A stretch of DNA of 64,000 bases, from the NCBI RefSeq assembly GCF_020076305.1, contig NZ_JAIQXE010000001.1, positions 1,426,001 through 1,490,000 of the forward strand, given 5' to 3'. Position 1 is the stretch's first letter. The number at the start of each line of letters is the position of its first letter. The position numbers and the translations under genes were made by a program. Source of the stretch: Flavihumibacter profundi. Its GTDB lineage: Bacteria; Bacteroidota; Bacteroidia; Chitinophagales; Chitinophagaceae. The notes under the pieces were generated by a model, which searched no databases, was not told where the DNA came from, and worked only from the letters and a program-made list of their open reading frames with translations. This document shows, piece by piece, positions 1-64,000 of the stretch.

Positions 1-420
1 TTCTTTCGGATAATCCAGCACCATCAGTTCACGGCCATCCAAAGTTGTTTTAATAACCTGGTGCCGGCTGTTATCACAGATAAATAATACTTCAGTACCA
101 TTTTCATTAAATAGGGTGAGGCCGTGTGCTCCGGGGTAAGTTGTTCCCCACCAGCTCAGTAACTTGCCTTTTTTATTATATATCAGCACGTTGTTTTTGG
201 TCTCGTTGGTCAGCAAAATAATCCTACCCTTGCTATCCTGCACCATCTCATGGCAATCATTGACAGGATTTTTGGATACATCGGCCCTACTCCATTGTGT
301 ATCGACTTTATATCTTTTTTTCTGGTGACCAATAATTTCCCCATTATCAAAAGCCATCGGTCCGACCATCAGGCCAGCCATGGCAAGGGAACTATTCCGC
401 ACAAATTTTCTTCTATCCAT
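1..420 (-). CDS. Secreted NHL/six-bladed beta-propeller protein (partial, C-terminus beyond window)
   Basis: Reading the minus strand from the ATG at 420 gives 140 codons open to the window edge, so the C-terminal part is missing. The N-terminus MDRRKFVRNSSLAMAGLMVG has a twin-arginine-like motif followed by a hydrophobic stretch, which suggests Tat export. The rest has propeller-like repeats: a strand with 'DSKGRIILLTNE', then 'VLIYNKKGKLLSWW', then 'HGLTLF...VLFICDNSRHQVIK', the rhythm of NHL-repeat proteins. It begins 9 bases after the stop of the DUF1501 gene and is probably the last gene of that operon. Substrate and role are unknown; it may be a carbohydrate- or ligand-binding scaffold. 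Confidence 0.75.
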   Translation of the reverse strand, partial: MDRRKFVRNSSLAMAGLMVGPMAFDNGEIIGHQKKRYKVDTQWSRADVSKNPVNDCHEMVQDSKGRIILLTNETKNNVLIYNKKGKLLSWWGTTYPGAHGLTLFNENGTEVLFICDNSRHQVIKTTLDGRELMVLDYPKE

Positions 421-429
421 TTTTTTCGG

Positions 430-1887
430 TTATGCTTTGATGATATCTTTTACTACTGTTCCTGCCACATCGGTCAGCCTGTACCTGCGGCCCAGGTGTT
501 TAAATGTCAGCTCTTCATGATTCAAGCCCATCAGGTGAAGAACAGTTGCATGAAAATCATGCACATGAACCGGGTCTTTAATGATATTATACCCGAAATC
601 GTCTGTTTCTCCATAAACGCCAGGCTTAACCCCACCACCAGCCATCCAGATTGTGAAGCAACGTGGATGGTGATCACGGCCATAATTTTCTTTGGTCAGC
701 GTTCCCTGGCAATAATTGGTCCTGCCAAACTCACCACCCCATATAACCAGTGTTTCATCAAGCATCCCCCTTTGTTTCAGGTCGGTAATTAAGGCGGCTG
801 ATGCCTGGTCAGTATCTATGCATTGACCCTTAATCTGGTTAGGGAGGTCACCATGACTATCCCAGCCCTGGTGATATAGTTGCACAAAACGAACTCCGTT
901 CTCCGAAAGTTTGCGTGCCAGCAGGCAATTCGCTGCAAAAGTACCGGGCGTTAGGCAATCCGCACCATATAATTTAATGATTGATTCGGGTTCTTTGCTG
1001 AGATCTGTCACTTCCGGCACTGCTGTTTGCATCCGATACGCCATTTCATATTGCTGAATCTTGGTATGAATTTCCGGATCGCCGAAATCTTTATAATTCT
1101 CTTCGTTTAAGCCTTCCAGCTGGTCAAGCATTTTCCTGCGATCAGCTTTGTCAATAGACTCAGGATTATTCAGGTACAAAACCGGGTTTTCCCCGCTGCT
1201 GAACTGCACGCCCTGGTGGATGGAATCAAGAAATCCGTTAGTCCACAATTTTGAATAAACACCCTGGCCGTTTCCCTTTCCTTTTGATAGCAAAACACAA
1301 AAAGCAGGCAGGTTCTGATTCTCACTACCAAGTCCATAACTCAGCCAGGATCCCATACTTGGCCTGTTGCCAACCTGGGCACCGGTCTGGAAAAAAGTAA
1401 GTGCCGGATCATGGTTGATCGCCTCCGTATACATGCTTTTAATGATACAGAGATCATCAACAACCCCTGAAGTGTGCGGTAATAATTCACTGATCCAGGC
1501 CCTGGATTGCCCATATTGGGAAAAGTTGAATAATGAACCTGCCAGCGGAAATTTTTTCTGGTCGGCAGTCATCCCGGTTAAGCGTTGCCCCATGCGAATG
1601 GATGCAGGCAGGTCCTGCCCAAATTTCTCGCGCAACATTGGCTTATAGTCAAACAATTCCAATTGGGATGGAGCACCATTTTGGAAAAGGTAAATAATGC
1701 GCTTGGCCTTCGGTGCAAAATGCGGCAGATGTTGGAGCAAGGCTTCTTCCCGGTTACCACTACTGAAAAGGTCCGGAATAAGCAGTGAACCCAGGGCTGC
1801 ACTACCTATACCAATACCTAGTTTCGTAAGGAAACGCCGCCGGTTCATGTGCAGGTGATGTTGCAAAAATTGTTTTTCCATGCTCAT
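430..1887 (-). CDS. DUF1501 family protein, Tat-exported
   Basis: This 485-residue protein has the DUF1501 pattern, a family distantly related to sulfatases and alkaline phosphatases and typically paired with DUF1553 proteins. The N-terminus carries MNRRRFLTKLGIGIGSAALG around residue 14, a twin-arginine signal, so the true start may be that inner Met. Family-like segments include 'IYLFQNGAPSQLELFDYKP', 'MYTEAINHDPA' and 'VWGGEFGRTNY' followed by 'GRDHHP', which resembles metal-binding sulfatase-fold motifs. Its ATG overlaps the upstream gene's stop as ATGA, indicating translational coupling. The biochemical function of DUF1501 is not established; extracytoplasmic hydrolase activity is an inference. 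Confidence 0.88.
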   Translation of the reverse strand: MSMEKQFLQHHLHMNRRRFLTKLGIGIGSAALGSLLIPDLFSSGNREEALLQHLPHFAPKAKRIIYLFQNGAPSQLELFDYKPMLREKFGQDLPASIRMGQRLTGMTADQKKFPLAGSLFNFSQYGQSRAWISELLPHTSGVVDDLCIIKSMYTEAINHDPALTFFQTGAQVGNRPSMGSWLSYGLGSENQNLPAFCVLLSKGKGNGQGVYSKLWTNGFLDSIHQGVQFSSGENPVLYLNNPESIDKADRRKMLDQLEGLNEENYKDFGDPEIHTKIQQYEMAYRMQTAVPEVTDLSKEPESIIKLYGADCLTPGTFAANCLLARKLSENGVRFVQLYHQGWDSHGDLPNQIKGQCIDTDQASAALITDLKQRGMLDETLVIWGGEFGRTNYCQGTLTKENYGRDHHPRCFTIWMAGGGVKPGVYGETDDFGYNIIKDPVHVHDFHATVLHLMGLNHEELTFKHLGRRYRLTDVAGTVVKDIIKA

Positions 1888-4205
1888 GTTTTTACGATGG
1901 TTTCTTCCATGTTATATACCAGGTTGATGAGTTTCATCAGCGCGGCCAATTCATTTTTATCCAGTTTATTATTTTGCGGGTATTCACCTGCCTGTAGGGT
2001 CTTCTGCGCATCAAGCTGTTTTGACTGGAACGATTTCAACTGGTCATCAAAATATTGTTGCAAAAGCCCTTTTTCCTTTTCAGTTGGCATCCGGCAAAGA
2101 ATCCTCCGGAATGCGGTTTGAATATTCGCATGACCATCTGGATTAGCTTCAAGTAATTTTTGCGCGAACACCCTAGATGCCTCAAGCACATAAGGATCAT
2201 TCATCATAGCCAGGGCTTGCAGGGGCGTATTGGTCTGCAGCCTTTTCACTTCGCACTGGTCGCGGTTACTGGCATCAAAAAGCATCATGGAAGGAGGCGG
2301 TACGGTTAGCTTGATGAAGGTGTACATCCCCCTCCTGTATAAAGCATCGCCTTTGTCTTGCTGGTAAGTCGCCAAAACACCCCGGCCAGATGTAGCACTT
2401 TCCCACAAACCCTTTGGCTGGTATGGCTTGACACTTGGACCACCAATAATAGGTACCAGTAATCCGCTGGATGACAAAACCAGGTCACGTACCAGTTCTG
2501 CTTTGAGCCTAACCCTAGGTGCATGTGACAGGTAAATGTTTTCAGGATCATTTTGCTGGGCTTCCGGACTTATCTTTGCAGACTGCCGGTAAGTTGCGGA
2601 AGTAACGATTTTCTTCATCAGCTTTTTAATATCCCATCCATTCTCCATGAAATCCACTGCCAGCCAGTCGAGCAATTTTGGGTGCGATGGGAGGTCGCCC
2701 TGCATGCCAAAATCACCGGATGTTTTTACCAGTCCTTTACCAAATATTTCCTGCCACATCTGGTTCACGAAAACCCGGGCAGTTAATGGATTCTTTTCAT
2801 CTACAGTCCATTTTGCCAATCCGAGCCTGTTCCTGGGGTATTTCAAGGTATCATATGGCAACACTGATTCAATGGCAGTAGCCTGAACTAATGTTGTAGG
2901 CTGGTCATAAACACCACGGTTCAAAATATATGTTGGCCGCACTGTATCACGATCACCCAAAACCGAGACTGTCATTGCCCCTGTATCCTTGCTGTTGATA
3001 AAGGGCATCAGGTTCTTAATATCGCTTGGGGTAATCGTTAAAATTGGTGTTTTAGCAGGTTTGGATATGGAAACATCGCCTTCATAACCGGCTTCCTTTG
3101 AATTATTAAAAAAGGCGAACAACTCATAATAGGACTTCTGCGAAATGGGATCATATTTATGGTCATGGCACTGGGCGCATTCTGCAGTTAAACCAAGTAT
3201 CCCCTTGCTATATGTTCTTGTTTTATCAAGATTGTACTGAATACGGTATTCTTCAGGAATTACACCACCCTCTTCAGTGTATTTATGATTGCGGAAAAAT
3301 GCGGTAGCCAGTACCTGTTCTTTCGTTGCACCGGGAAGGAGGTCACCGGCAATTTGCCAGCCGATAAAATCATTATACGGCATATTATTATTAAATGCGT
3401 GAATTACCCAATCACGCCATGCCCATTGTGTCCTTATATTATCATCCTGGTAACCGTAACTATCTGCATAACGGCCTACATCTAGCCAGTGAATGGCCAT
3501 TTTCTCGCCATACTGGGGCAGGTTCATCAACTCCTCTACCATTTTTTCATAGGCGTTTTCTGATTTATCCGCAAGGAACCTGTTCATCCTTTCTTCAGTT
3601 GGCGGTAACCCGGTAAGGTCTAATGACAACCTTTTCAACAGCCTTTCCTTATCAGCTTCCGGATTGGGGGATAGACCTTTTTCAGCCAGCTTTTCCCCAA
3701 TAAAATAATCTATTTCATTCCTGGCCCGGCTTTTTTCAGGAATTTCAGGCAATGGTGACTTTACAGGAGCAACAAATGACCAATGTGGTTCATATACAGC
3801 CCCTTCCTCAATCCACTTTTTAATAAGCGCAACTTCATAGGACGTTAAAGCACCAAGGTGGGAATCAGGCGTTGGCATCCTGTAAGAAGTATCATCTGAA
3901 GTAATGCGTTTGAACAATTCCGATTCTTCAGGCTTTCCTTTAACAATCGCAAATGCACCTTTCGTTTCCTGTAAAGCAGCGAAGGCAAACTTCGGGTCAT
4001 CCAGCCTTAAGCCAGCTTCCCGCTTATTCTGATCGGGTCCATGGCATTTAAAACATTTATCTGAGAAAATTGGCCTGATGTGAAAATTATAGCTAACTGT
4101 AGAAGGTAGCTTTTCAGTACCACTATTGTGGTGATTTACACAGGCCACAAAAAAAATGACCAGGCACATCAGGAACGAGACTAAAATCAGGTGTTTTTTG
4201 GTCAT
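1884..4205 (-). CDS. PSD1-type lipoprotein: planctomycete cytochrome C, DUF1549 and DUF1553 domains
   Basis: The 773-residue product starts with a lipoprotein signal (hydrophobic stretch ending FFVAC, lipid-modified Cys at residue 22). A planctomycete-type cytochrome domain follows with one heme motif, CFKCH, at residues 51-55. The middle is DUF1549 ('LTGLPPTEE', 'HWLDVGRYADSYGYQ', and a second CxxCH in 'CAQCHDHKYDP'), and the C-terminal third is DUF1553 ('NRLGLAKWTVDEKNPLTARV', 'DFGMQGDLPSHPKLLDWLA', 'SNRDQCEVKRLQTNTPLQAL'). It is the first gene of the trio with the DUF1501 and propeller genes. The family is abundant in Planctomycetes, where it is suspected of acting on polysaccharides; a heme-linked redox role in the periplasm is inferred. 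Confidence 0.9.
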   Translation of the reverse strand: MTKKHLILVSFLMCLVIFFVACVNHHNSGTEKLPSTVSYNFHIRPIFSDKCFKCHGPDQNKREAGLRLDDPKFAFAALQETKGAFAIVKGKPEESELFKRITSDDTSYRMPTPDSHLGALTSYEVALIKKWIEEGAVYEPHWSFVAPVKSPLPEIPEKSRARNEIDYFIGEKLAEKGLSPNPEADKERLLKRLSLDLTGLPPTEERMNRFLADKSENAYEKMVEELMNLPQYGEKMAIHWLDVGRYADSYGYQDDNIRTQWAWRDWVIHAFNNNMPYNDFIGWQIAGDLLPGATKEQVLATAFFRNHKYTEEGGVIPEEYRIQYNLDKTRTYSKGILGLTAECAQCHDHKYDPISQKSYYELFAFFNNSKEAGYEGDVSISKPAKTPILTITPSDIKNLMPFINSKDTGAMTVSVLGDRDTVRPTYILNRGVYDQPTTLVQATAIESVLPYDTLKYPRNRLGLAKWTVDEKNPLTARVFVNQMWQEIFGKGLVKTSGDFGMQGDLPSHPKLLDWLAVDFMENGWDIKKLMKKIVTSATYRQSAKISPEAQQNDPENIYLSHAPRVRLKAELVRDLVLSSSGLLVPIIGGPSVKPYQPKGLWESATSGRGVLATYQQDKGDALYRRGMYTFIKLTVPPPSMMLFDASNRDQCEVKRLQTNTPLQALAMMNDPYVLEASRVFAQKLLEANPDGHANIQTAFRRILCRMPTEKEKGLLQQYFDDQLKSFQSKQLDAQKTLQAGEYPQNNKLDKNELAALMKLINLVYNMEETIVKT

Positions 4206-4523
4206 AGCAAAGCAAACTGAAAATCAATACTAAATATACTCTATTCCCGGCTTTTTTAGAAGGGAATAATCGTGAACCTTAAGCGGCTTGAAATTAATAG
4301 ATCAGTTACAGCCATGCTGGTTAATTATTATTAATTAGTTATTTATTATTATCCAAACCTCCCGATCATATTTAAAAAAACCGGAATTTTAATCCGTAAA
4401 ACGAAACTGCTGAAGTATTGGCTCAGTACCCTCATTACAGACTACGGGGCTATAAATGAGAAAGCGGTTGTTTGGGCAAAACAGTGTTTTTCTATTGATC
4501 TACTTGATTTTAGGACCTACAGA
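4206..4523. other. Divergent intergenic region, no gene found
   Basis: This 318-base AT-rich gap separates the leftward PSD1 gene from rightward rpiA and must carry both promoters, but no exact TAnnTTTG element was found on either strand. An imperfect hairpin (TATTCCC at 4242-4248 with GGGAATA at 4262-4268) would lie in the 5' leader of the PSD1 transcript. A 24-codon ORF (4456-4530) ends in a TAATG overlap with a possible rpiA start, but nothing else supports it. Confidence 0.5.
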
Positions 4524-5222
4524 ATGCTAATGATATTAACACCAGAACAAATAAAGCAGGCAGTGGGCCAAAAAGCGGCAACACTGGTTGAAGATGGTAT
4601 GACCATTGGAGCTGGAACAGGAACTACTGCCTATTGGTTTATCCACTCGCTGGGTAAAAGGGTTAGTGATGGATTAAAATGCCGGGCTGTGCCTACTTCT
4701 GTTCAAACAAAACTTATTTTACTGGAAAATAATATCCCCGTAATAACTCTCAATGAAGTGGCCGGACTGGACCTTGTCGTTGATGGCGCAGATGAAATAG
4801 ACCACCAGCTCCAATTGATTAAGGGCGGCGGGGGGGCACTTTTACAGGAAAAAATTGTCGCATTCGCCGGGAAAAAGCGAATTACCATAGCCGATTCTAC
4901 TAAACTGGTGCAAAAACTGGGACAATTTGCGTTGCCCGTAGAAGTGCTGCCATTTGGATACAAAATGGTGCAGCGATATATCGAAAAAAAATATGCAATC
5001 ACTACCAGGCTTCGGGAAAAAGACCAAAAACCCTTCCTGACAGACCATGGTAATTATATCCTTGATTGCGCCTTTAAAGTCATCCCGAATTTATTTGAGG
5101 CGAATGCATTCCTGAATAATATCCCCGGATTGGTAGACCATGGATTATTCCTGGATATGGCCGATGAAGCCCTGATTGGTTATCCTTCAGGGGAAATCAG
5201 AAAGATCTTCCGGCCCTTTTAG
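4524..5222 (+). CDS. rpiA: Ribose-5-phosphate isomerase A
   Basis: RpiA interconverts ribose 5-phosphate and ribulose 5-phosphate in the non-oxidative pentose phosphate pathway. The 232-residue length fits the family. Visible motifs are the phosphate-binding loop 'GAGTGTTAYWFI' (about 29-40), the catalytic 'DGADEID' (87-93) and 'KGGGGALLQEKI' (100-111), whose Glu109 matches the catalytic glutamate of the E. coli enzyme. The start could be ATG 4524 or ATG 4530 (MILTPEQ); neither has a Shine-Dalgarno sequence, as is normal in Bacteroidota. It appears to be transcribed alone. Confidence 0.96.
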   Translation: MLMILTPEQIKQAVGQKAATLVEDGMTIGAGTGTTAYWFIHSLGKRVSDGLKCRAVPTSVQTKLILLENNIPVITLNEVAGLDLVVDGADEIDHQLQLIKGGGGALLQEKIVAFAGKKRITIADSTKLVQKLGQFALPVEVLPFGYKMVQRYIEKKYAITTRLREKDQKPFLTDHGNYILDCAFKVIPNLFEANAFLNNIPGLVDHGLFLDMADEALIGYPSGEIRKIFRPF

Positions 5223-5340
5223 CTGTTAAATTATCTGAACCCGTTTTTCTTTACAAAACTATAACAATCGGGGTGCCAAATGAGCTAAAATTGGCGTAAC
5301 TTATGAAAGTTAAAGTTCAATATTTTATACATCCAAACAA

Positions 5341-5350
5341 AAGGAGGTCA
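5341..5350 (+). promoter_or_regulatory. Unusually strong Shine-Dalgarno sequence
   Basis: AAGGAGGTCA sits immediately before the ATG at 5352, with GGAGG four bases upstream of the start. It is nearly fully complementary to the 3' end of 16S rRNA. In Bacteroidia the anti-Shine-Dalgarno is normally occluded on the ribosome and most genes in this window lack such a site, so this one stands out. Confidence 0.7.
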
Positions 5351-5351
5351 C

Positions 5352-5654
5352 ATGAAAATAATCCATGACTCACCATTTGTCGACAAAAGAAAACATACCA
5401 TCGAATTTCACCTGGAAATTTCTTCTGCAAAAAAAGTATCTCTTGCTGGAACCTTTAATCACTGGGCGCAGGACGTTCTTCAATTACATCCGACAAAGAA
5501 AGGTGTCTGGACAATAAGAATTCCCATGTTGCCTAACGGCGTATACAAATACAAATTTTTTATTGACGAAAAGATGTGGATGGAAGATATTGAGAACCCA
5601 CTCCGCGAACCAGATGGATGTAGTGGTTGGAATAGTATTCTTGCCATAAACTAA
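5352..5654 (+). CDS. Small glycogen-binding (AMPK1/CBM48-like) domain protein
   Basis: The 100-residue product is essentially a single early-set/CBM48-type glycogen-binding domain. The signature runs 'VSLAGTFNHWAQDVLQLHPT', then 'GVWTIRIPMLPNGVYKYKFFID' and 'WMEDIENPLREPDGCSGWNS', with the conserved Trp/Lys/Asn carbohydrate-contact pattern of the AMPK beta and isoamylase N-terminal domains. No catalytic domain or signal peptide is present, so it is a stand-alone cytoplasmic carbohydrate- or glycogen-binding module. No glycogen gene lies next to it. The strong Shine-Dalgarno sequence fixes the start. Its exact ligand and role are unknown. Confidence 0.85.
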   Translation: MKIIHDSPFVDKRKHTIEFHLEISSAKKVSLAGTFNHWAQDVLQLHPTKKGVWTIRIPMLPNGVYKYKFFIDEKMWMEDIENPLREPDGCSGWNSILAIN

Positions 5655-5697
5655 AGGTTATTGCATAAAACTAAGGCCTGTGTTCGCGATACTTTTT

Positions 5698-5847
5698 TTA
5701 TGGTAATACCTGGCCAGTTATCGGAACGGAGCAGTGATGCAGTGTGTGCTGTACCATATTATCCCCGAATATTTTTGGTAGCCGAAAATAGGCTGTTGGA
5801 ACAGCCGCCAAACAAATGGCACCAGCAAACAGAATGAATTGTTTCAT
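5698..5847 (-). pseudogene. Possible N-terminal remnant of a sialate O-acetylesterase-like gene
   Basis: A 49-codon ORF on the minus strand begins with a signal-peptide-like MKQFILFAGAICLAAVPTAY and continues RLPKIFGDNMVQ. Sialate O-acetylesterases of Bacteroidota (SGNH family) characteristically begin their mature part with a segment like LPxLFxDNMVLQ, so the match is suggestive. The next residues diverge and the frame stops at 5698, while no later part of the family is visible before the tRNA-Leu unit or downstream. The call rests on about 12 residues and is tentative; a short unrelated secreted peptide is the alternative. Confidence 0.35.
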
Positions 5848-5932
5848 CAAAAATTGCCTGAATTTAAGGCAAAGCGTTTAATACATATGGGCTCTGTTTA
5901 TTACCTGGCCTGGGAAAATTTTGCATTTGCAC

Positions 5933-5970
5933 AAATAAAAAAGCCCTCCAAACTTTCGTTCGGAGGGCTC
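5933..5970 (-). terminator. Intrinsic terminator of tRNA-Leu
   Basis: Bases 5942-5953 pair with 5958-5969 in a 12-bp stem (one G-T pair) closed by a GAAA tetraloop when read on the minus strand, followed by TTTTTTATTT. It begins 3 bases after the tRNA 3' end, so it terminates the tRNA transcript. Confidence 0.92.
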
Positions 5971-5972
5971 TG

Positions 5973-6054
5973 TGCCCAGGACTGGATTCGAACCAGCACA
6001 CCTCGCGGCGCCGCCACCTGAAGACGGTGCGTCTACCAATTTCGCCACCTGGGC
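5973..6054 (-). tRNA. tRNA-Leu (anticodon CAG)
   Basis: Read on the minus strand the 82-base gene folds as a class II tRNA. The acceptor stem is GCCCAGG with CCTGGGC and discriminator A. The D-loop contains the leucine-type AAATTGGTAGAC. The anticodon stem CCGTC/GGCGG encloses the loop TTCAGGT (anticodon CAG, reading CUG). A short variable arm follows, then the T-loop TTCGAAT on a GCTGG/CCAGT stem. The terminal CCA is not encoded. It has its own promoter upstream and its own hairpin terminator immediately downstream. Confidence 0.95.
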
Positions 6055-6081
6055 AATTCCAGTTAATTGCTTAACGGGGTG

Positions 6082-6111
6082 CAAATATACAATAACTACA
6101 ATTCCTGCCAA
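6082..6111 (-). promoter_or_regulatory. Promoter of tRNA-Leu
   Basis: On the minus strand a TTG (6109-6111) and TATATTTG (6082-6089) are separated by 19 bases, which matches the Bacteroidota housekeeping promoter (TTG, 19-21 bases, TAnnTTTG). The tRNA 5' end lies 27 bases downstream of the -7 element. Confidence 0.75.
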
Positions 6112-6129
6112 GCACCAATGTTCTTTTTT

Positions 6130-7038
6130 TTACCCGGCGGGTGAAGATTTCCATCCGATCAGCAATACGCCTGCAACTACCAGCATCGTTCCGATAATTT
6201 GTCCGGCATGCATTTTTTCGCCCAGGAAAATATTGGCCTGTATTATTGTTGAAACCGGTCCGATACCCGAAACGATGGCCGCATTATTTGATCCAATTCT
6301 TTTCATGCCAGCACTAATCAGGAAGGAGGGCAATACTGTTGAAATGATCGCAAGCAGAATTCCATATTGCCACATTCCGCCCGACAAATGAATATCCTGC
6401 AAAGTATGCCTGAATGCAAAGTGAATAAAAATACCCATTGTTGCAGATAACATGGCATAAGCTGTAAACCTTGTTGCGCCAACTTTTGGAACCATCCGTC
6501 CAGTTCCCGCCATGTAAATGGCATAAGTAATGGAACAACAGAATATCAGGAAACTTCCCAAAAGAAAATCTGGTTTGGCGGCATCCAGATTTATCTCACT
6601 ATAATAAGCTACTGCCAATCCAATGTAGGTTAACAATAAAGCCCATCTCTGGCGCTTTCCCAGTGCCTGCTTAAATAAAAAATAATTGATCAGGGCGGTA
6701 AAACTGGGATACAGAAAAAGGATTAACCGTTCAAGCCCGGCTGAAATGAATTGTAACCCCATAAAATCAAACCAACTGCTTACATAATAACCCATCAGTC
6801 CCAAAGTAGCTACAGTAAGCCATTCCCTGAAATTCAGTGAAACTTTTTCAGCGCCGGAAGACCACCATGCTGCAAGCAAAAAAAATGGCAATGAGCAAAA
6901 CATCCGCAAAGCCAGTAAACTCACTACATCAATATGCACGTCCCTAAAGGCCAGTTTCACCAAAATGGCTTTGGTAGAAAACAATATTGCGCCGAGAAAT
7001 GTAATGAAAACGCCAACCCATTTGCTTGAATCTGGCAT
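6130..7038 (-). CDS. EamA/DMT-family permease
   Basis: The 302-residue protein consists of about ten hydrophobic helices in two EamA repeats, the arrangement of drug/metabolite transporter-superfamily exporters. Family-like segments are 'FLGAILFSTKAILVKLAF' at the N-terminus, 'SAGLERLILFLYPSFTALI' ending the first repeat, and 'ISTVLPSFLISAGMKRIG' with 'FLGEKMHAGQIIGTMLVVAGVLL' in the second. Its ATG overlaps the stop of dapD as TAATG, so the two genes are translationally coupled. Substrate cannot be read from sequence; linkage to lysine biosynthesis makes an amino-acid-related metabolite conceivable but unproven. Confidence 0.9.
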   Translation of the reverse strand: MPDSSKWVGVFITFLGAILFSTKAILVKLAFRDVHIDVVSLLALRMFCSLPFFLLAAWWSSGAEKVSLNFREWLTVATLGLMGYYVSSWFDFMGLQFISAGLERLILFLYPSFTALINYFLFKQALGKRQRWALLLTYIGLAVAYYSEINLDAAKPDFLLGSFLIFCCSITYAIYMAGTGRMVPKVGATRFTAYAMLSATMGIFIHFAFRHTLQDIHLSGGMWQYGILLAIISTVLPSFLISAGMKRIGSNNAAIVSGIGPVSTIIQANIFLGEKMHAGQIIGTMLVVAGVLLIGWKSSPAG

Positions 7039-7859
7039 TATACGCTTACGTTAAAATCACGTAACGCATCATTCAAACTGGTTTTCAAGTCGGTACTTGG
7101 TTTACGTTGCCCTATAATTAAAGCACAGCTCACGTTGAATTCACCAGCAGGAAATTTCTTTGCATATGTGCCAGGAATTACTACACTTCTTGCCGGTACA
7201 TGCCCTTTGTATTCAATAGGCACAGCGCCACTTACATCAATAATCTTTGTACTTTGGGTCAGCACCACATTTGCCCCCAAAACTGCTTCCTTTTCCACTT
7301 TAACCCCTTCTACTACAATACAACGGGACCCTATAAAGCAACCGTCTTCAATTATAACCGGAGCTGCCTGTAAAGGTTCAAGCACGCCACCTATACCTAC
7401 ACCACCACTTAAGTGAACACCTTTACCTATCTGGGCACAACTTCCTACTGTAGCCCAGGTATCTACCATAGTACCTTCATCAACATAGGCACCAATATTT
7501 ACATAACTGGGCATAAGCACCACATTCCTGGCGATGAAGGCACCATAACGGGCAACCGCATGTGGAACCGCCCGCACCCCCAGTGCCGCATAATTCTTTT
7601 TCAAATCCATTTTATCATAAAACTCAAATGGCGGAAGGTCCCAGGTTTTCATTTGCTGAATACCAAAATACATCAGGATCGCCTGCTTTACCCATTCATT
7701 CACCACCCAGCCTTGTTCAGTTGGCGAGGCTACACGAAGTTTACCTTTATCCACTTCTTCAATTACTGCCCTAACGGCATCACTATAGGTTGTTTCTTTT
7801 AGGAGATCCCGGTTAGCCCAGGCTGCATTAATCTGGTCTTGTAAGGTCATTGCTTGCAA
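7038..7859 (-). CDS. dapD: 2,3,4,5-tetrahydropyridine-2,6-dicarboxylate N-succinyltransferase
   Basis: DapD transfers succinyl from succinyl-CoA to tetrahydrodipicolinate in the diaminopimelate/lysine pathway, which also supplies meso-DAP for peptidoglycan. The 273-residue length and the left-handed beta-helix hexapeptide repeats ('VLMPSYVNIGAYVDEGTMVDTWATVGSCAQIGK' region, then 'GVGIGGVLEPLQAAPVIIED') are typical. The C-terminal 'PARSVVIPGTYAKKFPAGEFNVSCALIIGQRKPSTDLKTSLN' region matches the family. It is coupled to the downstream permease by TAATG overlap. A TATGTTTG promoter element lies only 7 bases before the start, implying a very short 5' leader. The pathway partner dapB is at 13664. 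Confidence 0.97.
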   Translation of the reverse strand: MQAMTLQDQINAAWANRDLLKETTYSDAVRAVIEEVDKGKLRVASPTEQGWVVNEWVKQAILMYFGIQQMKTWDLPPFEFYDKMDLKKNYAALGVRAVPHAVARYGAFIARNVVLMPSYVNIGAYVDEGTMVDTWATVGSCAQIGKGVHLSGGVGIGGVLEPLQAAPVIIEDGCFIGSRCIVVEGVKVEKEAVLGANVVLTQSTKIIDVSGAVPIEYKGHVPARSVVIPGTYAKKFPAGEFNVSCALIIGQRKPSTDLKTSLNDALRDFNVSV

Positions 7860-7866
7860 ATTTTTG

Positions 7867-7874
7867 CAAACATA
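7867..7874 (-). promoter_or_regulatory. -7 promoter element for dapD
   Basis: TATGTTTG on the minus strand matches the Bacteroidota consensus TAnnTTTG. It lies 7 bases upstream of the dapD ATG, so transcription would begin at or next to the start codon. No clear -33 TTTG was found. Confidence 0.55.
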
Positions 7875-7888
7875 GGGGAAAAAGAAAA

Positions 7889-8482
7889 TTATAGAATCTT
7901 TATCCCAACGCTTATCTGAAATCCTTTATTCCGCCAGGCTGCATTTACATCACTTGAATTCACATCTTTGAGGCTGGTGAAATAACGGCCGGTTATTCGG
8001 AAAGAAGAGAAATTGATCTGGGCCCCACCCAGCAAGCACAAATCCCCTGAGCTGAAAGCAGCCTTGCCATTTTCCAGGAGGTTTTGACTGTCATCAAGTA
8101 ATGCGCCAAACTGCGGCCCTGCCTGCAAAGACAGCCAGTCCAGTAAGCGGTAATTCAAGGTAATGGGAATAGTTAAGTAATTCAGTTTTATGGATTGGTT
8201 CTTTGCGCCATTTACAGCACCCGTTATGATATCCTCAAAATCATTTCCCGTTTGTGTTTGTAGCTGCGACCACAACAGCTCTGGCTCTATAAACCACTTT
8301 TTCCCGAAACCAACTTCCGCAAAGCCGCCCAGGTGATAACCGAAATTAAACTCATTAGACATTGCCTCTCCATCTACCTTGGTAATATTAGCACCACCTT
8401 TAATCCCAAAGTGTAAGCCCTGGGCATGAAGAACAGGACCAGCCATCAGTGCAGCAAGCACAAAAAATAGTTTGAATTTCAT
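7889..8482 (-). CDS. Outer-membrane beta-barrel protein (PorT-like family)
   Basis: The 197-residue product has a clear signal peptide (MKFKLFFVLAALMAGPVLHAQ) and then 'GLHFGIKGGANITKVDG', the usual opening of small Bacteroidota outer-membrane barrels. Alternating hydrophobic beta-strands follow ('FNFGYHLGGFAEVGFGKKWFIEPELLWSQ', 'IKLNYLTIPITLNYRLLDWLSLQAGPQFG'), and the protein ends with a short amphipathic strand 'GFQISVGIKIL'. It is about the size of an eight-stranded barrel. It stands alone between dapD and the phosphoesterase; function is unknown beyond membrane localisation. Confidence 0.85.
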   Translation of the reverse strand: MKFKLFFVLAALMAGPVLHAQGLHFGIKGGANITKVDGEAMSNEFNFGYHLGGFAEVGFGKKWFIEPELLWSQLQTQTGNDFEDIITGAVNGAKNQSIKLNYLTIPITLNYRLLDWLSLQAGPQFGALLDDSQNLLENGKAAFSSGDLCLLGGAQINFSSFRITGRYFTSLKDVNSSDVNAAWRNKGFQISVGIKIL

Positions 8483-8545
8483 AATGGGTATTTTATTGAA
8501 AATTAGACCATCTTATTCAGTAAGGTTTAATCCCTGCTGTTAAAA

Positions 8546-9793
8546 TCAAACTAATTCAATCAAAGTAATTTCAGGCATAATGCCTACCCTGCCTGGGTAA
8601 CCTAAAAACCCAAATCCCCTGTTAACATATAATCTTTGTTTGCCGGCTTCATATAAACCTGCCCATTGCTTGTACATATACTGAACAGGGCTCCATTTGA
8701 ATCCGGGTATTTCCACCCCAAACTGCATGCCGTGTGTGTGACCACTCAACACCAGGTCAACATCCTGGTACTTTTGCAAAACCTCGCCTTCCCAATGGCT
8801 CGGATCATGACTCAACAAAATTTTAAACGGGAATTTTTCTGTTCCGGCATAAGCTTCAGACATCTTACCATACTTCGGGAAATTACCCTTGGCACTCCAG
8901 TTTTCTATGCCCAATAAAGCAATTTCATGTCCCTCTTTCTGCAGCACAACATGTTCATTCATCAGTAAGCGCCAACCCATATCTGCATGCACCTTCTTTA
9001 ACTGATCCAGGTTGGCTTTTTTCATTTCATCTGAATCCCATTGTACATAATCACCATAATCGTGATTACCCAAAGTGGAATATATTCCCATCGGCGCTTC
9101 CAGCTTTGCAAACATGTGTTTAAATTCATCCATTTCCGTAGCACGGTCATTCACCAGGTCTCCGGTAAAAAGAATAATATCGGCACCCTGGTGCATGATT
9201 TTGTGTATGCCTTTTTGAACAGCGAGTGAATCTGTAAATGATCCGGAATGAATATCGCTGATATGTAAAATTTTAAACCCTTTAAATGCAGACGGCAAAT
9301 TGGGATAGGCAAGTTTCAATTTCCGTACTGTATAGTTATACTTGTTGGTAAAACCATAAAGCAGGGTGCCAAAAAGGCTACCACCCACTGCAAGACCCAT
9401 CCAGCTAAGAAATGCTGAACGGGTGATTCCATCTGATGATTGTGAAACTTTTACGGACGGATTACTGTATAATTTTCCCACCGTCCACATCATACCCCTT
9501 CGTACATCGTCCAGAATCAAAAAGGTAACCGCAAGTAACTTGGCAAAAAACAAACCAACAACGATAGCGAACACATAAGTGCGCAATCCTTTTGGCCAGC
9601 TTTCTGGTTTAAGGTAGGGCATGGTCATTAAAAACAACACTGCCAGGCCTGAAATAAACCAATATGCAGCAAAAATGATAAAGCGGGATCTTTGTCCATT
9701 GGTTTGAGCTACAACTTTTAAAGCCTGGTATACATAAATGTCCAGCACCAGCAAAATGACCAGGATAATCCATATAAATCCGGAATTGCGCAT
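8546..9793 (-). CDS. Membrane-anchored calcineurin-like metallophosphoesterase
   Basis: The 415-residue protein has an N-terminal membrane region of about four helices (residues 5-120 and near 130-150) followed by a YkuE-like phosphoesterase domain. All metal-binding motifs are present in order: 'HISDIHSG', 'GDLVNDR', 'GNHDYGD', 'LSHDP' and 'SGHTHGMQFG'. Related enzymes hydrolyse phosphoester bonds of nucleotides or lipids, including UDP-diacylglucosamine; which applies here is not visible. It starts 12 bases after the stop of the flavin reductase gene, suggesting a two-gene operon. Confidence 0.93.
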   Translation of the reverse strand: MRNSGFIWIILVILLVLDIYVYQALKVVAQTNGQRSRFIIFAAYWFISGLAVLFLMTMPYLKPESWPKGLRTYVFAIVVGLFFAKLLAVTFLILDDVRRGMMWTVGKLYSNPSVKVSQSSDGITRSAFLSWMGLAVGGSLFGTLLYGFTNKYNYTVRKLKLAYPNLPSAFKGFKILHISDIHSGSFTDSLAVQKGIHKIMHQGADIILFTGDLVNDRATEMDEFKHMFAKLEAPMGIYSTLGNHDYGDYVQWDSDEMKKANLDQLKKVHADMGWRLLMNEHVVLQKEGHEIALLGIENWSAKGNFPKYGKMSEAYAGTEKFPFKILLSHDPSHWEGEVLQKYQDVDLVLSGHTHGMQFGVEIPGFKWSPVQYMYKQWAGLYEAGKQRLYVNRGFGFLGYPGRVGIMPEITLIELV

Positions 9794-9805
9794 AATTAAT
9801 AATTT

Positions 9806-10306
9806 TTAAAAAGCTATAAACTCGTTCAATTGCTGGTCGATGGCTTTAAGCGTAGGTTCATCCTTTATACTGCCATCCAGGTTCAAGAGTACATTCACAA
9901 CCGAAATTGGCAATTTGTTGGGATGTACAACAATTTTCATATAATTAAGAATACCGGTAAGGTGCTCCATTCCGCGAAGGTTGCCCGCCCTGCCAGTAGA
10001 CACGCCGGTAAGGAGTGCTTTTTTCCCCCACCAGGCCTTTTCAATATCACTATTATCAAATAATGACTTCAAAACGCCCGGAATGCTCCCATTATACTCA
10101 GGGGAAATAAAAATAAATTTTTCGCTGGGAACCAGTGTTTCGTCTTCCAGCGCCCGGATACCGGCACTGCGAGTGCTTACTTCGAGGTTTTCGAGTGAAA
10201 CCAGCCTGGTTAAAATCCCCTTTCCTTCAAGCAGGGTTTTGTATTGTGCCGCAATTTTCAAGGTATTACTGCCAGTTCTATTGGTTCCTGAAATGATCGT
10301 ATACAT
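9806..10306 (-). CDS. NAD(P)H-dependent FMN reductase
   Basis: The 166-residue protein fits the NADPH-dependent FMN reductase/flavodoxin-fold family. The phosphate-binding opening 'IISGTNRTGSNTLKIAAQY' replaces the usual GSxRxxS loop, and 'FISPEYNGSIPGVLKSLFD' is the characteristic flavin-ring segment. It probably reduces FMN or quinone-like acceptors in the cytoplasm using NAD(P)H. It is the upstream gene of a likely pair with the metallophosphoesterase, with no obvious metabolic link between the two. Confidence 0.92.
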   Translation of the reverse strand: MYTIISGTNRTGSNTLKIAAQYKTLLEGKGILTRLVSLENLEVSTRSAGIRALEDETLVPSEKFIFISPEYNGSIPGVLKSLFDNSDIEKAWWGKKALLTGVSTGRAGNLRGMEHLTGILNYMKIVVHPNKLPISVVNVLLNLDGSIKDEPTLKAIDQQLNEFIAF

Positions 10307-10390
10307 GGCTTTTTTTTGATTGCCGTAAAAATTTGTCTAGGTTAAACAACAGATGTGCCGGTTTGTTCCACGTTTTTTACTGTGAAACGT

Positions 10391-10398
10391 TATTTTTG
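10391..10398 (+). promoter_or_regulatory. -7 promoter element for the MBL-fold hydrolase gene
   Basis: TATTTTTG matches TAnnTTTG. A TTTG lies at 10362-10365 but 25 bases away, longer than the usual spacing. The element supports the ATG at 10431 as the real start. Confidence 0.5.
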
Positions 10399-10430
10399 CC
10401 TTCCTTAACTTAAAAAAGTTGAGTTCGCCC

Positions 10431-11111
10431 ATGCAATTTACTTATTACGGACATTCCTGTTTTTCGGTGGCGGTTAATGGCAAACATATTCTGTTTGATC
10501 CATTTATCAGTCACAATGAATTAGCTTCCGCTATAGATATCAATAAGATTCCGGCTGATTATATCCTGGTTTCTCATGGACACTGGGACCACATTGCCGA
10601 CTGCATCGTCATTGCGCAACGGACAGGCGCGAAAGTTGCCGCGAATTTTGAAATACATGAATGGCTTAACAAAAATGGGGTTACCAATACCCATCCCATG
10701 AATACCGGCGGGTCATGGGATTTTGGCGATTTTCGCATAAAATGTGTTACAGCACAACATTCCAGCTCACTTCCGGATGGAAGTTACGGGGGAAATCCAC
10801 TCGGCTTTATCATTTTTACAGATAAAGGAAATTTTTACTATAGCGGAGATACAGCCCTGACCCTGGATATGCAGTTGATTCCCCGCTGGGCAAAACTTAA
10901 TTTTGCGGTATTGCCAATTGGAGACAACTTTACCATGGATGCTGCAGATGCTCTTGCCTGCGCCGAAATGGTGCAGTGCCGCCAGGTTATTGGCGTTCAT
11001 TACGATACATTCGGATATATAAAAATTGATCATAAGTCCGCGGTTCAGACTTTTGCTGATGCGGGTAAAAAGTTGACCCTGTTGCCAATTGGCCAGACTG
11101 TTAGCATATAA
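10431..11111 (+). CDS. Metal-dependent hydrolase, beta-lactamase fold (UPF0173 type)
   Basis: The 226-residue protein belongs to the compact metallo-beta-lactamase-fold group often annotated UPF0173. Metal ligands are visible in 'YYGHSCF', 'LVSHGHWDHIADC' (HxHxDH), 'TAQHSSSLP', 'YYSGDTALTLDM' and 'GVHYDTF'. I chose ATG 10431 rather than the TTG at 10419, since MQFTYYGHSCF is the standard N-terminus. Substrate is unknown. It precedes parA by 38 bases, but whether the two are co-transcribed cannot be decided. Confidence 0.92.
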   Translation: MQFTYYGHSCFSVAVNGKHILFDPFISHNELASAIDINKIPADYILVSHGHWDHIADCIVIAQRTGAKVAANFEIHEWLNKNGVTNTHPMNTGGSWDFGDFRIKCVTAQHSSSLPDGSYGGNPLGFIIFTDKGNFYYSGDTALTLDMQLIPRWAKLNFAVLPIGDNFTMDAADALACAEMVQCRQVIGVHYDTFGYIKIDHKSAVQTFADAGKKLTLLPIGQTVSI

Positions 11112-11149
11112 CCACAACCCTGAAAACCAATTAGAACGAGGATCTTATT

Positions 11150-11974
11150 ATGGCAAGAATTATAGGCGTAGCAAATCAAAAAGGTGGAGTAGGCAAAACC
11201 ACCACTGCCATCAACCTGGCAGCCAGTTTTGCCGTGCTTGAATACCGCACGTTACTTGTGGATGCAGATCCGCAGGCAAACAGTACTACAGGTGTAGGAT
11301 TCGACCTGCACAATATTACCCAAAGCCTTTATGATTGCATGGTGAACGGCACACCCATTCGTGATGTAATCCTGAAAACAGATATCCCACACCTTGATTT
11401 GGTGCCATCCCATATTGACCTGGTGGGTGCAGAAATCGAAATGATCAATTACCCTAACCGCGAAAATGTCCTAAAGGGTATATTGCAACCTGTGTTAAAT
11501 GATTATGATTTTATTGTGATCGACTGCTCCCCTTCCCTGGGCCTGATTACAGTAAATGCGCTAACGGCGGCTAATTCTGTGATTGTTCCGGTTCAAACTG
11601 AATTTTTTGCCCTTGAAGGTCTCGGCAAATTACTAAACACTATAAAGATTGTCCAAAACCGCCTGAACCAGGAACTCCAGATTGAAGGCATCCTGATGAC
11701 TATGTATGATGGCCGGCTTCGGTTATGCAACCAGGTAGTAAGCGAAGTTCGCCGGCATTTTGATGAACTCGTTTTTGACACTATAGTTCACCGGAATACC
11801 CGTATAAGTGAAGCGCCATCAGTAGGCAAGCCGGTAATTCTTTACGATGCATATAGCAAAGGATCGATAAACTACCTTAACCTGGCAAAAGAAGTGCTCC
11901 AGAAAAACAATATGACAAAAATCAGCCAGGAAGACAGGATTATCGAATTGGAAGAAGAATCCGGAGAAGATTAA
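11150..11974 (+). CDS. parA: Chromosome partitioning ATPase ParA (Soj)
   Basis: ParA is the ATPase that moves ParB-bound parS complexes over the nucleoid. The 274-residue protein opens with the deviant Walker A motif, '[18 protein letters not shown]' (K11-T17), and has the '[16 protein letters not shown]' and '[18 protein letters not shown]' motifs. The ending '[12 protein letters not shown]' is acidic. It is followed after a short heptamer-repeat spacer by parB, the normal chromosomal pair, suggesting that this locus is near the replication origin in the genome. No perfect parS was found in the window. Confidence 0.97.
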
Positions 11975-11978
11975 CCCC

Positions 11979-12010
11979 ATTCACCATTCACTATTCACTA
12001 TTCACTATTC
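11979..12010 (+). repeat. Heptanucleotide tandem repeat in the parA-parB spacer
   Basis: ATTCACC, three copies of ATTCACT and a partial ATTCAAA occupy almost the whole spacer between the parA stop and the parB ATG at 12016. Such a short tandem repeat can change copy number by slippage and would change the distance between the genes. Confidence 0.85.
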
Positions 12011-12015
12011 AAAAA

Positions 12016-12933
12016 ATGACTCCCCCCAATAAAAAAGACGCATTAGGCAAAGGAATCCGTTCTCTGTTACAAAATATAGACGCTGACCTTAAAAATACTT
12101 CGGGCCAGTTAAAGCCGCAGGTAGTAGAAGCTGCAACCAGTATGATAAGGATTTCCATTGAACAGATAGAAACCAACCCAAAGCAGCCCAGGCACGATTT
12201 TGATGAACAGGCGCTGAATGAATTGGCCGCGTCAATAAAAATTCATGATATCATCCAGCCTATTACGGTTTCGAAATTGCCATCTGGAAAATACAGGTTG
12301 ATTTCAGGAGAAAGAAGATACAGGGCTTCAAAGATAGCCGGACTGAAAGACCTTCCTGCTTATATCCGGCAGGCAAATGACCAGCAATTACTTGAACTGG
12401 CACTCCTGGAAAACCTTCAGCGCGAAGACCTGAATGCCATTGAAGTAAGTCTCAGCTATAAGCGCATGATGGATGAATTAAACTATACACAGGAGCAGGT
12501 TGCAGAGCGCATGGGTAAGGAAAGAAGTACTGTAGCCAATTATATACGGCTATTGAAACTTCCACCAGATATCCAGATTGCCGTTCGCAACGGAAGCATA
12601 AGTATGGGACATGCAAGGGCTTTAATCAATGTAGACCTGGTTGACAAACAACTTTACATTTTCAATGAAATAAAAACTAAAGGTTTATCTGTACGCCAAA
12701 CAGAAGAACTAGTGCGCAAAATCTACAAAGAAAATGTGCCAGCTGTTAAAAATGCTGCAAAACCTGCACTTGCGCCTGCTTACAAAAAAATAGAAGATAA
12801 TTTAGCGTCTCATTTCAGCACCCGGGTGAAACTGAACCACAATAAAAAAGGGCATGGCAGTATCACCCTGGAATATTATTCCATCCAGGAACTGAACAAG
12901 ATCCTTGAAGCAATGGGTGTTACGGTGAATTAA
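12016..12933 (+). CDS. parB: Chromosome partitioning protein ParB (Spo0J)
   Basis: The 305-residue protein binds parS, spreads as a CTP-dependent clamp and stimulates ParA. It shows the N-terminal ParB/Srx CTPase domain ('QIETNPKQPRHDFDEQALNELAASI', then 'ISGERRYRASKIAGL', the GERRxRA nucleotide motif), and the central helix-turn-helix ('NYTQEQVAERMGKERSTVANYIRLLKLP', 'ISMGHARALI'). The C-terminal dimerisation segment 'YYSIQELNKILEAMGV' is also present. It sits directly after parA, and the DUF5683 gene begins 4 bases after it. Confidence 0.97.
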   Translation: MTPPNKKDALGKGIRSLLQNIDADLKNTSGQLKPQVVEAATSMIRISIEQIETNPKQPRHDFDEQALNELAASIKIHDIIQPITVSKLPSGKYRLISGERRYRASKIAGLKDLPAYIRQANDQQLLELALLENLQREDLNAIEVSLSYKRMMDELNYTQEQVAERMGKERSTVANYIRLLKLPPDIQIAVRNGSISMGHARALINVDLVDKQLYIFNEIKTKGLSVRQTEELVRKIYKENVPAVKNAAKPALAPAYKKIEDNLASHFSTRVKLNHNKKGHGSITLEYYSIQELNKILEAMGVTVN

Positions 12934-12937
12934 ATAC

Positions 12938-13597
12938 ATGAAAAAAATCGGATTGGTTATAGCTTTTATAAGTTGCCTGCTTGCAGGTTTTACGAGCTAT
13001 GCCCAGTCGGATACCACCGGGAAAAATCAGCGAACGAAAGTAACATCCACAACCCCTCAGCCAAAGGCCGCTGCTGACAGCGCAAAGAAATTTGATCCCC
13101 GCAGGGCTACTATCCGCTCTGCCCTGATCCCGGGCTGGGGACAGGCTTACAATAAAAAATACTGGAAAATACCAGTTGTTTATGCCGCTCTTGGAATTAC
13201 CGGTTATATTTTCCTGGACAATGTCAAAACCTATAATGAAGTAGATTATGCCTATAAGGTTTCTGTTGGTAAGGACACGGCTAACTATGATAATGTAGCT
13301 GATTACCTGAAACCTTTTGTACCCGATGAAGTAACCTCCCTGGATAATTACAGAAAGGAGTTCAGGCGGAATATCGACTATTCAGTATTGGTTTTTCTTT
13401 TATTCTGGGGCCTTAATGTTATAGATGCCACTGTTGACGCACACCTTCATGATTTTGATGTAAGCCCGAACCTTAGCATGAAAATAAAGCCAATGCTGCC
13501 AACCACTAGCGGGCCTGGATATGGCAACGGCGCCGGCTTGTCACTGGTATTTGATATTCACAAAGCAAAAGGCAGGCTGATTACGGGAATCAGATAG
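12938..13597 (+). CDS. DUF5683 domain protein, exported membrane protein
   Basis: The 219-residue product has a signal peptide (MKKIGLVIAFISCLLAGFTSYAQ) and a Ser/Thr/Lys-rich linker to about residue 50. The DUF5683 core follows: 'RRATIRSALIPGWGQAYNKKYWKIPVVYAALGITGYIF' with one membrane segment, and a second near 'YSVLVFLLFWGLNVIDATVDAHL'. Proteins of this family commonly follow parB in Bacteroidota genomes. It begins 4 bases after the parB stop, so co-transcription is likely. Its function is unknown. Confidence 0.88.
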   Translation: MKKIGLVIAFISCLLAGFTSYAQSDTTGKNQRTKVTSTTPQPKAAADSAKKFDPRRATIRSALIPGWGQAYNKKYWKIPVVYAALGITGYIFLDNVKTYNEVDYAYKVSVGKDTANYDNVADYLKPFVPDEVTSLDNYRKEFRRNIDYSVLVFLLFWGLNVIDATVDAHLHDFDVSPNLSMKIKPMLPTTSGPGYGNGAGLSLVFDIHKAKGRLITGIR

Positions 13598-13663
13598 TTT
13601 GGTCCAGCACGAAATCAGGTATTATCACTTCTATCCTTCAGCTTTTTCCCTTTTCTTTGCAAA

Positions 13664-14380
13664 ATGAAAATTGCACTAATTGGTTATGGCAAAATGGGCC
13701 GGGCAATTGAAAAAATTGCATTGGAAAGAGGCCATAGCATAGTCCTGAAAATAGATATTGATACCGCGCATCTCTTTACCCGGGAAGAACTCAGCAAAGC
13801 CGATGTGGCTATTGAGTTTACCAGTCCGCACAGCGCTTTCAATAATGTCATGAAATTGCTGGAATTCAACACACCGGTAGTTTGCGGGTCAACAGGCTGG
13901 CTCGACAAATATGAAGCCATAGAAGAATTCTGCCTCCAAAGGCATGGTGCATTTTTATACGCAAGTAATTTTTCTGTTGGCGTAAATATCTTCTTTGAGT
14001 TAAACAAAAAGCTGGCGGCTTTAATGGCAAATCATTCCGACTATGCCATAAGTCTTGAAGAAATTCACCATACACAAAAGAAAGATGCACCAAGTGGCAC
14101 AGCGGTTACACTGGCAGAACAGATTATGCATGCAAATCACATGAAAAAAAAATGGGTTAATCATGCCAGTGATCACCCCGAAGAGCTTCCAATCATCAGC
14201 AAAAGGATTGATCCGGCTCCGGGTACTCATAGTGTTCGATACAGTTCAACAATAGATGATATTGAAATCATCCATACAGCCCACAATAGAACCGGATTTG
14301 CAACCGGGGCAGTGATGGCAGCTGAATTCCTGGCCGGCAAAAAAGGTATCTACAGTATGAAAGATGTTTTAGCTTTGTAA
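13664..14380 (+). CDS. dapB: 4-hydroxy-tetrahydrodipicolinate reductase
   Basis: DapB reduces hydroxy-tetrahydrodipicolinate with NAD(P)H in the lysine/diaminopimelate pathway. The 238-residue protein shows the dinucleotide loop 'ALIGYGKMGRAIEKIALERG', 'IEFTSPHSAFNNV', 'VCGSTGW', the catalytic region 'LEEIHHTQKKDAPSGTAVTLAEQI' with its HH and KDAPSGTA signature, and a C-terminal 'HTAHNRTGFATGAVMAAEFLAGKKG'. The Gly-loop variant GYGKMG is usual in Bacteroidota. A near-consensus TTTCTTTG lies just before the ATG. Confidence 0.97.
   Translation: MKIALIGYGKMGRAIEKIALERGHSIVLKIDIDTAHLFTREELSKADVAIEFTSPHSAFNNVMKLLEFNTPVVCGSTGWLDKYEAIEEFCLQRHGAFLYASNFSVGVNIFFELNKKLAALMANHSDYAISLEEIHHTQKKDAPSGTAVTLAEQIMHANHMKKKWVNHASDHPEELPIISKRIDPAPGTHSVRYSSTIDDIEIIHTAHNRTGFATGAVMAAEFLAGKKGIYSMKDVLAL
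14370..14377 (+). promoter_or_regulatory. Possible -7 element for the Rrf2-family gene
   Basis: TAGCTTTG matches TAnnTTTG and lies inside the last codons of dapB, 14 bases before the Rrf2 gene start. It could give the regulator its own transcript; it could also be chance, since it falls in coding sequence. Confidence 0.3.
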
Positions 14381-14391
14381 ATTACACTTGT

Positions 14392-14805
14392 ATGATCTCC
14401 AAGAAAACACAATACGGATTAAAGGCCCTGTCTTACCTTGCACAGCTGGAAAATGAAGGGCCTGTATTGATTTCTGATATTTCAAAAAAGAAGAACATCC
14501 CCCTCAAATTCCTGGAAAGCATACTGCTCGACCTTCGTAAAGCTGGTTTCCTGGAAAGTAAAAAGGGAAAAGGAGGTGGCTATTTTTTCGCCAAACACCC
14601 TTCAAAAATTAAAGTGGCTGCTATTATCCGATTACTGGATGGCCCAATTGCGCTGGTTCCTTGTGCAAGCCTGAATTTCTATAAGAAATGCGACGACTGC
14701 GATGAAAAAACATGCGGACTAAACCATTTGATGAAGGAAGTACGTGACGCCAGCCTTAAAATCCTGGAAAACAAAACTGTTGCAGACCTGGCCTATAATT
14801 ACTGA
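14392..14805 (+). CDS. Rrf2-family transcriptional regulator
   Basis: The 137-residue protein has the Rrf2 winged-helix domain: 'KKTQYGLKALSYLAQLENEG', 'ISKKKNIPLKFLESILLDLRKAGFLESKKGKGGGYFFAKHPSKI', then the 'VAAIIRLLDGPIA' dimer helix. A cysteine-rich loop follows (Cys at the positions of 'PCASLNFYKKCDDCDEKTCGL'), resembling the iron-sulfur-cluster loop of IscR/NsrR. Family members sense Fe-S status, NO or cysteine supply. It follows dapB by 11 bases and overlaps the convergent TlpA-like gene by 7 bases. Its targets are unknown. Confidence 0.92.
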   Translation: MISKKTQYGLKALSYLAQLENEGPVLISDISKKKNIPLKFLESILLDLRKAGFLESKKGKGGGYFFAKHPSKIKVAAIIRLLDGPIALVPCASLNFYKKCDDCDEKTCGLNHLMKEVRDASLKILENKTVADLAYNY

Positions 14806-16028
14806 AGCAGCAGCGATTTGACAGTTTCTTCAAATTCCTGTTTATACTTCGTATATTCTATTCCGGTAGCCGGCCCAAAAAAACCGCCATGTACTTTTTT
14901 CACTTTCCCGTCTTTTCCCACAAAAATGGTACTGGGAAATGATTTGATGGGCGTTAATTGTGGCAGTGTCTTCTCTGTCTTAAGGGAATCAGAACTGGTA
15001 ACGCCAGTTATCAGTATAGGGTAATCTACTGAAAATTTCTGTTCAAATTTCCGCAGGCTGTTTACAGAACGTTCGGTATTTGTACTGTATTCGTAGGCCA
15101 GGGCAATCATTTCAACACCACGCTGTTTGTTATTTTTATAATATTCACTAAGAAATCTGGTTTCATCCATACAATTCGGACACCAGCTGCCCATTAGTTG
15201 AATAACTACTACTTTATTCCGGAACCGTTCATCTCCAATGCCAACCATTTGTCCATTGAGATCGGGAAAACGGAAATCTAGACTTTCTTCACCAGGCTTC
15301 AGTGACATTGCAACCGAAGCCATAGATAATTCTGCTTTTTCATTTTTAACTGCACTGAATTGTTCCCTATTCCTTGCGCCGGCGTAAAACATGCCTCCTG
15401 AAATAGTATTGGCATCAGTAATTTTTGCAGTAAACAAGTAGGCATGGCTACCGTCAAAAGTTGAAAGGTAAAGGCTATCCCCATTTACCACACCATCAAG
15501 GTAACGGTAATCGCCATCCGGACGCATTATGCTGCCGGATAGCCGGTTGCCTTTTTGCTGAAACTCTGCTAATGCTGGTTTTGAAACCCCTGAAGTATCA
15601 ACAAATGTTACTGCCCATCTGCCGTTAAGCTGCTGCGTCGGAGGATTGGGCGCCGGAAAACGGGGACTGTTGCCAGGTACAGCCATAAAGGGCCATACCA
15701 CATTTTTACCACTGGTCTTTTTTATCCACTTACCACTAAGTGAGCCATCACTTTGCAATTGGCAGGCAAATGACGATTCAAAAAAAGGCATTTCAATAAA
15801 AACTGAATCCTTTTGGATACTGACCTGCCTGACTTCCAAACGTTCTTCTGCGTTGATAATATAGATGACAGGCTGCTTTTTTTCGTACCTCAGGTCAAAG
15901 TTGAACACAACCTGGTGCCCGTCCTGACGAATTAAAGCGCCCCGCCAAAGTCCGGCTTTAAGCGTTTGACCAAAAACACATGTGGAATTCAGCAATGCAA
16001 TGAATACAAACCAAAAAACAGCTTTCAT
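14799..16028 (-). CDS. TlpA-like thiol-disulfide oxidoreductase with large N-terminal domain
   Basis: The product (409 residues from ATG 16028) has a signal peptide (MKAVFWFVFIALLNSTCVFGQ), a beta-rich N-terminal part of about 240 residues without a recognised domain, and a C-terminal thioredoxin/TlpA domain. The active site is 'MGSWCPNCMDETRFL' and the cis-Pro region is 'FPSTIFVGKDGKVKKVHGGFFG'. It likely acts in the periplasm on disulfides or peroxides. The longer start at 16049 is also ATG, but the inner ATG gives the cleaner signal peptide. It converges on the Rrf2 gene. Confidence 0.9.
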   Translation of the reverse strand: MKAVFWFVFIALLNSTCVFGQTLKAGLWRGALIRQDGHQVVFNFDLRYEKKQPVIYIINAEERLEVRQVSIQKDSVFIEMPFFESSFACQLQSDGSLSGKWIKKTSGKNVVWPFMAVPGNSPRFPAPNPPTQQLNGRWAVTFVDTSGVSKPALAEFQQKGNRLSGSIMRPDGDYRYLDGVVNGDSLYLSTFDGSHAYLFTAKITDANTISGGMFYAGARNREQFSAVKNEKAELSMASVAMSLKPGEESLDFRFPDLNGQMVGIGDERFRNKVVVIQLMGSWCPNCMDETRFLSEYYKNNKQRGVEMIALAYEYSTNTERSVNSLRKFEQKFSVDYPILITGVTSSDSLKTEKTLPQLTPIKSFPSTIFVGKDGKVKKVHGGFFGPATGIEYTKYKQEFEETVKSLLLQ

Positions 16029-16087
16029 AGTTAATGAATTAGTAGGCAATATATCCCGTTTTTATATTAGTTGCAGCAACAACCATT

Positions 16088-17035
16088 CTACTGATTTTGA
16101 AGGTTTTCCAACATATCAGCGGTCATTTTGGGCAGGTCAAATTCATGCTGCCAGCCCCAATCACTCCTGGCAACACTATCATCAATGCTTTGCGGCCAGC
16201 TATCAGCTATTGCTTGACGATAGTCGGGCTTATAACTCATGCTGAATTCCGGTATATGCTTTCTGATTGCATCCCCTATTTCTTTTGGCGAAAAGCTCAT
16301 TCCCGATAAATTATAAGAAGTACGTACTGAAATTTTTTCCGCGGGTGCTTCCATCAGTTCAATAGTTGCACGGATTGCATCTGGCATATACATCATGGGC
16401 AAGTAAGTATCCTCTTTAAGGAAGCTGGTATATTTTTTTGATTCCAGGGCTTCATGAAAAATTTCCACGGCATAATCGGTGGTTCCACCGCCTGGGGCCG
16501 ATTTATAGCTGATCAATCCCGGATACCGCAGGCTGCGAACATCTACCCTAAAGCGTTGATAATAATAATTGCACCAGAATTCCCCGGCATATTTGGAAAT
16601 GCCATATACAGTAGTGGGCTCAATGATGGTATACTGCGGGCAGTTAAATTTTGGTGAAGTTGGTCCGAATACTGCTATGGAAGACGGCCAGTACACTTTG
16701 TGCAGTTGTTCTTCCCGGGCAATATCCAGCACATTCAGCAGGCTTTGCATATTCAGGTGCCAGGCCAGGTTAGGATTTTTTTCGCCGGTGGCAGATAAAA
16801 TGGCCGCCAGAAGATATACCTGGGTAATGTTTTGGCGGATAACCTGAACATGAAGCATTTCCTTATTCAATGCATCAATAGAGACATAAGGGCCGGTTCC
16901 TTTCAGCAATTCATTTTCTTCGCGCAGGTCTGAGGCCACTACGCTGTTGTTGCCGTAAATTTTCCTTAACGCGAGGGTCAACTCTACGCCAATTTGTCCG
17001 CAGGCACCAATTACCAGGATTTTTTCTTTTGTCAT
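16088..17035 (-). CDS. NAD-dependent epimerase/dehydratase, L-threonine 3-dehydrogenase-like
   Basis: The 315-residue extended short-chain dehydrogenase starts with the NAD loop 'LVIGACGQIGVELTLALRKIYG' and has 'WPSSIAVFGPTSPK' and the YxxxK active site 'TVYGISKYAGEFW'. The combination GACGQIG plus 'LRYPGLIS' and a C-terminal 'DDSVARSDWGWQHEFDLPKM' resembles the SDR-type L-threonine 3-dehydrogenase of Bacteroidota, which oxidises threonine to 2-amino-3-oxobutyrate. No 2-amino-3-ketobutyrate CoA ligase gene is next to it, so a different sugar or amino-acid substrate remains possible. A TAGGTTTG promoter element lies 19 bases upstream. Confidence 0.85.
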   Translation of the reverse strand: MTKEKILVIGACGQIGVELTLALRKIYGNNSVVASDLREENELLKGTGPYVSIDALNKEMLHVQVIRQNITQVYLLAAILSATGEKNPNLAWHLNMQSLLNVLDIAREEQLHKVYWPSSIAVFGPTSPKFNCPQYTIIEPTTVYGISKYAGEFWCNYYYQRFRVDVRSLRYPGLISYKSAPGGGTTDYAVEIFHEALESKKYTSFLKEDTYLPMMYMPDAIRATIELMEAPAEKISVRTSYNLSGMSFSPKEIGDAIRKHIPEFSMSYKPDYRQAIADSWPQSIDDSVARSDWGWQHEFDLPKMTADMLENLQNQ

Positions 17036-17054
17036 TTACTATTACTTGAAGTTG

Positions 17055-17062
17055 CAAACCTA
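17055..17062 (-). promoter_or_regulatory. -7 promoter element for the threonine-dehydrogenase-like gene
   Basis: TAGGTTTG on the minus strand matches TAnnTTTG, 19 bases upstream of the ATG at 17035. No convincing -33 element was found. Confidence 0.5.
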
Positions 17063-17162
17063 AAAAAGAATGCTGGTTATTGGTACTGGTTTGGGAATCG
17101 TTTTAATATGTTGCTTTCCCCCGCTCCGGTAACCACTTGCCATTTCTTCCTACCTTCGCAGG

Positions 17163-17984
17163 ATGGAACCATTCTTAAAAGACCTGTTTAAGGGCCAGAC
17201 ATATGACGAAAAGAATTTTTTCCTTATTGCAGGCCCCTGTGTTATCGAAAGTGAAGCATTGCTGATGGAAGTTGCGGAAAAAGTTAGCGGAATCTGCAAA
17301 AACATGGGTATCCCCTATATTTTTAAGTCGTCCTACCGTAAGGCAAACAGGACAAGTGCCAGTTCATTTACAGGCTTGGGAGATAACCTTGGACTGAGTC
17401 TTTTGAAAAAAACAGGAGATACTTTTCATTTACCTACTACCACAGATATCCATGCGCATGATGAGGCTGCACCGGCTGCAGCTTATGCCGATATTCTACA
17501 GATCCCGGCATTTTTATGCAGGCAAACCGATTTGCTGGTTGCAGCAGCGGAAACCGGGAAAGTAATCAATGTTAAAAAAGGACAGTTTTTGAGTGGCCCG
17601 GCCATGAAATTTGCTGTAGAAAAAATACGCCAGGCAGGTAATAACAAAATTATATTAACTGAACGGGGTACTACTTTTGGGTACCAGGACCTGGTCGTTG
17701 ATTTTCGTAATATTCCCTGGATGAAAGAACACGGAGTACCAGTGGTAATGGATGTAACCCATAGCCTGCAACAACCCAACCAAACCAGTGGTATAACAGG
17801 GGGAAACCCTCAACTCATTGGTACCATCGCAAAAGCTGCACTTGCCGCAGGAGCAGATGGACTTTTTATAGAAACACATCCTAATCCGGCTGTGGCAAAA
17901 AGCGATGGGGCAAATATGCTGCACCTTGATCTCCTGGAAAACCTGTTAATTGACCTGGTTAAGCTCCGAAAGGCTCTTTTATAG
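17163..17984 (+). CDS. kdsA: 3-deoxy-8-phosphooctulonate synthase
   Basis: KdsA condenses phosphoenolpyruvate with arabinose 5-phosphate to make KDO 8-phosphate for lipopolysaccharide. The 273-residue protein shows 'FFLIAGPCVIESEALL', 'FKSSYRKANRTSASSFTGLG' and 'LQIPAFLCRQTDLLVAAA'. Further matches are 'NVKKGQFLSGPAM', 'ILTERGTTFGYQDLVVDFRNIP', 'VVMDVTHSLQQPN' and 'GLFIETHPNPAVAKSDGANM', all family hallmarks. A near-consensus TACCTTCG at 17151-17158 lies just before the ATG. The gene is divergent from the dehydrogenase. Confidence 0.97.
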   Translation: MEPFLKDLFKGQTYDEKNFFLIAGPCVIESEALLMEVAEKVSGICKNMGIPYIFKSSYRKANRTSASSFTGLGDNLGLSLLKKTGDTFHLPTTTDIHAHDEAAPAAAYADILQIPAFLCRQTDLLVAAAETGKVINVKKGQFLSGPAMKFAVEKIRQAGNNKIILTERGTTFGYQDLVVDFRNIPWMKEHGVPVVMDVTHSLQQPNQTSGITGGNPQLIGTIAKAALAAGADGLFIETHPNPAVAKSDGANMLHLDLLENLLIDLVKLRKALL

Positions 17985-18158
17985 GTGATTCACTCATTAA
18001 AAATGTTAAATAGCCCAATTCCCGGGTCGCATATACCATTCCGGCCTATTATTTTCGTTAGTTCATAGAATAATCAGGGAGACAAAGGTTCGAATAATTA
18101 TTTTTATCCCTAAATAACCCGGGTCCTGAAAAAAACACACGTCATAATTACTGACATT

Positions 18159-21100
18159 TTGGACATCCTGCTCTTGCTGGTGGTTTTTTGTTACCTGCTA
18201 TTACAAACTTCATTTGTACAGAATTTCCTGGTTCAGCAGGCCGCATCAAGGTTGTCGAAAGCACTAAATACCGAGGTAAAAATTTCACATGTCGATTTGA
18301 AGTTTTTCAATACCCTGGAACTTAAAGGAACCCTGGTCCGCGACCATAATAAAGACACCTTGCTGTATGCGGGAGCCTTACAGGTAAATATTACCGACTG
18401 GTTCTTCCTGAAAGATAAAATTGAACTGAAACATATCGGACTGGAAAATACCCTCGTTTACCTGCACCGGCGTGATTCGATGTGGAATTACCAGTTCCTT
18501 ATCGACTTTTTCTCCTCCCCCACAACTACGAAAAAAGATAACCCCATTTCGCTGACCCTTAAAACAGTGGATATTAAGAATATCAGGGTCATGCAGCATG
18601 ATGAATGGCGAGGTGAAAACCTGGGACTTTCATTAGCCCTGCTTCACCTGGAGACGGATGAATTTAACCTGGCAAATAAAAGCATCCGGCTAAAAGACCT
18701 AACCATTAAGGAACCTGTTTTCTCTATTTATAATTATCCTGGATTCAGGCCTCCCTTAAGCCCAAACCCTAACGATACAATCCCTGCAAATAACCCTGAT
18801 CACCTCCGCTGGAATTCAGGGAAATGGTTCCTGGCGATCAATAACCTGTCAATCGAAAACGGCGCGTTCAGGAATGACGTTCAAACTGACAGGAAGCCTT
18901 ACTATTATTTTGATGGCGCACATTTTCAGTTTACACGCATCAATGGCAAATTCACCGGTGTAAAACTGGTAAACGATACAATCAGTGGTGCTGCACAGCT
19001 CACAACCCGCGAAAGAAGCGGATTCGAAGTAAAACAACTCAAGGCCAATATCCGCTTTCACCCAGAAGCGATGGAATTCAGGCAACTGAATATCCGCACC
19101 AATAAAAGCCATCTGCAGAATTATTTCGCAATGCGTTACGACACTTTCGATAATATGAGCGAGTTCATTGAAAAAGTACGGATGGAAGGTAATTTTACAG
19201 ATGCTGTAATTCATAGTGATGATATCGCATTCTTTGCACCAGAATTAAAAGACTGGAATAAGCGCTTAGTGGTTACCGGTAAAGTGAAGGGTACGGTTGA
19301 AGACATGAGCGGCCAAAACCTGGTGGTGCATGCTGGTAATAATACAAAACTTAGTGGGGAATTTACCATGAAGGGATTGCCTGACCTTGACAAAACCTTT
19401 CTTGATTTTACCGCCAATGATTTCCACACCACATATGCCGATTTACAGAAAATAGTTCCGGAAATAAACCAGATTAAGGACCTTCGGATTGACCGGTTGG
19501 AATACATGAACTTCAAGGGGAACTTTACAGGTTACTTCAGGAATTTTGTTACTTATGGTACCATTGAAACAGCACTGGGTGTAATCAGGACTGATGTGAA
19601 TATGAAAATACCCGCTAAGGGAGCTCCGGCTTACAAGGGCACCATACGAACCGAAGGATTTAAATTGGGCAGTTTTACAAATACACCCCAAATTGGAAGT
19701 TTGGCCTTTGCTGGTGATATCCTTGGAAAAGGCTTTACGTTGGGTAGTCTTGACGCATCCTTAAACGGGAACCTTGCCTTTATTGAATACAATGGATACA
19801 AGTATTCAGATATTTCAGTGGATGGTAAACTGGCCAACCGCTTGTTCAACGGAAACCTTGCCATAAACGATGAACACCTTGAAGCTACATTAAAAGGCCT
19901 TGTAGACCTGTCGGGTAAAGTTCCCAGGTTCGATTTTAATGCGCTGATCAATAATGCTAATTTGCGCAATTTAAACTTCACCAAAGACGAGGTCGACTTT
20001 AACGGCACGTTTAATGTGAATTTTGTAGGCAGCACCATCGATAACTTTATTGGAGAAGCCCGGGTTTCAGATGCTTCTGTATTTAAAAACGGGCAAAGGA
20101 TTTCCTTTGATTCCTTATATGTTGAATCATCCCTTCAAAGCAATGGCAATAAAACCATAACCGTAAAAAGCAATGAATTTGAAGGCATATTAGCAGGTGA
20201 ATTTAATATCAGTTCATTACCCGACGCCTTCCAGACCTTTCTCAACCGCTATTACCCAAGTTATATTGCCGCATCAAAAAAGAAAGTCAGCAATAATTTC
20301 AGCTTTTTTGTCACCACCAGGAAAGTTGATGATTATCTTGATTTACTGGATAAAAATCTAAAGGGATTCAACTACTCTACCATAAACGGGCAGGTAAACA
20401 CCCGTGAAAATATTTTTGGATTTGATGCTGATATACCGCAATTCGGTTATAAAAAACTTGGCTTCTACAATGCAAAGCTAAAAGCCAGGGGTACCTACGA
20501 TTCATTGGATGTATCCACAAGTATTGGGGATATTTTTGTAAATGACAGCCTTCATTTTCCAGGAACGCAGCTCTCAGTAAAATCAAGTAATGATATATCG
20601 CTTGTTAATATACAAACAAGTGCAAACCAGACCCTAAAGAAGGCCAATATATCTGGCGAAGTACAAACACTTAAAAATGGTGTCAGGGTCATGTTCCACC
20701 CCTCAAGTTTCGACATCAATGAAAATCAATGGAGCATAGACAAAGGTGGGGAACTTATCCTTAGTCGTGAACTGGTAACTTCAGATGGCATTCGCCTATA
20801 TAGCGGTGACCAGGAAATATTAATCACTTCCACGCCTTCTTCAATAGGCAAAGGGAACGACCTGAAAATTGATTTACAAAAAATAAATATCGGCGACTTC
20901 TCCCCATTCTTTGTAAAAAGTAACAGGCTGGAAGGATTATTATCCGGCTCTGTAGAAATAATTGAACCTTTTGGAAACCTGCAGGTTGAAGCCATAGCCA
21001 GGGCAGAACAATTCAGGCTAGACAATGATTCCATCGGCAGCATTGACCTTGCGACAACTTATGGCGTCAAATCCGGAAAAGTTGCATTCAAAACCATCTC

Positions 21101-22916
21101 AGTTAATGAAGGCTATAATTTTGATATCGCGGGAATTGTGAATACAAAAGACAGCCTGTCGGATGAAATAGATATCAATACAAATTTCAACCAAACCAGG
21201 ATCAATCTTTTACAACAATACCTTACCGGCATTTTCAGTAAACTGGAAGGTAAGGCCACAGGTAATCTTAGAATAAAGGGCAAAGCTAATAACCTAAAAT
21301 ACATTGGAGATGTAAGTTTGAATGATGGCGGACTATTGGTAGATTATACGAAAGTATATTACAAAATACCTGCGGCCCAGGTGAAGTTTACAGACGGGCT
21401 AATTGACTTTGGAAAATTTCAAATTGAAGATACCATCGGGAATAAAGGCGAATTAACCGAAGGGAAATTGTACCACAACAATTTCAAGGATATGGCTTTT
21501 GACTTTAAAGTACGTACCAATAAATTGCTCTTGTTAAATACTACAAAAGTCGATAATAAGTTATTTTATGGTAATGTGATTGGCAAAGCTAATATGAGTT
21601 TTAGCGGGCCAACGTATGAAATGAATATGGACATCAGCGGTGAACCAACCGACAGCAGTAAAATTTACATCGCCACTGAATCCGGTCGGGAAAGTGCTGA
21701 AGCCGATTTCATTGTGTGGAAACAGTATGGAAAAGAAATGGAAGCCTACAGGCCTTATGGCCAAAGCAGCAATTTGGTGGTGTCGATGGATATTACTGCC
21801 AATAATAAGGCAACAGTATACATGATCATTGATGAAACTACCGGCGATATTATACAGGCCAGGGGCAATGGCAACCTTAAAATGCGGGTAGGTACCAATG
21901 AAGACCTTAGCATGAATGGCCGGTACGAAATTGAAAGCGGATATTACAATTTTAATTTCCAGGCATGGAAGAAAACCTTCAAACTGTTGCCTGACCGGGG
22001 CAATTCAATTTCCTGGAATGGAGATCCTTATGAGGCACAGTTGAAAATCGATGCGCTGTATGAAGCAGATAATGTCCGGTTCAGTGACCTGCTCAGCAGT
22101 GGTGGTTTTAGTGTAACCAGCGAGGACGTAAAACGCTACAGGGGAAAGGTTAATGTAATTGCAAGTATTACCGACAGGTTAACAGCCCCGAAAATTAAAT
22201 TCCAGATTGAACTTCCCGATAATAGTGCATTGAAAAACAATTCAGAAGCACAGGCTCTCATTTCTGTCATCCAAAGGGATGAGAACGAATTAAATAAACA
22301 GGTTTCTTATCTAATCCTGTTTAATACTTTCGGTCCGCTCACCGCAGCCGGAAGCACCACCAGTAACTCCGGTGCATTTGCCAATGCTGCGTTTGAAAGC
22401 CTGGTGGTAAATAGTATATCCGGATTTTTATCCAGTGTATTAACTAATGAATTTTCCAAGTTATTGCAGAATGTATTTAATGATAAAAGCCTGAAAATAA
22501 ACTTCAGTGCTTCATTATATAGCGGCACAAATATTACCGGGCAAAGTAATTCACAGATCACTTTACCCGATCGCACAAATGTAAACCTTAGTGTTGCAAA
22601 AAGCTACATGAATGAACGGCTAACCTTTGTAGTTGGCAGTGCTATTGATTTTGGAATCAGCGCACAGCAGGCTACTACTTTCCAGTTCCTTCCTGATGTT
22701 AATGCTGAATACAAACTGACTCCGGATGGTAAATTCAGGATAAATTTCTTTTACCGTAACAACTGGAGTTATATCGCCCAATCTGCCCTGCAACGCTCCG
22801 GTGTCAGTTTTTCTTATCGCCGTGAATTTGACAGGTTTGCCGATTTATTCCGGAAGAAGAAAAAAAAGAAACCGGCTATCATTGATATTCCGGGAAATGC
22901 AAGTATCGAGCAGTAA
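18159..22916 (+). CDS. tamB: TamB-domain protein (translocation/assembly module homologue)
   Basis: This 1,585-residue AsmA/TamB-type protein has an N-terminal transmembrane helix ('ILLLLVVFCYLLLQTSFVQ'), 'NFLVQQAASRLSKALNTEVKISHVDL', a very long beta-rich repeat body, and a C-terminal DUF490/TamB domain near residues 1150-1560 ending with a basic tail. The family spans the periplasm and takes part in lipid transport or outer-membrane assembly. The start is a problem: the TTG at 18159 was used, but the frame is open back to 18114, no in-frame ATG exists for over 100 codons, and the extra residues (RVLKKT...) look homologous to other TamB N-termini. A non-ATG start is therefore likely. Confidence 0.9.
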   Translation: MDILLLLVVFCYLLLQTSFVQNFLVQQAASRLSKALNTEVKISHVDLKFFNTLELKGTLVRDHNKDTLLYAGALQVNITDWFFLKDKIELKHIGLENTLVYLHRRDSMWNYQFLIDFFSSPTTTKKDNPISLTLKTVDIKNIRVMQHDEWRGENLGLSLALLHLETDEFNLANKSIRLKDLTIKEPVFSIYNYPGFRPPLSPNPNDTIPANNPDHLRWNSGKWFLAINNLSIENGAFRNDVQTDRKPYYYFDGAHFQFTRINGKFTGVKLVNDTISGAAQLTTRERSGFEVKQLKANIRFHPEAMEFRQLNIRTNKSHLQNYFAMRYDTFDNMSEFIEKVRMEGNFTDAVIHSDDIAFFAPELKDWNKRLVVTGKVKGTVEDMSGQNLVVHAGNNTKLSGEFTMKGLPDLDKTFLDFTANDFHTTYADLQKIVPEINQIKDLRIDRLEYMNFKGNFTGYFRNFVTYGTIETALGVIRTDVNMKIPAKGAPAYKGTIRTEGFKLGSFTNTPQIGSLAFAGDILGKGFTLGSLDASLNGNLAFIEYNGYKYSDISVDGKLANRLFNGNLAINDEHLEATLKGLVDLSGKVPRFDFNALINNANLRNLNFTKDEVDFNGTFNVNFVGSTIDNFIGEARVSDASVFKNGQRISFDSLYVESSLQSNGNKTITVKSNEFEGILAGEFNISSLPDAFQTFLNRYYPSYIAASKKKVSNNFSFFVTTRKVDDYLDLLDKNLKGFNYSTINGQVNTRENIFGFDADIPQFGYKKLGFYNAKLKARGTYDSLDVSTSIGDIFVNDSLHFPGTQLSVKSSNDISLVNIQTSANQTLKKANISGEVQTLKNGVRVMFHPSSFDINENQWSIDKGGELILSRELVTSDGIRLYSGDQEILITSTPSSIGKGNDLKIDLQKINIGDFSPFFVKSNRLEGLLSGSVEIIEPFGNLQVEAIARAEQFRLDNDSIGSIDLATTYGVKSGKVAFKTISVNEGYNFDIAGIVNTKDSLSDEIDINTNFNQTRINLLQQYLTGIFSKLEGKATGNLRIKGKANNLKYIGDVSLNDGGLLVDYTKVYYKIPAAQVKFTDGLIDFGKFQIEDTIGNKGELTEGKLYHNNFKDMAFDFKVRTNKLLLLNTTKVDNKLFYGNVIGKANMSFSGPTYEMNMDISGEPTDSSKIYIATESGRESAEADFIVWKQYGKEMEAYRPYGQSSNLVVSMDITANNKATVYMIIDETTGDIIQARGNGNLKMRVGTNEDLSMNGRYEIESGYYNFNFQAWKKTFKLLPDRGNSISWNGDPYEAQLKIDALYEADNVRFSDLLSSGGFSVTSEDVKRYRGKVNVIASITDRLTAPKIKFQIELPDNSALKNNSEAQALISVIQRDENELNKQVSYLILFNTFGPLTAAGSTTSNSGAFANAAFESLVVNSISGFLSSVLTNEFSKLLQNVFNDKSLKINFSASLYSGTNITGQSNSQITLPDRTNVNLSVAKSYMNERLTFVVGSAIDFGISAQQATTFQFLPDVNAEYKLTPDGKFRINFFYRNNWSYIAQSALQRSGVSFSYRREFDRFADLFRKKKKKKPAIIDIPGNASIEQ

Positions 22917-22936
22917 AAAAAAACTGTGGCATATCT

Positions 22937-24142
22937 CTACTCCCCTTCCATGATCTTATGGCCGAGTTTATCCCTTTTTGTCCGGAGGTATTTTTCATTA
23001 TGCGGATTGGCCTTTATTTTGATGGGAACAGACTCAACGATTTCGAGGCCATAACCAACCAGTCCGGCGCGTTTTTTCGGATTATTACTGATTAACCTGA
23101 TCTTGGTAATATTCAGGTGGCGAAGAATCTGGGCACCAACGCCATAATCCCGTTTATCCATCGGGAATCCCAGGTGGAGATTGGCTTCAACAGTATCCAT
23201 TCCTTCCTCTTGCAATTTATATGCCCTTAACTTATTCATCAGGCCAATTCCCCGGCCTTCCTGGTTCATATATAAAACCACCCCTTTCCCGGCAGCTTCC
23301 ACCATTTCAAGGGCTTTATGCAATTGTTCACCACAGTCGCAACGTAGGGATGCCAGTATATCACCGGTAAAACAGGAAGAATGCACCCTAACCAGGATCG
23401 GCTCGTCTTTTTCCCATTCGCCCTTTACAAGGGCCATATGTTCATTCTGCGTATGTTTTTCCCGGAAAGCGACCATCTTGAAATGACCATATTTCGTAGG
23501 CATATCTACAAGCACAACTTCTTCAATCAGGGAGTCTCTTTTAAGGCGGAATTCTATAAGGTCCTTGATGGAGATCAGTTTCATGCCGAATTTTCTGGCA
23601 AGGATTTCCAATTGGGGCAGTCGGGCCATTGTTCCGTCTTCATTCAATATTTCTACAAGGACCCCTGCCGGTTCTAATCCGGCCAAACGGGCCAGGTCTA
23701 TTGAAGCTTCTGTATGTCCGGCTCTTCTGAGAACACCCCCCTTTTTTGCCCTGAGCGGGAAAATATGTCCCGGGCGGCCCAGGTCATCAGGCCTCGTTGC
23801 CGGATCTATTAATGCCTGAACAGTTTTTGCACGGTCATGTGCAGAAATTCCTGTAGTACAACCATGACCTAATAAATCTACTGATACGGTGAAAGCAGTT
23901 TCATGCAAAGCAGTATTGCTGTTAACCATCATTTCCAGGTGGAGTTCATCGCAGCGGTCTTCAACGAGCGTGGCGCAGATCAAACCCCGGCCTTCCTTAC
24001 TCATGAAATTGATCACTTCGGGAGTAACATGTCTTGCGGCAATGACAAAATCACCTTCATTTTCACGGTCTTCGTCATCTACCACAATTACCATTTTACC
24101 GTTCCGAATATCATCCAGTGCAGATTCAATACTATCCAGCAT
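22937..24142 (-). CDS. ribBA: Bifunctional 3,4-dihydroxy-2-butanone-4-phosphate synthase / GTP cyclohydrolase II
   Basis: RibBA supplies both precursors of riboflavin. The 401-residue protein starts at the inner ATG 24142 ([12 protein letters not shown]), since a TAGTTTTG promoter lies between it and the longer ORF start. The N-terminal RibB domain shows '[17 protein letters not shown]', '[14 protein letters not shown]'-type motifs and '[15 protein letters not shown]'. The C-terminal RibA domain shows the zinc-binding '[22 protein letters not shown]', '[18 protein letters not shown]' and '[18 protein letters not shown]'. It converges on tamB. Confidence 0.97.
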
Positions 24143-24156
24143 AAAGAATATTTGTA

Positions 24157-24164
24157 CAAAACTA
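24157..24164 (-). promoter_or_regulatory. -7 promoter element for ribBA
   Basis: TAGTTTTG on the minus strand matches TAnnTTTG and lies 14 bases upstream of ATG 24142. It excludes the upstream ORF start at 24259. No FMN riboswitch fold is evident in this short leader. Confidence 0.6.
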
Positions 24165-24207
24165 ACAATTATTAGCCGGGGATGTTCGGAACAAGTCCTT
24201 GTTCCGG

Positions 24208-25035
24208 TTAAGCCTTCCCACAGGCCCAGTCCAGGAACAACGGCATCGCTTTGGACCATGTGGCAATGTCGTGTCGCCCATCAGCAAGTTCCAGGTAAAC
24301 GATATCCTTTTCTGTATTATAGCCTTTTTTATCCAACTCTGCAATAAGATCAAGCGTATCATCAATAGAGTCGATTATACCATTATTGTTGCGGTCATTG
24401 GTTTCATCGAGCGTTCCGGTTACGAAAAAGAATTTCAGCCAGGGAGCGTAACTGCCCTTGCGCACGAGCTCATGCATAATCCGGTGTATATCATCATTAT
24501 ATTCCGGATCGTCCTGGTCAATAGTACGCCACCAAAGTGACCCGGAAAAGACTCCGACTTTAGTAAACTCATGGGGATGGGCCCAAACAATATCAAGTGC
24601 ACTTAGCCCGCCCAGTGAAAAACCAGCAAACCATTTTTCCCTGAATTCAGGAATAGCCAGCCTTTGCCTGACAAGGGGAAGCAATTCTTCAAATATAAAT
24701 AAGGTATATGCTTCAGCTTTATTTCCCCGGCCAAGGTAATCAGGGATACCAGCTGTGCCGTATTCCATTTTCCTTTGTTCGCCGGCATGAATAGCGACGC
24801 AAACAAACTGGCCAGGGGAATTTTTCCGCAAGGATTCATCCAGCATGGCCTTCAAACCAAGCTCTTCCATGTTCTGACCGTCATTAATTAAAAGCAAAGC
24901 AGGAAGATTTGCAGCAGATAGTTGTAAAGGCAGATATATATCAGCTCTTACCTTACGTCCAAGATGGTTGGATACTATCTCCAATGCAAGAGTGTCAATA
25001 CTATTTGTTTTCTCAAGGCACATCGTGTCCGTCAT
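24208..25035 (-). CDS. Esterase of the alpha/beta-hydrolase fold (Fes/esterase D-like)
   Basis: The 275-residue cytoplasmic protein has the nucleophile elbow '[16 protein letters not shown]' and the oxyanion-region '[11 protein letters not shown]', with a C-terminal '[21 protein letters not shown]' that provides the catalytic His. The insert '[18 protein letters not shown]' resembles an EF-hand calcium loop and may place the acid residue. The family includes enterochelin-type and acyl-ester hydrolases. It is transcribed divergently from the amidoligase cluster starting at 25185 and could belong to it functionally; that is an inference from position. Confidence 0.88.
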
Positions 25036-25184
25036 ATCTGTTCTATCGCTTAGTCAGGTGAATGCCGGAAATTACATGTTTTTGTTGAAAAAATGGCGCA
25101 GGAATTCATTCTGTCCTAATCTTAACTTGAACAAATAATAGTATATTGAAAACAGTTAGTAATCATTAAACTGTTGCAAAGACT

Positions 25185-26138
25185 ATGAAAAAAATAGGTA
25201 TTCTATTTGGCCAGGAACGCAGTTTTCCGATGGCCTTTATTGAGCGGATAAATAGTAAAAACATAGAAGGGATATCAGCGGAAGCGGTTCGGATTGATAA
25301 AGTAATGCAAGGTGAACCTACCGAGTATTCGGTAATAGTTGACCGCATTTCACAAGACGTTCCCTTTTACCGTGCATACCTGAAAAATGCCGCGCTATGT
25401 GGAACCGCAGTCATCAACAATCCATTCTGGTGGAGTGCAGATGAAAAATTTTTCAATAATTGCCTGGCCACAAAAATTGGCGTTCCGGTACCAAAGACAG
25501 TAATTCTCCCCTCACGTGATCATCCAGCAGATACTTCAGACCAGTCTTTTAGTAACCTTGCATACCCGCTCGATTGGGAAGGCATTTTTAAATATGTTGG
25601 ATTCCCTGCATATATGAAACCATTTGCCGGCGGCGGATGGAAAAATGTTTACAAATTGACCAGTATGGACGATTTCTTTGAGAAGCACAATGAAACCGGA
25701 GAACTGGTAATGTTGCTGCAGGAAGAAATTGTATTTGATGAATATTACCGCTGCTATTGTATTGGAGGGAAGCATGTGCGCATTATGCCTTATGAGCCAC
25801 GCAACCCGCATCACCTCCGTTACCAGGCTGATTTCGCACCAAGTGCAGAACGCCTGCAACAAATGGAGGAAATTGTTTTACGCATCAATCACTACCTGGG
25901 TTATGATTTTAATACGGTGGAACTGGCATTGAGAGATGGTATTCCCTATGCAATCGATTTCTGCAACCCCGCACCAGATGCTGAAATAAAGAGTGTTGGC
26001 GAAGACAATTTCGCATGGGTAGTAGAAACTGCTGCTAATTATGCCATTGAAAAAGCCCTGGCCTTCAATCCCGGAGCCGACAATTTAACCTGGGGCGAAT
26101 ACATTAAACGCAGTGCAGCTAAAACAAAATTGATATAG
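25185..26138 (+). CDS. ATP-grasp carboxylate-amine ligase (RimK/glutathione-synthetase-like)
   Basis: The 317-residue protein has the ATP-grasp layout: an N-terminal pre-ATP domain ('GILFGQERSFPMAFIERI') and an ATP-lid strand with the binding Lys in 'FPAYMKPFAGGGWKNVYKL'. The hinge is 'MLLQEEIVFDEYYRCYCIGGKHVRI' and the metal-binding strand is 'NTVELALRDGIPYAIDFCNPAPDAE'. Enzymes of this type form an amide from a carboxylate via acyl phosphate. It is the first gene of a cluster with a GCS2 ligase and a glutamine amidotransferase. Substrate is unknown. Confidence 0.85.
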   Translation: MKKIGILFGQERSFPMAFIERINSKNIEGISAEAVRIDKVMQGEPTEYSVIVDRISQDVPFYRAYLKNAALCGTAVINNPFWWSADEKFFNNCLATKIGVPVPKTVILPSRDHPADTSDQSFSNLAYPLDWEGIFKYVGFPAYMKPFAGGGWKNVYKLTSMDDFFEKHNETGELVMLLQEEIVFDEYYRCYCIGGKHVRIMPYEPRNPHHLRYQADFAPSAERLQQMEEIVLRINHYLGYDFNTVELALRDGIPYAIDFCNPAPDAEIKSVGEDNFAWVVETAANYAIEKALAFNPGADNLTWGEYIKRSAAKTKLI

Positions 26139-26179
26139 AAAAGGTGAGCGATTCACCATTCACCCAAAAAAGCTTGCTT

Positions 26180-27292
26180 ATGAGTGCCATCAATTACCAA
26201 CAATTCACCCTTGGTATTGAAGAAGAATACATGGTGATTGATCCGCAGACCCGCGAACTGAAAAGTCATGAACAGCGTATTGTGCTGGAGGGCCAGAAGA
26301 TCATCAAAGACAAAGTAAAAGCCGAAATGCACCAGGCCGTGGTTGAAGTTGGCACAGATATTTGCAAGAATATTGATGAGGCCCTTCATGATGTGGCTAC
26401 CCTTCGAAGGACCATTTCTCAGGTTGCCCATGAACTGGGTTTCGCCATGGGGGCATCAGGAACGCACCCGTTCAGCCATTGGGAAAGCCAATTGATAACA
26501 GACCATGTCCGGTATAGTGAAATAGTGAATGAATTACAGGAAGCAGCCAGAAGCAACCTGATTTTCGGATTGCATGTACATGTGGGCATGGAAAATCGCG
26601 AAATGGCCAACCATATCGCTAACAGTACCAGGTATTTCCTGCCGCATATTTATGCACTAAGCAGCAACTCCCCATTTTGGGAAGGACGCCAAACAGGGTA
26701 CAAATCCTTCCGGACTAAAGTATTCGACAAGTTCCCGCGTACAGGTATACCTGAATATTTCGCCACTATTGAAGACTATGATAATTATGTAAAAATGCTG
26801 GTGAAAACCAACTGTATTGATAATGCCAAAAAGATCTGGTGGGATCTTAGGGTGCATCCTTTCTTCAACACAGTTGAATTCAGGATCTGCGATGTTCCGA
26901 TGACAACCCATGAAACCATCATCATTGCAGCCCTGTTTCAGGCTATTTGTGCCAAGATCTATAAGTTGCGGACACAGAACATGAATTATATACAGTATTC
27001 CCGTGCACTGATCAACGAAAATAAATGGCGGGCCAGCCGTTATGGTATTGACGGCCGGTTAATTGATTTTGGAAAAGAAGAGGAAGTGAATACCCGCGTA
27101 TTAATTTATGAACTGCTCGACTTTGTTGATGATGTGGTGGATGAATTGGGAAGCAGGCATATCCTTTCGCTGGTACCCAACTTGCTGGAAACCGGCACCG
27201 GCGCAGACAGGCAGCTGAAGGTTTATAATGAAACAAACAGCATGGTAGCTGTTGTTGACTACATTAAAGACCAGTTCCTTTATGGCATCTGA
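26180..27292 (+). CDS. Carboxylate-amine ligase of the GCS2/YbdK family
   Basis: From ATG 26180 (MSAINYQQFTLGIEEEYMVID) this is 370 residues with the GCS2 hallmarks 'TLGIEEEYMVIDPQTREL', 'VEVGTDICKNIDEAL', 'GLHVHVGMENREMANHIANS', 'WWDLRVHPFFNTVEFRICDVP'. Family members are glutamine-synthetase-fold enzymes that join an amine to a carboxylate, such as weak glutamate-cysteine ligases. A GTG at 26144 opens the frame earlier but lies inside a heptamer-like repeat. It follows the ATP-grasp gene by 41 bases and precedes the amidohydrolase by 13. Confidence 0.9.
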   Translation: MSAINYQQFTLGIEEEYMVIDPQTRELKSHEQRIVLEGQKIIKDKVKAEMHQAVVEVGTDICKNIDEALHDVATLRRTISQVAHELGFAMGASGTHPFSHWESQLITDHVRYSEIVNELQEAARSNLIFGLHVHVGMENREMANHIANSTRYFLPHIYALSSNSPFWEGRQTGYKSFRTKVFDKFPRTGIPEYFATIEDYDNYVKMLVKTNCIDNAKKIWWDLRVHPFFNTVEFRICDVPMTTHETIIIAALFQAICAKIYKLRTQNMNYIQYSRALINENKWRASRYGIDGRLIDFGKEEEVNTRVLIYELLDFVDDVVDELGSRHILSLVPNLLETGTGADRQLKVYNETNSMVAVVDYIKDQFLYGI

Positions 27293-27305
27293 GCAAAAAA
27301 CAGCT

Positions 27306-28949
27306 ATGTACGCAAACTTCATAAATAAAATTCCTGTTTGGATTATACTGGTGCTGTTATTAGGATGCAATTCAAAACATCCGGCAGATCTGCTGGTGCA
27401 CAATGCAAGTATCTATAGTGTAGACAGCAGCTTTACTGTTTATGAAGCCATGGCAATTAAAGACGGCAAAATAATTGCCATGGGAAAAAATGCCTCATTA
27501 TTATCGGACTATGACGCAAAAGAAATAGTTGACGCCGAAGGCAAATACATTTACCCCGGATTTATTGATGCCCATTGTCATTTTCTGGAATACGGACTTG
27601 GTCTGCAAACTGCAGACCTGGTAGGTACGGAAAGCTGGGAAGCTATTATTGATACACTCAAATCTTTTGCTTCCCGTCATAATGAAGGATGGCTGATTGG
27701 CCGGGGCTGGGACCAGAATGATTGGCCGAAAAAAGAATTCCCTACAAATCAACAATTGAATGAATTATTTCCCGACCGCCCGGTTTTGCTATCACGTGTA
27801 GATGGTCATGCTGCCATTGCAAATAATAAGGCACTCGAACTGGCGGGTATTAAAGCAGGCGAAAGCTTAACCGGTGGTGAAATTGAAGTGAAAAACGGGA
27901 GGCTGACCGGCATATTAATCGATAATGCTGTGAACCAGGTATATGCAAATATGCCATCACCCTCCCAATCACAATTGAAAGCTGCTTTATTAGATGCCCA
28001 GGCAAATTGTTTTTCCATGGGATTAACAACAGTGGATGACTGCGGATTGGATTATCCCCAGGTATTATTCATGGACAGCCTTCAAAAAACAGGTGAACTT
28101 AAAATGCGGGTTTATGCTATGCTGGCCGATGCCAGGATAAATTATGAATTTTTATTACCCAAAGGCAAAATTAAAACGGACCGTATGAATGTACGATCCT
28201 TTAAAGTTTATGCTGATGGTGCATTGGGTTCAAGAGGGGCTTGCCTATTGCAACCCTACAGCGACAAGCCGGGACACCTGGGCTTTTTGCTAAACAACAC
28301 AAACCATTATGATTCCGTGGCAGCCGTGCTTATGAAAAATAATTACCAGATGTGCACACATGCTATTGGTGACAGTGGTAACCGGACAATTTTGAAAGTA
28401 TATGCGAAATACCTGAAGGGTAAAAATGATCTGCGTTGGAGGATAGAGCATGCACAGGTCGTTAATCCTGCTGATTTCGGCCTTTTCGGCCAAAATTCCA
28501 TCATTCCCTCGGTTCAGCCAACGCATGCTACTTCAGATATGTATTGGGCAGGCGTTCGATTGGGAAAGGAAAGAGAAAAAGGGGCATATGCCTACCAGCA
28601 ACTTCTTAAAGAAAATGGATGGATTGCGCTGGGGACTGATTTTCCTGTCGAAGATATCTCACCATTCAAAACATTTTATGCCGCAGTGGTTCGCAAAGAT
28701 GCCAAAGGCTTTCCACAGGAAGGATACCAGATGGAAAATGCATTAACCCGCCAGCAGACCCTTCGCGGAATGACCATATGGGCAGCAAAAAGCAATTTTG
28801 AGGAAGGAGAAAAAGGTAGTCTCGAAACCGGTAAATTGGCCGACTTCGTAATCCTCGACAAAGACCTTATGAAAATCCCGGCCACAGAATTATTATCCGT
28901 AAAGGTTATCCAGAATTACCTTGGGGGCGAAAAGGTATTTTCACGGTAA
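27306..28949 (+). CDS. Amidohydrolase-superfamily lipoprotein (YtcJ-like)
   Basis: From ATG 27306 the 547-residue product has a lipoprotein signal (MYANFINKIPVWIILVLLLGC) and an amidohydrolase_3 domain: 'GKYIYPGFIDAHCHFLEYGLGL', 'IGRGWDQNDWP', 'KVYADGALGSRGACLL', 'RIEHAQVV', 'LGTDFPVEDISPF' and a C-terminal 'SLETGKLADFVILDKD'. The metal-binding HxH, His and Asp residues are all present. It probably hydrolyses an amide or related bond outside the inner membrane. It is embedded in the amidoligase cluster, 13 bases after the GCS2 gene, and is followed by a long perfect palindrome. Confidence 0.9.
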   Translation: MYANFINKIPVWIILVLLLGCNSKHPADLLVHNASIYSVDSSFTVYEAMAIKDGKIIAMGKNASLLSDYDAKEIVDAEGKYIYPGFIDAHCHFLEYGLGLQTADLVGTESWEAIIDTLKSFASRHNEGWLIGRGWDQNDWPKKEFPTNQQLNELFPDRPVLLSRVDGHAAIANNKALELAGIKAGESLTGGEIEVKNGRLTGILIDNAVNQVYANMPSPSQSQLKAALLDAQANCFSMGLTTVDDCGLDYPQVLFMDSLQKTGELKMRVYAMLADARINYEFLLPKGKIKTDRMNVRSFKVYADGALGSRGACLLQPYSDKPGHLGFLLNNTNHYDSVAAVLMKNNYQMCTHAIGDSGNRTILKVYAKYLKGKNDLRWRIEHAQVVNPADFGLFGQNSIIPSVQPTHATSDMYWAGVRLGKEREKGAYAYQQLLKENGWIALGTDFPVEDISPFKTFYAAVVRKDAKGFPQEGYQMENALTRQQTLRGMTIWAAKSNFEEGEKGSLETGKLADFVILDKDLMKIPATELLSVKVIQNYLGGEKVFSR

Positions 28950-28968
28950 ATAAGCGATATTACCCCAA

Positions 28969-29003
28969 TTTTCACCCGCCGGGTAATACCCGGCGGGTGA
29001 AAA
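28969..29003. repeat. Perfect 17-bp inverted repeat between amidohydrolase and amidotransferase genes
   Basis: Bases 28969-28985 (TTTTCACCCGCCGGGTA) and 28987-29003 are exact reverse complements around a single A. It forms a GC-rich hairpin but lacks a U-tract after the arm on either strand, so it is not a standard intrinsic terminator. It sits between two genes of the cluster and ends 12 bases before a promoter element, so it could insulate or regulate the downstream pair. Confidence 0.9.
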
Positions 29004-29015
29004 TGCGAAAAATTG

Positions 29016-29023
29016 TAATTTTG
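29016..29023 (+). promoter_or_regulatory. -7 promoter element before the glutamine amidotransferase gene
   Basis: TAATTTTG matches TAnnTTTG and lies 4 bases before the ATG at 29028. Transcription would begin around that ATG, so the inner ATG at 29046 (MIRVAILDL) may be the functional start or the message may be leaderless. Confidence 0.55.
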
Positions 29024-29027
29024 CGGC

Positions 29028-29864
29028 ATGGAAGGGGCGAATAAAATGATCAGGGTAGCAATTCTAGACCTCTATGAAGGCGTTGAAAATCAGGGAATGC
29101 GGTGTATACGGGAAATACTTAACCTGTATTCAGCGGAGAACCAGCTAGACCTGCATTGGGATGAATTTGAAGTAAGGATCCAGAAAAAAGTACCTGATCT
29201 GTCTTATGACCTATATATCTCCAGCGGAGGGCCAGGATCCCCTTTGGATAGTGAGGGCAGCGAATGGGAAAAAGTTTATTTTGACTGGCTTTCTTCGGTT
29301 GAAGCGTATAATCAAAGATCAATTGATCACCGGAAAAAATACGTTTTCTTCATTTGCCACTCCTACCAGCTGGCCTGCCGTCATTATAAGGTGGGCAAGG
29401 TTGCAAAAAGAAAATCCACCGCATTTGGGGTATTTCCGATACATATGTTACCAGGTGCACAGAAAGAGGTGGTTTTCCAAAATCTGAAAGATCCTTTTTA
29501 CTCGGTAGACAGTCGCGATTACCAGGTAATTGAACCCGACCATTCCCTCATCAGGCAAATGGGTGCAAAAATACTGGCCATTGAAAAGGAACGCCCGCAT
29601 GTTCCATTTGAAAGAGCAATGATGGCTATACGCTTTAATGATTTCATGGTGGGTACGCAGTTTCATCCTGAAGCTGATCCTGTTGGCATGAGTATGTACC
29701 TGCAGCGTGAAGACAAAAAGAAAACGGTTATTGATAATCATGGTGCCGCCAAATGGGCAAGCATGATTGAACACCTGAATGATCCTGATAAAATCCGTTG
29801 GACCTATTCTCAGGTGCTTCCCAATTTTATTACAGACTCCATTTCAAAACTCAGGGAGAATTAA
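29028..29864 (+). CDS. Class I glutamine amidotransferase-like protein
   Basis: The 278-residue protein has a GMP-synthase-like GATase1 domain with the full catalytic triad: Cys110 in 'YVFFICHSYQLACRH', and His213 and Glu215 in 'VGTQFHPEADPVG'. The oxyanion strand 'DLYISSGGPGSPLD' is also conserved. Such domains release ammonia from glutamine for an amide- or amine-forming partner. No ligase domain is fused, so the partner is presumably the next gene or the upstream ligases. An alternative start is ATG 29046. Confidence 0.88.
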   Translation: MEGANKMIRVAILDLYEGVENQGMRCIREILNLYSAENQLDLHWDEFEVRIQKKVPDLSYDLYISSGGPGSPLDSEGSEWEKVYFDWLSSVEAYNQRSIDHRKKYVFFICHSYQLACRHYKVGKVAKRKSTAFGVFPIHMLPGAQKEVVFQNLKDPFYSVDSRDYQVIEPDHSLIRQMGAKILAIEKERPHVPFERAMMAIRFNDFMVGTQFHPEADPVGMSMYLQREDKKKTVIDNHGAAKWASMIEHLNDPDKIRWTYSQVLPNFITDSISKLREN

Positions 29865-29921
29865 ACAACTGTTATTGCATTTACTTTTGACTTTTTCTTA
29901 CCTTCCGCTAAAGCCTGATAC

Positions 29922-31145
29922 ATGGTTGCAGCATTAAGGGAAGCATTCAATAATTCTTTTACACCTGAACGATATGAACAATTTCTGAAAGAATTAAACA
30001 GCTGTCATGAAGGAGCTATTGAATTCAGGGTTGCTGAAACGCCAATATTCGTCAATAAGGAATTTACCCAAAAAATACTGGATGCCTGCGAAGCAATTGT
30101 TGATGTTATTACAGACCCGGATTTTAAAAAACTAACTGACAGAAGTATACCTAAAGGCGAAAATGTGCCCCATGAAAATAATCATGCGCATATGATTGCC
30201 TTCGATTTCGGCATTTGCACCAATGCATCTGACGAACTGGAGCCGCAACTAATAGAAATGCAGGGATTCCCTACCCTATTTGGATTCCAGGTATTTTACC
30301 CTGATATTGTCCGGAAACATTTTGACATACCAGAAAATTACACCCAATACCTGGGCGGTTATACGCGCGATACTTACCTTGCTGATTTCCGTGAACTATT
30401 ATTAGGCCCTTATTCAGCCAAGGAAGTTATACTGCTTGAAATAAAACCAGAAAAACAAAAAACCCGGATAGATTTTTACTGTACTCAGGACTATACGGGG
30501 ATTAAACCAGTGTGCATTACAGAGCTTATACAGGAAGGGAATCAGGTTTATTACATGGACAACGGTGTAAAAACAAGGATCAGGCGCATATATAATCGAG
30601 TTATATTTGATGACCTTCACGCTCAAAAAGACGATCTGGGGAATTTTGTAGATATCACCCAGGACCTTGATGTTGAATGGGTACCACACCCCAATTGGTT
30701 CTACAGGATCAGCAAATTCACTTTACCGTTAATCAGGCACCCTTATATCCCTGCGACTTATTTTTTAAACGAATTGAAGCAGGTGCCGGCTGATCTGGAA
30801 AATTATGTACTCAAACCTCTTTTTTCATTTGCCGGACAAGGCGTCGTAATTGATATATTACCTGAAGACATTCTCGGAATTAAAGATCCGGAAAACTGGA
30901 TACTACAGAAAAAAGTAAAATATGCAGATGTAATACCGACACCGGATATCCCTGCAAAAGCTGAAATACGGATAATGTATATCTGGAAGGATGATTGGGA
31001 AAGACCAAAGCCGGCTATTAACCTTGCCCGTTTAAGCAAGGGAAAAATGATAGGTGTAAGGTACAATAAAGACAAAGAATGGGTAGGCGGCAGTGTGTGT
31101 TTTTTTGAACAGCCGAAAAATCAAACCGATGCAACACATAAATGA
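29922..31145 (+). CDS. ATP-grasp-like protein of unknown substrate
   Basis: The 407-residue protein is not a standard family member, but its C-terminal half reads as an ATP-grasp fold: 'LENYVLKPLFSFAGQGVVIDI' (Lys and Gly-loop), 'WILQKKVKYADVI' (hinge with Gln/Lys), and 'AEIRIMYIWKDDWERPKPAINLARLSKGKMIGV' ahead of 'WVGGSVCFFEQ'. The N-terminal half has 'HENNHAHMIAFDFGIC' and 'PQLIEMQGFPTLFGFQVF', which I do not recognise. It follows the glutamine amidotransferase by 57 bases and overlaps the cupin gene by 17. A role in amide formation on the same pathway is inferred. Confidence 0.75.
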   Translation: MVAALREAFNNSFTPERYEQFLKELNSCHEGAIEFRVAETPIFVNKEFTQKILDACEAIVDVITDPDFKKLTDRSIPKGENVPHENNHAHMIAFDFGICTNASDELEPQLIEMQGFPTLFGFQVFYPDIVRKHFDIPENYTQYLGGYTRDTYLADFRELLLGPYSAKEVILLEIKPEKQKTRIDFYCTQDYTGIKPVCITELIQEGNQVYYMDNGVKTRIRRIYNRVIFDDLHAQKDDLGNFVDITQDLDVEWVPHPNWFYRISKFTLPLIRHPYIPATYFLNELKQVPADLENYVLKPLFSFAGQGVVIDILPEDILGIKDPENWILQKKVKYADVIPTPDIPAKAEIRIMYIWKDDWERPKPAINLARLSKGKMIGVRYNKDKEWVGGSVCFFEQPKNQTDATHK

Positions 31146-31443
31146 TATTCCATCTCGGGAGTTCCTTCCCGGATTATCCGGTAAAATGCTTCATGGAGAA
31201 ATGAGTACCCTGGGAATATGGGAAATAAAAAAGGGCAGCATCATTCCGGAACACAAGCATGAAAACGAGCAAATCACTTATGTACTCGAAGGCGAACTAC
31301 AAATGACCATCGGCGGTATAACCTCTGTGTTCACTGCAGGATGCGTACAGGTAATCCCGCCAAATATCCCACACAGCGCAGTTGCATTGACCGACTGCAG
31401 GGCTATTGACTCCTGGACCCCTGTACGCGAAGCATATCGCTGA
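31129..31443 (+). CDS. Small cupin-domain protein
   Basis: From ATG 31129 the 104-residue protein is a single cupin barrel. Metal-binding motif 1 is visible in 'IPEHKHENEQITYVLEGELQM' (two His and a Glu) and motif 2 in 'VIPPNIPHSAVAL'. The start lies 17 bases inside the end of the upstream ATP-grasp-like gene, so translation is likely coupled. Cupins of this size often act as sugar or small-molecule isomerases, dioxygenases or ligand-binding proteins; which applies cannot be told. It converges on czcB with 9 bases between. Confidence 0.88.
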   Translation: MQHINDIPSREFLPGLSGKMLHGEMSTLGIWEIKKGSIIPEHKHENEQITYVLEGELQMTIGGITSVFTAGCVQVIPPNIPHSAVALTDCRAIDSWTPVREAYR

Positions 31444-31452
31444 TCATCGAGG

Positions 31453-32586
31453 CTAATCTGCTTTGTTTTTCATTAGCATCAGAATCGAATAAGCTCCCCT
31501 GGTAACAAATTCAGAAGTACCAAGCGTGCTGCCTTCCGGGATTTTTATTTCTGTGAAGCCATTTTCACTTTCACCAACGGAAACTTCAACCATCTCAAAC
31601 TTGTCATTTCCCTTAGCCCTGTAAATGAATTGCTTACCGCCGTAACTGACCACCGCATCGTCCGGCAACGCTAATGCCTTATTATTTTTTACATCAATCT
31701 CGGCATTCATATAAGTACCGGGAACAAGGCTTTTATCATAAGTTTCAAAATGGCAATGTACATCTGTATTCCTTTCCGGCGACAAGTCCTTACCAATTAA
31801 CAGAATTTCACAGGGATGCTTTTCATCAGGCCGGTTATTGGTATATGCAACAAGTTTCTGGCCGATAAATAATTTATCGAGATCCCTTTCAAATACTTTC
31901 AGGGCCAAATGGATGTCAGTAGGATTAATCAATTCAAACATCACTTCAGTCGGGGCAATATATTTACCAATATTCACATTCACCCGGGATACAAATCCAT
32001 TTATAGGTGAATAAATATTCACACTCCTTGAAATGTTCAATTCACTCAACCGGTCAATATTAATGCCCGCAAGTTTCAATTTTTCAGCCAGAGATGCTAT
32101 CAATACAAGCTGACTTTTGTATTCAGCCTCTGACTGCTGGAAAACTTTGTCACTGCTCGCCCGCGTCTGGTTCAAATCTTTCTGCCGGTTATATTCATTT
32201 TCCAGGTAACTGATCTTCGCTTTCGCTGTAAGATAGTCTTGCTGCAATTGGATGTACTGCTGGTCTTCCATCACAGCTATAACTTCACCTCTTTTAACAT
32301 GCATGCCCGGCAATAACTTGGTGGATTTCAGGTAACCGCCCAAAGGCACACTAACCGAAACCATATTCTGAGGAGGTACATCAATTTTGCCATTTACTTT
32401 CAGGATGGTGGAAATTATTTTTTGCTGAAGCTTACCCGTTGTCAATCCCGCATTTTTAATTTGCGCTTCTGTAAGCGTAATGTTTTTATCATCTGCCCGG
32501 GCTTCACCCGTTTCGTCAGAATTTTGTTTACCACCACAGGCGGAAAATAATATAATTAAAGAACCAAGGAATATAATCTGTTTCAT
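31453..32586 (-). CDS. czcB: RND efflux periplasmic adaptor (CzcB/HlyD family)
   Basis: The 377-residue lipoprotein (signal ending LIILFSAC) is the membrane-fusion component of a metal pump. It shows the lipoyl/barrel-sandwich halves ('VPLGGYLKSTKLLPGMHVKRGEVIAVMEDQQYIQLQQDYL' region and 'NIYSPINGFVSRVNVNIGKYIAPTEVMFELIN'), the intervening coiled coil, and the C-terminal beta-barrel ('YMNAEIDVKNNKALALPDDAVVSYGGKQF'). It is the last gene of the operon, 47 bases after the CzcA-TolC fusion gene, and the pump's adaptor. Confidence 0.92.
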   Translation of the reverse strand: MKQIIFLGSLIILFSACGGKQNSDETGEARADDKNITLTEAQIKNAGLTTGKLQQKIISTILKVNGKIDVPPQNMVSVSVPLGGYLKSTKLLPGMHVKRGEVIAVMEDQQYIQLQQDYLTAKAKISYLENEYNRQKDLNQTRASSDKVFQQSEAEYKSQLVLIASLAEKLKLAGINIDRLSELNISRSVNIYSPINGFVSRVNVNIGKYIAPTEVMFELINPTDIHLALKVFERDLDKLFIGQKLVAYTNNRPDEKHPCEILLIGKDLSPERNTDVHCHFETYDKSLVPGTYMNAEIDVKNNKALALPDDAVVSYGGKQFIYRAKGNDKFEMVEVSVGESENGFTEIKIPEGSTLGTSEFVTRGAYSILMLMKNKAD

Positions 32587-32633
32587 ACTATACTTATTTA
32601 TTATTATTCCCTGCTAAAAGAGTTTGGACGCAC

Positions 32634-35600
32634 TCAATTCGCAGAAAAATAGTTTAACTGGATGATTGATTCGTTTAAATTCTTAACAGCTTCAACATAA
32701 TCATTGGTAAGGGTTGTTGCCTGGTTAACCAACAATACCCATTCGAGATAATTAATATTCCCACTGGCTAACTGCTGATTAGCTGTTTCTGTAATCAACC
32801 GCGCATTTTTCAAAGCCGTATCTTCATAATACCGGACAGCATGAAGATGCTTTTTATATTGGGAAAAGGCCATTTCATAATCAGTTTTCATTGCCTGCAG
32901 GCTTGCCGCATAATTGCCTTCCGCGACCAGCCGGTTAAACTTCGAACCATTAATTTTTGCCTTTTGCGCACTTGCAAAAATCGGGACACCCAAGCCAACC
33001 TGGAAAGAATTAAATCGCCTGGAACTGTTATAATATTTATCATCGGCACCTATACCCACGAAACTGGCATTATTATAACCGAAAGATAAATCCGGCAATA
33101 ACTTACTTCTTTCCAATTGATAATTTGCTTCCGCAACTTTTTGTTGTTGCTGCATCATTTGAAGAAAAGGGTGACTCACTAAAACACTGGTATCCGGAAC
33201 TGCGGAAAACTCCATTTTAAACTTAATGTCAGCAGGAAGAAAATTAATTACAGTATTCAGCAGCAATTGAAACTGCAGTTGCAAAATGGCAGAATCCTGG
33301 CGAACCTGTTCCATCTGCAGTTTTATTTGGCCCAATTGCGCTTCCGCACTTGTCTTTTCAAGGATATTAGATTCCCCTTTTTCAAACCTCAAAGATGCCC
33401 TGCTGTAGAAATCACTATAAAGGCTGTCAACATACTGCATCAGCCTTGCTTTTTGCCTAAGGTAAACAATACCATAGTATACCTGGGAAACCTGCTTTTT
33501 CAGCAGGGACTCCTTAACAGCAACACTGAACAAACTACTTTGCCATTCCTGTTGCAATAACTCTTTTTGTCTGGTATAAACTTTCGGGAAACTAAACGAT
33601 TGCGATATACCAAATTTAGTATCCGTATAAATACTGTTTATCTGCCCGAACTCCCCAAACAAATTTGCCTGGGGAACTACAGCATTCGATTTGATAAGCA
33701 ATTGCTGGTATTGCGCCTTCAGCTGTTCATTCTTTACCTGCAAATTATTTTTTAGCGCAGTATCAATAGCAGCTTTCAGAGAAATTGGGGTTTGTGCTTC
33801 TGAGCTGTTTGCAAAGGATAAACAAAGCACAATAACTGAAGCCACCTTGACGGGCAATTTTCCTTTCTTACCTTTTTTAAAGCCTCCTTCAAAAGTCATA
33901 TACAGTACAGGAAGAACAAACAAGGTCAGAAATGTGGCGATAAGCAATCCACCTATAACCACTGTGGCCAATGGCCTTTGCACTTCTGCCCCGGCGCCAT
34001 TACTGACTGCCATCGGGAAAAATCCAAGGGAAGCAACAAATGCTGTCATCAATACTGGCCTCAGCCTGACTTTTGTTCCCATAATCACTATTCTTTTCAA
34101 ATCAGTTAAACCGTCTTTTTTAAGGCGGTTAAATTCGGCAATAAGTACAATTCCATTCAATACGGCTACACCAAAAAGTGCAATAAACCCGACTCCTGCG
34201 CTTATACTGAAAGGCATGCCTCTCAGTGAAAGGAAAATAATCCCTCCAATCGCAGACAATGGAATGGCTGAGTAAATCAGCAGGCCCTGCTTAATGGAAT
34301 TAAAAGCAAAATAGAGTAACAGGAAAATCAATAACAGGGAAACTGGCACGGCAATGAGCAGCCTCTGTTTTGCAGCATTCAGGTTTTCAAACGCCCCGCC
34401 ATAAGTAACATAATAACCAGCAGGGAATTTTATTTGTTTATCTACTTTTGACTGTAAATCGGTTACTATGCTCTGAACGTCACGGCCCCTGACATTAAAG
34501 CCAACCACAATCCTTCGCTTCGCGTCTTCACGCTGTATTTGGTTGGGTCCGTCTTTAACCTGTACATCTGCCAGCTGATACAATGGCACCTGGGTACCAT
34601 TCGGTGTTGGGATCAGGAGGTTCTGAACATCCTTAACATCTTTCTTGAGTTCTCCGCTCAGCCTAACCACTACATCAAACCGCTTTTCCCCTTCAAACAA
34701 CATACCGCTGCTCTGGCCCGCAAAAGCGGTATTCAAAACCTTGTTAATATCACTGATATTCAGCCCAAATTGGGCTATGGCATTCCTGTTATACCTTACA
34801 ATAACCTGCGGCATTCCCGCCACCGCTTCCACATAAAGGTTTTTAGCGCCATCTACGGTATTAATTATACTTCCCAACCTGCTGGCATATAAAGCAAGCG
34901 TATCGAGGTCGTCACCAAATATTTTACATACTACGTCCTGCCGCGCACCAGTCATCAATTCGTTAAACCGCATCTGAACTGGGAATTGAAAACCAGCCGT
35001 TACACCTGGAATTACTTTTAAGGCAGTACCCATTTTTTCACTCAGGTCGTTAAATGTTTTTGCTGAAGTCCATTCCTCTTTTGGCTTTAATATTACCATC
35101 ATATCGCTGGCATCCATTGGCATTGGATCCGTTGGCACTTCACCACTGCCAATTTTTGTAACCACTTTCTCAACTTCAGGAAACCGGGTTAGTAATATAT
35201 GTGCAGCCTGTTGTGTATTTCTGATGGTTGTATTCAGGCTGCTGCCTGTCAACACCCTTGTATCGACGGCAAAATCACCTTCTTCCAAAGCCGGGATAAA
35301 TTCACCACCCAGGGTAGAAAGTATATAAACAGCCCCTACAAAAAAAGCAATAACTGATAACAAAACAGTTTTAGGGTAACCAACGACTTTATTTAAAGCA
35401 GACTGGTAAATCCGCTCAATGTTCGCCATTAATTTATCGGAAAGATTTTGCTTGTGTTTTAAGGTTTTACTCAGGAAAATGGAGCTCATCATAGGAATAT
35501 AAGTCAGCGATAACAGGAATGCACCTAATAAAGCGAATGCCACTGTTTGGGCCATTGGTTTAAACATTTTCCCCTCAATTCCCTGCAAAGTAAAAATCGG

Positions 35601-36992
35601 CAGGTAAACCACAAGGATAATGATCTGTCCAAAGACAGCACTATTCATCATTTTGCTGGCTGAATGATTTACTTCTTCATCCATCTGTGGCTGTGTAAGC
35701 GAGTGCACACCAGTGAACTTCTTGCTATGTGACAACTGGTGCATGACAGCTTCAACAATAATTACAGCGCCATCTACTATAAGTCCAAAATCCAATGCCC
35801 CCAAACTCATCAGGTTACCACTTACCCCAAACAGGTTCATCATGATCACGGCAAATAACATTGCCAGTGGAATCACGGACGCAACTAATAATCCAGCCCT
35901 GAAATTCCCAAGGAACAAAACCAGGACAAAAACCACTATCAGTGCGCCTTCCATTAAATTCTTCTCAACAGTACCAATAGCATTATTAACCATTTTGGTA
36001 CGGTCAAGAAAAGGTTCTATTACCACTCCTTCCGGGAGGGTTTTCTGGATTTGCGCAATTCGCTGTTTTACGTTTTTTATCACTTCACTGCTGTTGGCAC
36101 CTTTTAGCATCATTACAACAGCCCCGGCCACCTCGCCCTTATCATTATAGCACATTGCACCATACCTCGTTGCAAAACCAATTTTAATATCTGCGACATC
36201 TCTTACAAACAGCGGCGATCCACCGGAAGTGGTTTTGATAATAATATTATTGATGTCGTCAATACTGCCTAATAATCCTTCACTTCGTATATACAAAACT
36301 GTTGGCCCCTTTTCAATATATGCTCCGCCAATATTCTGGTTATTGCTTTCCAGTGCCTTGAAAATATCGGTAATAGTAATATTATAGGATAGCAATTTAT
36401 TAGGGTCAACTTCTATCGAATATTGTTTCAGTTTGCCCCCGAAACTGCTTACTTCAGCAACCCCTTTCACGCCCAGAAGCTGCCGTCTGACAATCCAGTC
36501 CTGGATAGTCCTGAGTTCTGTCTCATTGTATTTATCCTGGTAACCCTCCATGGGTCGCACAACATACTGGTAAATTTCGCCCAATCCAGTGCTTACAGGC
36601 CCAAGCTCCGGAGTTCCTATGCCGGCGGGGATTTGCGTTTGTACTTTCTGTAACCGTTCCGCTACCTGTTGCCTTGCCCAGTAAACGTTGGTGGCATCAT
36701 CAAAAACAATGGTAACCAATGACAGTCCAAACCGGGAAAAACTTCTCATTTCTTTTAATCCCGCTATATTATTATTAGCCTGTTCAATGGGAAAGGTTAC
36801 CAGCCGTTCAATATCTGTTGCGCCAAAGGAAGGCGCAATAGTAATTACCTGTACCTGGTTATTGGTGATATCAGGAACCGCATCAATAGGCAACCTGGTA
36901 AAATCGTAACCACCATAACAGATCAGGGAGATTACAAATAAACCTATGATAAGTTTATTCCTTACAGAAAACTCAATGATTTTTGTAAGCAT
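32634..36992 (-). CDS. czcA: CzcA-type heavy-metal RND pump fused to a TolC-family outer-membrane channel
   Basis: The 1,452-residue protein has an RND transporter (about residues 1-1035) and a TolC-like domain (about 1065-1452). The transporter motifs 'LPIDAVPDITNNQVQV', 'GALDFGLIVDGAVIIVEAV' and 'GEFIPALEEGDFAVDTRV' are present. The DFG...DGAV form in the fourth helix is characteristic of divalent-cation (Co, Zn, Cd, Ni) rather than Cu/Ag pumps. Near 1040-1065 a hydrophobic stretch 'VKVASVIVLCLSFANSSEA' followed by Q looks like an internal signal peptide. The C-terminus shows 'ISLKAAIDTALKNNLQVKNEQ' and repeated amphipathic helices. It lies between the small His-rich gene and czcB. Confidence 0.92.
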   Translation of the reverse strand: MLTKIIEFSVRNKLIIGLFVISLICYGGYDFTRLPIDAVPDITNNQVQVITIAPSFGATDIERLVTFPIEQANNNIAGLKEMRSFSRFGLSLVTIVFDDATNVYWARQQVAERLQKVQTQIPAGIGTPELGPVSTGLGEIYQYVVRPMEGYQDKYNETELRTIQDWIVRRQLLGVKGVAEVSSFGGKLKQYSIEVDPNKLLSYNITITDIFKALESNNQNIGGAYIEKGPTVLYIRSEGLLGSIDDINNIIIKTTSGGSPLFVRDVADIKIGFATRYGAMCYNDKGEVAGAVVMMLKGANSSEVIKNVKQRIAQIQKTLPEGVVIEPFLDRTKMVNNAIGTVEKNLMEGALIVVFVLVLFLGNFRAGLLVASVIPLAMLFAVIMMNLFGVSGNLMSLGALDFGLIVDGAVIIVEAVMHQLSHSKKFTGVHSLTQPQMDEEVNHSASKMMNSAVFGQIIILVVYLPIFTLQGIEGKMFKPMAQTVAFALLGAFLLSLTYIPMMSSIFLSKTLKHKQNLSDKLMANIERIYQSALNKVVGYPKTVLLSVIAFFVGAVYILSTLGGEFIPALEEGDFAVDTRVLTGSSLNTTIRNTQQAAHILLTRFPEVEKVVTKIGSGEVPTDPMPMDASDMMVILKPKEEWTSAKTFNDLSEKMGTALKVIPGVTAGFQFPVQMRFNELMTGARQDVVCKIFGDDLDTLALYASRLGSIINTVDGAKNLYVEAVAGMPQVIVRYNRNAIAQFGLNISDINKVLNTAFAGQSSGMLFEGEKRFDVVVRLSGELKKDVKDVQNLLIPTPNGTQVPLYQLADVQVKDGPNQIQREDAKRRIVVGFNVRGRDVQSIVTDLQSKVDKQIKFPAGYYVTYGGAFENLNAAKQRLLIAVPVSLLLIFLLLYFAFNSIKQGLLIYSAIPLSAIGGIIFLSLRGMPFSISAGVGFIALFGVAVLNGIVLIAEFNRLKKDGLTDLKRIVIMGTKVRLRPVLMTAFVASLGFFPMAVSNGAGAEVQRPLATVVIGGLLIATFLTLFVLPVLYMTFEGGFKKGKKGKLPVKVASVIVLCLSFANSSEAQTPISLKAAIDTALKNNLQVKNEQLKAQYQQLLIKSNAVVPQANLFGEFGQINSIYTDTKFGISQSFSFPKVYTRQKELLQQEWQSSLFSVAVKESLLKKQVSQVYYGIVYLRQKARLMQYVDSLYSDFYSRASLRFEKGESNILEKTSAEAQLGQIKLQMEQVRQDSAILQLQFQLLLNTVINFLPADIKFKMEFSAVPDTSVLVSHPFLQMMQQQQKVAEANYQLERSKLLPDLSFGYNNASFVGIGADDKYYNSSRRFNSFQVGLGVPIFASAQKAKINGSKFNRLVAEGNYAASLQAMKTDYEMAFSQYKKHLHAVRYYEDTALKNARLITETANQQLASGNINYLEWVLLVNQATTLTNDYVEAVKNLNESIIQLNYFSAN

Positions 36993-37084
36993 ACTTTATT
37001 TTCTGGTAAATAATTTGTTTGGAAAACCCATGTACAGCAAATTAACCCTCCTTTCGGACAGGTAAGCCATACAATAATAATTTC

Positions 37085-37477
37085 TTAACAGGATTTTGGA
37101 GGCTGCCAGATAATGGAGAGATATGGGGGTAGAATAAACTGGTCGTCTATAATAAAGTTCTTCTTTTGCGGAAGATCTACCGGTTGAATTACTGAAAGTT
37201 CAACCGACAACGGAATAAATGCAGGTGCAGTAACTGAGATACAATCATTAGAAGTTTTAAACGGCAATTGCATGTCGCGGTCATAATCTTTATCCCTGGG
37301 ACTGCCATGCAGGTAATGAATAGCCAGGAAATGCAAAAGTGAAATACTTTTATCCTCTTGGCGGTGTTCTTTGAAGTGTTCAAACACAACCGGTAGTTTT
37401 AATAATTGATGCGCTTCCGTTGTGGACAACAGGTAGACCGTTAAAAAGAATATGGTAATTACTTTTTTCAAAATCAA
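37085..37477 (-). CDS. Small secreted His-containing protein of the metal efflux operon
   Basis: The 130-residue protein has a signal peptide (VITIFFLTVYLLSTTEA), then 'HQLLKLPVVFEHFKEHRQE' and 'ISLLHFLAIHYLHG', with seven His in the first 60 mature residues. I do not recognise a named domain; its place between a TonB receptor and CzcA suggests a periplasmic metal-binding role. The start is non-ATG: a TTG at 37477 begins the frame and a second in-frame TTG six bases further in (37471) gives MKKVITIFF. No in-frame ATG exists upstream. Confidence 0.65.
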   Translation of the reverse strand: MILKKVITIFFLTVYLLSTTEAHQLLKLPVVFEHFKEHRQEDKSISLLHFLAIHYLHGSPRDKDYDRDMQLPFKTSNDCISVTAPAFIPLSVELSVIQPVDLPQKKNFIIDDQFILPPYLSIIWQPPKSC

Positions 37478-37503
37478 TGTAAAGCTACAAAAAATAAAGG
37501 CTA

Positions 37504-39801
37504 CTATTCCACTCCAGCTTTCCTGTTTATTGCATAACGGAAGCCTATGAAAAATTTACGACCCTGGTTTGGCGCATATACATAATTGGGATCAAAACTA
37601 AGCGCATAAGGATTTTCAGTGGTGGGGATCACCTGGCCATTACTATCGCGGACCACCTGTTTATCAAACGGATCATGGGCCCTGGCTATAATAAAAGGGT
37701 TATTTGCCAGTGGGGTAAAATTGAGCAGGTTTTTTACTCCGCCGAACCATTCCCACATACCTTTACCCTTTTTAGTCAATTGCAGGTTCTGGATCGTCCA
37801 TACCGGCGAAACCGGGCTCCTCGGATCAAGGTTAGATACCAGGGGTAATAGCATTGGCCCATAAATATTCCCTGTATAATCTGCAGACCAGCCGCTATTT
37901 CCCACGGTATAACTAAGCGTCCATGTTCCCGACCATTGTTCTGTGAGCAACTGCCTGTAACGTTCTGTTTCACCGGATTTATTCTTTGTTGCAAGGGAAA
38001 CATCCTGCAATGTAAAACCCGCAGTAAAGCGAAGTCTTTTAAAAGCAGCTTCGACATTCAGGCTTGTGCCGACTGACCTGGCGAACCCATCAAGGTTAGC
38101 GTATATAATTTTATCGGGATCGGTTTGGTAATCGGGCAAAATCCGGTTGGAAAAATAAGTGTACCAACCAGAGGCTTCCACATTCATATACCCTTTGGAA
38201 AAAATCAGTTTCCGCGTATAGTTTATGTTCAGGTTATAGCTTTTTTCTGGTTTGAGGTTTCCCTTTATTTCCACTTTCCGTGCACCGGTAAGGGCTGCAT
38301 GGTCTTCAGTAAAAAGGTTAACTACCCTGAAGCCAGATCCTGCATTAATGCGAAGGTAATCCATGTCCGAAAAAGACCATTTCCAGGCTACCCGCGGTGT
38401 AAAGATATTTCCATGTCTTTTATCATAGTCGTACCGTAAACCCGTCAGTAACAAATGCCGCTTATTAAGGGTGATCTCATCCTGCAAAAAAATGCCGGGT
38501 AAAAATATATTATCGGGACGGTTACCGGATCCGTTTGGGCCGGCTGTAGCCGGCGTATTATCATCATAGGCTGTATACCGGCCAACAATACCCGAAAGAA
38601 GCTGGTGTTCATCACCCATTTTCTTTTCCCAGGTAAATTCGGCAAACCCTATTCGCTGGTCAGCATTAAAAAGGTTCTTTCCATAGGCAGATCTTTGCCG
38701 GTGAAAATTTGCAGAGAAAAGGAAATTTATTTTTTCAATTAAAGGTAACTGGTAGTTCCCGATCAGTTCCCCCCGTGTAGTACTAATCTGCTCACCATAT
38801 ACTGAATCTGTAGCACGAAACTCCCGGGTCCATTGCATTTCCCCGCCAAACCGGTCTTCAGCAATGAACCGCATGGCAAGAGCCGCCAGCCTGCTGAACT
38901 TCCGGGTAAAACTGGTTTTCCCAAAAAGGGAAACCCTGTTTTGCAAGGTCACATCTGTGAAGTTGTCCAGGTTTTTATCATAGCGATGGGTGAAATTAAA
39001 ATAGTTTACACCAAGCAGGGTCTGGCTCTTTCTTCGGTTAGCTAACCTCATACCAAGGTCAAAATTGTGTTCCCGCCAGGAACTGCCGCTATATTCAAAT
39101 GAAATTAATGGGGCTTTGCCCGGCTGCCGCGTAATTACATTAATTAATCCGCCAATCGCTTCAGACCCATATAATGAAGAAGCCGGCCCCTTTACAATTT
39201 CAATCCTTTCTACAAGGGCATTGGGAATACCCTGCAGTCCATATACTGAAGCCAGGCTGCTAACAATAGGCATTCCGTCGATCAGCACCATGGTATAAGG
39301 GCCTTCCAATCCGTTAATATGAATATCCCCTGTGTTACAAACATTACAATTCAGTTGCGGCCGAACCCCGTTTACCAGTTGCAGTGATTCAAAAATGGAG
39401 GGTGTTGGGTTTTTCCGGAAAAACGATTGGTTATAAACTTCCACAGGAACAGGACTTGCGGACCGCTGGACTGCACGCATTGTACCAGTTATCACCACCT
39501 CGTCCATTTCACGCAAATTGGGCTGAAGCTCTATTATTAGCGAGTCGGAATTTATTGGCACGGCGATATTCTTATATCCAACTGCAGATACAATTAGCTG
39601 TGCGGTTGTATCTGGCAATTGTATCCTGAACTGGCCGGATGGCCCTGAAAGAACAGACAGCTTACCATTTTCACAGGCAATTGTTGCCATAGGAATGGCC
39701 GTACTGTTTCCTTTTTGGACAACCCTGCCAGCAATCCACCGGCTTTGTGCTGCAAGTAATTGAACAGCCAGCAATGCCATGAAAAAAAATAGAAAATTCA
39801 T
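37504..39801 (-). CDS. TonB-dependent receptor with carboxypeptidase-regulatory-like N-terminal domain
   Basis: The 765-residue product has a signal peptide, an N-terminal CarboxypepD_reg-like domain ('RWIAGRVVQKGNSTAIPMATI'), a plug domain with 'LNCNVCNTGDIHINGL' and 'VERIEIVKGPASSLYGSEAIGGLINV', and a 22-strand barrel ending 'GRKFFIGFRYAINRKAGVE'. The paired-cysteine CNVC motif in the plug is unusual and suggests metal binding. As first gene of an operon with CzcA and CzcB it probably imports or senses a metal complex across the outer membrane. Its start region carries a palindromic operator candidate. Confidence 0.9.
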   Translation of the reverse strand: MNFLFFFMALLAVQLLAAQSRWIAGRVVQKGNSTAIPMATIACENGKLSVLSGPSGQFRIQLPDTTAQLIVSAVGYKNIAVPINSDSLIIELQPNLREMDEVVITGTMRAVQRSASPVPVEVYNQSFFRKNPTPSIFESLQLVNGVRPQLNCNVCNTGDIHINGLEGPYTMVLIDGMPIVSSLASVYGLQGIPNALVERIEIVKGPASSLYGSEAIGGLINVITRQPGKAPLISFEYSGSSWREHNFDLGMRLANRRKSQTLLGVNYFNFTHRYDKNLDNFTDVTLQNRVSLFGKTSFTRKFSRLAALAMRFIAEDRFGGEMQWTREFRATDSVYGEQISTTRGELIGNYQLPLIEKINFLFSANFHRQRSAYGKNLFNADQRIGFAEFTWEKKMGDEHQLLSGIVGRYTAYDDNTPATAGPNGSGNRPDNIFLPGIFLQDEITLNKRHLLLTGLRYDYDKRHGNIFTPRVAWKWSFSDMDYLRINAGSGFRVVNLFTEDHAALTGARKVEIKGNLKPEKSYNLNINYTRKLIFSKGYMNVEASGWYTYFSNRILPDYQTDPDKIIYANLDGFARSVGTSLNVEAAFKRLRFTAGFTLQDVSLATKNKSGETERYRQLLTEQWSGTWTLSYTVGNSGWSADYTGNIYGPMLLPLVSNLDPRSPVSPVWTIQNLQLTKKGKGMWEWFGGVKNLLNFTPLANNPFIIARAHDPFDKQVVRDSNGQVIPTTENPYALSFDPNYVYAPNQGRKFFIGFRYAINRKAGVE

Positions 39802-39809
39802 TTTTAGTC

Positions 39810-39833
39810 TTGTCTAAATTTATATTTAGACAA
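39810..39833. promoter_or_regulatory. Palindromic operator candidate upstream of the metal operon
   Basis: TTGTCTAAAT (39810-39819) and ATTTAGACAA (39824-39833) are perfect inverted repeats around TTAT. The right arm overlaps the TATATTTG promoter element, so a bound repressor would block transcription of the TonB receptor gene. The half-site resembles those of DtxR/MntR-type metal regulators, but no such regulator is encoded nearby. Confidence 0.6.
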
Positions 39834-39838
39834 ATATA
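39831..39838 (-). promoter_or_regulatory. -7 promoter element for the metal efflux operon
   Basis: TATATTTG on the minus strand matches TAnnTTTG, 29 bases upstream of the TonB receptor ATG (39801). Its last three bases lie inside the palindrome described above. Confidence 0.6.
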
Positions 39839-39903
39839 AAAATATGACTTAGAATTTCCATACTAATTATTAATCTGGCACGTTATTGGTTAAATCCTGC
39901 TAT

Positions 39904-39990
39904 ATGAAAAATGCAGATAAAGTTTTCCTTGCCGCAATTTTTACAACACTTGTAGTTTTCTACTCGGTTTTCGCTATCATTTTAGCCTGA
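39904..39990 (+). CDS. Possible 28-residue single-helix membrane peptide
   Basis: ATG 39904 opens MKNADKVFLAAIFTTLVVFY followed by SVFAIILA and a TGA stop. It is a basic N-terminus plus one transmembrane helix, typical of small accessory membrane proteins. It lies between the divergent metal operon and the acetyltransferase. No homology could be checked, and chance cannot be excluded for an ORF this short. Confidence 0.4.
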   Translation: MKNADKVFLAAIFTTLVVFYSVFAIILA

Positions 39991-39995
39991 TTGGC

Positions 39996-40003
39996 TAGCT
40001 TTG
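39996..40003 (+). promoter_or_regulatory. -7 promoter element for the acetyltransferase gene
   Basis: TAGCTTTG matches TAnnTTTG and ends 4 bases before the ATG at 40008, so the transcript would have almost no 5' leader. Confidence 0.5.
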
Positions 40004-40007
40004 GGCC

Positions 40008-40499
40008 ATGATAATTACCCTCAGGCCTATTGAACCGGCAGACAATGCCGCATTAGCTGTTATCATTCGTTCCTCCCTTGCGGAATTTGGCGCCAACAAG
40101 CCAGGCACCGTATTTTACGATAATTCCACTGATCATTTATTTGAACTTTTCCGTCAACCCGGTAGCACGTATTTCGTTGCTATTAAAAACGGTCAGATCC
40201 TTGGCGGTGCAGGAATATTTCCAACAAAGGGATTACCACCGGGTTGTTGTGAACTGGTAAAAATGTACCTGCTGAAAGAAGCCCGGGGAAAGGGCCTCGG
40301 AGGTAAATTGATTGCACATGCCCTGGATACAGCCCGCCAGTTGGGCTATAAGCAGGTGTACCTTGAAACCATGCCCGAATTACGCAAGGCCGTTTCCGTT
40401 TATGAAAAATTTGGATTTAAATACCTCGATGGACCAATGGGCAACTCCGGACATTTCGGCTGCGATGTTTGGATGCTAAAGGATTTGGAGGATAGCTAA
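40008..40499 (+). CDS. GNAT-family N-acetyltransferase
   Basis: The 163-residue protein shows the GNAT fold: 'MIITLRPIEPADNAALAVII' (motif C/D), 'YFVAIKNGQILGGAGIFPT', the acetyl-CoA pyrophosphate loop 'ELVKMYLLKEARGKGLGGKLIAHAL' and 'YLETMPELRKAVSVYEKFGFKYLDGPMGNSGHFGCDVWMLK'. It transfers an acetyl group to an unknown amine. It stands alone in front of a 585-base gene-free stretch. Confidence 0.92.
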   Translation: MIITLRPIEPADNAALAVIIRSSLAEFGANKPGTVFYDNSTDHLFELFRQPGSTYFVAIKNGQILGGAGIFPTKGLPPGCCELVKMYLLKEARGKGLGGKLIAHALDTARQLGYKQVYLETMPELRKAVSVYEKFGFKYLDGPMGNSGHFGCDVWMLKDLEDS

Positions 40500-40627
40500 A
40501 TCTGTCCTTTCCACCCCTGAAAATTGGAATATGGCCTGGGTATCCACCTTTGCCAAGATCCGGATAAAGACAACAACAACCGCTCAGTGCAGTTCAGACT
40601 ATACCATGATGCTGAGATATTGCTGTG

Positions 40628-40660
40628 AATAACGGCAAAATAACGGCAAAATAACGGCAA
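40628..40660 (+). repeat. Three exact copies of an 11-bp tandem repeat
   Basis: AATAACGGCAA is repeated three times without a mismatch. It lies in the gene-free stretch downstream of the acetyltransferase gene. Confidence 0.95.
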
Positions 40661-40920
40661 GTAAAAGTGAAGAACTCCTCAATTAACCTAACTGAAAGGC
40701 ACTGAGATTATCCCTGCAGCATCGAAAAAGCAATCGCATATTGGGCCGGGACCTCGCCCTTGCAAAGGCAGCCACACCTGAACCGACCCGGGCGGATGAT
40801 TGTATTATTAACCAGGATATCTATAAAATGTCGAAGGCGACCGCCACCAGCGATTTCCAGGACATGGCCAACCCAGGCAAAAAACCCCGATGTATTTTAC
40901 ATCAGGAGACAAGACTTAAT

Positions 40921-40996
40921 GGGCTTATGTTCCTGGAATAATGGGCTCATGTTCCAGAATAATGGACTCATACTACGAATAATGGGCTCAAACATA
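40921..40996 (+). repeat. Degenerate 20-22-bp tandem repeat, about 3.5 copies
   Basis: Units of the form GGGCTCATGTTCC(T)GGAATAAT start at 40921, 40943, 40964 and 40984. The first two differ at few positions, the third is more diverged and the last is partial. Confidence 0.8.
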
Positions 40997-41084
40997 TCCC
41001 GGTTAATAGAACCTGCGAAATACGCCCACACAAAAGGTAGTCCGGAGGAATATTTAGCCAGTGAGTCCCGATCAGCGAAACTGT

Positions 41085-41708
41085 TCAGGCACTGGCCTGC
41101 TCAACTTCATACAAACCACTGAATAAATACAATTTTCCTGTTGCCACTTCCTTGCACTGGTAGCGCTTTCTCAGCTTTTTACCCTTTTTGAATATACGTC
41201 CGCCATCGATGGCAAACAATGCTCCTTCAGGTAATTCCTCTACCATAATACCCCTATCATCGGGATGGTCATGATTGCGCAATATCCGCATCAAAGGTTC
41301 ATCTGCACAACTGCTTGCCGGCAGGTTATGGAGGCTTCTTAAAAGAGCTTGTTCCACATCAGCGGGAAATATCTGCCTGCCCAGGAATTGTTGCAGCAAA
41401 ACCCTGTAGAGTTGTTTCCATTCTTTCCCGTGAGCCGATACCCTGTGGCCATGTGTTTCGAATGTAACCAGGTGGGCCAGTTCATGCACGAGTGTTATCA
41501 GGAAAGCGTATGGGTTTAGGTTTCCATTAATACTGATCCGGTGATTTCTGTCCCGCAATGCATGCCGGTAATCGCCCAATACAGTACGTCTTTCCCTTGT
41601 TATTGTTAAATGGACCTTATGTTCATGCAGATAGCCCGCAATGAGTTCAAAGGAACCGGCAGGTAAAAAATGGGATAATTGTTGTAAAGGATACTCCTTT
41701 CGTGGCAT
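41085..41708 (-). CDS. SprT-like zinc-metalloprotease-fold protein
   Basis: The 207-residue protein has the zinc-binding active-site motif HELAH in 'LITLVHELAHLVTFETHGHRVSAHGKEWKQLY', with the third His in the downstream 'SAHGKEW', as in SprT/SPRTN-like proteins. The C-terminal part has Cys and basic residues ('FKKGKKLRKRYQCKEV') that fit the zinc-ribbon-like region of the family. A role as a protease acting on DNA-protein crosslinks is known for SPRTN but not for bacterial members. Its ATG is 3 bases from the stop of the upstream membrane-protein gene. Confidence 0.88.
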   Translation of the reverse strand: MPRKEYPLQQLSHFLPAGSFELIAGYLHEHKVHLTITRERRTVLGDYRHALRDRNHRISINGNLNPYAFLITLVHELAHLVTFETHGHRVSAHGKEWKQLYRVLLQQFLGRQIFPADVEQALLRSLHNLPASSCADEPLMRILRNHDHPDDRGIMVEELPEGALFAIDGGRIFKKGKKLRKRYQCKEVATGKLYLFSGLYEVEQASA

Positions 41709-41711
41709 GGA

Positions 41712-42113
41712 TCAGGCAGACTTGGATTGCTTAAGCACCACACGCAATTCAATAAAAGTATATAACATATAGAGGAACATGCACCCAAAAAGGGCTGGCT
41801 TGTTCACATTCTCACGTGCAATAAATATATAGATGAAAGCTGCAATGGCGCAACCAAATAGTTTTAACAACATGCCACTGTAAACATTGCGCAGGAATAT
41901 CGACGTTGATTTGTTGCGCATAGCATTATGTTGCAGCCAGGTTGAAAGTAAAAAAATCAGGAACAATATAAAATTGCCTGCTTGTAGAATGACAGTATTT
42001 ACAGCATTTTCTTCCAGCCTTTTATTCCAAATCAGGAGAAAAGCATTTACCAAAACAAAAATCAGGATAATTGGAACAAATGCCTTTTTAGCGGATAGTT
42101 TATCTTTTTCCAT
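41712..42113 (-). CDS. Small four-helix membrane protein of unknown function
   Basis: The 133-residue protein starts at ATG 42113 (MEKDKLSAKKAFVPIILI), since a promoter TACCTTTG is located just upstream. It has four hydrophobic helices: residues about 12-30, 43-60, 77-97 and 107-125. The C-terminus is basic ('RVVLKQSKSA'). I do not recognise a family. It is upstream of and close to the SprT-like gene (3-base gap), so the two are probably co-transcribed. Confidence 0.8.
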   Translation of the reverse strand: MEKDKLSAKKAFVPIILIFVLVNAFLLIWNKRLEENAVNTVILQAGNFILFLIFLLSTWLQHNAMRNKSTSIFLRNVYSGMLLKLFGCAIAAFIYIFIARENVNKPALFGCMFLYMLYTFIELRVVLKQSKSA

Positions 42114-42118
42114 TGGCC

Positions 42119-42149
42119 CAAAGGTAATGTCCAAATCGATAAGGGCAAA
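42119..42149 (-). promoter_or_regulatory. Promoter for the membrane protein/SprT-like operon
   Basis: On the minus strand TTTG (42146-42149) and TACCTTTG (42119-42126) are 19 bases apart, an exact match to the Bacteroidota promoter. The -7 element ends 5 bases before ATG 42113, which fixes that start and rejects the upstream one at 42173. Confidence 0.8.
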
Positions 42150-42209
42150 TGATTCCCACCCCCAAAACCCCACAGGGTCCGGGACAAAGCGCTATACGCC
42201 CTTGCAAGG

Positions 42210-42632
42210 CTAAGCAGCCTTGCTGTCTTTCTGCTTTTCGCTGATGGCAGCTGCTGAAGGCGCTGCTACTTGTGTGCCCATATGACAGGCCCCATTGAAA
42301 GTAGCTGCAGGCTCAATTTGCAGTTTGCCAGCATGGATATTACCATTCACAACACCGCTGGCCTTTAACTGTAGCAATTCCTTTACTTTGATGGTACCGG
42401 TCACTTTTCCCATGATATCGGCCTGGAGTCCATGTATATCACCTTCTACTACACCGTTGGCTCCGATAACTACTTTGGCAGTACTGTGCACATTGCCGAT
42501 AAGTACTCCATCAATACGGAGGTCGCCGTTACTGGTGATGTCGCCTTTAAGAGTGGTACCGTTTCCGATCAAACTTGTACTGTTTCCGCTGGTCTCGGCA
42601 GCGAATTCTGATTTGGATTTTCCGTTGAACAT
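42210..42632 (-). CDS. Bactofilin-family cytoskeletal protein
   Basis: The 140-residue protein is a bactofilin: a short disordered N-terminus, then the right-handed beta-helix of the DUF583 type ('SLIGNGTTLKGDITSNGDLRIDGVLIGNVHST', 'GANGVVEGDIHGLQADIMGKVTGTIKV', 'LQLKASGVVNGNIHAGKLQIE'), and a tail ending in Lys/Asp. Bactofilins polymerise at the membrane without nucleotide and position cell-wall enzymes. The gene follows the transmembrane stalk protein by 11 bases and its partner is probably that protein. Confidence 0.93.
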   Translation of the reverse strand: MFNGKSKSEFAAETSGNSTSLIGNGTTLKGDITSNGDLRIDGVLIGNVHSTAKVVIGANGVVEGDIHGLQADIMGKVTGTIKVKELLQLKASGVVNGNIHAGKLQIEPAATFNGACHMGTQVAAPSAAAISEKQKDSKAA

Positions 42633-42643
42633 AGCATTGGATT

Positions 42644-43039
42644 TTAGTCTGTGGTTGTTTCAGTAGCTGGGATATTAAGGGAGGTAGTGTCCAGTTTAAC
42701 GGTCGCATCTCCCTGCAAAACGCTTTTTATACTTTGTAAATACTTGTCTTTATACTCCATCGCCTGTTCAAGTGAATCAGTCCTGATCTTCAACTGCCGC
42801 AGTTCCCGGGTGGCATTTGCGCTGCCATAACCGGGTATATACAACTTAAGGGGCGTAAAAACGATCAAGGCAACTGTTAATCCGGTTAGCAAAACGAAAA
42901 TTGTACTCAACCCGATATACACACTTAACCTGGACAATTTAAAAGTTACGACCTCTTCGTAGCTGTCGTCGTTCATCACAACCAGGCGATACCTGTTACG
43001 TAAACGTCTAAAGGTGGTGTTTGTATTGTTTTCAGGCAT
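42644..43039 (-). CDS. Single-pass transmembrane protein resembling the N-terminus of an M23 peptidase
   Basis: From ATG 43039 the 131 residues give a cytoplasmic basic N-terminus ('RRLRNRYRLVVMNDDSYEEVV'), one transmembrane helix ('YIGLSTIFVLLTGLTVALIVF'), and a periplasmic helical stalk ('RELRQLKIRTDSLEQAMEYKDKYLQSIKSVL'). This pattern, including 'FTPLKLYIPGYG', is the N-terminal half of M23 peptidases that sit beside bactofilin genes in Bacteroidota; the catalytic HxxxD/HxH domain is absent. A GTG start at 43072 is possible but less likely. It is cotranscribed with the bactofilin gene. Confidence 0.82.
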   Translation of the reverse strand: MPENNTNTTFRRLRNRYRLVVMNDDSYEEVVTFKLSRLSVYIGLSTIFVLLTGLTVALIVFTPLKLYIPGYGSANATRELRQLKIRTDSLEQAMEYKDKYLQSIKSVLQGDATVKLDTTSLNIPATETTTD

Positions 43040-43159
43040 TAAAATTGTTCTGTTTTCTTTATGTACACACACAACTTACATAAAATTCGAGCCAAAATAT
43101 TTAGGTAACTTTAAAATATTTTTCTTGCCGGAGAGTTTTTATCAATTTAGTTTGCGCAG

Positions 43160-46141
43160 ATGATCAACCAAAAGGGCATCAGACATTATATTCCTTTGCT
43201 GTTTTGCCTTTCCTGTTTTTTCCCCGGACTGGGTCAGCCAACACTTGATCCCGACCTAAAAAAGCCAGTCAAGTACGAAAACCGTATCCTGAGGGCTGAA
43301 AAAACCGGGGAGAAGAAATTTACTGTACCCCGTCGTTTCTTCCAGAATACCTACACTCATTATAATTATGCCTTCAACGCCCGCGCAAAACTAAACCAGG
43401 TGCTGGATAATGCAAAGGCCCAGCATATCGACAGGTATTCCGAATTGCTTAGCTTTTACAATTATACCCTGGAGAGTACTTCAGAACATCGAACCGAACT
43501 CGATTCTGTCATATACAAAGTAAATGCAGGTATTTTCCTCCACGACCTCCGTAGTAACTGGATGGACAATATTTACCTATTGATGGGTGAAGCTTATTAT
43601 TACCGGAATACCCTCGATACGGCATTCATGACATTCCAGTATATGAACTATGCCTTTTCACCAAAGGAAGACGATGGCTATGATAAAGTTATTGCAAGTA
43701 ATTCCAATGAAAATGGCAGTGTCATGAAGGTTGCAACCGTTGAAAAACGGAATATTATTGACCGGGCCTTTACTGAACCGCCCAGCAGGAATGACGCTCT
43801 TATTTGGCTGGTCCGCACGCATATTGCCCGTAATGACCTGGTTACTGCAGCCACTTTAATCCAAACCCTTAGGAACGACCCCGATTTCCCAAAAAGATTA
43901 GCTCCACAGCTCGCCGAAGTGACTGCATACTGGTTTTATAGTCGTCCGCAGTATGACAGTGCCGCTTATTACCTGCAATTGGCATTACCGGCAGCGGGCA
44001 ATAAACAGGAAATGGCCCGTTGGGAATACCTGATGGGACAATTGTATTCAAGGGCAGGAAAACCAGATTTGGCGAAAGAAGCTTTCCGCAACTGTATGCA
44101 GCATACCCTTAATCCTGTAATGGAGGTAGCCGCACAATTGCAGGCCGCACAGGAAATTTCAGGATTGGAGGATGTTGACTGGCAGGCCGCATTGATTTCA
44201 CTTGAAAAAATGGCTAAGAAAGAGCGCTATTATAATTACCGGGATCTCATTTACTATACCATGGCCCGAATTGAAGTGCGCCGCAAAAGACTACCGGATG
44301 CAAAGGCTCACCTTGTGAAAAGCGTGAAATTCAGTAACAATAATCCAGAGCAGAAAAGCAGGTCCTTCCTCCTGCTGGGCGAAGTAAATTTTAATCAGCA
44401 AGAATACCAGGCAGCCAGCCGGAATTATGACAGTGTTTTAACAAATATTTTTCCAGAGTCCGAATCCCAGGAAATTGAACAACGGAAAGAAATGCTGCAC
44501 AAACTGGTACTCCAATATGAAGTAATCCAAAGGCAGGACAGCTTGCAACACCTTGCAGCTTTACCAGAAGCTGAAAGAAATGCAATCCTGAAAAAATACC
44601 TGAAGCAATTGCGAAAACAACAGGGATTAAAAGAAGAAGAACAGGGCCCAACCGTAGGCGGACCAATACTTCTTCCATCTGGCAATGCTATGCCAACTGA
44701 TCTCTTTACCGACTATAGTTCGGGCGAATGGTATTTTTACAATAACTCCCTCAAAAGCAGGGGATTTACTGAATTCAGAAATAAATGGGGTAACCGTCCA
44801 AATACTGACAACTGGAGAAGAAGCAGCAGCGTATCAAATGTTACTTTCAATAAAGAAATAGCAGCCGGTGAACAGAAAATCGATTCTGCAGATGCCGGTA
44901 ATCTGAGCCTGCAAAAATTAACTGCACAGTTGCCGATTAGTCCGGATAAACTGCAGGTTTCCAACGACTCAATCTTACAGGCACAATACCAATTGGGCTT
45001 ATTATTACAAAATAAAGTGGAGGATTATGCCACTGCTGCTATACAATATGAACAAGCAGAACTAAGGTATCCTGCGAGCAAACTTGAACCTGACATATTG
45101 TACAACCTTTCGGTCTGTTACCGCAAACTTGGCAAAACAAACCTTCTGGCCACAACCATTGACAAATTAACCAATAAGTATTCCGATACCCGCCAGGCAC
45201 GGCTGGCCATCGATCCAAGAGCTGTGCAGGAAGCCGATAGTGCCGTTTCAAAGCATGCAACAAGCGCTTATAACGAGGTATATGATTTATATATTGAAGG
45301 TAAATTCACCGCAGCTATTGCAGCAAAAAACAGGGCCGATAGTACATTTGGCACCCATTACTGGACACCACAGCTGTTGTATATTGAATCTGTATTTGAA
45401 ATAAAGAACAGGCAGGATGGCCAGGCTATTCAAACACTGGGACAGATTGTTTCACAATTCCCGGAGCATCTGCTTGCCGAAAGGGCTACCAACATGATCA
45501 GCGTTTTAAAAAGGCGGGCGGAAATAGAACAATACCTCAATAACCTGCAAATTGAAAGGCCTGCTGAAGACAGCACTGTTAAACTACCTGAGGAGACAAA
45601 ACTTCCGCCTGCTGCTGCTCCTGAAAAAGCACCAGTTACTGCAGACACAGTCCGTGCAATCAAGGCCGTAGCTCCGATTGCCGCACCTGCAAAAAATAAA
45701 CCAGTTACTGACAGCAGTCTTTTGAAAAAAGCAGCGCCTTTAGTGCCGGCAAATAGTGTATTTAATCGCCATGCGGCACAACCCCATTATGTAGTATTGG
45801 TCCTTGACCAGGTTGATCCTGTTTATGTGAATGAAGCCAGGAATGCTTTTATCAGGTATAATAAGGAAAGGTATTACAATATAACAACCAATGTTGTTAT
45901 CGTTAGTTTGTCCGACCAGGTAAAACTTGTTTCAATTAGTGGTATGCCAAATGAAGAAGCTGCATTACAGTATATAAAACAAGCAAAAGACCTCGCCCCG
46001 AAAGAGATTATCCCGTGGTTAAAAGGAAATAAATATTATTTCTTGCCGGTTGCACAGGATAATATGGACCTGTTGATCAGTAATAAAAACCTGCCAGCTT
46101 ACCGTGACTTTCTAAAACAACTATTTCCCGATCAATTTTAA
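43160..46141 (+). CDS. porW: TPR-repeat protein PorW/SprE (type IX secretion)
   Basis: The 993-residue protein has a signal sequence (ending FPGLGQ), tetratricopeptide-type helices through most of its length ('YLLMGEAYYYRNTLDTAFMTFQYMNYAF', 'LLGEVNFNQQEYQAASRNYDSVL'), a low-complexity Pro/Ala/Glu region near residues 810-880, and a C-terminal domain typical of PorW/SprE ('HYVVLVLDQVDPVYVNEARNAFIRYNKERY'). In Bacteroidota PorW/SprE is an accessory part of type IX secretion and gliding. PBP1A follows after 24 bases. Confidence rests on recalled family features. Confidence 0.8.
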   Translation: MINQKGIRHYIPLLFCLSCFFPGLGQPTLDPDLKKPVKYENRILRAEKTGEKKFTVPRRFFQNTYTHYNYAFNARAKLNQVLDNAKAQHIDRYSELLSFYNYTLESTSEHRTELDSVIYKVNAGIFLHDLRSNWMDNIYLLMGEAYYYRNTLDTAFMTFQYMNYAFSPKEDDGYDKVIASNSNENGSVMKVATVEKRNIIDRAFTEPPSRNDALIWLVRTHIARNDLVTAATLIQTLRNDPDFPKRLAPQLAEVTAYWFYSRPQYDSAAYYLQLALPAAGNKQEMARWEYLMGQLYSRAGKPDLAKEAFRNCMQHTLNPVMEVAAQLQAAQEISGLEDVDWQAALISLEKMAKKERYYNYRDLIYYTMARIEVRRKRLPDAKAHLVKSVKFSNNNPEQKSRSFLLLGEVNFNQQEYQAASRNYDSVLTNIFPESESQEIEQRKEMLHKLVLQYEVIQRQDSLQHLAALPEAERNAILKKYLKQLRKQQGLKEEEQGPTVGGPILLPSGNAMPTDLFTDYSSGEWYFYNNSLKSRGFTEFRNKWGNRPNTDNWRRSSSVSNVTFNKEIAAGEQKIDSADAGNLSLQKLTAQLPISPDKLQVSNDSILQAQYQLGLLLQNKVEDYATAAIQYEQAELRYPASKLEPDILYNLSVCYRKLGKTNLLATTIDKLTNKYSDTRQARLAIDPRAVQEADSAVSKHATSAYNEVYDLYIEGKFTAAIAAKNRADSTFGTHYWTPQLLYIESVFEIKNRQDGQAIQTLGQIVSQFPEHLLAERATNMISVLKRRAEIEQYLNNLQIERPAEDSTVKLPEETKLPPAAAPEKAPVTADTVRAIKAVAPIAAPAKNKPVTDSSLLKKAAPLVPANSVFNRHAAQPHYVVLVLDQVDPVYVNEARNAFIRYNKERYYNITTNVVIVSLSDQVKLVSISGMPNEEAALQYIKQAKDLAPKEIIPWLKGNKYYFLPVAQDNMDLLISNKNLPAYRDFLKQLFPDQF

Positions 46142-46165
46142 AATTTTATACTAAGCAGAATACTT

Positions 46166-48574
46166 ATGAAACAAACCGTAAAGGTCTTTTGGAAAATATT
46201 TTTTATTGGCTTAGCTGGATTTGCTTTGTTGATTTTACTGATCAACTTTGGGCTGTTTGGCAAACTGCCTTCACTCAGCGAACTGGAAAATCCATCCATC
46301 CTGCAGGCCACAGAGGTATATGCTGCAGACGGAACCCTTATGGGTAAATATTTCCGGGAAAAAGGGAACAGGAGCAATGTAGAATACAGAGACATTTCCA
46401 AACATGTTATCAATGCCCTTGTAGCGACAGAAGATGAGAGGTTTTATGAACATTCGGGTATTGATGGAAAAGGTGTGGCACGAGCCATTGCATTCCTGGG
46501 AACTAAGGGCGGCGGGTCTACAATTACCCAGCAACTCGCGCTGAATATGTTTGAAGAAAGGGCCACCAATCCGTTCGCAAGGGTAATCCAGAAATTAAAG
46601 GAATGGATAATTGCCATAAAACTGGAAAGGAATTTTACAAAGCAGGAAATCCTTGCACTTTATCTTAATGTGGTGCCGTTTAGTGATAATGTTTACGGCA
46701 TCAGGAATGCGTCAATTACCTTTTTCAGCAAGGAACCTGACCGGTTAAATGTTGAGGAAGCGGCAGTCCTGGTGGGAATGGTAAACGGACCTACTATATT
46801 CAATCCACGTAGAAATCCCAAGCCAGCGCTAATGCGAAGGAACCATGTAATCACCAAAATGGGCGAAAACAGTTACCTCACAGAAGCAGAAGCCAATAGA
46901 ATCAAATTACTGCCTATTACCCTTAATTATAAAAGGCTCGATGAAAATACAGGCCTTGCTCCCTATTTAAGGGAAGTGGTGCGCGGCGATATAAAAAAAT
47001 GGTGCAAAGAACATACAAATCCGGCTACCGGCGATCCCTATGATATATATAAGGATGGCTTAAGGATTTACACCACAATTAATCCCCGGATGCAACTATA
47101 TGCTGAAGAAGCAGTGGCAAAGCATATGCCTAACCTCCAAAAAGCATTGAATGAACAGAATTCATTGAAGAAAGGAACGATCTGGAAAGAGCATAACAAT
47201 GTGCTGGTAACTGCGATGAAACAAAGTGACCGATGGGAGAACGGGAAGGACGATGGAATGAGTGATGAGGAATTGAAGGCCAGCTTCAACCAAAAAGTGC
47301 CAATGAAAATCTTTGCCTGGAATTCCAAGCGGGAAAAGGATACAGTGATGACGCCTATGGATTCAATCAAATACCACCGTCAGATGCTTCAGACTTCATT
47401 CATGGTTATGGACCCCTTAACCGGTGAAGTGAAAGCCTGGGTAGGGGGCATCGATTTTAAAAACTATAAATACGACCACGTAAATATAGAAACCAAAAGG
47501 CAGGTGGGTTCTTCCATCAAACCCTTCCTCTATTGCGAAGCCATTGAAGAAGCCGGCTTCACACCTGAAACCCCGGTGCAAAACGTAGCCCAGAATTTCC
47601 CGGGCTATGGAATGGTTCCGGCGAAAGGAGAATGTAAAGGCAATACAGTTACTATGGCCAGTGCCCTCACTTATTCCTTAAACTGCGCCACCGCTTATAT
47701 CATGAAGCAGATAGGACCAAAACGATTTGTTGAGTTCCTCCACAATATCAATATCAATTCAAAAATGGAAGCTTACCCTTCCATTTGCCTGGGTGCGGTA
47801 GATCTTTCAATGTATGAAATGCTTTATGGATATACCATGTTTGCTAACCGCGGATTCAGCACCCAACCTATTTATATTACCCGGATTGAAGACCGTAATG
47901 GCAATGTATTGGAAAGCTTCCAGACAAAAATGAACCAGGTGATCAGTGAGTCCGCTGCCTATACCACCACTAAAATGCTTGGTGGACCCGTAGAAGTAGG
48001 TACAGCGGCAGGCTTACGTGCACGTTTGGGTGCTACTGAAATGGCCGGAAAAACCGGCACAACCAATGACAATGCTGATGCCTGGTTTATAGGATTTACC
48101 CCTCAATTATTAGGTGGTACCTGGATCGGGTGCGATGATCGGTTTATACGACTTGAAAATGCGCTGGGTTACGGTGGTCGGGCAGCTTTGCCAATTTGGG
48201 AATATTTCTTCCAAAAGGTTTATGCGGATAAAACCCTTGGCATTGATAAAGAGTCGCGATTTGCACAACCTGAACAAATGCGCAATGAAGCGATGTACGA
48301 TTACATGAATATCATTGACCAGTCGCCGCCTCCAGGCGCAGAAGGCATCGACCAGGGAAATGGTGGTGCCGACCAGTACCTATCTGAGCCCGATACCAAT
48401 AATGTTCCAGTTGAATCCAAATTAAACCAGGAAGAAGAGAATGTATTAAAGGAGGCCAACAAGAAAGATGAGAAAAAAAACCTGGATAAATTCCCTATGG
48501 CGGAGCCACCCAAAAAGGAAAAAAAAGGATTCTTTAAAAAACTATTTGGTGGGCGTAAAAAGGAAGAAAACTAA
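46166..48574 (+). CDS. Penicillin-binding protein 1A (transglycosylase/transpeptidase)
   Basis: The 802-residue bifunctional class A PBP has one N-terminal transmembrane helix. Its GT51 domain shows 'ATEDERFYEHSGIDGKGVARA' (catalytic Glu), 'GGSTITQQLALNMF' and 'NVYGIRNASITFFSKEPDRLNVEEAAVLVGM'. Its transpeptidase domain has SxxK in 'QVGSSIKPFLYCEA', SxN in 'TYSLNCATAYI' and KTGTTN. It polymerises and crosslinks peptidoglycan in the periplasm. The C-terminus is Lys-rich. It is 24 bases after porW. Confidence 0.95.
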   Translation: MKQTVKVFWKIFFIGLAGFALLILLINFGLFGKLPSLSELENPSILQATEVYAADGTLMGKYFREKGNRSNVEYRDISKHVINALVATEDERFYEHSGIDGKGVARAIAFLGTKGGGSTITQQLALNMFEERATNPFARVIQKLKEWIIAIKLERNFTKQEILALYLNVVPFSDNVYGIRNASITFFSKEPDRLNVEEAAVLVGMVNGPTIFNPRRNPKPALMRRNHVITKMGENSYLTEAEANRIKLLPITLNYKRLDENTGLAPYLREVVRGDIKKWCKEHTNPATGDPYDIYKDGLRIYTTINPRMQLYAEEAVAKHMPNLQKALNEQNSLKKGTIWKEHNNVLVTAMKQSDRWENGKDDGMSDEELKASFNQKVPMKIFAWNSKREKDTVMTPMDSIKYHRQMLQTSFMVMDPLTGEVKAWVGGIDFKNYKYDHVNIETKRQVGSSIKPFLYCEAIEEAGFTPETPVQNVAQNFPGYGMVPAKGECKGNTVTMASALTYSLNCATAYIMKQIGPKRFVEFLHNININSKMEAYPSICLGAVDLSMYEMLYGYTMFANRGFSTQPIYITRIEDRNGNVLESFQTKMNQVISESAAYTTTKMLGGPVEVGTAAGLRARLGATEMAGKTGTTNDNADAWFIGFTPQLLGGTWIGCDDRFIRLENALGYGGRAALPIWEYFFQKVYADKTLGIDKESRFAQPEQMRNEAMYDYMNIIDQSPPPGAEGIDQGNGGADQYLSEPDTNNVPVESKLNQEEENVLKEANKKDEKKNLDKFPMAEPPKKEKKGFFKKLFGGRKKEEN

Positions 48575-48580
48575 TTAAAG

Positions 48581-48631
48581 TATAAATATAAAAGAGGCTG
48601 CCTTAAAATAACAGCCTCTTTTATATTTATA
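48581..48631. terminator. Bidirectional intrinsic terminator between PBP1A and OmpA genes
   Basis: Bases 48581-48600 and 48612-48631 are perfect reverse complements over 20 bp with an 11-base loop. The GC core AGAGGCTG/CAGCCTCT is flanked by A/T runs on both sides, so it can end transcription of the convergent PBP1A and OmpA genes. Confidence 0.92.
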
Positions 48632-48641
48632 ACCTGTTCAA

Positions 48642-49889
48642 TTATTGGCTTACTTTAAATTCAACCCTGCGATTCTTGGTTCTTCCGGCGCTTGTATTGT
48701 TTTCAGCTATAGGCTGGTCTTGTCCGTATCCCACTGCTGTTAATCGGTCTGCACTTACACCCCTGGAAACAAGGTAATTAATTACCGATTGTGCACGCTT
48801 TTCGCTGAGTTTCCTGTTGAATTCAACACTTCCGGTATTGTCTGTATGACCAGCAACTTCAACTTTCAATTGAGGATATTGAACATTGAGGATATTTGCA
48901 CCTTCATCCAATGTCTTTTTGGCAGCTGGTGTAAGTTTTGCACTGCCTAATACAAACTGCACTGCGGCAGCATTAAACTTGGCGGTTTCCAATTTAGGGC
49001 AACCACCATTGTCGATTGGACCTGCAACATCCGGACATTTGTCTTCCTCATCATTTACACCATCATTATCTCGGTCCGGTATTGGGCAACCCTGGTAACG
49101 GGCCAAACCTGCTACATCTATACATTTATCTTCTTCATCATTTATGCCGTCGTTATCAGTATCAGGTATAGGACAACCCTGGTAACGGGCAATCCCAGGC
49201 ACAGTCGGGCATTTATCTTCTTTATCGGCAATTCCATCGCCGTCCGAATCAGCATCCTTTTGAATAACAACCGGTGGCGGTGGTGGTGGGATTACTTTTA
49301 CTTCTTTCTTCTTGCCTACATTACCGGCGATACCAATGCTGTGGTAAAAATGGTCAGAGGTTGTGGGTGTTACACCAATGCGGTACTGTGAGTTGATCAG
49401 TACAAATGCTTCATTACTGATGTTTACCTGCATACCAACTCCAACCGGGATAATCGCCCCCCAGTAACCACTCCATTCAGAAGCACCAATACCTGCAGAC
49501 AAGTAAGGTGATATAAGGTGTTTATCAGAAAACATTTTCGCAAAGGCCATCGCATCCCATTCTATCAGTGCGTTCGAATAACTTTGCGATTTACCCTTAA
49601 TTGGGTATTCAACAAAAGTTAATCCCATAGAAGTTGAAAAATCAAAATGGTTGGTAAGTCCACGCATATAGTTAAATGCAAGCCCATAATTCATATCACC
49701 GGGCTTCGTCCACTCATGATTTTTGAGTACATCATTCAGGGAGGAGTTTTTTATCTTTTGGGGGGTTGCAAAATCAACAGCAAATAAATGGATCCCAACT
49801 GCTGGCCTCTTCAGGTATTCATAGGGTTGGGCAAAAGCTGCCGAAAAAATGCAACATAAAGTAACCAATGAAAAAATAACTTTTTTCAT
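48642..49889 (-). CDS. OmpA-family protein with thrombospondin type 3 repeats
   Basis: From ATG 49889 the 415-residue protein has a signal peptide (MKKVIFSLVTLCCIFSAAFAQ), an N-terminal beta-barrel of about 190 residues, a Pro-rich linker, three calcium-binding thrombospondin type 3 repeats ('DSDGDGIADKEDKCP', 'DTDNDGINDEEDKC', 'DRDNDGVNDEEDKCP') and a C-terminal OmpA domain ('VEVAGHTDNTGSVEFNRKLSEKRAQ', 'TKNRRVEFKV'). It anchors the outer membrane to peptidoglycan. A promoter TATTTTTG lies 26 bases upstream, and a strong terminator follows. Confidence 0.95.
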   Translation of the reverse strand: MKKVIFSLVTLCCIFSAAFAQPYEYLKRPAVGIHLFAVDFATPQKIKNSSLNDVLKNHEWTKPGDMNYGLAFNYMRGLTNHFDFSTSMGLTFVEYPIKGKSQSYSNALIEWDAMAFAKMFSDKHLISPYLSAGIGASEWSGYWGAIIPVGVGMQVNISNEAFVLINSQYRIGVTPTTSDHFYHSIGIAGNVGKKKEVKVIPPPPPPVVIQKDADSDGDGIADKEDKCPTVPGIARYQGCPIPDTDNDGINDEEDKCIDVAGLARYQGCPIPDRDNDGVNDEEDKCPDVAGPIDNGGCPKLETAKFNAAAVQFVLGSAKLTPAAKKTLDEGANILNVQYPQLKVEVAGHTDNTGSVEFNRKLSEKRAQSVINYLVSRGVSADRLTAVGYGQDQPIAENNTSAGRTKNRRVEFKVSQ

Positions 49890-49914
49890 AACGCGTTTTT
49901 TGGTAACCAAGGGG

Positions 49915-49922
49915 CAAAAATA
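49915..49922 (-). promoter_or_regulatory. -7 promoter element for the OmpA gene
   Basis: TATTTTTG on the minus strand matches TAnnTTTG and lies 25 bases upstream of ATG 49889. It supports the inner start rather than the ATG-like codon at 49910. Confidence 0.55.
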
Positions 49923-49946
49923 GACCCTAACAGGTAAGTGTTAAAA

Positions 49947-50399
49947 TTATTTATTAATATGATTAGCTGTAAGATCAGCAGGCATCTGCTTGCCAAGTAC
50001 CTCCAGTTTCACTTTTGCAAGTCCATGACCTGTGTATCCCAATTTTTTTGCAGCAGATCCTGATAAGTCAATAAGGCGGGGATTTTTATAATGTAATCGG
50101 TCGTTGATTTTTACAATAACTGATTTATGGTTGCGCTGGTTAGTTACTTTTACCCAGGTCCCTAACGGTAATCCATTATGCGCTCCAGTCATTTTCTTAC
50201 TGTCATATACTTCTCCGTTAGCTGTTTTTCTTCCATTGAACTTATTCGAATAAAAACTGGCGGTGCCATATTGAATTTTTGCGTTGCTGACCTTTCTTTT
50301 CTTTTTAGCAGGTACCGGGCTTTGGTCTGTAGTTTGGGCAGTAACCGTTCCGGTATACAACAAACCCAGCGCAATGATCATTCTTGGAAGGAATTTCAT
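49947..50399 (-). CDS. rlpA: RlpA-family septal ring lytic transglycosylase-like protein
   Basis: The 150-residue protein has a signal peptide (about residues 1-22) and the double-psi beta-barrel: 'YGTASFYSNKFNGRKTANGEVYDSKKMTGAHNGLPLGTWVKVTN' and 'VIVKINDRLHYKNPRLIDLSGSAAKKLGY'. The catalytic-acid region 'FNGRKTANGE' and the NDR motif are conserved. RlpA proteins cleave naked glycan strands or bind them at the septum. No SPOR domain is present. It follows the L,D-transpeptidase gene by 3 bases, forming a cell-wall operon. Confidence 0.92.
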   Translation of the reverse strand: MKFLPRMIIALGLLYTGTVTAQTTDQSPVPAKKKRKVSNAKIQYGTASFYSNKFNGRKTANGEVYDSKKMTGAHNGLPLGTWVKVTNQRNHKSVIVKINDRLHYKNPRLIDLSGSAAKKLGYTGHGLAKVKLEVLGKQMPADLTANHINK

Positions 50400-50402
50400 A
50401 GA

Positions 50403-52130
50403 TCAGTTAATTGGTTTGGACCTGAAATACCGTTGGGAAAGCAGGCGGTCATCTTCATAAATATCCTCATAAAACCTGATTTTATTATCCTGTCCTTCAC
50501 AAGTAAAATATCGTATAAATATTGGAACATGCAAAAAATCAGTTATAACATGCTTCTCTTGGCGGTTAATCCAGGCTTTTAACGTATCGGGGGGGTATCT
50601 TATTTCATTGTTCCGTACCAAGAAATCAGATAATTTTTCCCATTCCTGTACACGGACACATCCATGGCTAAGCGATCTTATGCTGCGAGAAAACAATCCC
50701 CTCGCGTTGGTATCATGGAGGTAAACATCATATTTATTACGAAAGTTGAACTTCATTAAACCAAGTGAATTATCATCGCCCTGGCGCTGGCGGAGCAGGT
50801 ATGGAAAATGTTCCTTATTCAGTTTAAACCAATCAATGGAAGCCGGATTGATCACACTATCATTTTTATCGACCACCATCAGGTTTTGCTTATCAAGATA
50901 ATCGATACTCTTTTGGATTTTGGGGAGCATTTCCTTAAAAATGATACTGTACGGCACTGTCCATTGTGGATAAGTTATAAAATTCACAATTTCACTGGTC
51001 AGCACTGGTGTACGGGTTTTTGGTGCCCCGACTATTATTTTTGATTGCAAAACAAGGGTATCGGCATCAATAACAGAAAGCTGGTATGCTGGCAGGTTAA
51101 CCCACAAGTAAGTCTCGGGCATTTGCGTGCCGAGTTGTTTATACCGGTCAAGGTTAATAACAATCCGCTTGAATTTTTCCCAATTGGTATTATTCAGGCT
51201 CCCGATTGTTTGTTCCGCAGCAATCCCTGTAGTACGGATACCATTTTTTTGCTGATATTGCCTGACTGCCAATTTATACTTTAATGTATCAGCGGAGTCC
51301 CAATTTTTATCCAGTATTCCTGCTTCCTGCAATCTTTTGGCAACCTGGCTTATTACTTCCAGTGAATCTTTATTGGGATAAATTATATAGGTATATTCTT
51401 TAAACTTAACCGAATCAAGAAAAGCGGGCAATGCTTGGCGGATTGCCTTGTAACCAGCAAGGGTTGGCTCCAATGCTTCGAGTGATTGCCTGATCTGGTT
51501 TGTAACGAGCGCTTCCTTTAATAACCTAACCAGTTCTTCATCCCTGAAAACAGAATCGGGCCTGAGGGTGGTACTATCTCTTTCAAGGTGGCCGAACTTC
51601 AAATGTCTGGCCATTTGGAAGAAGGCATCCGTCATTAAAATATCGGTCCTGGTCCATAAGGCAATGTTCTTCCGGTTTATTGTGTCTATTACAATTTTAT
51701 TGCGTGCCGATAAAATAGCCGGGAAATGATAATCAGATGGGAACAGGCCATATTCTTTTGATTTACTGATTAGCGTGAATAAGGTATCCCCTGCTGGCAA
51801 CCATTGAGCTGCATTGCTCCACAACGGCTGGAAATCGCCGGTTTCATAAAGCCGGGATAAAAGGTGGTAATTGGCAATTTGGGTTGAATCATTCAGCTTA
51901 CCTTCTGAAGCCTCAAGAAATGAAACCAATTTATTGAGTTGTTCATTTGCTTTTGGTTGCACCTCTTCCGGCTTATTTACAATTACCACTTCATCCGGTG
52001 CTTTTTGGGGGGTGGCATTTTTACAGGAAGGGATTATTGCAAATATTATAGGAAAAAAAACTGCCATCAACACATGGTTGAACAATACTTTTCTTTTGAA
52101 CATCTTAAAATGCAGATTCATTATTTTCAT
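50403..52130 (-). CDS. L,D-transpeptidase, YcbB/LdtD-like lipoprotein
   Basis: The 575-residue enzyme has a lipoprotein signal (ending FAIIPSC; the start may be ATG 52130, 52121 or 52103), an N-terminal scaffold, a peptidoglycan-binding-like segment ('LAVRQYQQKNGIRTTGIAAEQTIGSLN') and a C-terminal YkuD domain with the catalytic Cys in 'RSIRSLSHGCVRVQEWEKL'. It makes 3-3 crosslinks or attaches proteins to peptidoglycan. It leads an operon with rlpA. The adjacent, divergent vanX-like pseudogene also concerns the cell wall. Confidence 0.92.
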   Translation of the reverse strand: MKIMNLHFKMFKRKVLFNHVLMAVFFPIIFAIIPSCKNATPQKAPDEVVIVNKPEEVQPKANEQLNKLVSFLEASEGKLNDSTQIANYHLLSRLYETGDFQPLWSNAAQWLPAGDTLFTLISKSKEYGLFPSDYHFPAILSARNKIVIDTINRKNIALWTRTDILMTDAFFQMARHLKFGHLERDSTTLRPDSVFRDEELVRLLKEALVTNQIRQSLEALEPTLAGYKAIRQALPAFLDSVKFKEYTYIIYPNKDSLEVISQVAKRLQEAGILDKNWDSADTLKYKLAVRQYQQKNGIRTTGIAAEQTIGSLNNTNWEKFKRIVINLDRYKQLGTQMPETYLWVNLPAYQLSVIDADTLVLQSKIIVGAPKTRTPVLTSEIVNFITYPQWTVPYSIIFKEMLPKIQKSIDYLDKQNLMVVDKNDSVINPASIDWFKLNKEHFPYLLRQRQGDDNSLGLMKFNFRNKYDVYLHDTNARGLFSRSIRSLSHGCVRVQEWEKLSDFLVRNNEIRYPPDTLKAWINRQEKHVITDFLHVPIFIRYFTCEGQDNKIRFYEDIYEDDRLLSQRYFRSKPIN

Positions 52131-52150
52131 TTTCTAAAACCAGACCAAAC

Positions 52151-52870
52151 ATGTACAATATACTTATTCAGTTTCATTTGCTTCTCTCTGGATTGCCGGT
52201 ATTTTGCAACAGCAGCTTTGGCCAGGCAACAAAAAATACGACGATTACCATAATGCAAGATGTGAAAAAATTCCGGGAGGTTGTCAGCACTGATCCGAAT
52301 CAACGGATGGTCGATTTAACAAACTATATACCAAACCTGGTATTTGACCTGAAATACAGTAAAAAAGACAATTTCACACACCAGGTATTGTACCCGGCTA
52401 AAATGTATTACAGTTTTTTGCGGCTGCCGGCGGCAAGTGCCCTGCGGGAAATCTTTGAAGCATTGCAAAAAGAGGGAATCGGGGTAAAAGTTTATGACGC
52501 TTACCGGCCTTATGACGCTACTTAACTGATGTGGAATATTGTCTGAGATGAGCGTTACACGGCAAACCCGGCCAAAGGAAGTGGACATAACCGTGGAATC
52601 TCAATAGATTTAACGTTGCTGGATACACGAAGTGGACAAGAATAACCGATGGGAACTTCGTTTGATAATTTCAGTGATTCAGCACATAACAACTCCAGGC
52701 AGTTGCCGGAATATATATTTTCAAACAGGAAAAAGCTAAAGACAGTAATGGGAACTCATGGCTCTAAAGCAATGAAAACGGAATGGTGGCATTAAAGCTG
52801 GCCAAACGAAGGAAGGTTTGATATTCTGAATTTCAAATTCAGCCAGCTAAGAAAACTGGAACATGATTAG
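52151..52870 (+). pseudogene. Decayed D-alanyl-D-alanine dipeptidase (VanX/DdpX, M15 family)
   Basis: One reading frame runs from ATG 52151 to TAG 52868 (240 codons), interrupted by TAA 52523, TGA 52544, TAA 52643 and TAA 52793 but with no frameshift. The translated pieces match VanX-type dipeptidases: a signal region, 'IPNLVFDLKYSKKDNFTHQVLYPA', 'VYDAYRPYDAT', then 'NPAKGSGHNRGISIDLTLLDTRSGQE', 'FDNFSDSAH' and 'KTEWWH', which carry the His/Asp zinc ligands and the catalytic Glu. Only the first 124 residues are translated. It is divergent from the L,D-transpeptidase and would have cleaved D-Ala-D-Ala. Confidence 0.9.
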
Positions 52871-53160
52871 ATTTCAATAACAGCAGTAACAGCTTCAATA
52901 TTAATTGGACCGTATATATGCGGAAATGTTTCTTTATTCGAGGGAGACCATTCGTGTATCAGCTGGCTGCGTAAAAGTGAAGGATCGATAACTAATTTTA
53001 CCAATCCGGTTTTATCGGCATAATATCGTTCCAGGGTGGCCGCGACCTGGCTATCTTCTGAAGCATGGATAAATCCCTCGTCAATCAATGAACTGGTTTC
53101 ATAATAGCCCATGGTAAGGGCTAAGTCCCATTCTCTTTTGTAGGCTATATGATATATCAT
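52867..53160 (-). CDS. DUF952 family protein
   Basis: The 97-residue protein has the DUF952 opening 'MIYHIAYKREWDLALTMGYY' with 'GFIHASEDSQVAATLERYY' and 'TFPHIYGPINIEAVTAV'. The family is small and cytoplasmic, and its structure recalls ADP-ribosyltransferases; its function is unknown. Its stop overlaps the end of the vanX pseudogene by four bases. It lies 37 bases after aroC, so it may be the last gene of the aromatic operon transcript. Confidence 0.88.
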   Translation of the reverse strand: MIYHIAYKREWDLALTMGYYETSSLIDEGFIHASEDSQVAATLERYYADKTGLVKLVIDPSLLRSQLIHEWSPSNKETFPHIYGPINIEAVTAVIEI

Positions 53161-53197
53161 CGTTTTTTATTGCTTAACGCGTAAATGCAATTGGTTA

Positions 53198-54193
53198 TTA
53201 TTTCATTACCCTTGGCACCCTGTTTACCAGCATCATCAGGTCAGCCAGGACCATAGCTGTTACCGCTTCAAGTACAACCGGAACGCGTAAGGCAATACAA
53301 AGGTCATGGCGTCCTTTTACAGAAAACACTTCCTGTTCACCGGTTTCCCAGTTTAAGGTAACCTGGTCCTTTGGCGTTGAAGAAGTGGGTTTAATGGCAA
53401 TACGGAATACTAGTTCATTTCCATTGGTTATACCCCCTACCACCCCACCGGCATGGTTGGTACGGGTTTTACCTGAGTTGTCTTCAATGGAATCATTATG
53501 GTCAACACCGAACATTTTTGCAGCCTGGAAACCAGTGCCAAATTCAATACCCCGAACAGCCGGAATAGCAAAAACGGCATGACTGATCAAAGATTCAACC
53601 GAATCGAAGAAGGGCTCCCCCAGGGAGGCGGGCAATCCATTCACCCTGCATTCAACAATACCACCTATGGAATCCTTGGCATCAATGGCTTTCTGTAACC
53701 CTTTCTCAATATCCGCCTCGCCGCCAATTTCCAGGATGTTTGCCGAAACTGATATTCCTTTCAGGATTTTCTTTGCCACAACACCGGCTGCCACTAACCC
53801 AACGGTTAACCGTCCGCTGAAATGGCCACCGCCCCTGAAGTCTTCAAATCCTCCAAATTTTTGGTGGGCAACAAAATCCGCATGCCCGGGACGGGGAACT
53901 GCCCTTTGTTTTTCGTAGTCGCCGGAACGGGTATTCTTATTTTCAAAATAAATAGTCATGGGCGCGCCTGTTGCGCGACCATTGAACAACCCGGTTTGAA
54001 AAACAGGGATATCGTCTTCTTTTCGGGGTGTTGTACCTTTTTGTACGCCACCCTTTCTTCTTTCAATATCCTCCACAAAATCTGCTGCATCAAGGGTCAG
54101 ACCAGCAGGAACACCATCCAGCACTACACCCACTGCGGGTCCATGAGATTCGCCTACTATTGTAACCCTGAATAATTTTCCAAATGCGTTCAT
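53198..54193 (-). CDS. aroC: Chorismate synthase
   Basis: AroC converts EPSP to chorismate using reduced FMN as cofactor. The 331-residue protein opens with 'GKLFRVTIVGESHGPAVGVVLDGVPAGL', has the flavin and phosphate regions 'RRKGGVQKGTTPRKEDDIPVF' and 'GHADFVAHQKFGGFEDFRGGGHFSGRLT', and 'TNHAGGVVGGITNGNELVFRIAIKPTSS'. It is slightly shorter than the usual 350-360 residues because its C-terminus is trimmed. It is the last shikimate gene of the operon, 28 bases after aroA. The His residues of the active site are present. Confidence 0.96.
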   Translation of the reverse strand: MNAFGKLFRVTIVGESHGPAVGVVLDGVPAGLTLDAADFVEDIERRKGGVQKGTTPRKEDDIPVFQTGLFNGRATGAPMTIYFENKNTRSGDYEKQRAVPRPGHADFVAHQKFGGFEDFRGGGHFSGRLTVGLVAAGVVAKKILKGISVSANILEIGGEADIEKGLQKAIDAKDSIGGIVECRVNGLPASLGEPFFDSVESLISHAVFAIPAVRGIEFGTGFQAAKMFGVDHNDSIEDNSGKTRTNHAGGVVGGITNGNELVFRIAIKPTSSTPKDQVTLNWETGEQEVFSVKGRHDLCIALRVPVVLEAVTAMVLADLMMLVNRVPRVMK

Positions 54194-54221
54194 TGGTTAA
54201 TATTACTTTTCACAGCTATGG

Positions 54222-55499
54222 TTAAACGTACTGAACGTATGCTCCCAATTGTGCAAGGTGATCAAAAAAGTTTGGATATGATTTATTAATAGCTTCTGCT
54301 GCATCAATAGACATGGGTCCGGTGGCATTCAAAGCTGCCACAGCACCAGCCATGGCAATCCGGTGGTCGTGGTGCGAATACAACCGGGCACCTTTAACTC
54401 CGTTTCCACCCCTGATAATCATAAGATCATCCTGCAATTCAACAGGAACCCCCATTTTCCCGAATTCTTCCTGAAGGGTTATGGCCCTGTTACTTTCTTT
54501 GTGTGCCAGCCTTGTTACACCTTTAATAACTGTGGTTCCGGAACAATAAGCCGCAAGGGCAACCAGCGGGGGAAAAAGATCGGGACAATCGGTCGCGTCG
54601 AATTCAAATCCTTTAAGGGGCATTGGCCTGAGGGCAATCTGGTTGGCTTCAATACTAATTCCTGCACCACAACTGATCAATGCGTTCAATATGGCTTTAT
54701 CGGCCTGTGTTGAGAAAACATCCAGGCCGTGAATAATGATATTGCCAGAAATCGCGCCAGCCACCAATAAAAATGCTGCACCGCTCCAATCACCTTCTAC
54801 AGTATATTCCCGGTGTTTTGCTGCATCCGGGATATAAGAACTTCCAACAAAATAAAAAGCTTCATAATTCATGTTTTCCGGAACTGGCAAACCGAAAGCT
54901 TTCATTACTGCAAGGGTAAGGTCTACATAAGGTTTGCTTTTCAGGTTGGTCACTTTAACAGTAACATTTTTAGCTCCGGATGCTGCATAAGCCATAAGGA
55001 TTCCGGTAAGGAATTGTGAACTTAAAGAACCATCAATAGTAATATCGCGAGGCTGCAGTGGACCCTTTACTACCAGGGGCAGGCGGCCTTCCCTGGTTTT
55101 CACGGAAACCCCAAGTTGGGGCAGTACTTCGTCAAAAAAGTCCATTGGCCTCGTTACAAGGCTGCCTTCCCCTGTAATGGTGATCTCCTCTTCATTCATT
55201 GCCACTAGTGGCGTAAACATCCTGATGCCTAAGCCGCTTTCCCCGCAATTAACGGTATGCTCACGGGCATGAATACCGGAACTACTGATTATAAGTTGCC
55301 GGGCTTCCTCTTTTACAGTAGCGCCGAGGGCATGTATGACACCCAGTGCAGCTTTGTCATCATTGGAATGGCCCGGATTTATCACCATGGTTGTACCGCC
55401 GGCAGCAAGTGCTGCGGCACAGGCCCTTTGCATTGAACTCTTCGATGCTGGTGCATATATTTCCCCATGCAATACAGATGGTTTAATTGTTGCGATCAT
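54222..55499 (-). CDS. aroA: 3-phosphoshikimate 1-carboxyvinyltransferase (EPSP synthase)
   Basis: AroA transfers enolpyruvate from PEP to shikimate 3-phosphate. The 425-residue protein shows 'GEIYAPASKSSMQRACAAALAAGG' (substrate-binding Lys/Ser), 'VNCGESGLGIRMFTPLVAM', 'SSQFLTGILMAYAASG', 'ATDCPDLFPPLVALAAYC' and 'HHDHRIAMAGAVAALNA'. The usual LGNAGT motif is replaced by NCGESGLGIRM, a glyphosate-relevant difference characteristic of divergent class II-type enzymes. It follows aroB by 16 bases. Confidence 0.95.
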   Translation of the reverse strand: MIATIKPSVLHGEIYAPASKSSMQRACAAALAAGGTTMVINPGHSNDDKAALGVIHALGATVKEEARQLIISSSGIHAREHTVNCGESGLGIRMFTPLVAMNEEEITITGEGSLVTRPMDFFDEVLPQLGVSVKTREGRLPLVVKGPLQPRDITIDGSLSSQFLTGILMAYAASGAKNVTVKVTNLKSKPYVDLTLAVMKAFGLPVPENMNYEAFYFVGSSYIPDAAKHREYTVEGDWSGAAFLLVAGAISGNIIIHGLDVFSTQADKAILNALISCGAGISIEANQIALRPMPLKGFEFDATDCPDLFPPLVALAAYCSGTTVIKGVTRLAHKESNRAITLQEEFGKMGVPVELQDDLMIIRGGNGVKGARLYSHHDHRIAMAGAVAALNATGPMSIDAAEAINKSYPNFFDHLAQLGAYVQYV

Positions 55500-55515
55500 A
55501 ACTGAGGTAGAAACA

Positions 55516-56535
55516 TTATAATTGTTCGATGATTTTTTTAACCTGCTCCAGCGGAAGGGTATGCACTATGCCTTTCCCGATTTTTTGCAGCAGGATATAG
55601 TGAAGGCTATCCCTCTCCCTTTTTTTATCGTGTTTCAAAACGTCGAAAACCTTGCTGCTATTGAAACGTGCATATGTTGGAAGTTGGTACTGGCTAATAA
55701 CATCCACTACTTTTTCAGCACCTTTAAAACCAAGGATTGTTTCCGATAAGTGTGCTGCATATGTCATGCCGATAGCTACTGCCTGTCCGTGGGACAATTC
55801 AAACTGGTTCTCCAGGGCATGTCCCAGTGTATGACCAAAATTAAGCAGTTTGCGGTCACCTTGCTCAGTTTCATCAACCTGAACAACCTTAGTTTTAAGC
55901 AGGGCGTTCCGGCGTATTAAAGCTGCGAGTTCTTTTTTCTTTACCTTGTACCAATCTATATCGTGGGTGGCCAACTGGCGGAACATTGCCGCATCTTTAA
56001 TACAGGCGTGCTTGATGATTTCTGCAAAGCCATTCTGCCATTCGGTTTCAGGCAAAGTTTTCAATACCCCTGCGTCAAAAAGCAAAAAAGAAGGTTGCCT
56101 GATAATACCGACCAGGTTCTTGTAAACACCTACATCGACCCCGTTTTTGCCTCCAATGGAAGCATCAACCATTGCCAGCAGGCTGGTTGGCACAAAACCA
56201 ACCCTGATACCCCGCATGTACACTGCACCGATATACCCGGTAAGGTCTGTGATCACACCGCCGCCGATACCAATCAGCGTGGTTTTCCGGTCAGCCTCCA
56301 TTTCTATCAGCGTATCAATTACTGCATCTGCGGTTTGTTGGCTTTTGTATTCCTCACCTGGCTTTAGTACAATTGTATTCCATCCTTTTAATTGCTTTTG
56401 ATACAATGAAAAAATATGATCGTCGGTAATGACGATAGAATATTTCTTATCTGCTACCTGGCTGAGATTCGACAAAGACGCATTGAAATAATACTCTGTA
56501 ACAGCATGTCCAATCCTGATCTTTTTTGTTTCCAT
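55516..56535 (-). CDS. aroB: 3-dehydroquinate synthase
   Basis: AroB cyclises DAHP to dehydroquinate using NAD and a divalent metal. The 339-residue protein has 'LIGIGGGVITDLTGYIGAVYMRGI', 'VPTSLLAMVDASIGGKNGVDV', 'KNLVGIIRQPSFLLFDAGVLKTLP' and the metal ligands in 'RKLLNFGHTLGHALE' and 'SHGQAVAIGM'. The N-terminal NAD domain is a little shorter than in E. coli. It follows the DAHP synthase-chorismate mutase gene by 19 bases within the aromatic operon. Confidence 0.96.
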   Translation of the reverse strand: METKKIRIGHAVTEYYFNASLSNLSQVADKKYSIVITDDHIFSLYQKQLKGWNTIVLKPGEEYKSQQTADAVIDTLIEMEADRKTTLIGIGGGVITDLTGYIGAVYMRGIRVGFVPTSLLAMVDASIGGKNGVDVGVYKNLVGIIRQPSFLLFDAGVLKTLPETEWQNGFAEIIKHACIKDAAMFRQLATHDIDWYKVKKKELAALIRRNALLKTKVVQVDETEQGDRKLLNFGHTLGHALENQFELSHGQAVAIGMTYAAHLSETILGFKGAEKVVDVISQYQLPTYARFNSSKVFDVLKHDKKRERDSLHYILLQKIGKGIVHTLPLEQVKKIIEQL

Positions 56536-56554
56536 GAATTTCAGGGTATTGGGC

Positions 56555-57646
56555 TTAACTGTTCATTATTTTGTTCTGGTGGTTGATACTTTCCATATGC
56601 ACAGCATCAAAATACTTGGTGATGAATTCTTTGCTCAATCCAAGTTTATCACCTTTCAAAAATGCGCGCTCAAGGATTTCATTCCAGCGATTGGTTTGCA
56701 AAATGGTGATATTGTTATTCTTCTTGTAAGAGCCGATTTGTTCAGCAACTTTCATTCGCTGACCCAAAATCTGCATCAGTTCATCATCGAGGTGATTGAT
56801 TTGCTGGCGCAATTTTTCCAGCGCTGCATGATAAGCATCAGAATCCACATCTTCCCTTCTCCAGGTAATAGCATCAAGCATTTCTGCCAGTTTTTCGGGG
56901 GTAACCTGCTGCTTGGCGTCACTCCATGCGTTATCCGGGTCAATATGGCTTTCGATCATCAGTCCGTCAAAATCAAGGTCGATCGCTTTTTGCATTACAT
57001 CCTGCAGAATATCGCGGCGTCCGCAAATATGAGATGGATCGTTAATGATCATCAATTCAGGATTACGGCGTTTCATTTCGATAGCAAGGTGCCACATTGG
57101 AGCATTCCTGTATTCTGTATTACCATAGGATGAAAATCCACGGTGAATAAGTCCAATTTGTTTGATACCTGCTTTTGCAACACGTTCTACCGCACCCAAC
57201 CATAATTCAAGGTCAGGATTTATCGGGTTCTTTATGAGTACCGGAACATCGGCACCTTTAAGGGCATCTGCCACTTCCTGAACACTGAAAGGGTTAACTG
57301 TAGTTCTTGCACCAATCCACAGAATATCTACATCAAAATGGAGCGCATCTTCAACCTGCTTAGCTGTGGCTACTTCTACCGCTACAGGCAAACCGGTCAG
57401 TTTCCTTGCCTGCTGTAACCAGGGCAGGCCTTTTGTACCGATACCTTCAAATGAACCCGGCCGTGTGCGGGGTTTCCAGATACCGGCCCTAAGTACATCT
57501 ACTTTCCCGGTTTTTGCCAGCCGCTGAGCGGTTTCAATAACCTGCTCTTCGGTTTCGGCACTGCATGGTCCGGAAATAATTAAAGGACGTTTAGCCCAGG
57601 CCTCCTGGGTGATTTCTTTCATTGTTTTTGTTGCTGTTGCTTGCAT
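56555..57646 (-). CDS. Bifunctional 3-deoxy-7-phosphoheptulonate synthase / chorismate mutase
   Basis: The 363-residue protein joins a type I-beta DAHP synthase (about residues 1-260: 'PLIISGPCSAETEEQVIETAQRL', 'AGIWKPRTRPGSFEGIG', 'LIHRGFSSYGNTEYRNAPMWHLAIEM', 'SHIDPDNAWSDAKQQVTPEKL') with a C-terminal AroQ-type chorismate mutase ('LEKLRQQINHLDDELMQILGQRMKVAEQIGSYKKNNNI'). It therefore starts the shikimate pathway and later makes prephenate. In this family the mutase domain often mediates prephenate feedback on the synthase. It follows tyrA by 77 bases. Confidence 0.96.
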   Translation of the reverse strand: MQATATKTMKEITQEAWAKRPLIISGPCSAETEEQVIETAQRLAKTGKVDVLRAGIWKPRTRPGSFEGIGTKGLPWLQQARKLTGLPVAVEVATAKQVEDALHFDVDILWIGARTTVNPFSVQEVADALKGADVPVLIKNPINPDLELWLGAVERVAKAGIKQIGLIHRGFSSYGNTEYRNAPMWHLAIEMKRRNPELMIINDPSHICGRRDILQDVMQKAIDLDFDGLMIESHIDPDNAWSDAKQQVTPEKLAEMLDAITWRREDVDSDAYHAALEKLRQQINHLDDELMQILGQRMKVAEQIGSYKKNNNITILQTNRWNEILERAFLKGDKLGLSKEFITKYFDAVHMESINHQNKIMNS

Positions 57647-57723
57647 GATATGTAAATTGTAAAGTTACTTTTTTTGTTGGGTAGTAAGCCGCCGATGGTA
57701 TGCAGGGACTCCTGATTCACAAT

Positions 57724-58593
57724 TCAGCCTAATATCCTCCTGATCTTATTTGCGTTTTCAATCAATTCCTGCAGGTATTCATAATTTTCCTTTTCAAGGC
57801 ATGATTTGAATTTCCGGAGCTGCGTAATGTGCTCATTTAATACATCCAGCACGTTATCGCGGTTTTGCATAAAGATGGGTACCCACATGGCCGGATTACT
57901 TTTGGCCAGCCTTACCGTACTTTCAAAACCCGCACTGGCCAGTTCGAAAATTGCCTGGTCTTCCCGTTCCTTCTCTAATACAGTATTCGCCAATGCGAAT
58001 GATGTGATGTGGGAAATATGACTCACATAAGCTGCATGCAAATCATGCGCCACGGCTTCCATTTCCAGCAGGTGCATTCCAATTTTCCGGTATACCTGCC
58101 TAACCCATTCCACTGCATCAGCATCACTTTCACCCGCATTACAGATAACTACCGCCTTATTTTCAAAAGCTGATTTTACCGCAGCTTCAGGACCACTGTA
58201 CTCAGTACCCCACATAGGATGTGTAGCCACATAACGCCCTCTTTTGGGGTGGCCGGCAACCACGTTAACCAGCTGGGATTTTGTTGATCCGGCATCAAAT
58301 ACAATCTGATGGTTCACACGATCCAGTACTTTCGGCAAAATGGTGATCATTTTATCAACGGGTATTGCCAACACAATCGCTTCACTTTGTGCAATAGCTT
58401 CTTCAAGTGGCAAAATTTCATCTATTAATCCAAGTTCCAGGGCTTTTGCTGCATGCTCTGCATTACTCTCAACACCGATTATCCCGGCAGCCATGCCCTT
58501 TTCATTGAGTTGCAAGGCCAGCGACCCTCCTATTAAGCCTACACCGACAATGGTTATTTTTTTCCTTTCCATAGTATTAAATCCACTAAACAT
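57724..58593 (-). CDS. tyrA: Prephenate dehydrogenase
   Basis: TyrA oxidises prephenate to 4-hydroxyphenylpyruvate with NAD. The 289-residue protein has the nucleotide loop 'ITIVGVGLIGGSLALQLNEKG', 'AIVLAIPVDKMITILPKVLD', 'VFDAGSTKSQLVN', and the active-site His in 'YVATHPMWGTEYSGPEAAV' plus 'HAAYVSHISHITSFALANTV'. No ACT regulatory domain is fused. ATG 58593 overlaps the aminotransferase stop as TAATG; the inner ATG 58572 (MERKKITIVG) is an equally good start by family length. Confidence 0.95.
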   Translation of the reverse strand: MFSGFNTMERKKITIVGVGLIGGSLALQLNEKGMAAGIIGVESNAEHAAKALELGLIDEILPLEEAIAQSEAIVLAIPVDKMITILPKVLDRVNHQIVFDAGSTKSQLVNVVAGHPKRGRYVATHPMWGTEYSGPEAAVKSAFENKAVVICNAGESDADAVEWVRQVYRKIGMHLLEMEAVAHDLHAAYVSHISHITSFALANTVLEKEREDQAIFELASAGFESTVRLAKSNPAMWVPIFMQNRDNVLDVLNEHITQLRKFKSCLEKENYEYLQELIENANKIRRILG

Positions 58594-59771
58594 TAACTGT
58601 TAATAGCAACAGGAATGGATACCCGTATACGATCAATTGCCTGTTGCAGTTTTTCCTCCGGACTACAAAGGCTAACCCTGATAAACCCGTTTCCTGCGCT
58701 TCCAAATATGCCGCCTGGCGTAATGAAAACATTGTTATTATACAAAATGGCATCACTCAGCGCATACCCATCTGCATAAGCAGAAGGAATTTTCGCCCAA
58801 ACGAACATACCCACCTGCTGCCTGTTATACGTGCAATCGAGCATATCCAGCAAAGAATACACCAGGTCCCGGCGGCGGGCATAAATGGCATTAACACTTT
58901 TATACCAGTCAGTACCTAATTGCAGTGCCCTGGCAGCGGCGAGTTGAACCGGCAAAAACATACCACTGTCCATATTGCTTTTGAACCGGATGATCTCATC
59001 AATCCTTTCCTTTGCTCCAGCCAGCATACCTACGCGCCAGCCGGCCATATTATGGCTCTTGCTGAGTGAATTCAATTCAACCACCACTTCCTTTGCACCA
59101 GGCACAGCCAAAAGGCTTACCGGATGTTCATTTAAAATGAAACTGTATGGATTATCATGACAGATCAGAATATTATGTTGCCGGCCAAATGCAACCAATC
59201 TTTCAAAAAATCGCCTGGAAGGTAACTGCCCGGTGGGCATATGCGGGTAGTTTACCCACATCAGTTTAACTTTCGACAAATCTTGTGCAGCTATAGCATC
59301 AAGGTCGGGTTCCCAGTTCAGGGTTTCAACCATTTCATACGGAACTGCCTTACCTCCTGCAAGTTTTACCGCACTGCTGTAAGTTGGGTATCCCGGATTG
59401 GGAATCAGCACTTCATCGCCTTCATTGAGGTAAGTCATACAAATATGCATGATACCTTCCTTGCTTCCAATAAGTGGAAGTATCTCAGATTCAGGATCAA
59501 GCTGAACGCCATACCAGGTTGAATACCAATCGCTCATTGCCTTGCGCAATACCGGCGATCCCTTATAATTCTGGTAGGCATGTACGTTAGGTTTCGCAGC
59601 CTCTTCCTGTAAAACCTTAACCACATCGGGGTGCGGGGGAAGGTCGGGGCTGCCGATACCCAGGTTTATAATGGCTTTGCCTGCCTTATTGAGGGTATCA
59701 ATTTCGCGTAGTTTTTGTGAAAAATAGTATTCACCAATTCCATTCAAACGATTGGCGGTTGCTATGGTCAT
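58593..59771 (-). CDS. PLP-dependent aminotransferase (aspartate/aromatic type)
   Basis: The 392-residue class I/II aminotransferase shows 'AIINLGIGSPDLPPHPDVV', 'GSKEGIMHICMTYLNEGDEVLIPNPGYPTY', and the PLP-lysine motif 'LNSLSKSHNMAGWRVGMLAG' with an Arg for the substrate carboxylate near 'FIRVSLCSPEEKL'. Within the operon it lies between pheA and tyrA and probably transaminates phenylpyruvate and 4-hydroxyphenylpyruvate in the last step to Phe and Tyr. Its ATG overlaps the pheA stop as ATGA and its stop overlaps tyrA, so the three genes are tightly coupled. Confidence 0.93.
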   Translation of the reverse strand: MTIATANRLNGIGEYYFSQKLREIDTLNKAGKAIINLGIGSPDLPPHPDVVKVLQEEAAKPNVHAYQNYKGSPVLRKAMSDWYSTWYGVQLDPESEILPLIGSKEGIMHICMTYLNEGDEVLIPNPGYPTYSSAVKLAGGKAVPYEMVETLNWEPDLDAIAAQDLSKVKLMWVNYPHMPTGQLPSRRFFERLVAFGRQHNILICHDNPYSFILNEHPVSLLAVPGAKEVVVELNSLSKSHNMAGWRVGMLAGAKERIDEIIRFKSNMDSGMFLPVQLAAARALQLGTDWYKSVNAIYARRRDLVYSLLDMLDCTYNRQQVGMFVWAKIPSAYADGYALSDAILYNNNVFITPGGIFGSAGNGFIRVSLCSPEEKLQQAIDRIRVSIPVAINS

Positions 59772-60595
59772 ATTCTGCCGTTTTTATAAATGCCATACAC
59801 CTGCAAGGCAACGGTCATGGGACGGATTGCCTCGATGATGGTATTAAATTGCTCAATATTATCAAATTCCATATCAGCGTGAAAACTGTATTCCCAGTCA
59901 CTTCCCGGGATAGGAAAACTCTGAAGCTTACTCAGGTTGATGCCTCCTTCTGCAATTTGGCTAAGTACACGCGCCAGGCTCCCCCTTGAATGATCGGTAT
60001 GGAAATTCACCGAAGCTTTATTAGCATCGGCAATAACGCTTGTATTTTCAGGCCGCATTAACACCAGGAAGCGTGTATAATTATTCTTCATGGTATGGAT
60101 ATTCGGTGCAAGTACATCCAGTTCAAACAATTCAGCAGCTAATTTGCTGGCAATGGCAGCAGCATGCCTGTGCCTTTTCTGGTGGATGATTTTCGCACTG
60201 AGTGCAGTGTCCTCGGTTTCTACCAGTTTCCAATCATATTTTTCAAGAAAATCAATGCATTGCAGGATAGCCATAGGGTGGGAATGAACTTCCCTGATAT
60301 CTTCAAACGATACTCCCGGGTTCACCAGTAGGTTTTGTTTGATTTGGAGGTAAACTTCCCCTACCACGCGCAGGTTGCTTTTCTGCAGCAGGTTGTAATT
60401 CGGGAGTATGCTGCCGGCAATGGAATTTTCAATGGCCATTACACCACCTTCACTTTCCCTTTTGTTGGCAGCAATCTTTACCACTTCCCTAAATGTATCG
60501 CAGGGGATAACTTCCACCTGCCTGCCGAAGAATTGCTGGGCAGCCACCTGGTGGAAACTGCCTTCATAACCTTGTATTGATACTCTTGTTGCCAT
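59768..60595 (-). CDS. pheA: Prephenate dehydratase
   Basis: PheA decarboxylates and dehydrates prephenate to phenylpyruvate. From ATG 60595 the 275-residue protein has 'VSIQGYEGSFHQVAAQQFFG', 'GGVMAIENSIAGSI' and the catalytic 'NNYTRFLVLMRP' (TRF motif), then an ACT domain. The ACT motifs known as GALV and ESRP read GSLA and QSFP here ('SRGSLARVLSQIAEGGINL' then 'LQSFPIPGSDWEYSF'), so Phe feedback may be altered. The start at 60595 is preceded directly by the attenuator terminator, which excludes the longer TTG start at 60673. It is first in the aromatic operon. Confidence 0.95.
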   Translation of the reverse strand: MATRVSIQGYEGSFHQVAAQQFFGRQVEVIPCDTFREVVKIAANKRESEGGVMAIENSIAGSILPNYNLLQKSNLRVVGEVYLQIKQNLLVNPGVSFEDIREVHSHPMAILQCIDFLEKYDWKLVETEDTALSAKIIHQKRHRHAAAIASKLAAELFELDVLAPNIHTMKNNYTRFLVLMRPENTSVIADANKASVNFHTDHSRGSLARVLSQIAEGGINLSKLQSFPIPGSDWEYSFHADMEFDNIEQFNTIIEAIRPMTVALQVYGIYKNGRI

Positions 60596-60631
60596 AAAAA
60601 ACAAGAGTCCCGGCTTTTTGCCGGGACTCTT
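60596..60631 (-). terminator. Attenuator terminator directly upstream of pheA
   Basis: Bases 60620-60631 and 60603-60614 form a perfect 12-bp hairpin (minus-strand AAGAGTCCCGGC, loop AAAAA), followed by TGTTTTTT that runs up to the pheA ATG at 60595. A terminator between a leader ORF and the first structural gene makes sense only as a conditional one. Its 5' arm has a 5-bp GC match to the leader's GCCGG (60682-60686), a possible antiterminator pairing. Confidence 0.88.
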
Positions 60632-60651
60632 TATGTTAGTTGTTGATGATC

Positions 60652-60747
60652 TTATTTTGTTGATCCTACACAAAGCATCGCCGGCCTTCTGCCTGTAAAA
60701 AAGTAGAAGTAAAAATAAAATCGGCCAAAAGAATTGGGTTGAATCAT
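60652..60747 (-). CDS. Phe/Tyr-rich leader peptide of the aromatic operon
   Basis: A minus-strand ORF from ATG 60747 to TAA 60652 encodes 31 residues beginning MIQPNSFGR and continuing with an aromatic run at residues 10-17 (F-Y-F-Y-F-Y-F-F). With F7 this gives six Phe and three Tyr codons. It ends 20 bases before the hairpin that precedes pheA. This is the architecture of the pheA and trp leaders of proteobacteria: ribosome stalling at aromatic codons when charged tRNA-Phe or tRNA-Tyr is scarce should prevent termination. Recognition is from sequence only. Confidence 0.88.
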   Translation of the reverse strand: MIQPNSFGRFYFYFYFFTGRRPAMLCVGSTK

Positions 60748-60810
60748 GTTGTAAAAATAACGAATGAAATCAAATGAAAAAAAGTTTTTTTCCTTACAAT
60801 TGTTAGTTTT

Positions 60811-61380
60811 TCACTGCGAGGGCAAGCGTTTCCGCTGTTCCTCATCTATTTTTTTAAAAAGGTGAAAGGGTTTAAACGTACGCCAGTTGCTGAGTTCCAC
60901 CAATTCCAGATAACGGTTCAATTTAGCTTTCCTGAAATCATATTGGGTCTGTACAGGCATATTTATCAGTACTGTCCAGCCATTATTTTCAATCATTTCT
61001 TCATACCATTCTTCATAATAATCGCGGTCTCCGCTGTGAAAATTCAATACATTTTCAGCAATAAAAATGAATTTGTAAATGCCTTCGGCCTGGAATTTAT
61101 CAATAACGTCCCTTTTCAGGCTCATTATATCATTTTCAATAGCATCATTCCATTCGCCCAGCAATTCAATGATAGCATATCTTTCTTCATAATCGGCCAT
61201 TATCACTTTCAGGTATAGTGTCCTGGAACCAAATTCATCCCATTGCGGATGTATATAATAGTTGTATATAGTTTGCGAATATTCAAATTCAGAATAGTTG
61301 CGGCCATAGAAAGGTGAGCGTTCGTCCTCTTCGCTGATGTATATGTGCCGCCAATTATAAAATGGTTCGATTTCGTGCAT
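60811..61380 (-). CDS. Conserved hypothetical protein
   Basis: The 189-residue soluble protein is rich in aromatic and acidic residues ('EIEPFYNWRHIYISEEDERSPFYGRNYSEFEYSQTIYNYYIHPQWDEFG' region). I do not recognise a domain, and no signal peptide, membrane helix or catalytic motif is visible. It lies 14 bases after murQ in the peptidoglycan-recycling operon and so may be related to it or simply be co-transcribed. The gene continues up to the leader region of the aromatic operon. Confidence 0.75.
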   Translation of the reverse strand: MHEIEPFYNWRHIYISEEDERSPFYGRNYSEFEYSQTIYNYYIHPQWDEFGSRTLYLKVIMADYEERYAIIELLGEWNDAIENDIMSLKRDVIDKFQAEGIYKFIFIAENVLNFHSGDRDYYEEWYEEMIENNGWTVLINMPVQTQYDFRKAKLNRYLELVELSNWRTFKPFHLFKKIDEEQRKRLPSQ

Positions 61381-61394
61381 ATCCTGCAGGCAAT

Positions 61395-62207
61395 TTACTG
61401 CCTTTCCGCTGCTTTTTTAACGCTGCCCCATTTAAGCAGGAGATCCCTCGCTTTCTGGTAGTCATCAAGTGAAAGTTGTTTCATAAGCATTTTGGTTCCG
61501 CGATCCAGCAATTTCTCATTTGTGAGTTGCATGTTTACCATTTTATTATCTTCCACCCTGCCTATCTGGATCATTGTGCAGGTGGAAATCATATTAAGCA
61601 CAAGTTTCTGGGCTGTACCACTTTTCATCCGGGTACTGCCAGTTACAAATTCAGGTCCCACTATCACTTCGATGGGAAAATCAGCAACAGCGCTTAGCGG
61701 TGAATTTGGATTACAGGAAATTGATCCCGTAACAATGCTGTTTTTTTGGCACTGCTGCAAAGCACCTATTACATAAGGAGTAGTACCACTGGCGGCAATC
61801 CCGATTACAATATCTTTTTCACTCACCCCATATGCCTGAAGGTCAAGCCAGCCTTGTTTAAAATCGTCTTCTGCATTTTCAACCGGTTTCTGGATCGCTT
61901 CGGTTCCCCCCGCAATAAGGCCAATGACTATGCCGTATGGCATGCCAAAGGTGGGCGGAATTTCACTGGCATCCAAAATACCCAACCGGCCACTGGTTCC
62001 TGCGCCGATATAAAAAAGGCGTCCACCGGCCAGCAATCGGTCTGTGACAACATTAACCAGCTTTTCAATTTGGGGAATGGCTTTTGCAACCGCCTGGGGA
62101 ACCACATGATCTTCCTTATTCATGGCAGTTAAGCAATCCATAACTGACATTTCCTCCAGATTGTGATAATGACTGTCTTGTTCAGAAAAGCTTACAAATT
62201 CAGGCAT
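61395..62207 (-). CDS. murQ: N-acetylmuramic acid 6-phosphate etherase
   Basis: MurQ cleaves the lactyl ether of MurNAc 6-phosphate to give GlcNAc 6-phosphate in peptidoglycan recycling. The 270-residue SIS-domain protein shows 'GGRLFYIGAGTSGRLGILDASEIPPTFG' (sugar-phosphate loop and catalytic Glu), 'IAGGTEAIQKPVENAEDDF' (second catalytic Glu) and 'GIAASGTTPYVIGAL', plus 'GSTRMKSGTAQKLVLNMIST'. It is about 28 residues shorter than the E. coli enzyme at the C-terminus. It follows the sugar kinase gene by 49 bases. Confidence 0.96.
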   Translation of the reverse strand: MPEFVSFSEQDSHYHNLEEMSVMDCLTAMNKEDHVVPQAVAKAIPQIEKLVNVVTDRLLAGGRLFYIGAGTSGRLGILDASEIPPTFGMPYGIVIGLIAGGTEAIQKPVENAEDDFKQGWLDLQAYGVSEKDIVIGIAASGTTPYVIGALQQCQKNSIVTGSISCNPNSPLSAVADFPIEVIVGPEFVTGSTRMKSGTAQKLVLNMISTCTMIQIGRVEDNKMVNMQLTNEKLLDRGTKMLMKQLSLDDYQKARDLLLKWGSVKKAAERQ

Positions 62208-62256
62208 GGGTGAAATATTCGTAGTTCCATTTATTCCGGGGAATAATTGCCGGCAA

Positions 62257-63096
62257 TCAGGAATGGTATTTGACTAATCCCTCCATGGGATGTTGCAAAA
62301 TAGTGCCGGCTTCCAGTTCATAAGATGAACAGAGTTCGAGGATCACATCCCTGAATCCAAAGGCTACCCCACCAACAAAGTGGATAGGCAGCTTCCAGCT
62401 TTCATTGTATTTGCATATATGGTGAAAAAAGAAATCATTCAGTCCGTCTTCTATGATATTCTCCACCATAAAGTGACCCCGGTTTTCAGCCAGGAAAAGA
62501 GCAAAACCAGCCAGGAAACGATTAGGCAGGGGTTGCTTATATACGTGGTCGAGTATGTCGACTTCGTTCATTTTATATTTATCTTCAAACCGGAATTTCA
62601 GTTCCTCATCAAAGGTCTTATAAAGGTAGTATTGGATTACTTTTTTACCAAGATAGGACCCGCTGCCTTCATCGCCTAGTACGTAACCCAAGCCCGGGCT
62701 ATTCTTCACAATTTTCTTCCCGTTAAAATAGCAGGAATTACTGCCGGTTCCCAAAATGCAGGCGATGCCTTTCTGGTCGAGGCAAACTGCTCTTGCAGCG
62801 CCGAGCAGGTCGATATCTACAACAATATCAATAACAGGAAATATCCTTTGCAGGGATTTCTGGATCATTTTCCGGTTTTCAATGGATTTACATCCTGTAC
62901 CATAAAAGAATATTGCGTCTATCTTAAACCTGTGGATTCCCGGATAGAGGTCCCTGCGAACCAGCTCTTCAATTTGCTGGCTGTCCAGGAAATAAGGACT
63001 AATTCCAAGAGTAAAAACAGTTTTTTTGATCTTGCCCTTGTCCACCACACACCATTCGCACTTTGTTGATCCGCTATCGGCTATTAGGATGGCCAT
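62257..63096 (-). CDS. N-acetylglucosamine/N-acetylmuramic acid kinase (BadF/BadG family)
   Basis: The 279-residue ASKHA-fold kinase begins 'AILIADSGSTKCEWCVVDKG' (phosphate 1 loop), contains the conserved 'GIACILGTGSNSCYFNG' (phosphate 2) and 'GLGYVLGDEGSGSYLGKKVIQYYL' segments. It phosphorylates amino sugars with ATP. Next to murQ it most likely supplies MurNAc 6-phosphate (MurK-like, as in Tannerella and Clostridium) or GlcNAc 6-phosphate. It is the first gene of the three-gene unit with murQ and the hypothetical protein and diverges from the protease gene. Confidence 0.9.
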   Translation of the reverse strand: MAILIADSGSTKCEWCVVDKGKIKKTVFTLGISPYFLDSQQIEELVRRDLYPGIHRFKIDAIFFYGTGCKSIENRKMIQKSLQRIFPVIDIVVDIDLLGAARAVCLDQKGIACILGTGSNSCYFNGKKIVKNSPGLGYVLGDEGSGSYLGKKVIQYYLYKTFDEELKFRFEDKYKMNEVDILDHVYKQPLPNRFLAGFALFLAENRGHFMVENIIEDGLNDFFFHHICKYNESWKLPIHFVGGVAFGFRDVILELCSSYELEAGTILQHPMEGLVKYHS

Positions 63097-63223
63097 ATTG
63101 ATTCATTAATAATAAAACGAAAATAAAACTATGTTCACAAACTACGGTTAATAATGTACAGCTATAAAACAGGCTTACAGACTGATGGTATCAATTTCGT
63201 AATTTGCAATCCGAATTGAAGAT

Positions 63224-64000
63224 ATGAACGAGAAAAGTAAATTAAAACTTTGGTTACCCCTATTATTTTCAGTGATGATGATTATTGGAATGGTGCTGGG
63301 TTACAGGTTGCGCAGTAATACCCAGGCTGTTGGCAGTATGTTTAAGTTTTCCCAAAAGCGGTCCCCTATCCAGGAAGTATTGGATCTGGTAATGTTGAAA
63401 TATGTTGATAAAGTAGACAGTGATACTTTGGGCAATGAGGCGATCCAGGGCATGCTTTCAAAACTTGATCCGCATTCCAGCTTTATCCCGGCTAACCAGC
63501 TTGGTGACGTAAATGAGGTTTTACAGGGAAATTTCCAGGGCATTGGCATAGAATTCCAGATATTCCAGGATACTGTTAATGTTTTGAGTGTACTTCCGGG
63601 TGGCCCAAGTGAAAAAGCAGGACTGATGGTAGGCGATAAATTTTTGAAAGTAGGCGATAGTGTTGTAACAGGTAAGATCAGTTCTGATGGGATCAGGAAG
63701 TTACTGCGTGGCCCTGGCGGATCAACAGTAAATACGACCCTTTTACGCAATGGCCGGGTGCTCGAAGCAAGGATACAGCGGGGTATCATTCCAATTCCAT
63801 CTCTCGAAGCCGGATACCTGATCGCTCCCGGAACGGGTTATATGCGACTTAATAAATTTTCTGAAAATACCTATGAGGAATTTATGGCCAGCCTGGAACA
63901 GTTGCAGGGACTTGGTATGCAATCGTTGATACTTGATCTTCGCGGAAATGGAGGTGGTATTTTGGGTGAAGCCATTGATATTGCCGATGAATTCCTGGAT
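63224..64000 (+). CDS. C-terminal processing peptidase, S41 family (partial, C-terminus beyond window)
   Basis: From ATG 63224 the frame runs 259 codons to the window edge. It begins with a transmembrane/signal segment ('LWLPLLFSVMMIIGMVLGY'), then 'DPHSSFIPA', a PDZ domain ('IGIEFQIFQDTVNVLSVLPGGPSEKAGLMVGDKFLKVGD', 'IRKLLRGPGGSTV') and the beginning of the S41 protease fold ('YMRLNKFSENTYEEF', 'LILDLRGNGGGILGEAIDIADEFL'). The catalytic Ser/Lys lie beyond 64000. The family trims periplasmic or exported proteins from their C-terminus. Confidence 0.93.
   Translation, partial: MNEKSKLKLWLPLLFSVMMIIGMVLGYRLRSNTQAVGSMFKFSQKRSPIQEVLDLVMLKYVDKVDSDTLGNEAIQGMLSKLDPHSSFIPANQLGDVNEVLQGNFQGIGIEFQIFQDTVNVLSVLPGGPSEKAGLMVGDKFLKVGDSVVTGKISSDGIRKLLRGPGGSTVNTTLLRNGRVLEARIQRGIIPIPSLEAGYLIAPGTGYMRLNKFSENTYEEFMASLEQLQGLGMQSLILDLRGNGGGILGEAIDIADEFLD

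Follow-up and report, generated by a model that had tools for sequence, protein, structure and literature searches.

The window analysed here, a 64,000-nucleotide stretch of the 4.87 Mb Flavihumibacter profundi genome, carries on its minus strand a short open reading frame (ORF) rich in aromatic codons, a terminator hairpin and seven genes running from pheA to aroC, all co-directional with the leader (Table 1). The leader ORF holds six Phe and three Tyr codons, and 20 nt separate its end from the hairpin. An earlier note on this DNA had described a 31-codon ORF with these codons and a perfect 12-bp hairpin with a U-tract reaching up to the pheA ATG, and we find both in the window sequence. The 191-nt leader region also folds more stably than its shuffled counterparts (-45.9 kcal/mol vs -31.4 +/- 3.8, none of 200 shuffles being as low). 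The note had further stated that all seven genes are required for Phe and Tyr, but the last four, which belong to the shikimate pathway, also feed Trp and other chorismate products. Rfam covariance models run against positions 50000-64000 of the window gave five matches (E up to 5), all below the gathering score, with no leader, T-box or riboswitch among them. Directly upstream of the leader lies a co-directional ORF of 189 aa (60811-61380, minus strand), for which no NCBIfam model matched at E up to 0.001.

Table 1. Features of the pheA leader and its operon, in positions of the window.
Feature	Position	Strand	Sequence or basis
Rival -7 box	60778-60771	minus	TTCATTTG; read from sequence
Candidate -7 box, 4 nt before leader ATG	60759-60752	minus	TATTTTTA; consensus TAnnTTTG, one mismatch
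Leader-peptide ORF, 31 codons, F7 and run F10-Y-F-Y-F-Y-F-F17	60747-60652	minus	reads MIQPNSFGRFYFYFYFFTGRRPAMLCVGSTK
Antiterminator 5' strand, within leader ORF, directly after aromatic run	60685-60665	minus	duplex energy (-23.9 kcal/mol), covariation
Antiterminator 3' strand, includes terminator 5' arm	60639-60620	minus	duplex energy, covariation
Intrinsic terminator hairpin, perfect 12-bp stem, 5-nt loop	60631-60603	minus	AAGAGTCCCGGC-AAAAA-GCCGGGACTCTT
Terminator T-tract (G, then six T after stem), adjoins pheA ATG	60601-60596	minus	
Gene 1, pheA, prephenate dehydratase, start 60595	59768-60595	minus	best match, below curated NCBIfam cut-off
Gene 2, PLP-dependent aminotransferase	58593-59771	minus	best match, below curated NCBIfam cut-off
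Gene 3, tyrA, prephenate dehydrogenase	57724-58593	minus	NCBIfam best match
Gene 4, DAHP synthase-chorismate mutase	56555-57646	minus	best match, below curated NCBIfam cut-off
Gene 5, aroB (AroB)	55516-56535	minus	NCBIfam best match
Gene 6, aroA (AroA)	54222-55499	minus	NCBIfam best match
Gene 7, aroC (AroC)	53198-54193	minus	NCBIfam best match

The arrangement recurs throughout the family Chitinophagaceae. By its pheA, the F. profundi genome is nearest, among named relatives, to Flavihumibacter species. A pheA match was obtained in 169 of 244 family genomes, and from these we took a first set of 110 upstream regions, among them that of the window itself; about 90 belong to the best matches and 20 to weaker ones. 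Five further loci followed. Every region of the first set contains an ORF with at least six F/Y codons in 12, and 109 of them reach at least seven, compared with only 2/110 reverse complements, so that an aromatic ORF before pheA is not a matter of chance. A terminator was detected automatically in 109/110; at the remaining locus, L102, the hairpin is weaker and spans 9 bp. In a set of 80 named loci, which overlaps widely with the same genomes, the 79 with enough upstream sequence all carry an F/Y-rich ORF (78 with at least seven F/Y, one with six), and an aminotransferase gene follows pheA in 80/80. The comparison across relatives that the earlier note had called for thus confirms the layout of leader plus terminator before pheA as real and conserved in sequence. 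Taken as a mere DNA string, seven consecutive F/Y codons are no rarity, with three matches in the genome, two of them the pheA leader site, against ten for a reversed control pattern; position and conservation are therefore what carry the weight. The only other such run (L243) sits in an unrelated stretch and was rejected as a second copy of the leader.

A covariance model (R1), built from 61 sequences and applied with a threshold of E up to 0.01, gave three matches in the F. profundi genome, the best of them the pheA leader site. Run against the 244 family genomes, it matched 161 at the same threshold, chance matches among them. We inspected 16 matches away from known sites: six (E 1.7e-7 or better) are leaders, four before pheA and two before an aminotransferase-tyrA pair (L304 and L307), and the other ten (E 1.2e-6 or weaker) were discarded as not being leaders. 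The genome of L304 has a pheA elsewhere, with no such leader in the 0.5 kb upstream that was examined. This is the one family pheA locus inspected that lacks the leader, which in this genome precedes aminotransferase-tyrA instead. Judging from these sequences, the leader accompanies the aromatic operon also when a gene other than pheA comes first.

How might such a leader switch? The earlier note had suggested an antiterminator made of a 5-bp GC pairing. A pairing alternative to the terminator does exist, but it is much longer than that: the leader segment GCCGG.GAT.CTTTGTGT pairs with ACATAAAG.GTC.CCGGC over 16 pairs, with 2 more besides, and its 3' strand occupies 11/12 bases of the terminator 5' arm plus the bases before it. 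Duplex energies were compared in 83 non-redundant loci (L102, with no automatically detected terminator, was left out of the energy and alignment work). The mean is -23.1 kcal/mol vs -9.3 for mononucleotide-shuffled leader segments, and 77/83 loci beat all 100 of their shuffles; L098, at -5.4 and almost without an antiterminator, is the one clear exception in the 83. Pairing a strand with its own partner rather than one swapped in from another species also gives a lower energy (-23.1 vs -19.0; 0/2000 permutations), a difference of which relatedness can explain part. Since a MAFFT alignment of all 83 (A1) misregistered two sequence groups, pairs were counted on separate alignments of 61 (A2) and 20 sequences (A3), with L098 and L110 excluded.

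In A2, 86.3% of antiterminator cells pair, and sliding the partner by one column reduces this to 50-53%. Nine of the 17 pairs change on both sides (reached by 2/500 shuffles), giving 26 double-change cells (0/500). For the terminator, 95.6% of A2 cells pair and there are 39 double-change cells (0/500), with double changes at four pairs, a number matched by 143/500 shuffles. Pairing is similarly high in A3 (89.7% antiterminator, 98.8% terminator), and antiterminator covariation there is weak (two pairs, reached by 266/500 shuffles; six cells, by 6/500). The predicted antiterminator is, then, mutually exclusive with the terminator and supported by covariation, weakly so in the smaller group A3.

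The position of the antiterminator relative to the aromatic codons is in register with an assumed ribosome footprint. We masked the RNA from -15 to +14 around the P site and folded it before the terminator 3' arm exists. For the window, the modelled antiterminator stays available (0.98) as long as the A-site codon is F17 or any before it. With codon 19 there the value is 0.45, and with codon 20 it is 0.06; no antiterminator is seen at codons 21-28, but it reappears from codon 30 onward (0.70) and reaches 0.98 at the stop. Of the 83 loci, 76 have a value above 0.5 when the last aromatic codon occupies the A site, 11 when the ribosome is one codon past the run, and none from two to seven codons past, so the folds with and without a ribosome over the aromatic codons, which the earlier note had proposed as a check, place the switch just past the end of the run. 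The G/C core of the antiterminator starts 7-12 nt past the run in 74/83 (in the other nine the search picked an earlier string), and hence the end of the run is the point from which a ribosome would start covering the pairing strand. In this model, with its assumed footprint, the antiterminator is free while the ribosome is stalled on the control codons and blocked once it has moved past them. With the ribosome at the stop codon the antiterminator is above 0.5 in 51/83 loci, and with no ribosome it forms in 78/83, so that the model predicts no termination in the absence of leader translation; on its own it accounts for termination neither in an untranslated leader nor after ribosome release. 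The first codons may pair with the antiterminator strand in a possible protector (1:2) helix, of the kind that would favour termination when the leader is not translated; its energy points that way (-16.6 vs -14.3 for swapped partners; 0/2000), but only 10/83 of these helices beat all 100 shuffles. In the complete RNA of the window the terminator always wins at equilibrium (1.00), which means that antitermination must be kinetic.

We consider it highly probable, on this sequence evidence, that the leader works by ribosome-mediated transcription attenuation, reading charged tRNA-Phe and, by extension, tRNA-Tyr. Conservation, the covarying antiterminator and the modelled switch all support the Phe/Tyr leader-peptide attenuator that the earlier note had placed before the operon. 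The order of F and Y codons, the leaders at L304 and L307 and the similar architecture outside the family speak for it as well; speaking against it are the equilibrium preference for the terminator, the antiterminator that forms without a ribosome or with one at the stop codon, L098, the weak covariation in A3, the reported insensitivity of Corynebacterium glutamicum aroR to Tyr and the family pheA locus that lacks a leader. Transcription would begin at the leader ATG or right beside it, and a ribosome would load on the nearly leaderless RNA while this is being made. In a shortage of either Phe or Tyr, we infer that translation would stall once an F or Y codon enters the A site, leaving the RNA after the run uncovered to capture the terminator 5' arm as it emerges; this capture would delay the terminator, and RNA polymerase would read into pheA-aroC. 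When both amino acids are plentiful, the ribosome would pass the run and cover the stretch behind it, the terminator would form, and transcription would stop just before pheA.

Two other roles for these elements have to be weighed. The hairpin might act on translation by hiding the pheA start until translation of the leader opens it, and the stem in the window does end just 7 nt before the pheA ATG. Across the loci, however, the distance between stem and pheA ranges from about 5 to about 186 nt (values after L031 being approximate) while the T-tract is kept; our hairpin search did require a T-tract, a demand that every locus satisfied or came close to satisfying. This variable spacing makes us disfavour occlusion of the start codon as the main mechanism, and we regard a translational role as very unlikely. 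It is also conceivable that the product of the ORF is itself functional, either as a small protein or as an arrest peptide that works through its C-terminal sequence, as the recurrence of the motif (R/K)PGMLLL in many leaders might indicate. But the conserved RNA block coincides with the antiterminator strand, 21/60 group-1 leaders end inside this block, 22/60 leaders of that group read its TTGTT-like string in another frame, and the second sequence group has SRVVFAKA instead. Frame changes within a conserved RNA block speak against a functional peptide, which we think extremely improbable.

Which amino acids would the attenuator sense? Both are represented in every run: among 109 leaders, Tyr never numbers fewer than two and Phe never fewer than three. 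Their order is not random either, with 427 switches between F and Y in the 83 loci vs 348 +/- 11 for random order (0/2000) and, counting only the 65 distinct strings, 327 vs 272 +/- 10 (0/2000). This excess alternation fits a switch that would sample both amino acids along the whole permissive stretch, and avoidance of poly-U or common ancestry may contribute to it. Under a Phe-only version of the same attenuator, the Tyr codons would be tolerated aromatics or poly-U breakers and the alternation a product of avoiding long T runs or of shared ancestry. The last aromatic codon is Phe in 79/83 loci, in keeping with such a version, and the Phe-Tyr-Phe leader aroR of Corynebacterium glutamicum is reported to respond to Phe, with Tyr having no effect (PMC11802643). 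Sensing of Tyr here accordingly stays a prediction. Against Phe-only sensing are the two or more Tyr codons in all 109 runs, alternation beyond chance even among distinct strings, an operon that makes Tyr too, and a footprint model in which stalling is effective at every F or Y codon of the run. There is also the single case of L307, a leader upstream of aminotransferase-tyrA with more Tyr codons than Phe, whose genome has no listed pheA match. We take Phe-only sensing as a real possibility that we nevertheless doubt, and infer that both amino acids are read.

The other unusual feature is the proximity of the promoter to the leader. From the candidate box in Table 1, transcription is predicted to start at or near 60747. 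In 63/83 loci a perfect TAnnTTTG has its end no more than 12 nt from the leader ATG, vs a shuffled mean of 1.05; allowing up to one mismatch raises this to 73/83 vs 16.8. The best -7 box lies 4-10 nt from the ATG in 72/83, most commonly at 7. Probable promoters of Flavobacterium johnsoniae are reported to start transcripts 4-5 nt after the box (PMC6847099), and with that spacing most family leaders would have their 5' ends 0 to about 6 nt from the ATG, which suggests that the family's leader mRNA is near-leaderless. Leaderless or very-short-leader mRNAs are reported to make up 5.5% in Flavobacterium psychrophilum (PMC9723704) and about 3.7% in Bacteroides thetaiotaomicron, and Bacteroidota are described as being without Shine-Dalgarno sequences (PMC6847099). 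Outside the family, the -7 box is within 10 nt of the ATG in 3/21 leaders and mostly farther away, so the close box is a trait of Chitinophagaceae.

The leader itself reaches beyond the family. Among 197 genomes from the class Bacteroidia, 58 have a pheA match, 55 of them outside Chitinophagaceae, and we examined 47 of those 55. At least seven F/Y in 12 codons occur at 28/47 loci, as against 1/47 reverse complements, and 21 of the 28 have an automatically detected terminator. In 15 of these 21 the antiterminator beats all 100 shuffles, and in the other six between 1 and 8 of the 100 shuffles do as well or better. The sequences differ from those of the family, yet the pairing strand starts 4-12 nt after the run in these 21. 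Below the threshold, six loci (L202, L206, L210, L221, L223, L237) show shorter aromatic runs plus a terminator by eye, and L194 is doubtful; in 12 of the 47, no aromatic run is seen by eye (seven loci of family f13, two of f16, and L197, L234 and L240). Three of the six (L206, L210 and L223, family f17) have the run YFWFY followed by a terminator, and such leaders might sense Trp besides Phe and Tyr. Whether an attenuator answering to Phe or Tyr, with shortage of either opening the whole operon, extends across much of Bacteroidia, its mRNA being leaderless in Chitinophagaceae, seems to us evenly poised.

The principle is the classic one of ribosome-mediated attenuation. Enterobacterial pheA is likewise preceded by a Phe-rich leader ORF (pheL) and a terminator and controlled by ribosome stalling (PMC11802643). 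Here, in contrast, Tyr codons are mixed in among those for Phe, the control codons precede the pairing strand instead of forming part of it, a whole seven-gene operon lies downstream, and there is no Rfam match. To our knowledge, pheL has no Tyr codons. The aroR leader, before aroF in a DAHP synthase operon, is likewise mixed and works by ribosome-mediated attenuation (PMC11802643), but it has three aromatic codons compared with eight in a row here and comes from another phylum. Closer relatives offer hints: an attenuator was predicted in 2005 for the similar operon pheA>hisHb>aroAI-aroQ>tyrA of B. thetaiotaomicron, of the same phylum, in a table entry that is a prediction only and gives no leader peptide, codons or mechanism (PMC1173090 Table 7). 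In F. psychrophilum, pheA has a structured 5' element conserved in Flavobacteriaceae, its mechanism not described in the text consulted, and leader-peptide attenuation has been suggested for amino-acid operons of that species (PMC9723704). For an RNA starting at the leader peptide there is the trpL transcript of Sinorhizobium meliloti, whose 5' end begins with ATG (PMC7298713), although that system concerns Trp in an alphaproteobacterium and the start site here is only predicted. A Bacteroid-trp element appears as a table row in PMC2864571, and the portions consulted of PMC2965389, PMC4833913 and PMC1183508 hold no further Bacteroidota pheA leader. The earlier note knew of no described pheA leader in Bacteroidota; such a leader had in fact been hinted at in print (PMC1173090, PMC9723704), but we found no account of this one in a literature search that did not extend to the likeliest prior art, Vitreschak 2004 and Lopatovskaya 2010. 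The proposed double-reading version in Bacteroidota is one previously only hinted at, and its distinctive traits are the alternating Phe/Tyr run and the predicted near-leaderless start.

If the proposed attenuator is borne out, a leaderless start would set the ribosome at the very 5' end of the RNA, tightly tied to RNA polymerase without Shine-Dalgarno sites. The leader provides sequence evidence that classical attenuation, for which a ribosome must follow close behind the polymerase, operates in a phylum described as lacking such sites. It also offers a testable account of how Phe and Tyr synthesis may be controlled in many Bacteroidota, where our Rfam search gave no model, and would be a natural example of control with two inputs, Phe or Tyr, its logic legible from codon order.

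The F. profundi genome holds further leaders of this kind. Upstream of hisG (L259) is a His-rich leader, MKQIAQNHYHHFLPSR, with a terminator, and the same is seen at L245-L254 in the genus; a perfect -7 box ends 8 nt before the his-leader ATG at L246, L249, L250, L253, L254 and L259. Upstream of trpE, WWW leaders occur in 13/13 loci (L281-L293, the last being this genome's own), and the F. profundi trp leader has a box with one mismatch, CATCTTTG, that by eye ends 7 nt before an inner ATG. The promoter-to-ATG spacing seen at pheA is therefore shared by the genome's his leader and, with a poorer box, by its trp leader, and the phe/tyr, his and perhaps trp leaders of one genome appear to start at the mRNA 5' end. 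The his and trp leaders of this genome and genus count in favour of the pheA attenuator. No Ile/Val-rich leader was flagged at the two ilvD loci of F. profundi; at four ilvD loci elsewhere in the genus (L269, L270, L272 and L273), Ile/Val-rich leaders (e.g. AVIIVVVVIIPV) do occur upstream, each followed by a terminator.
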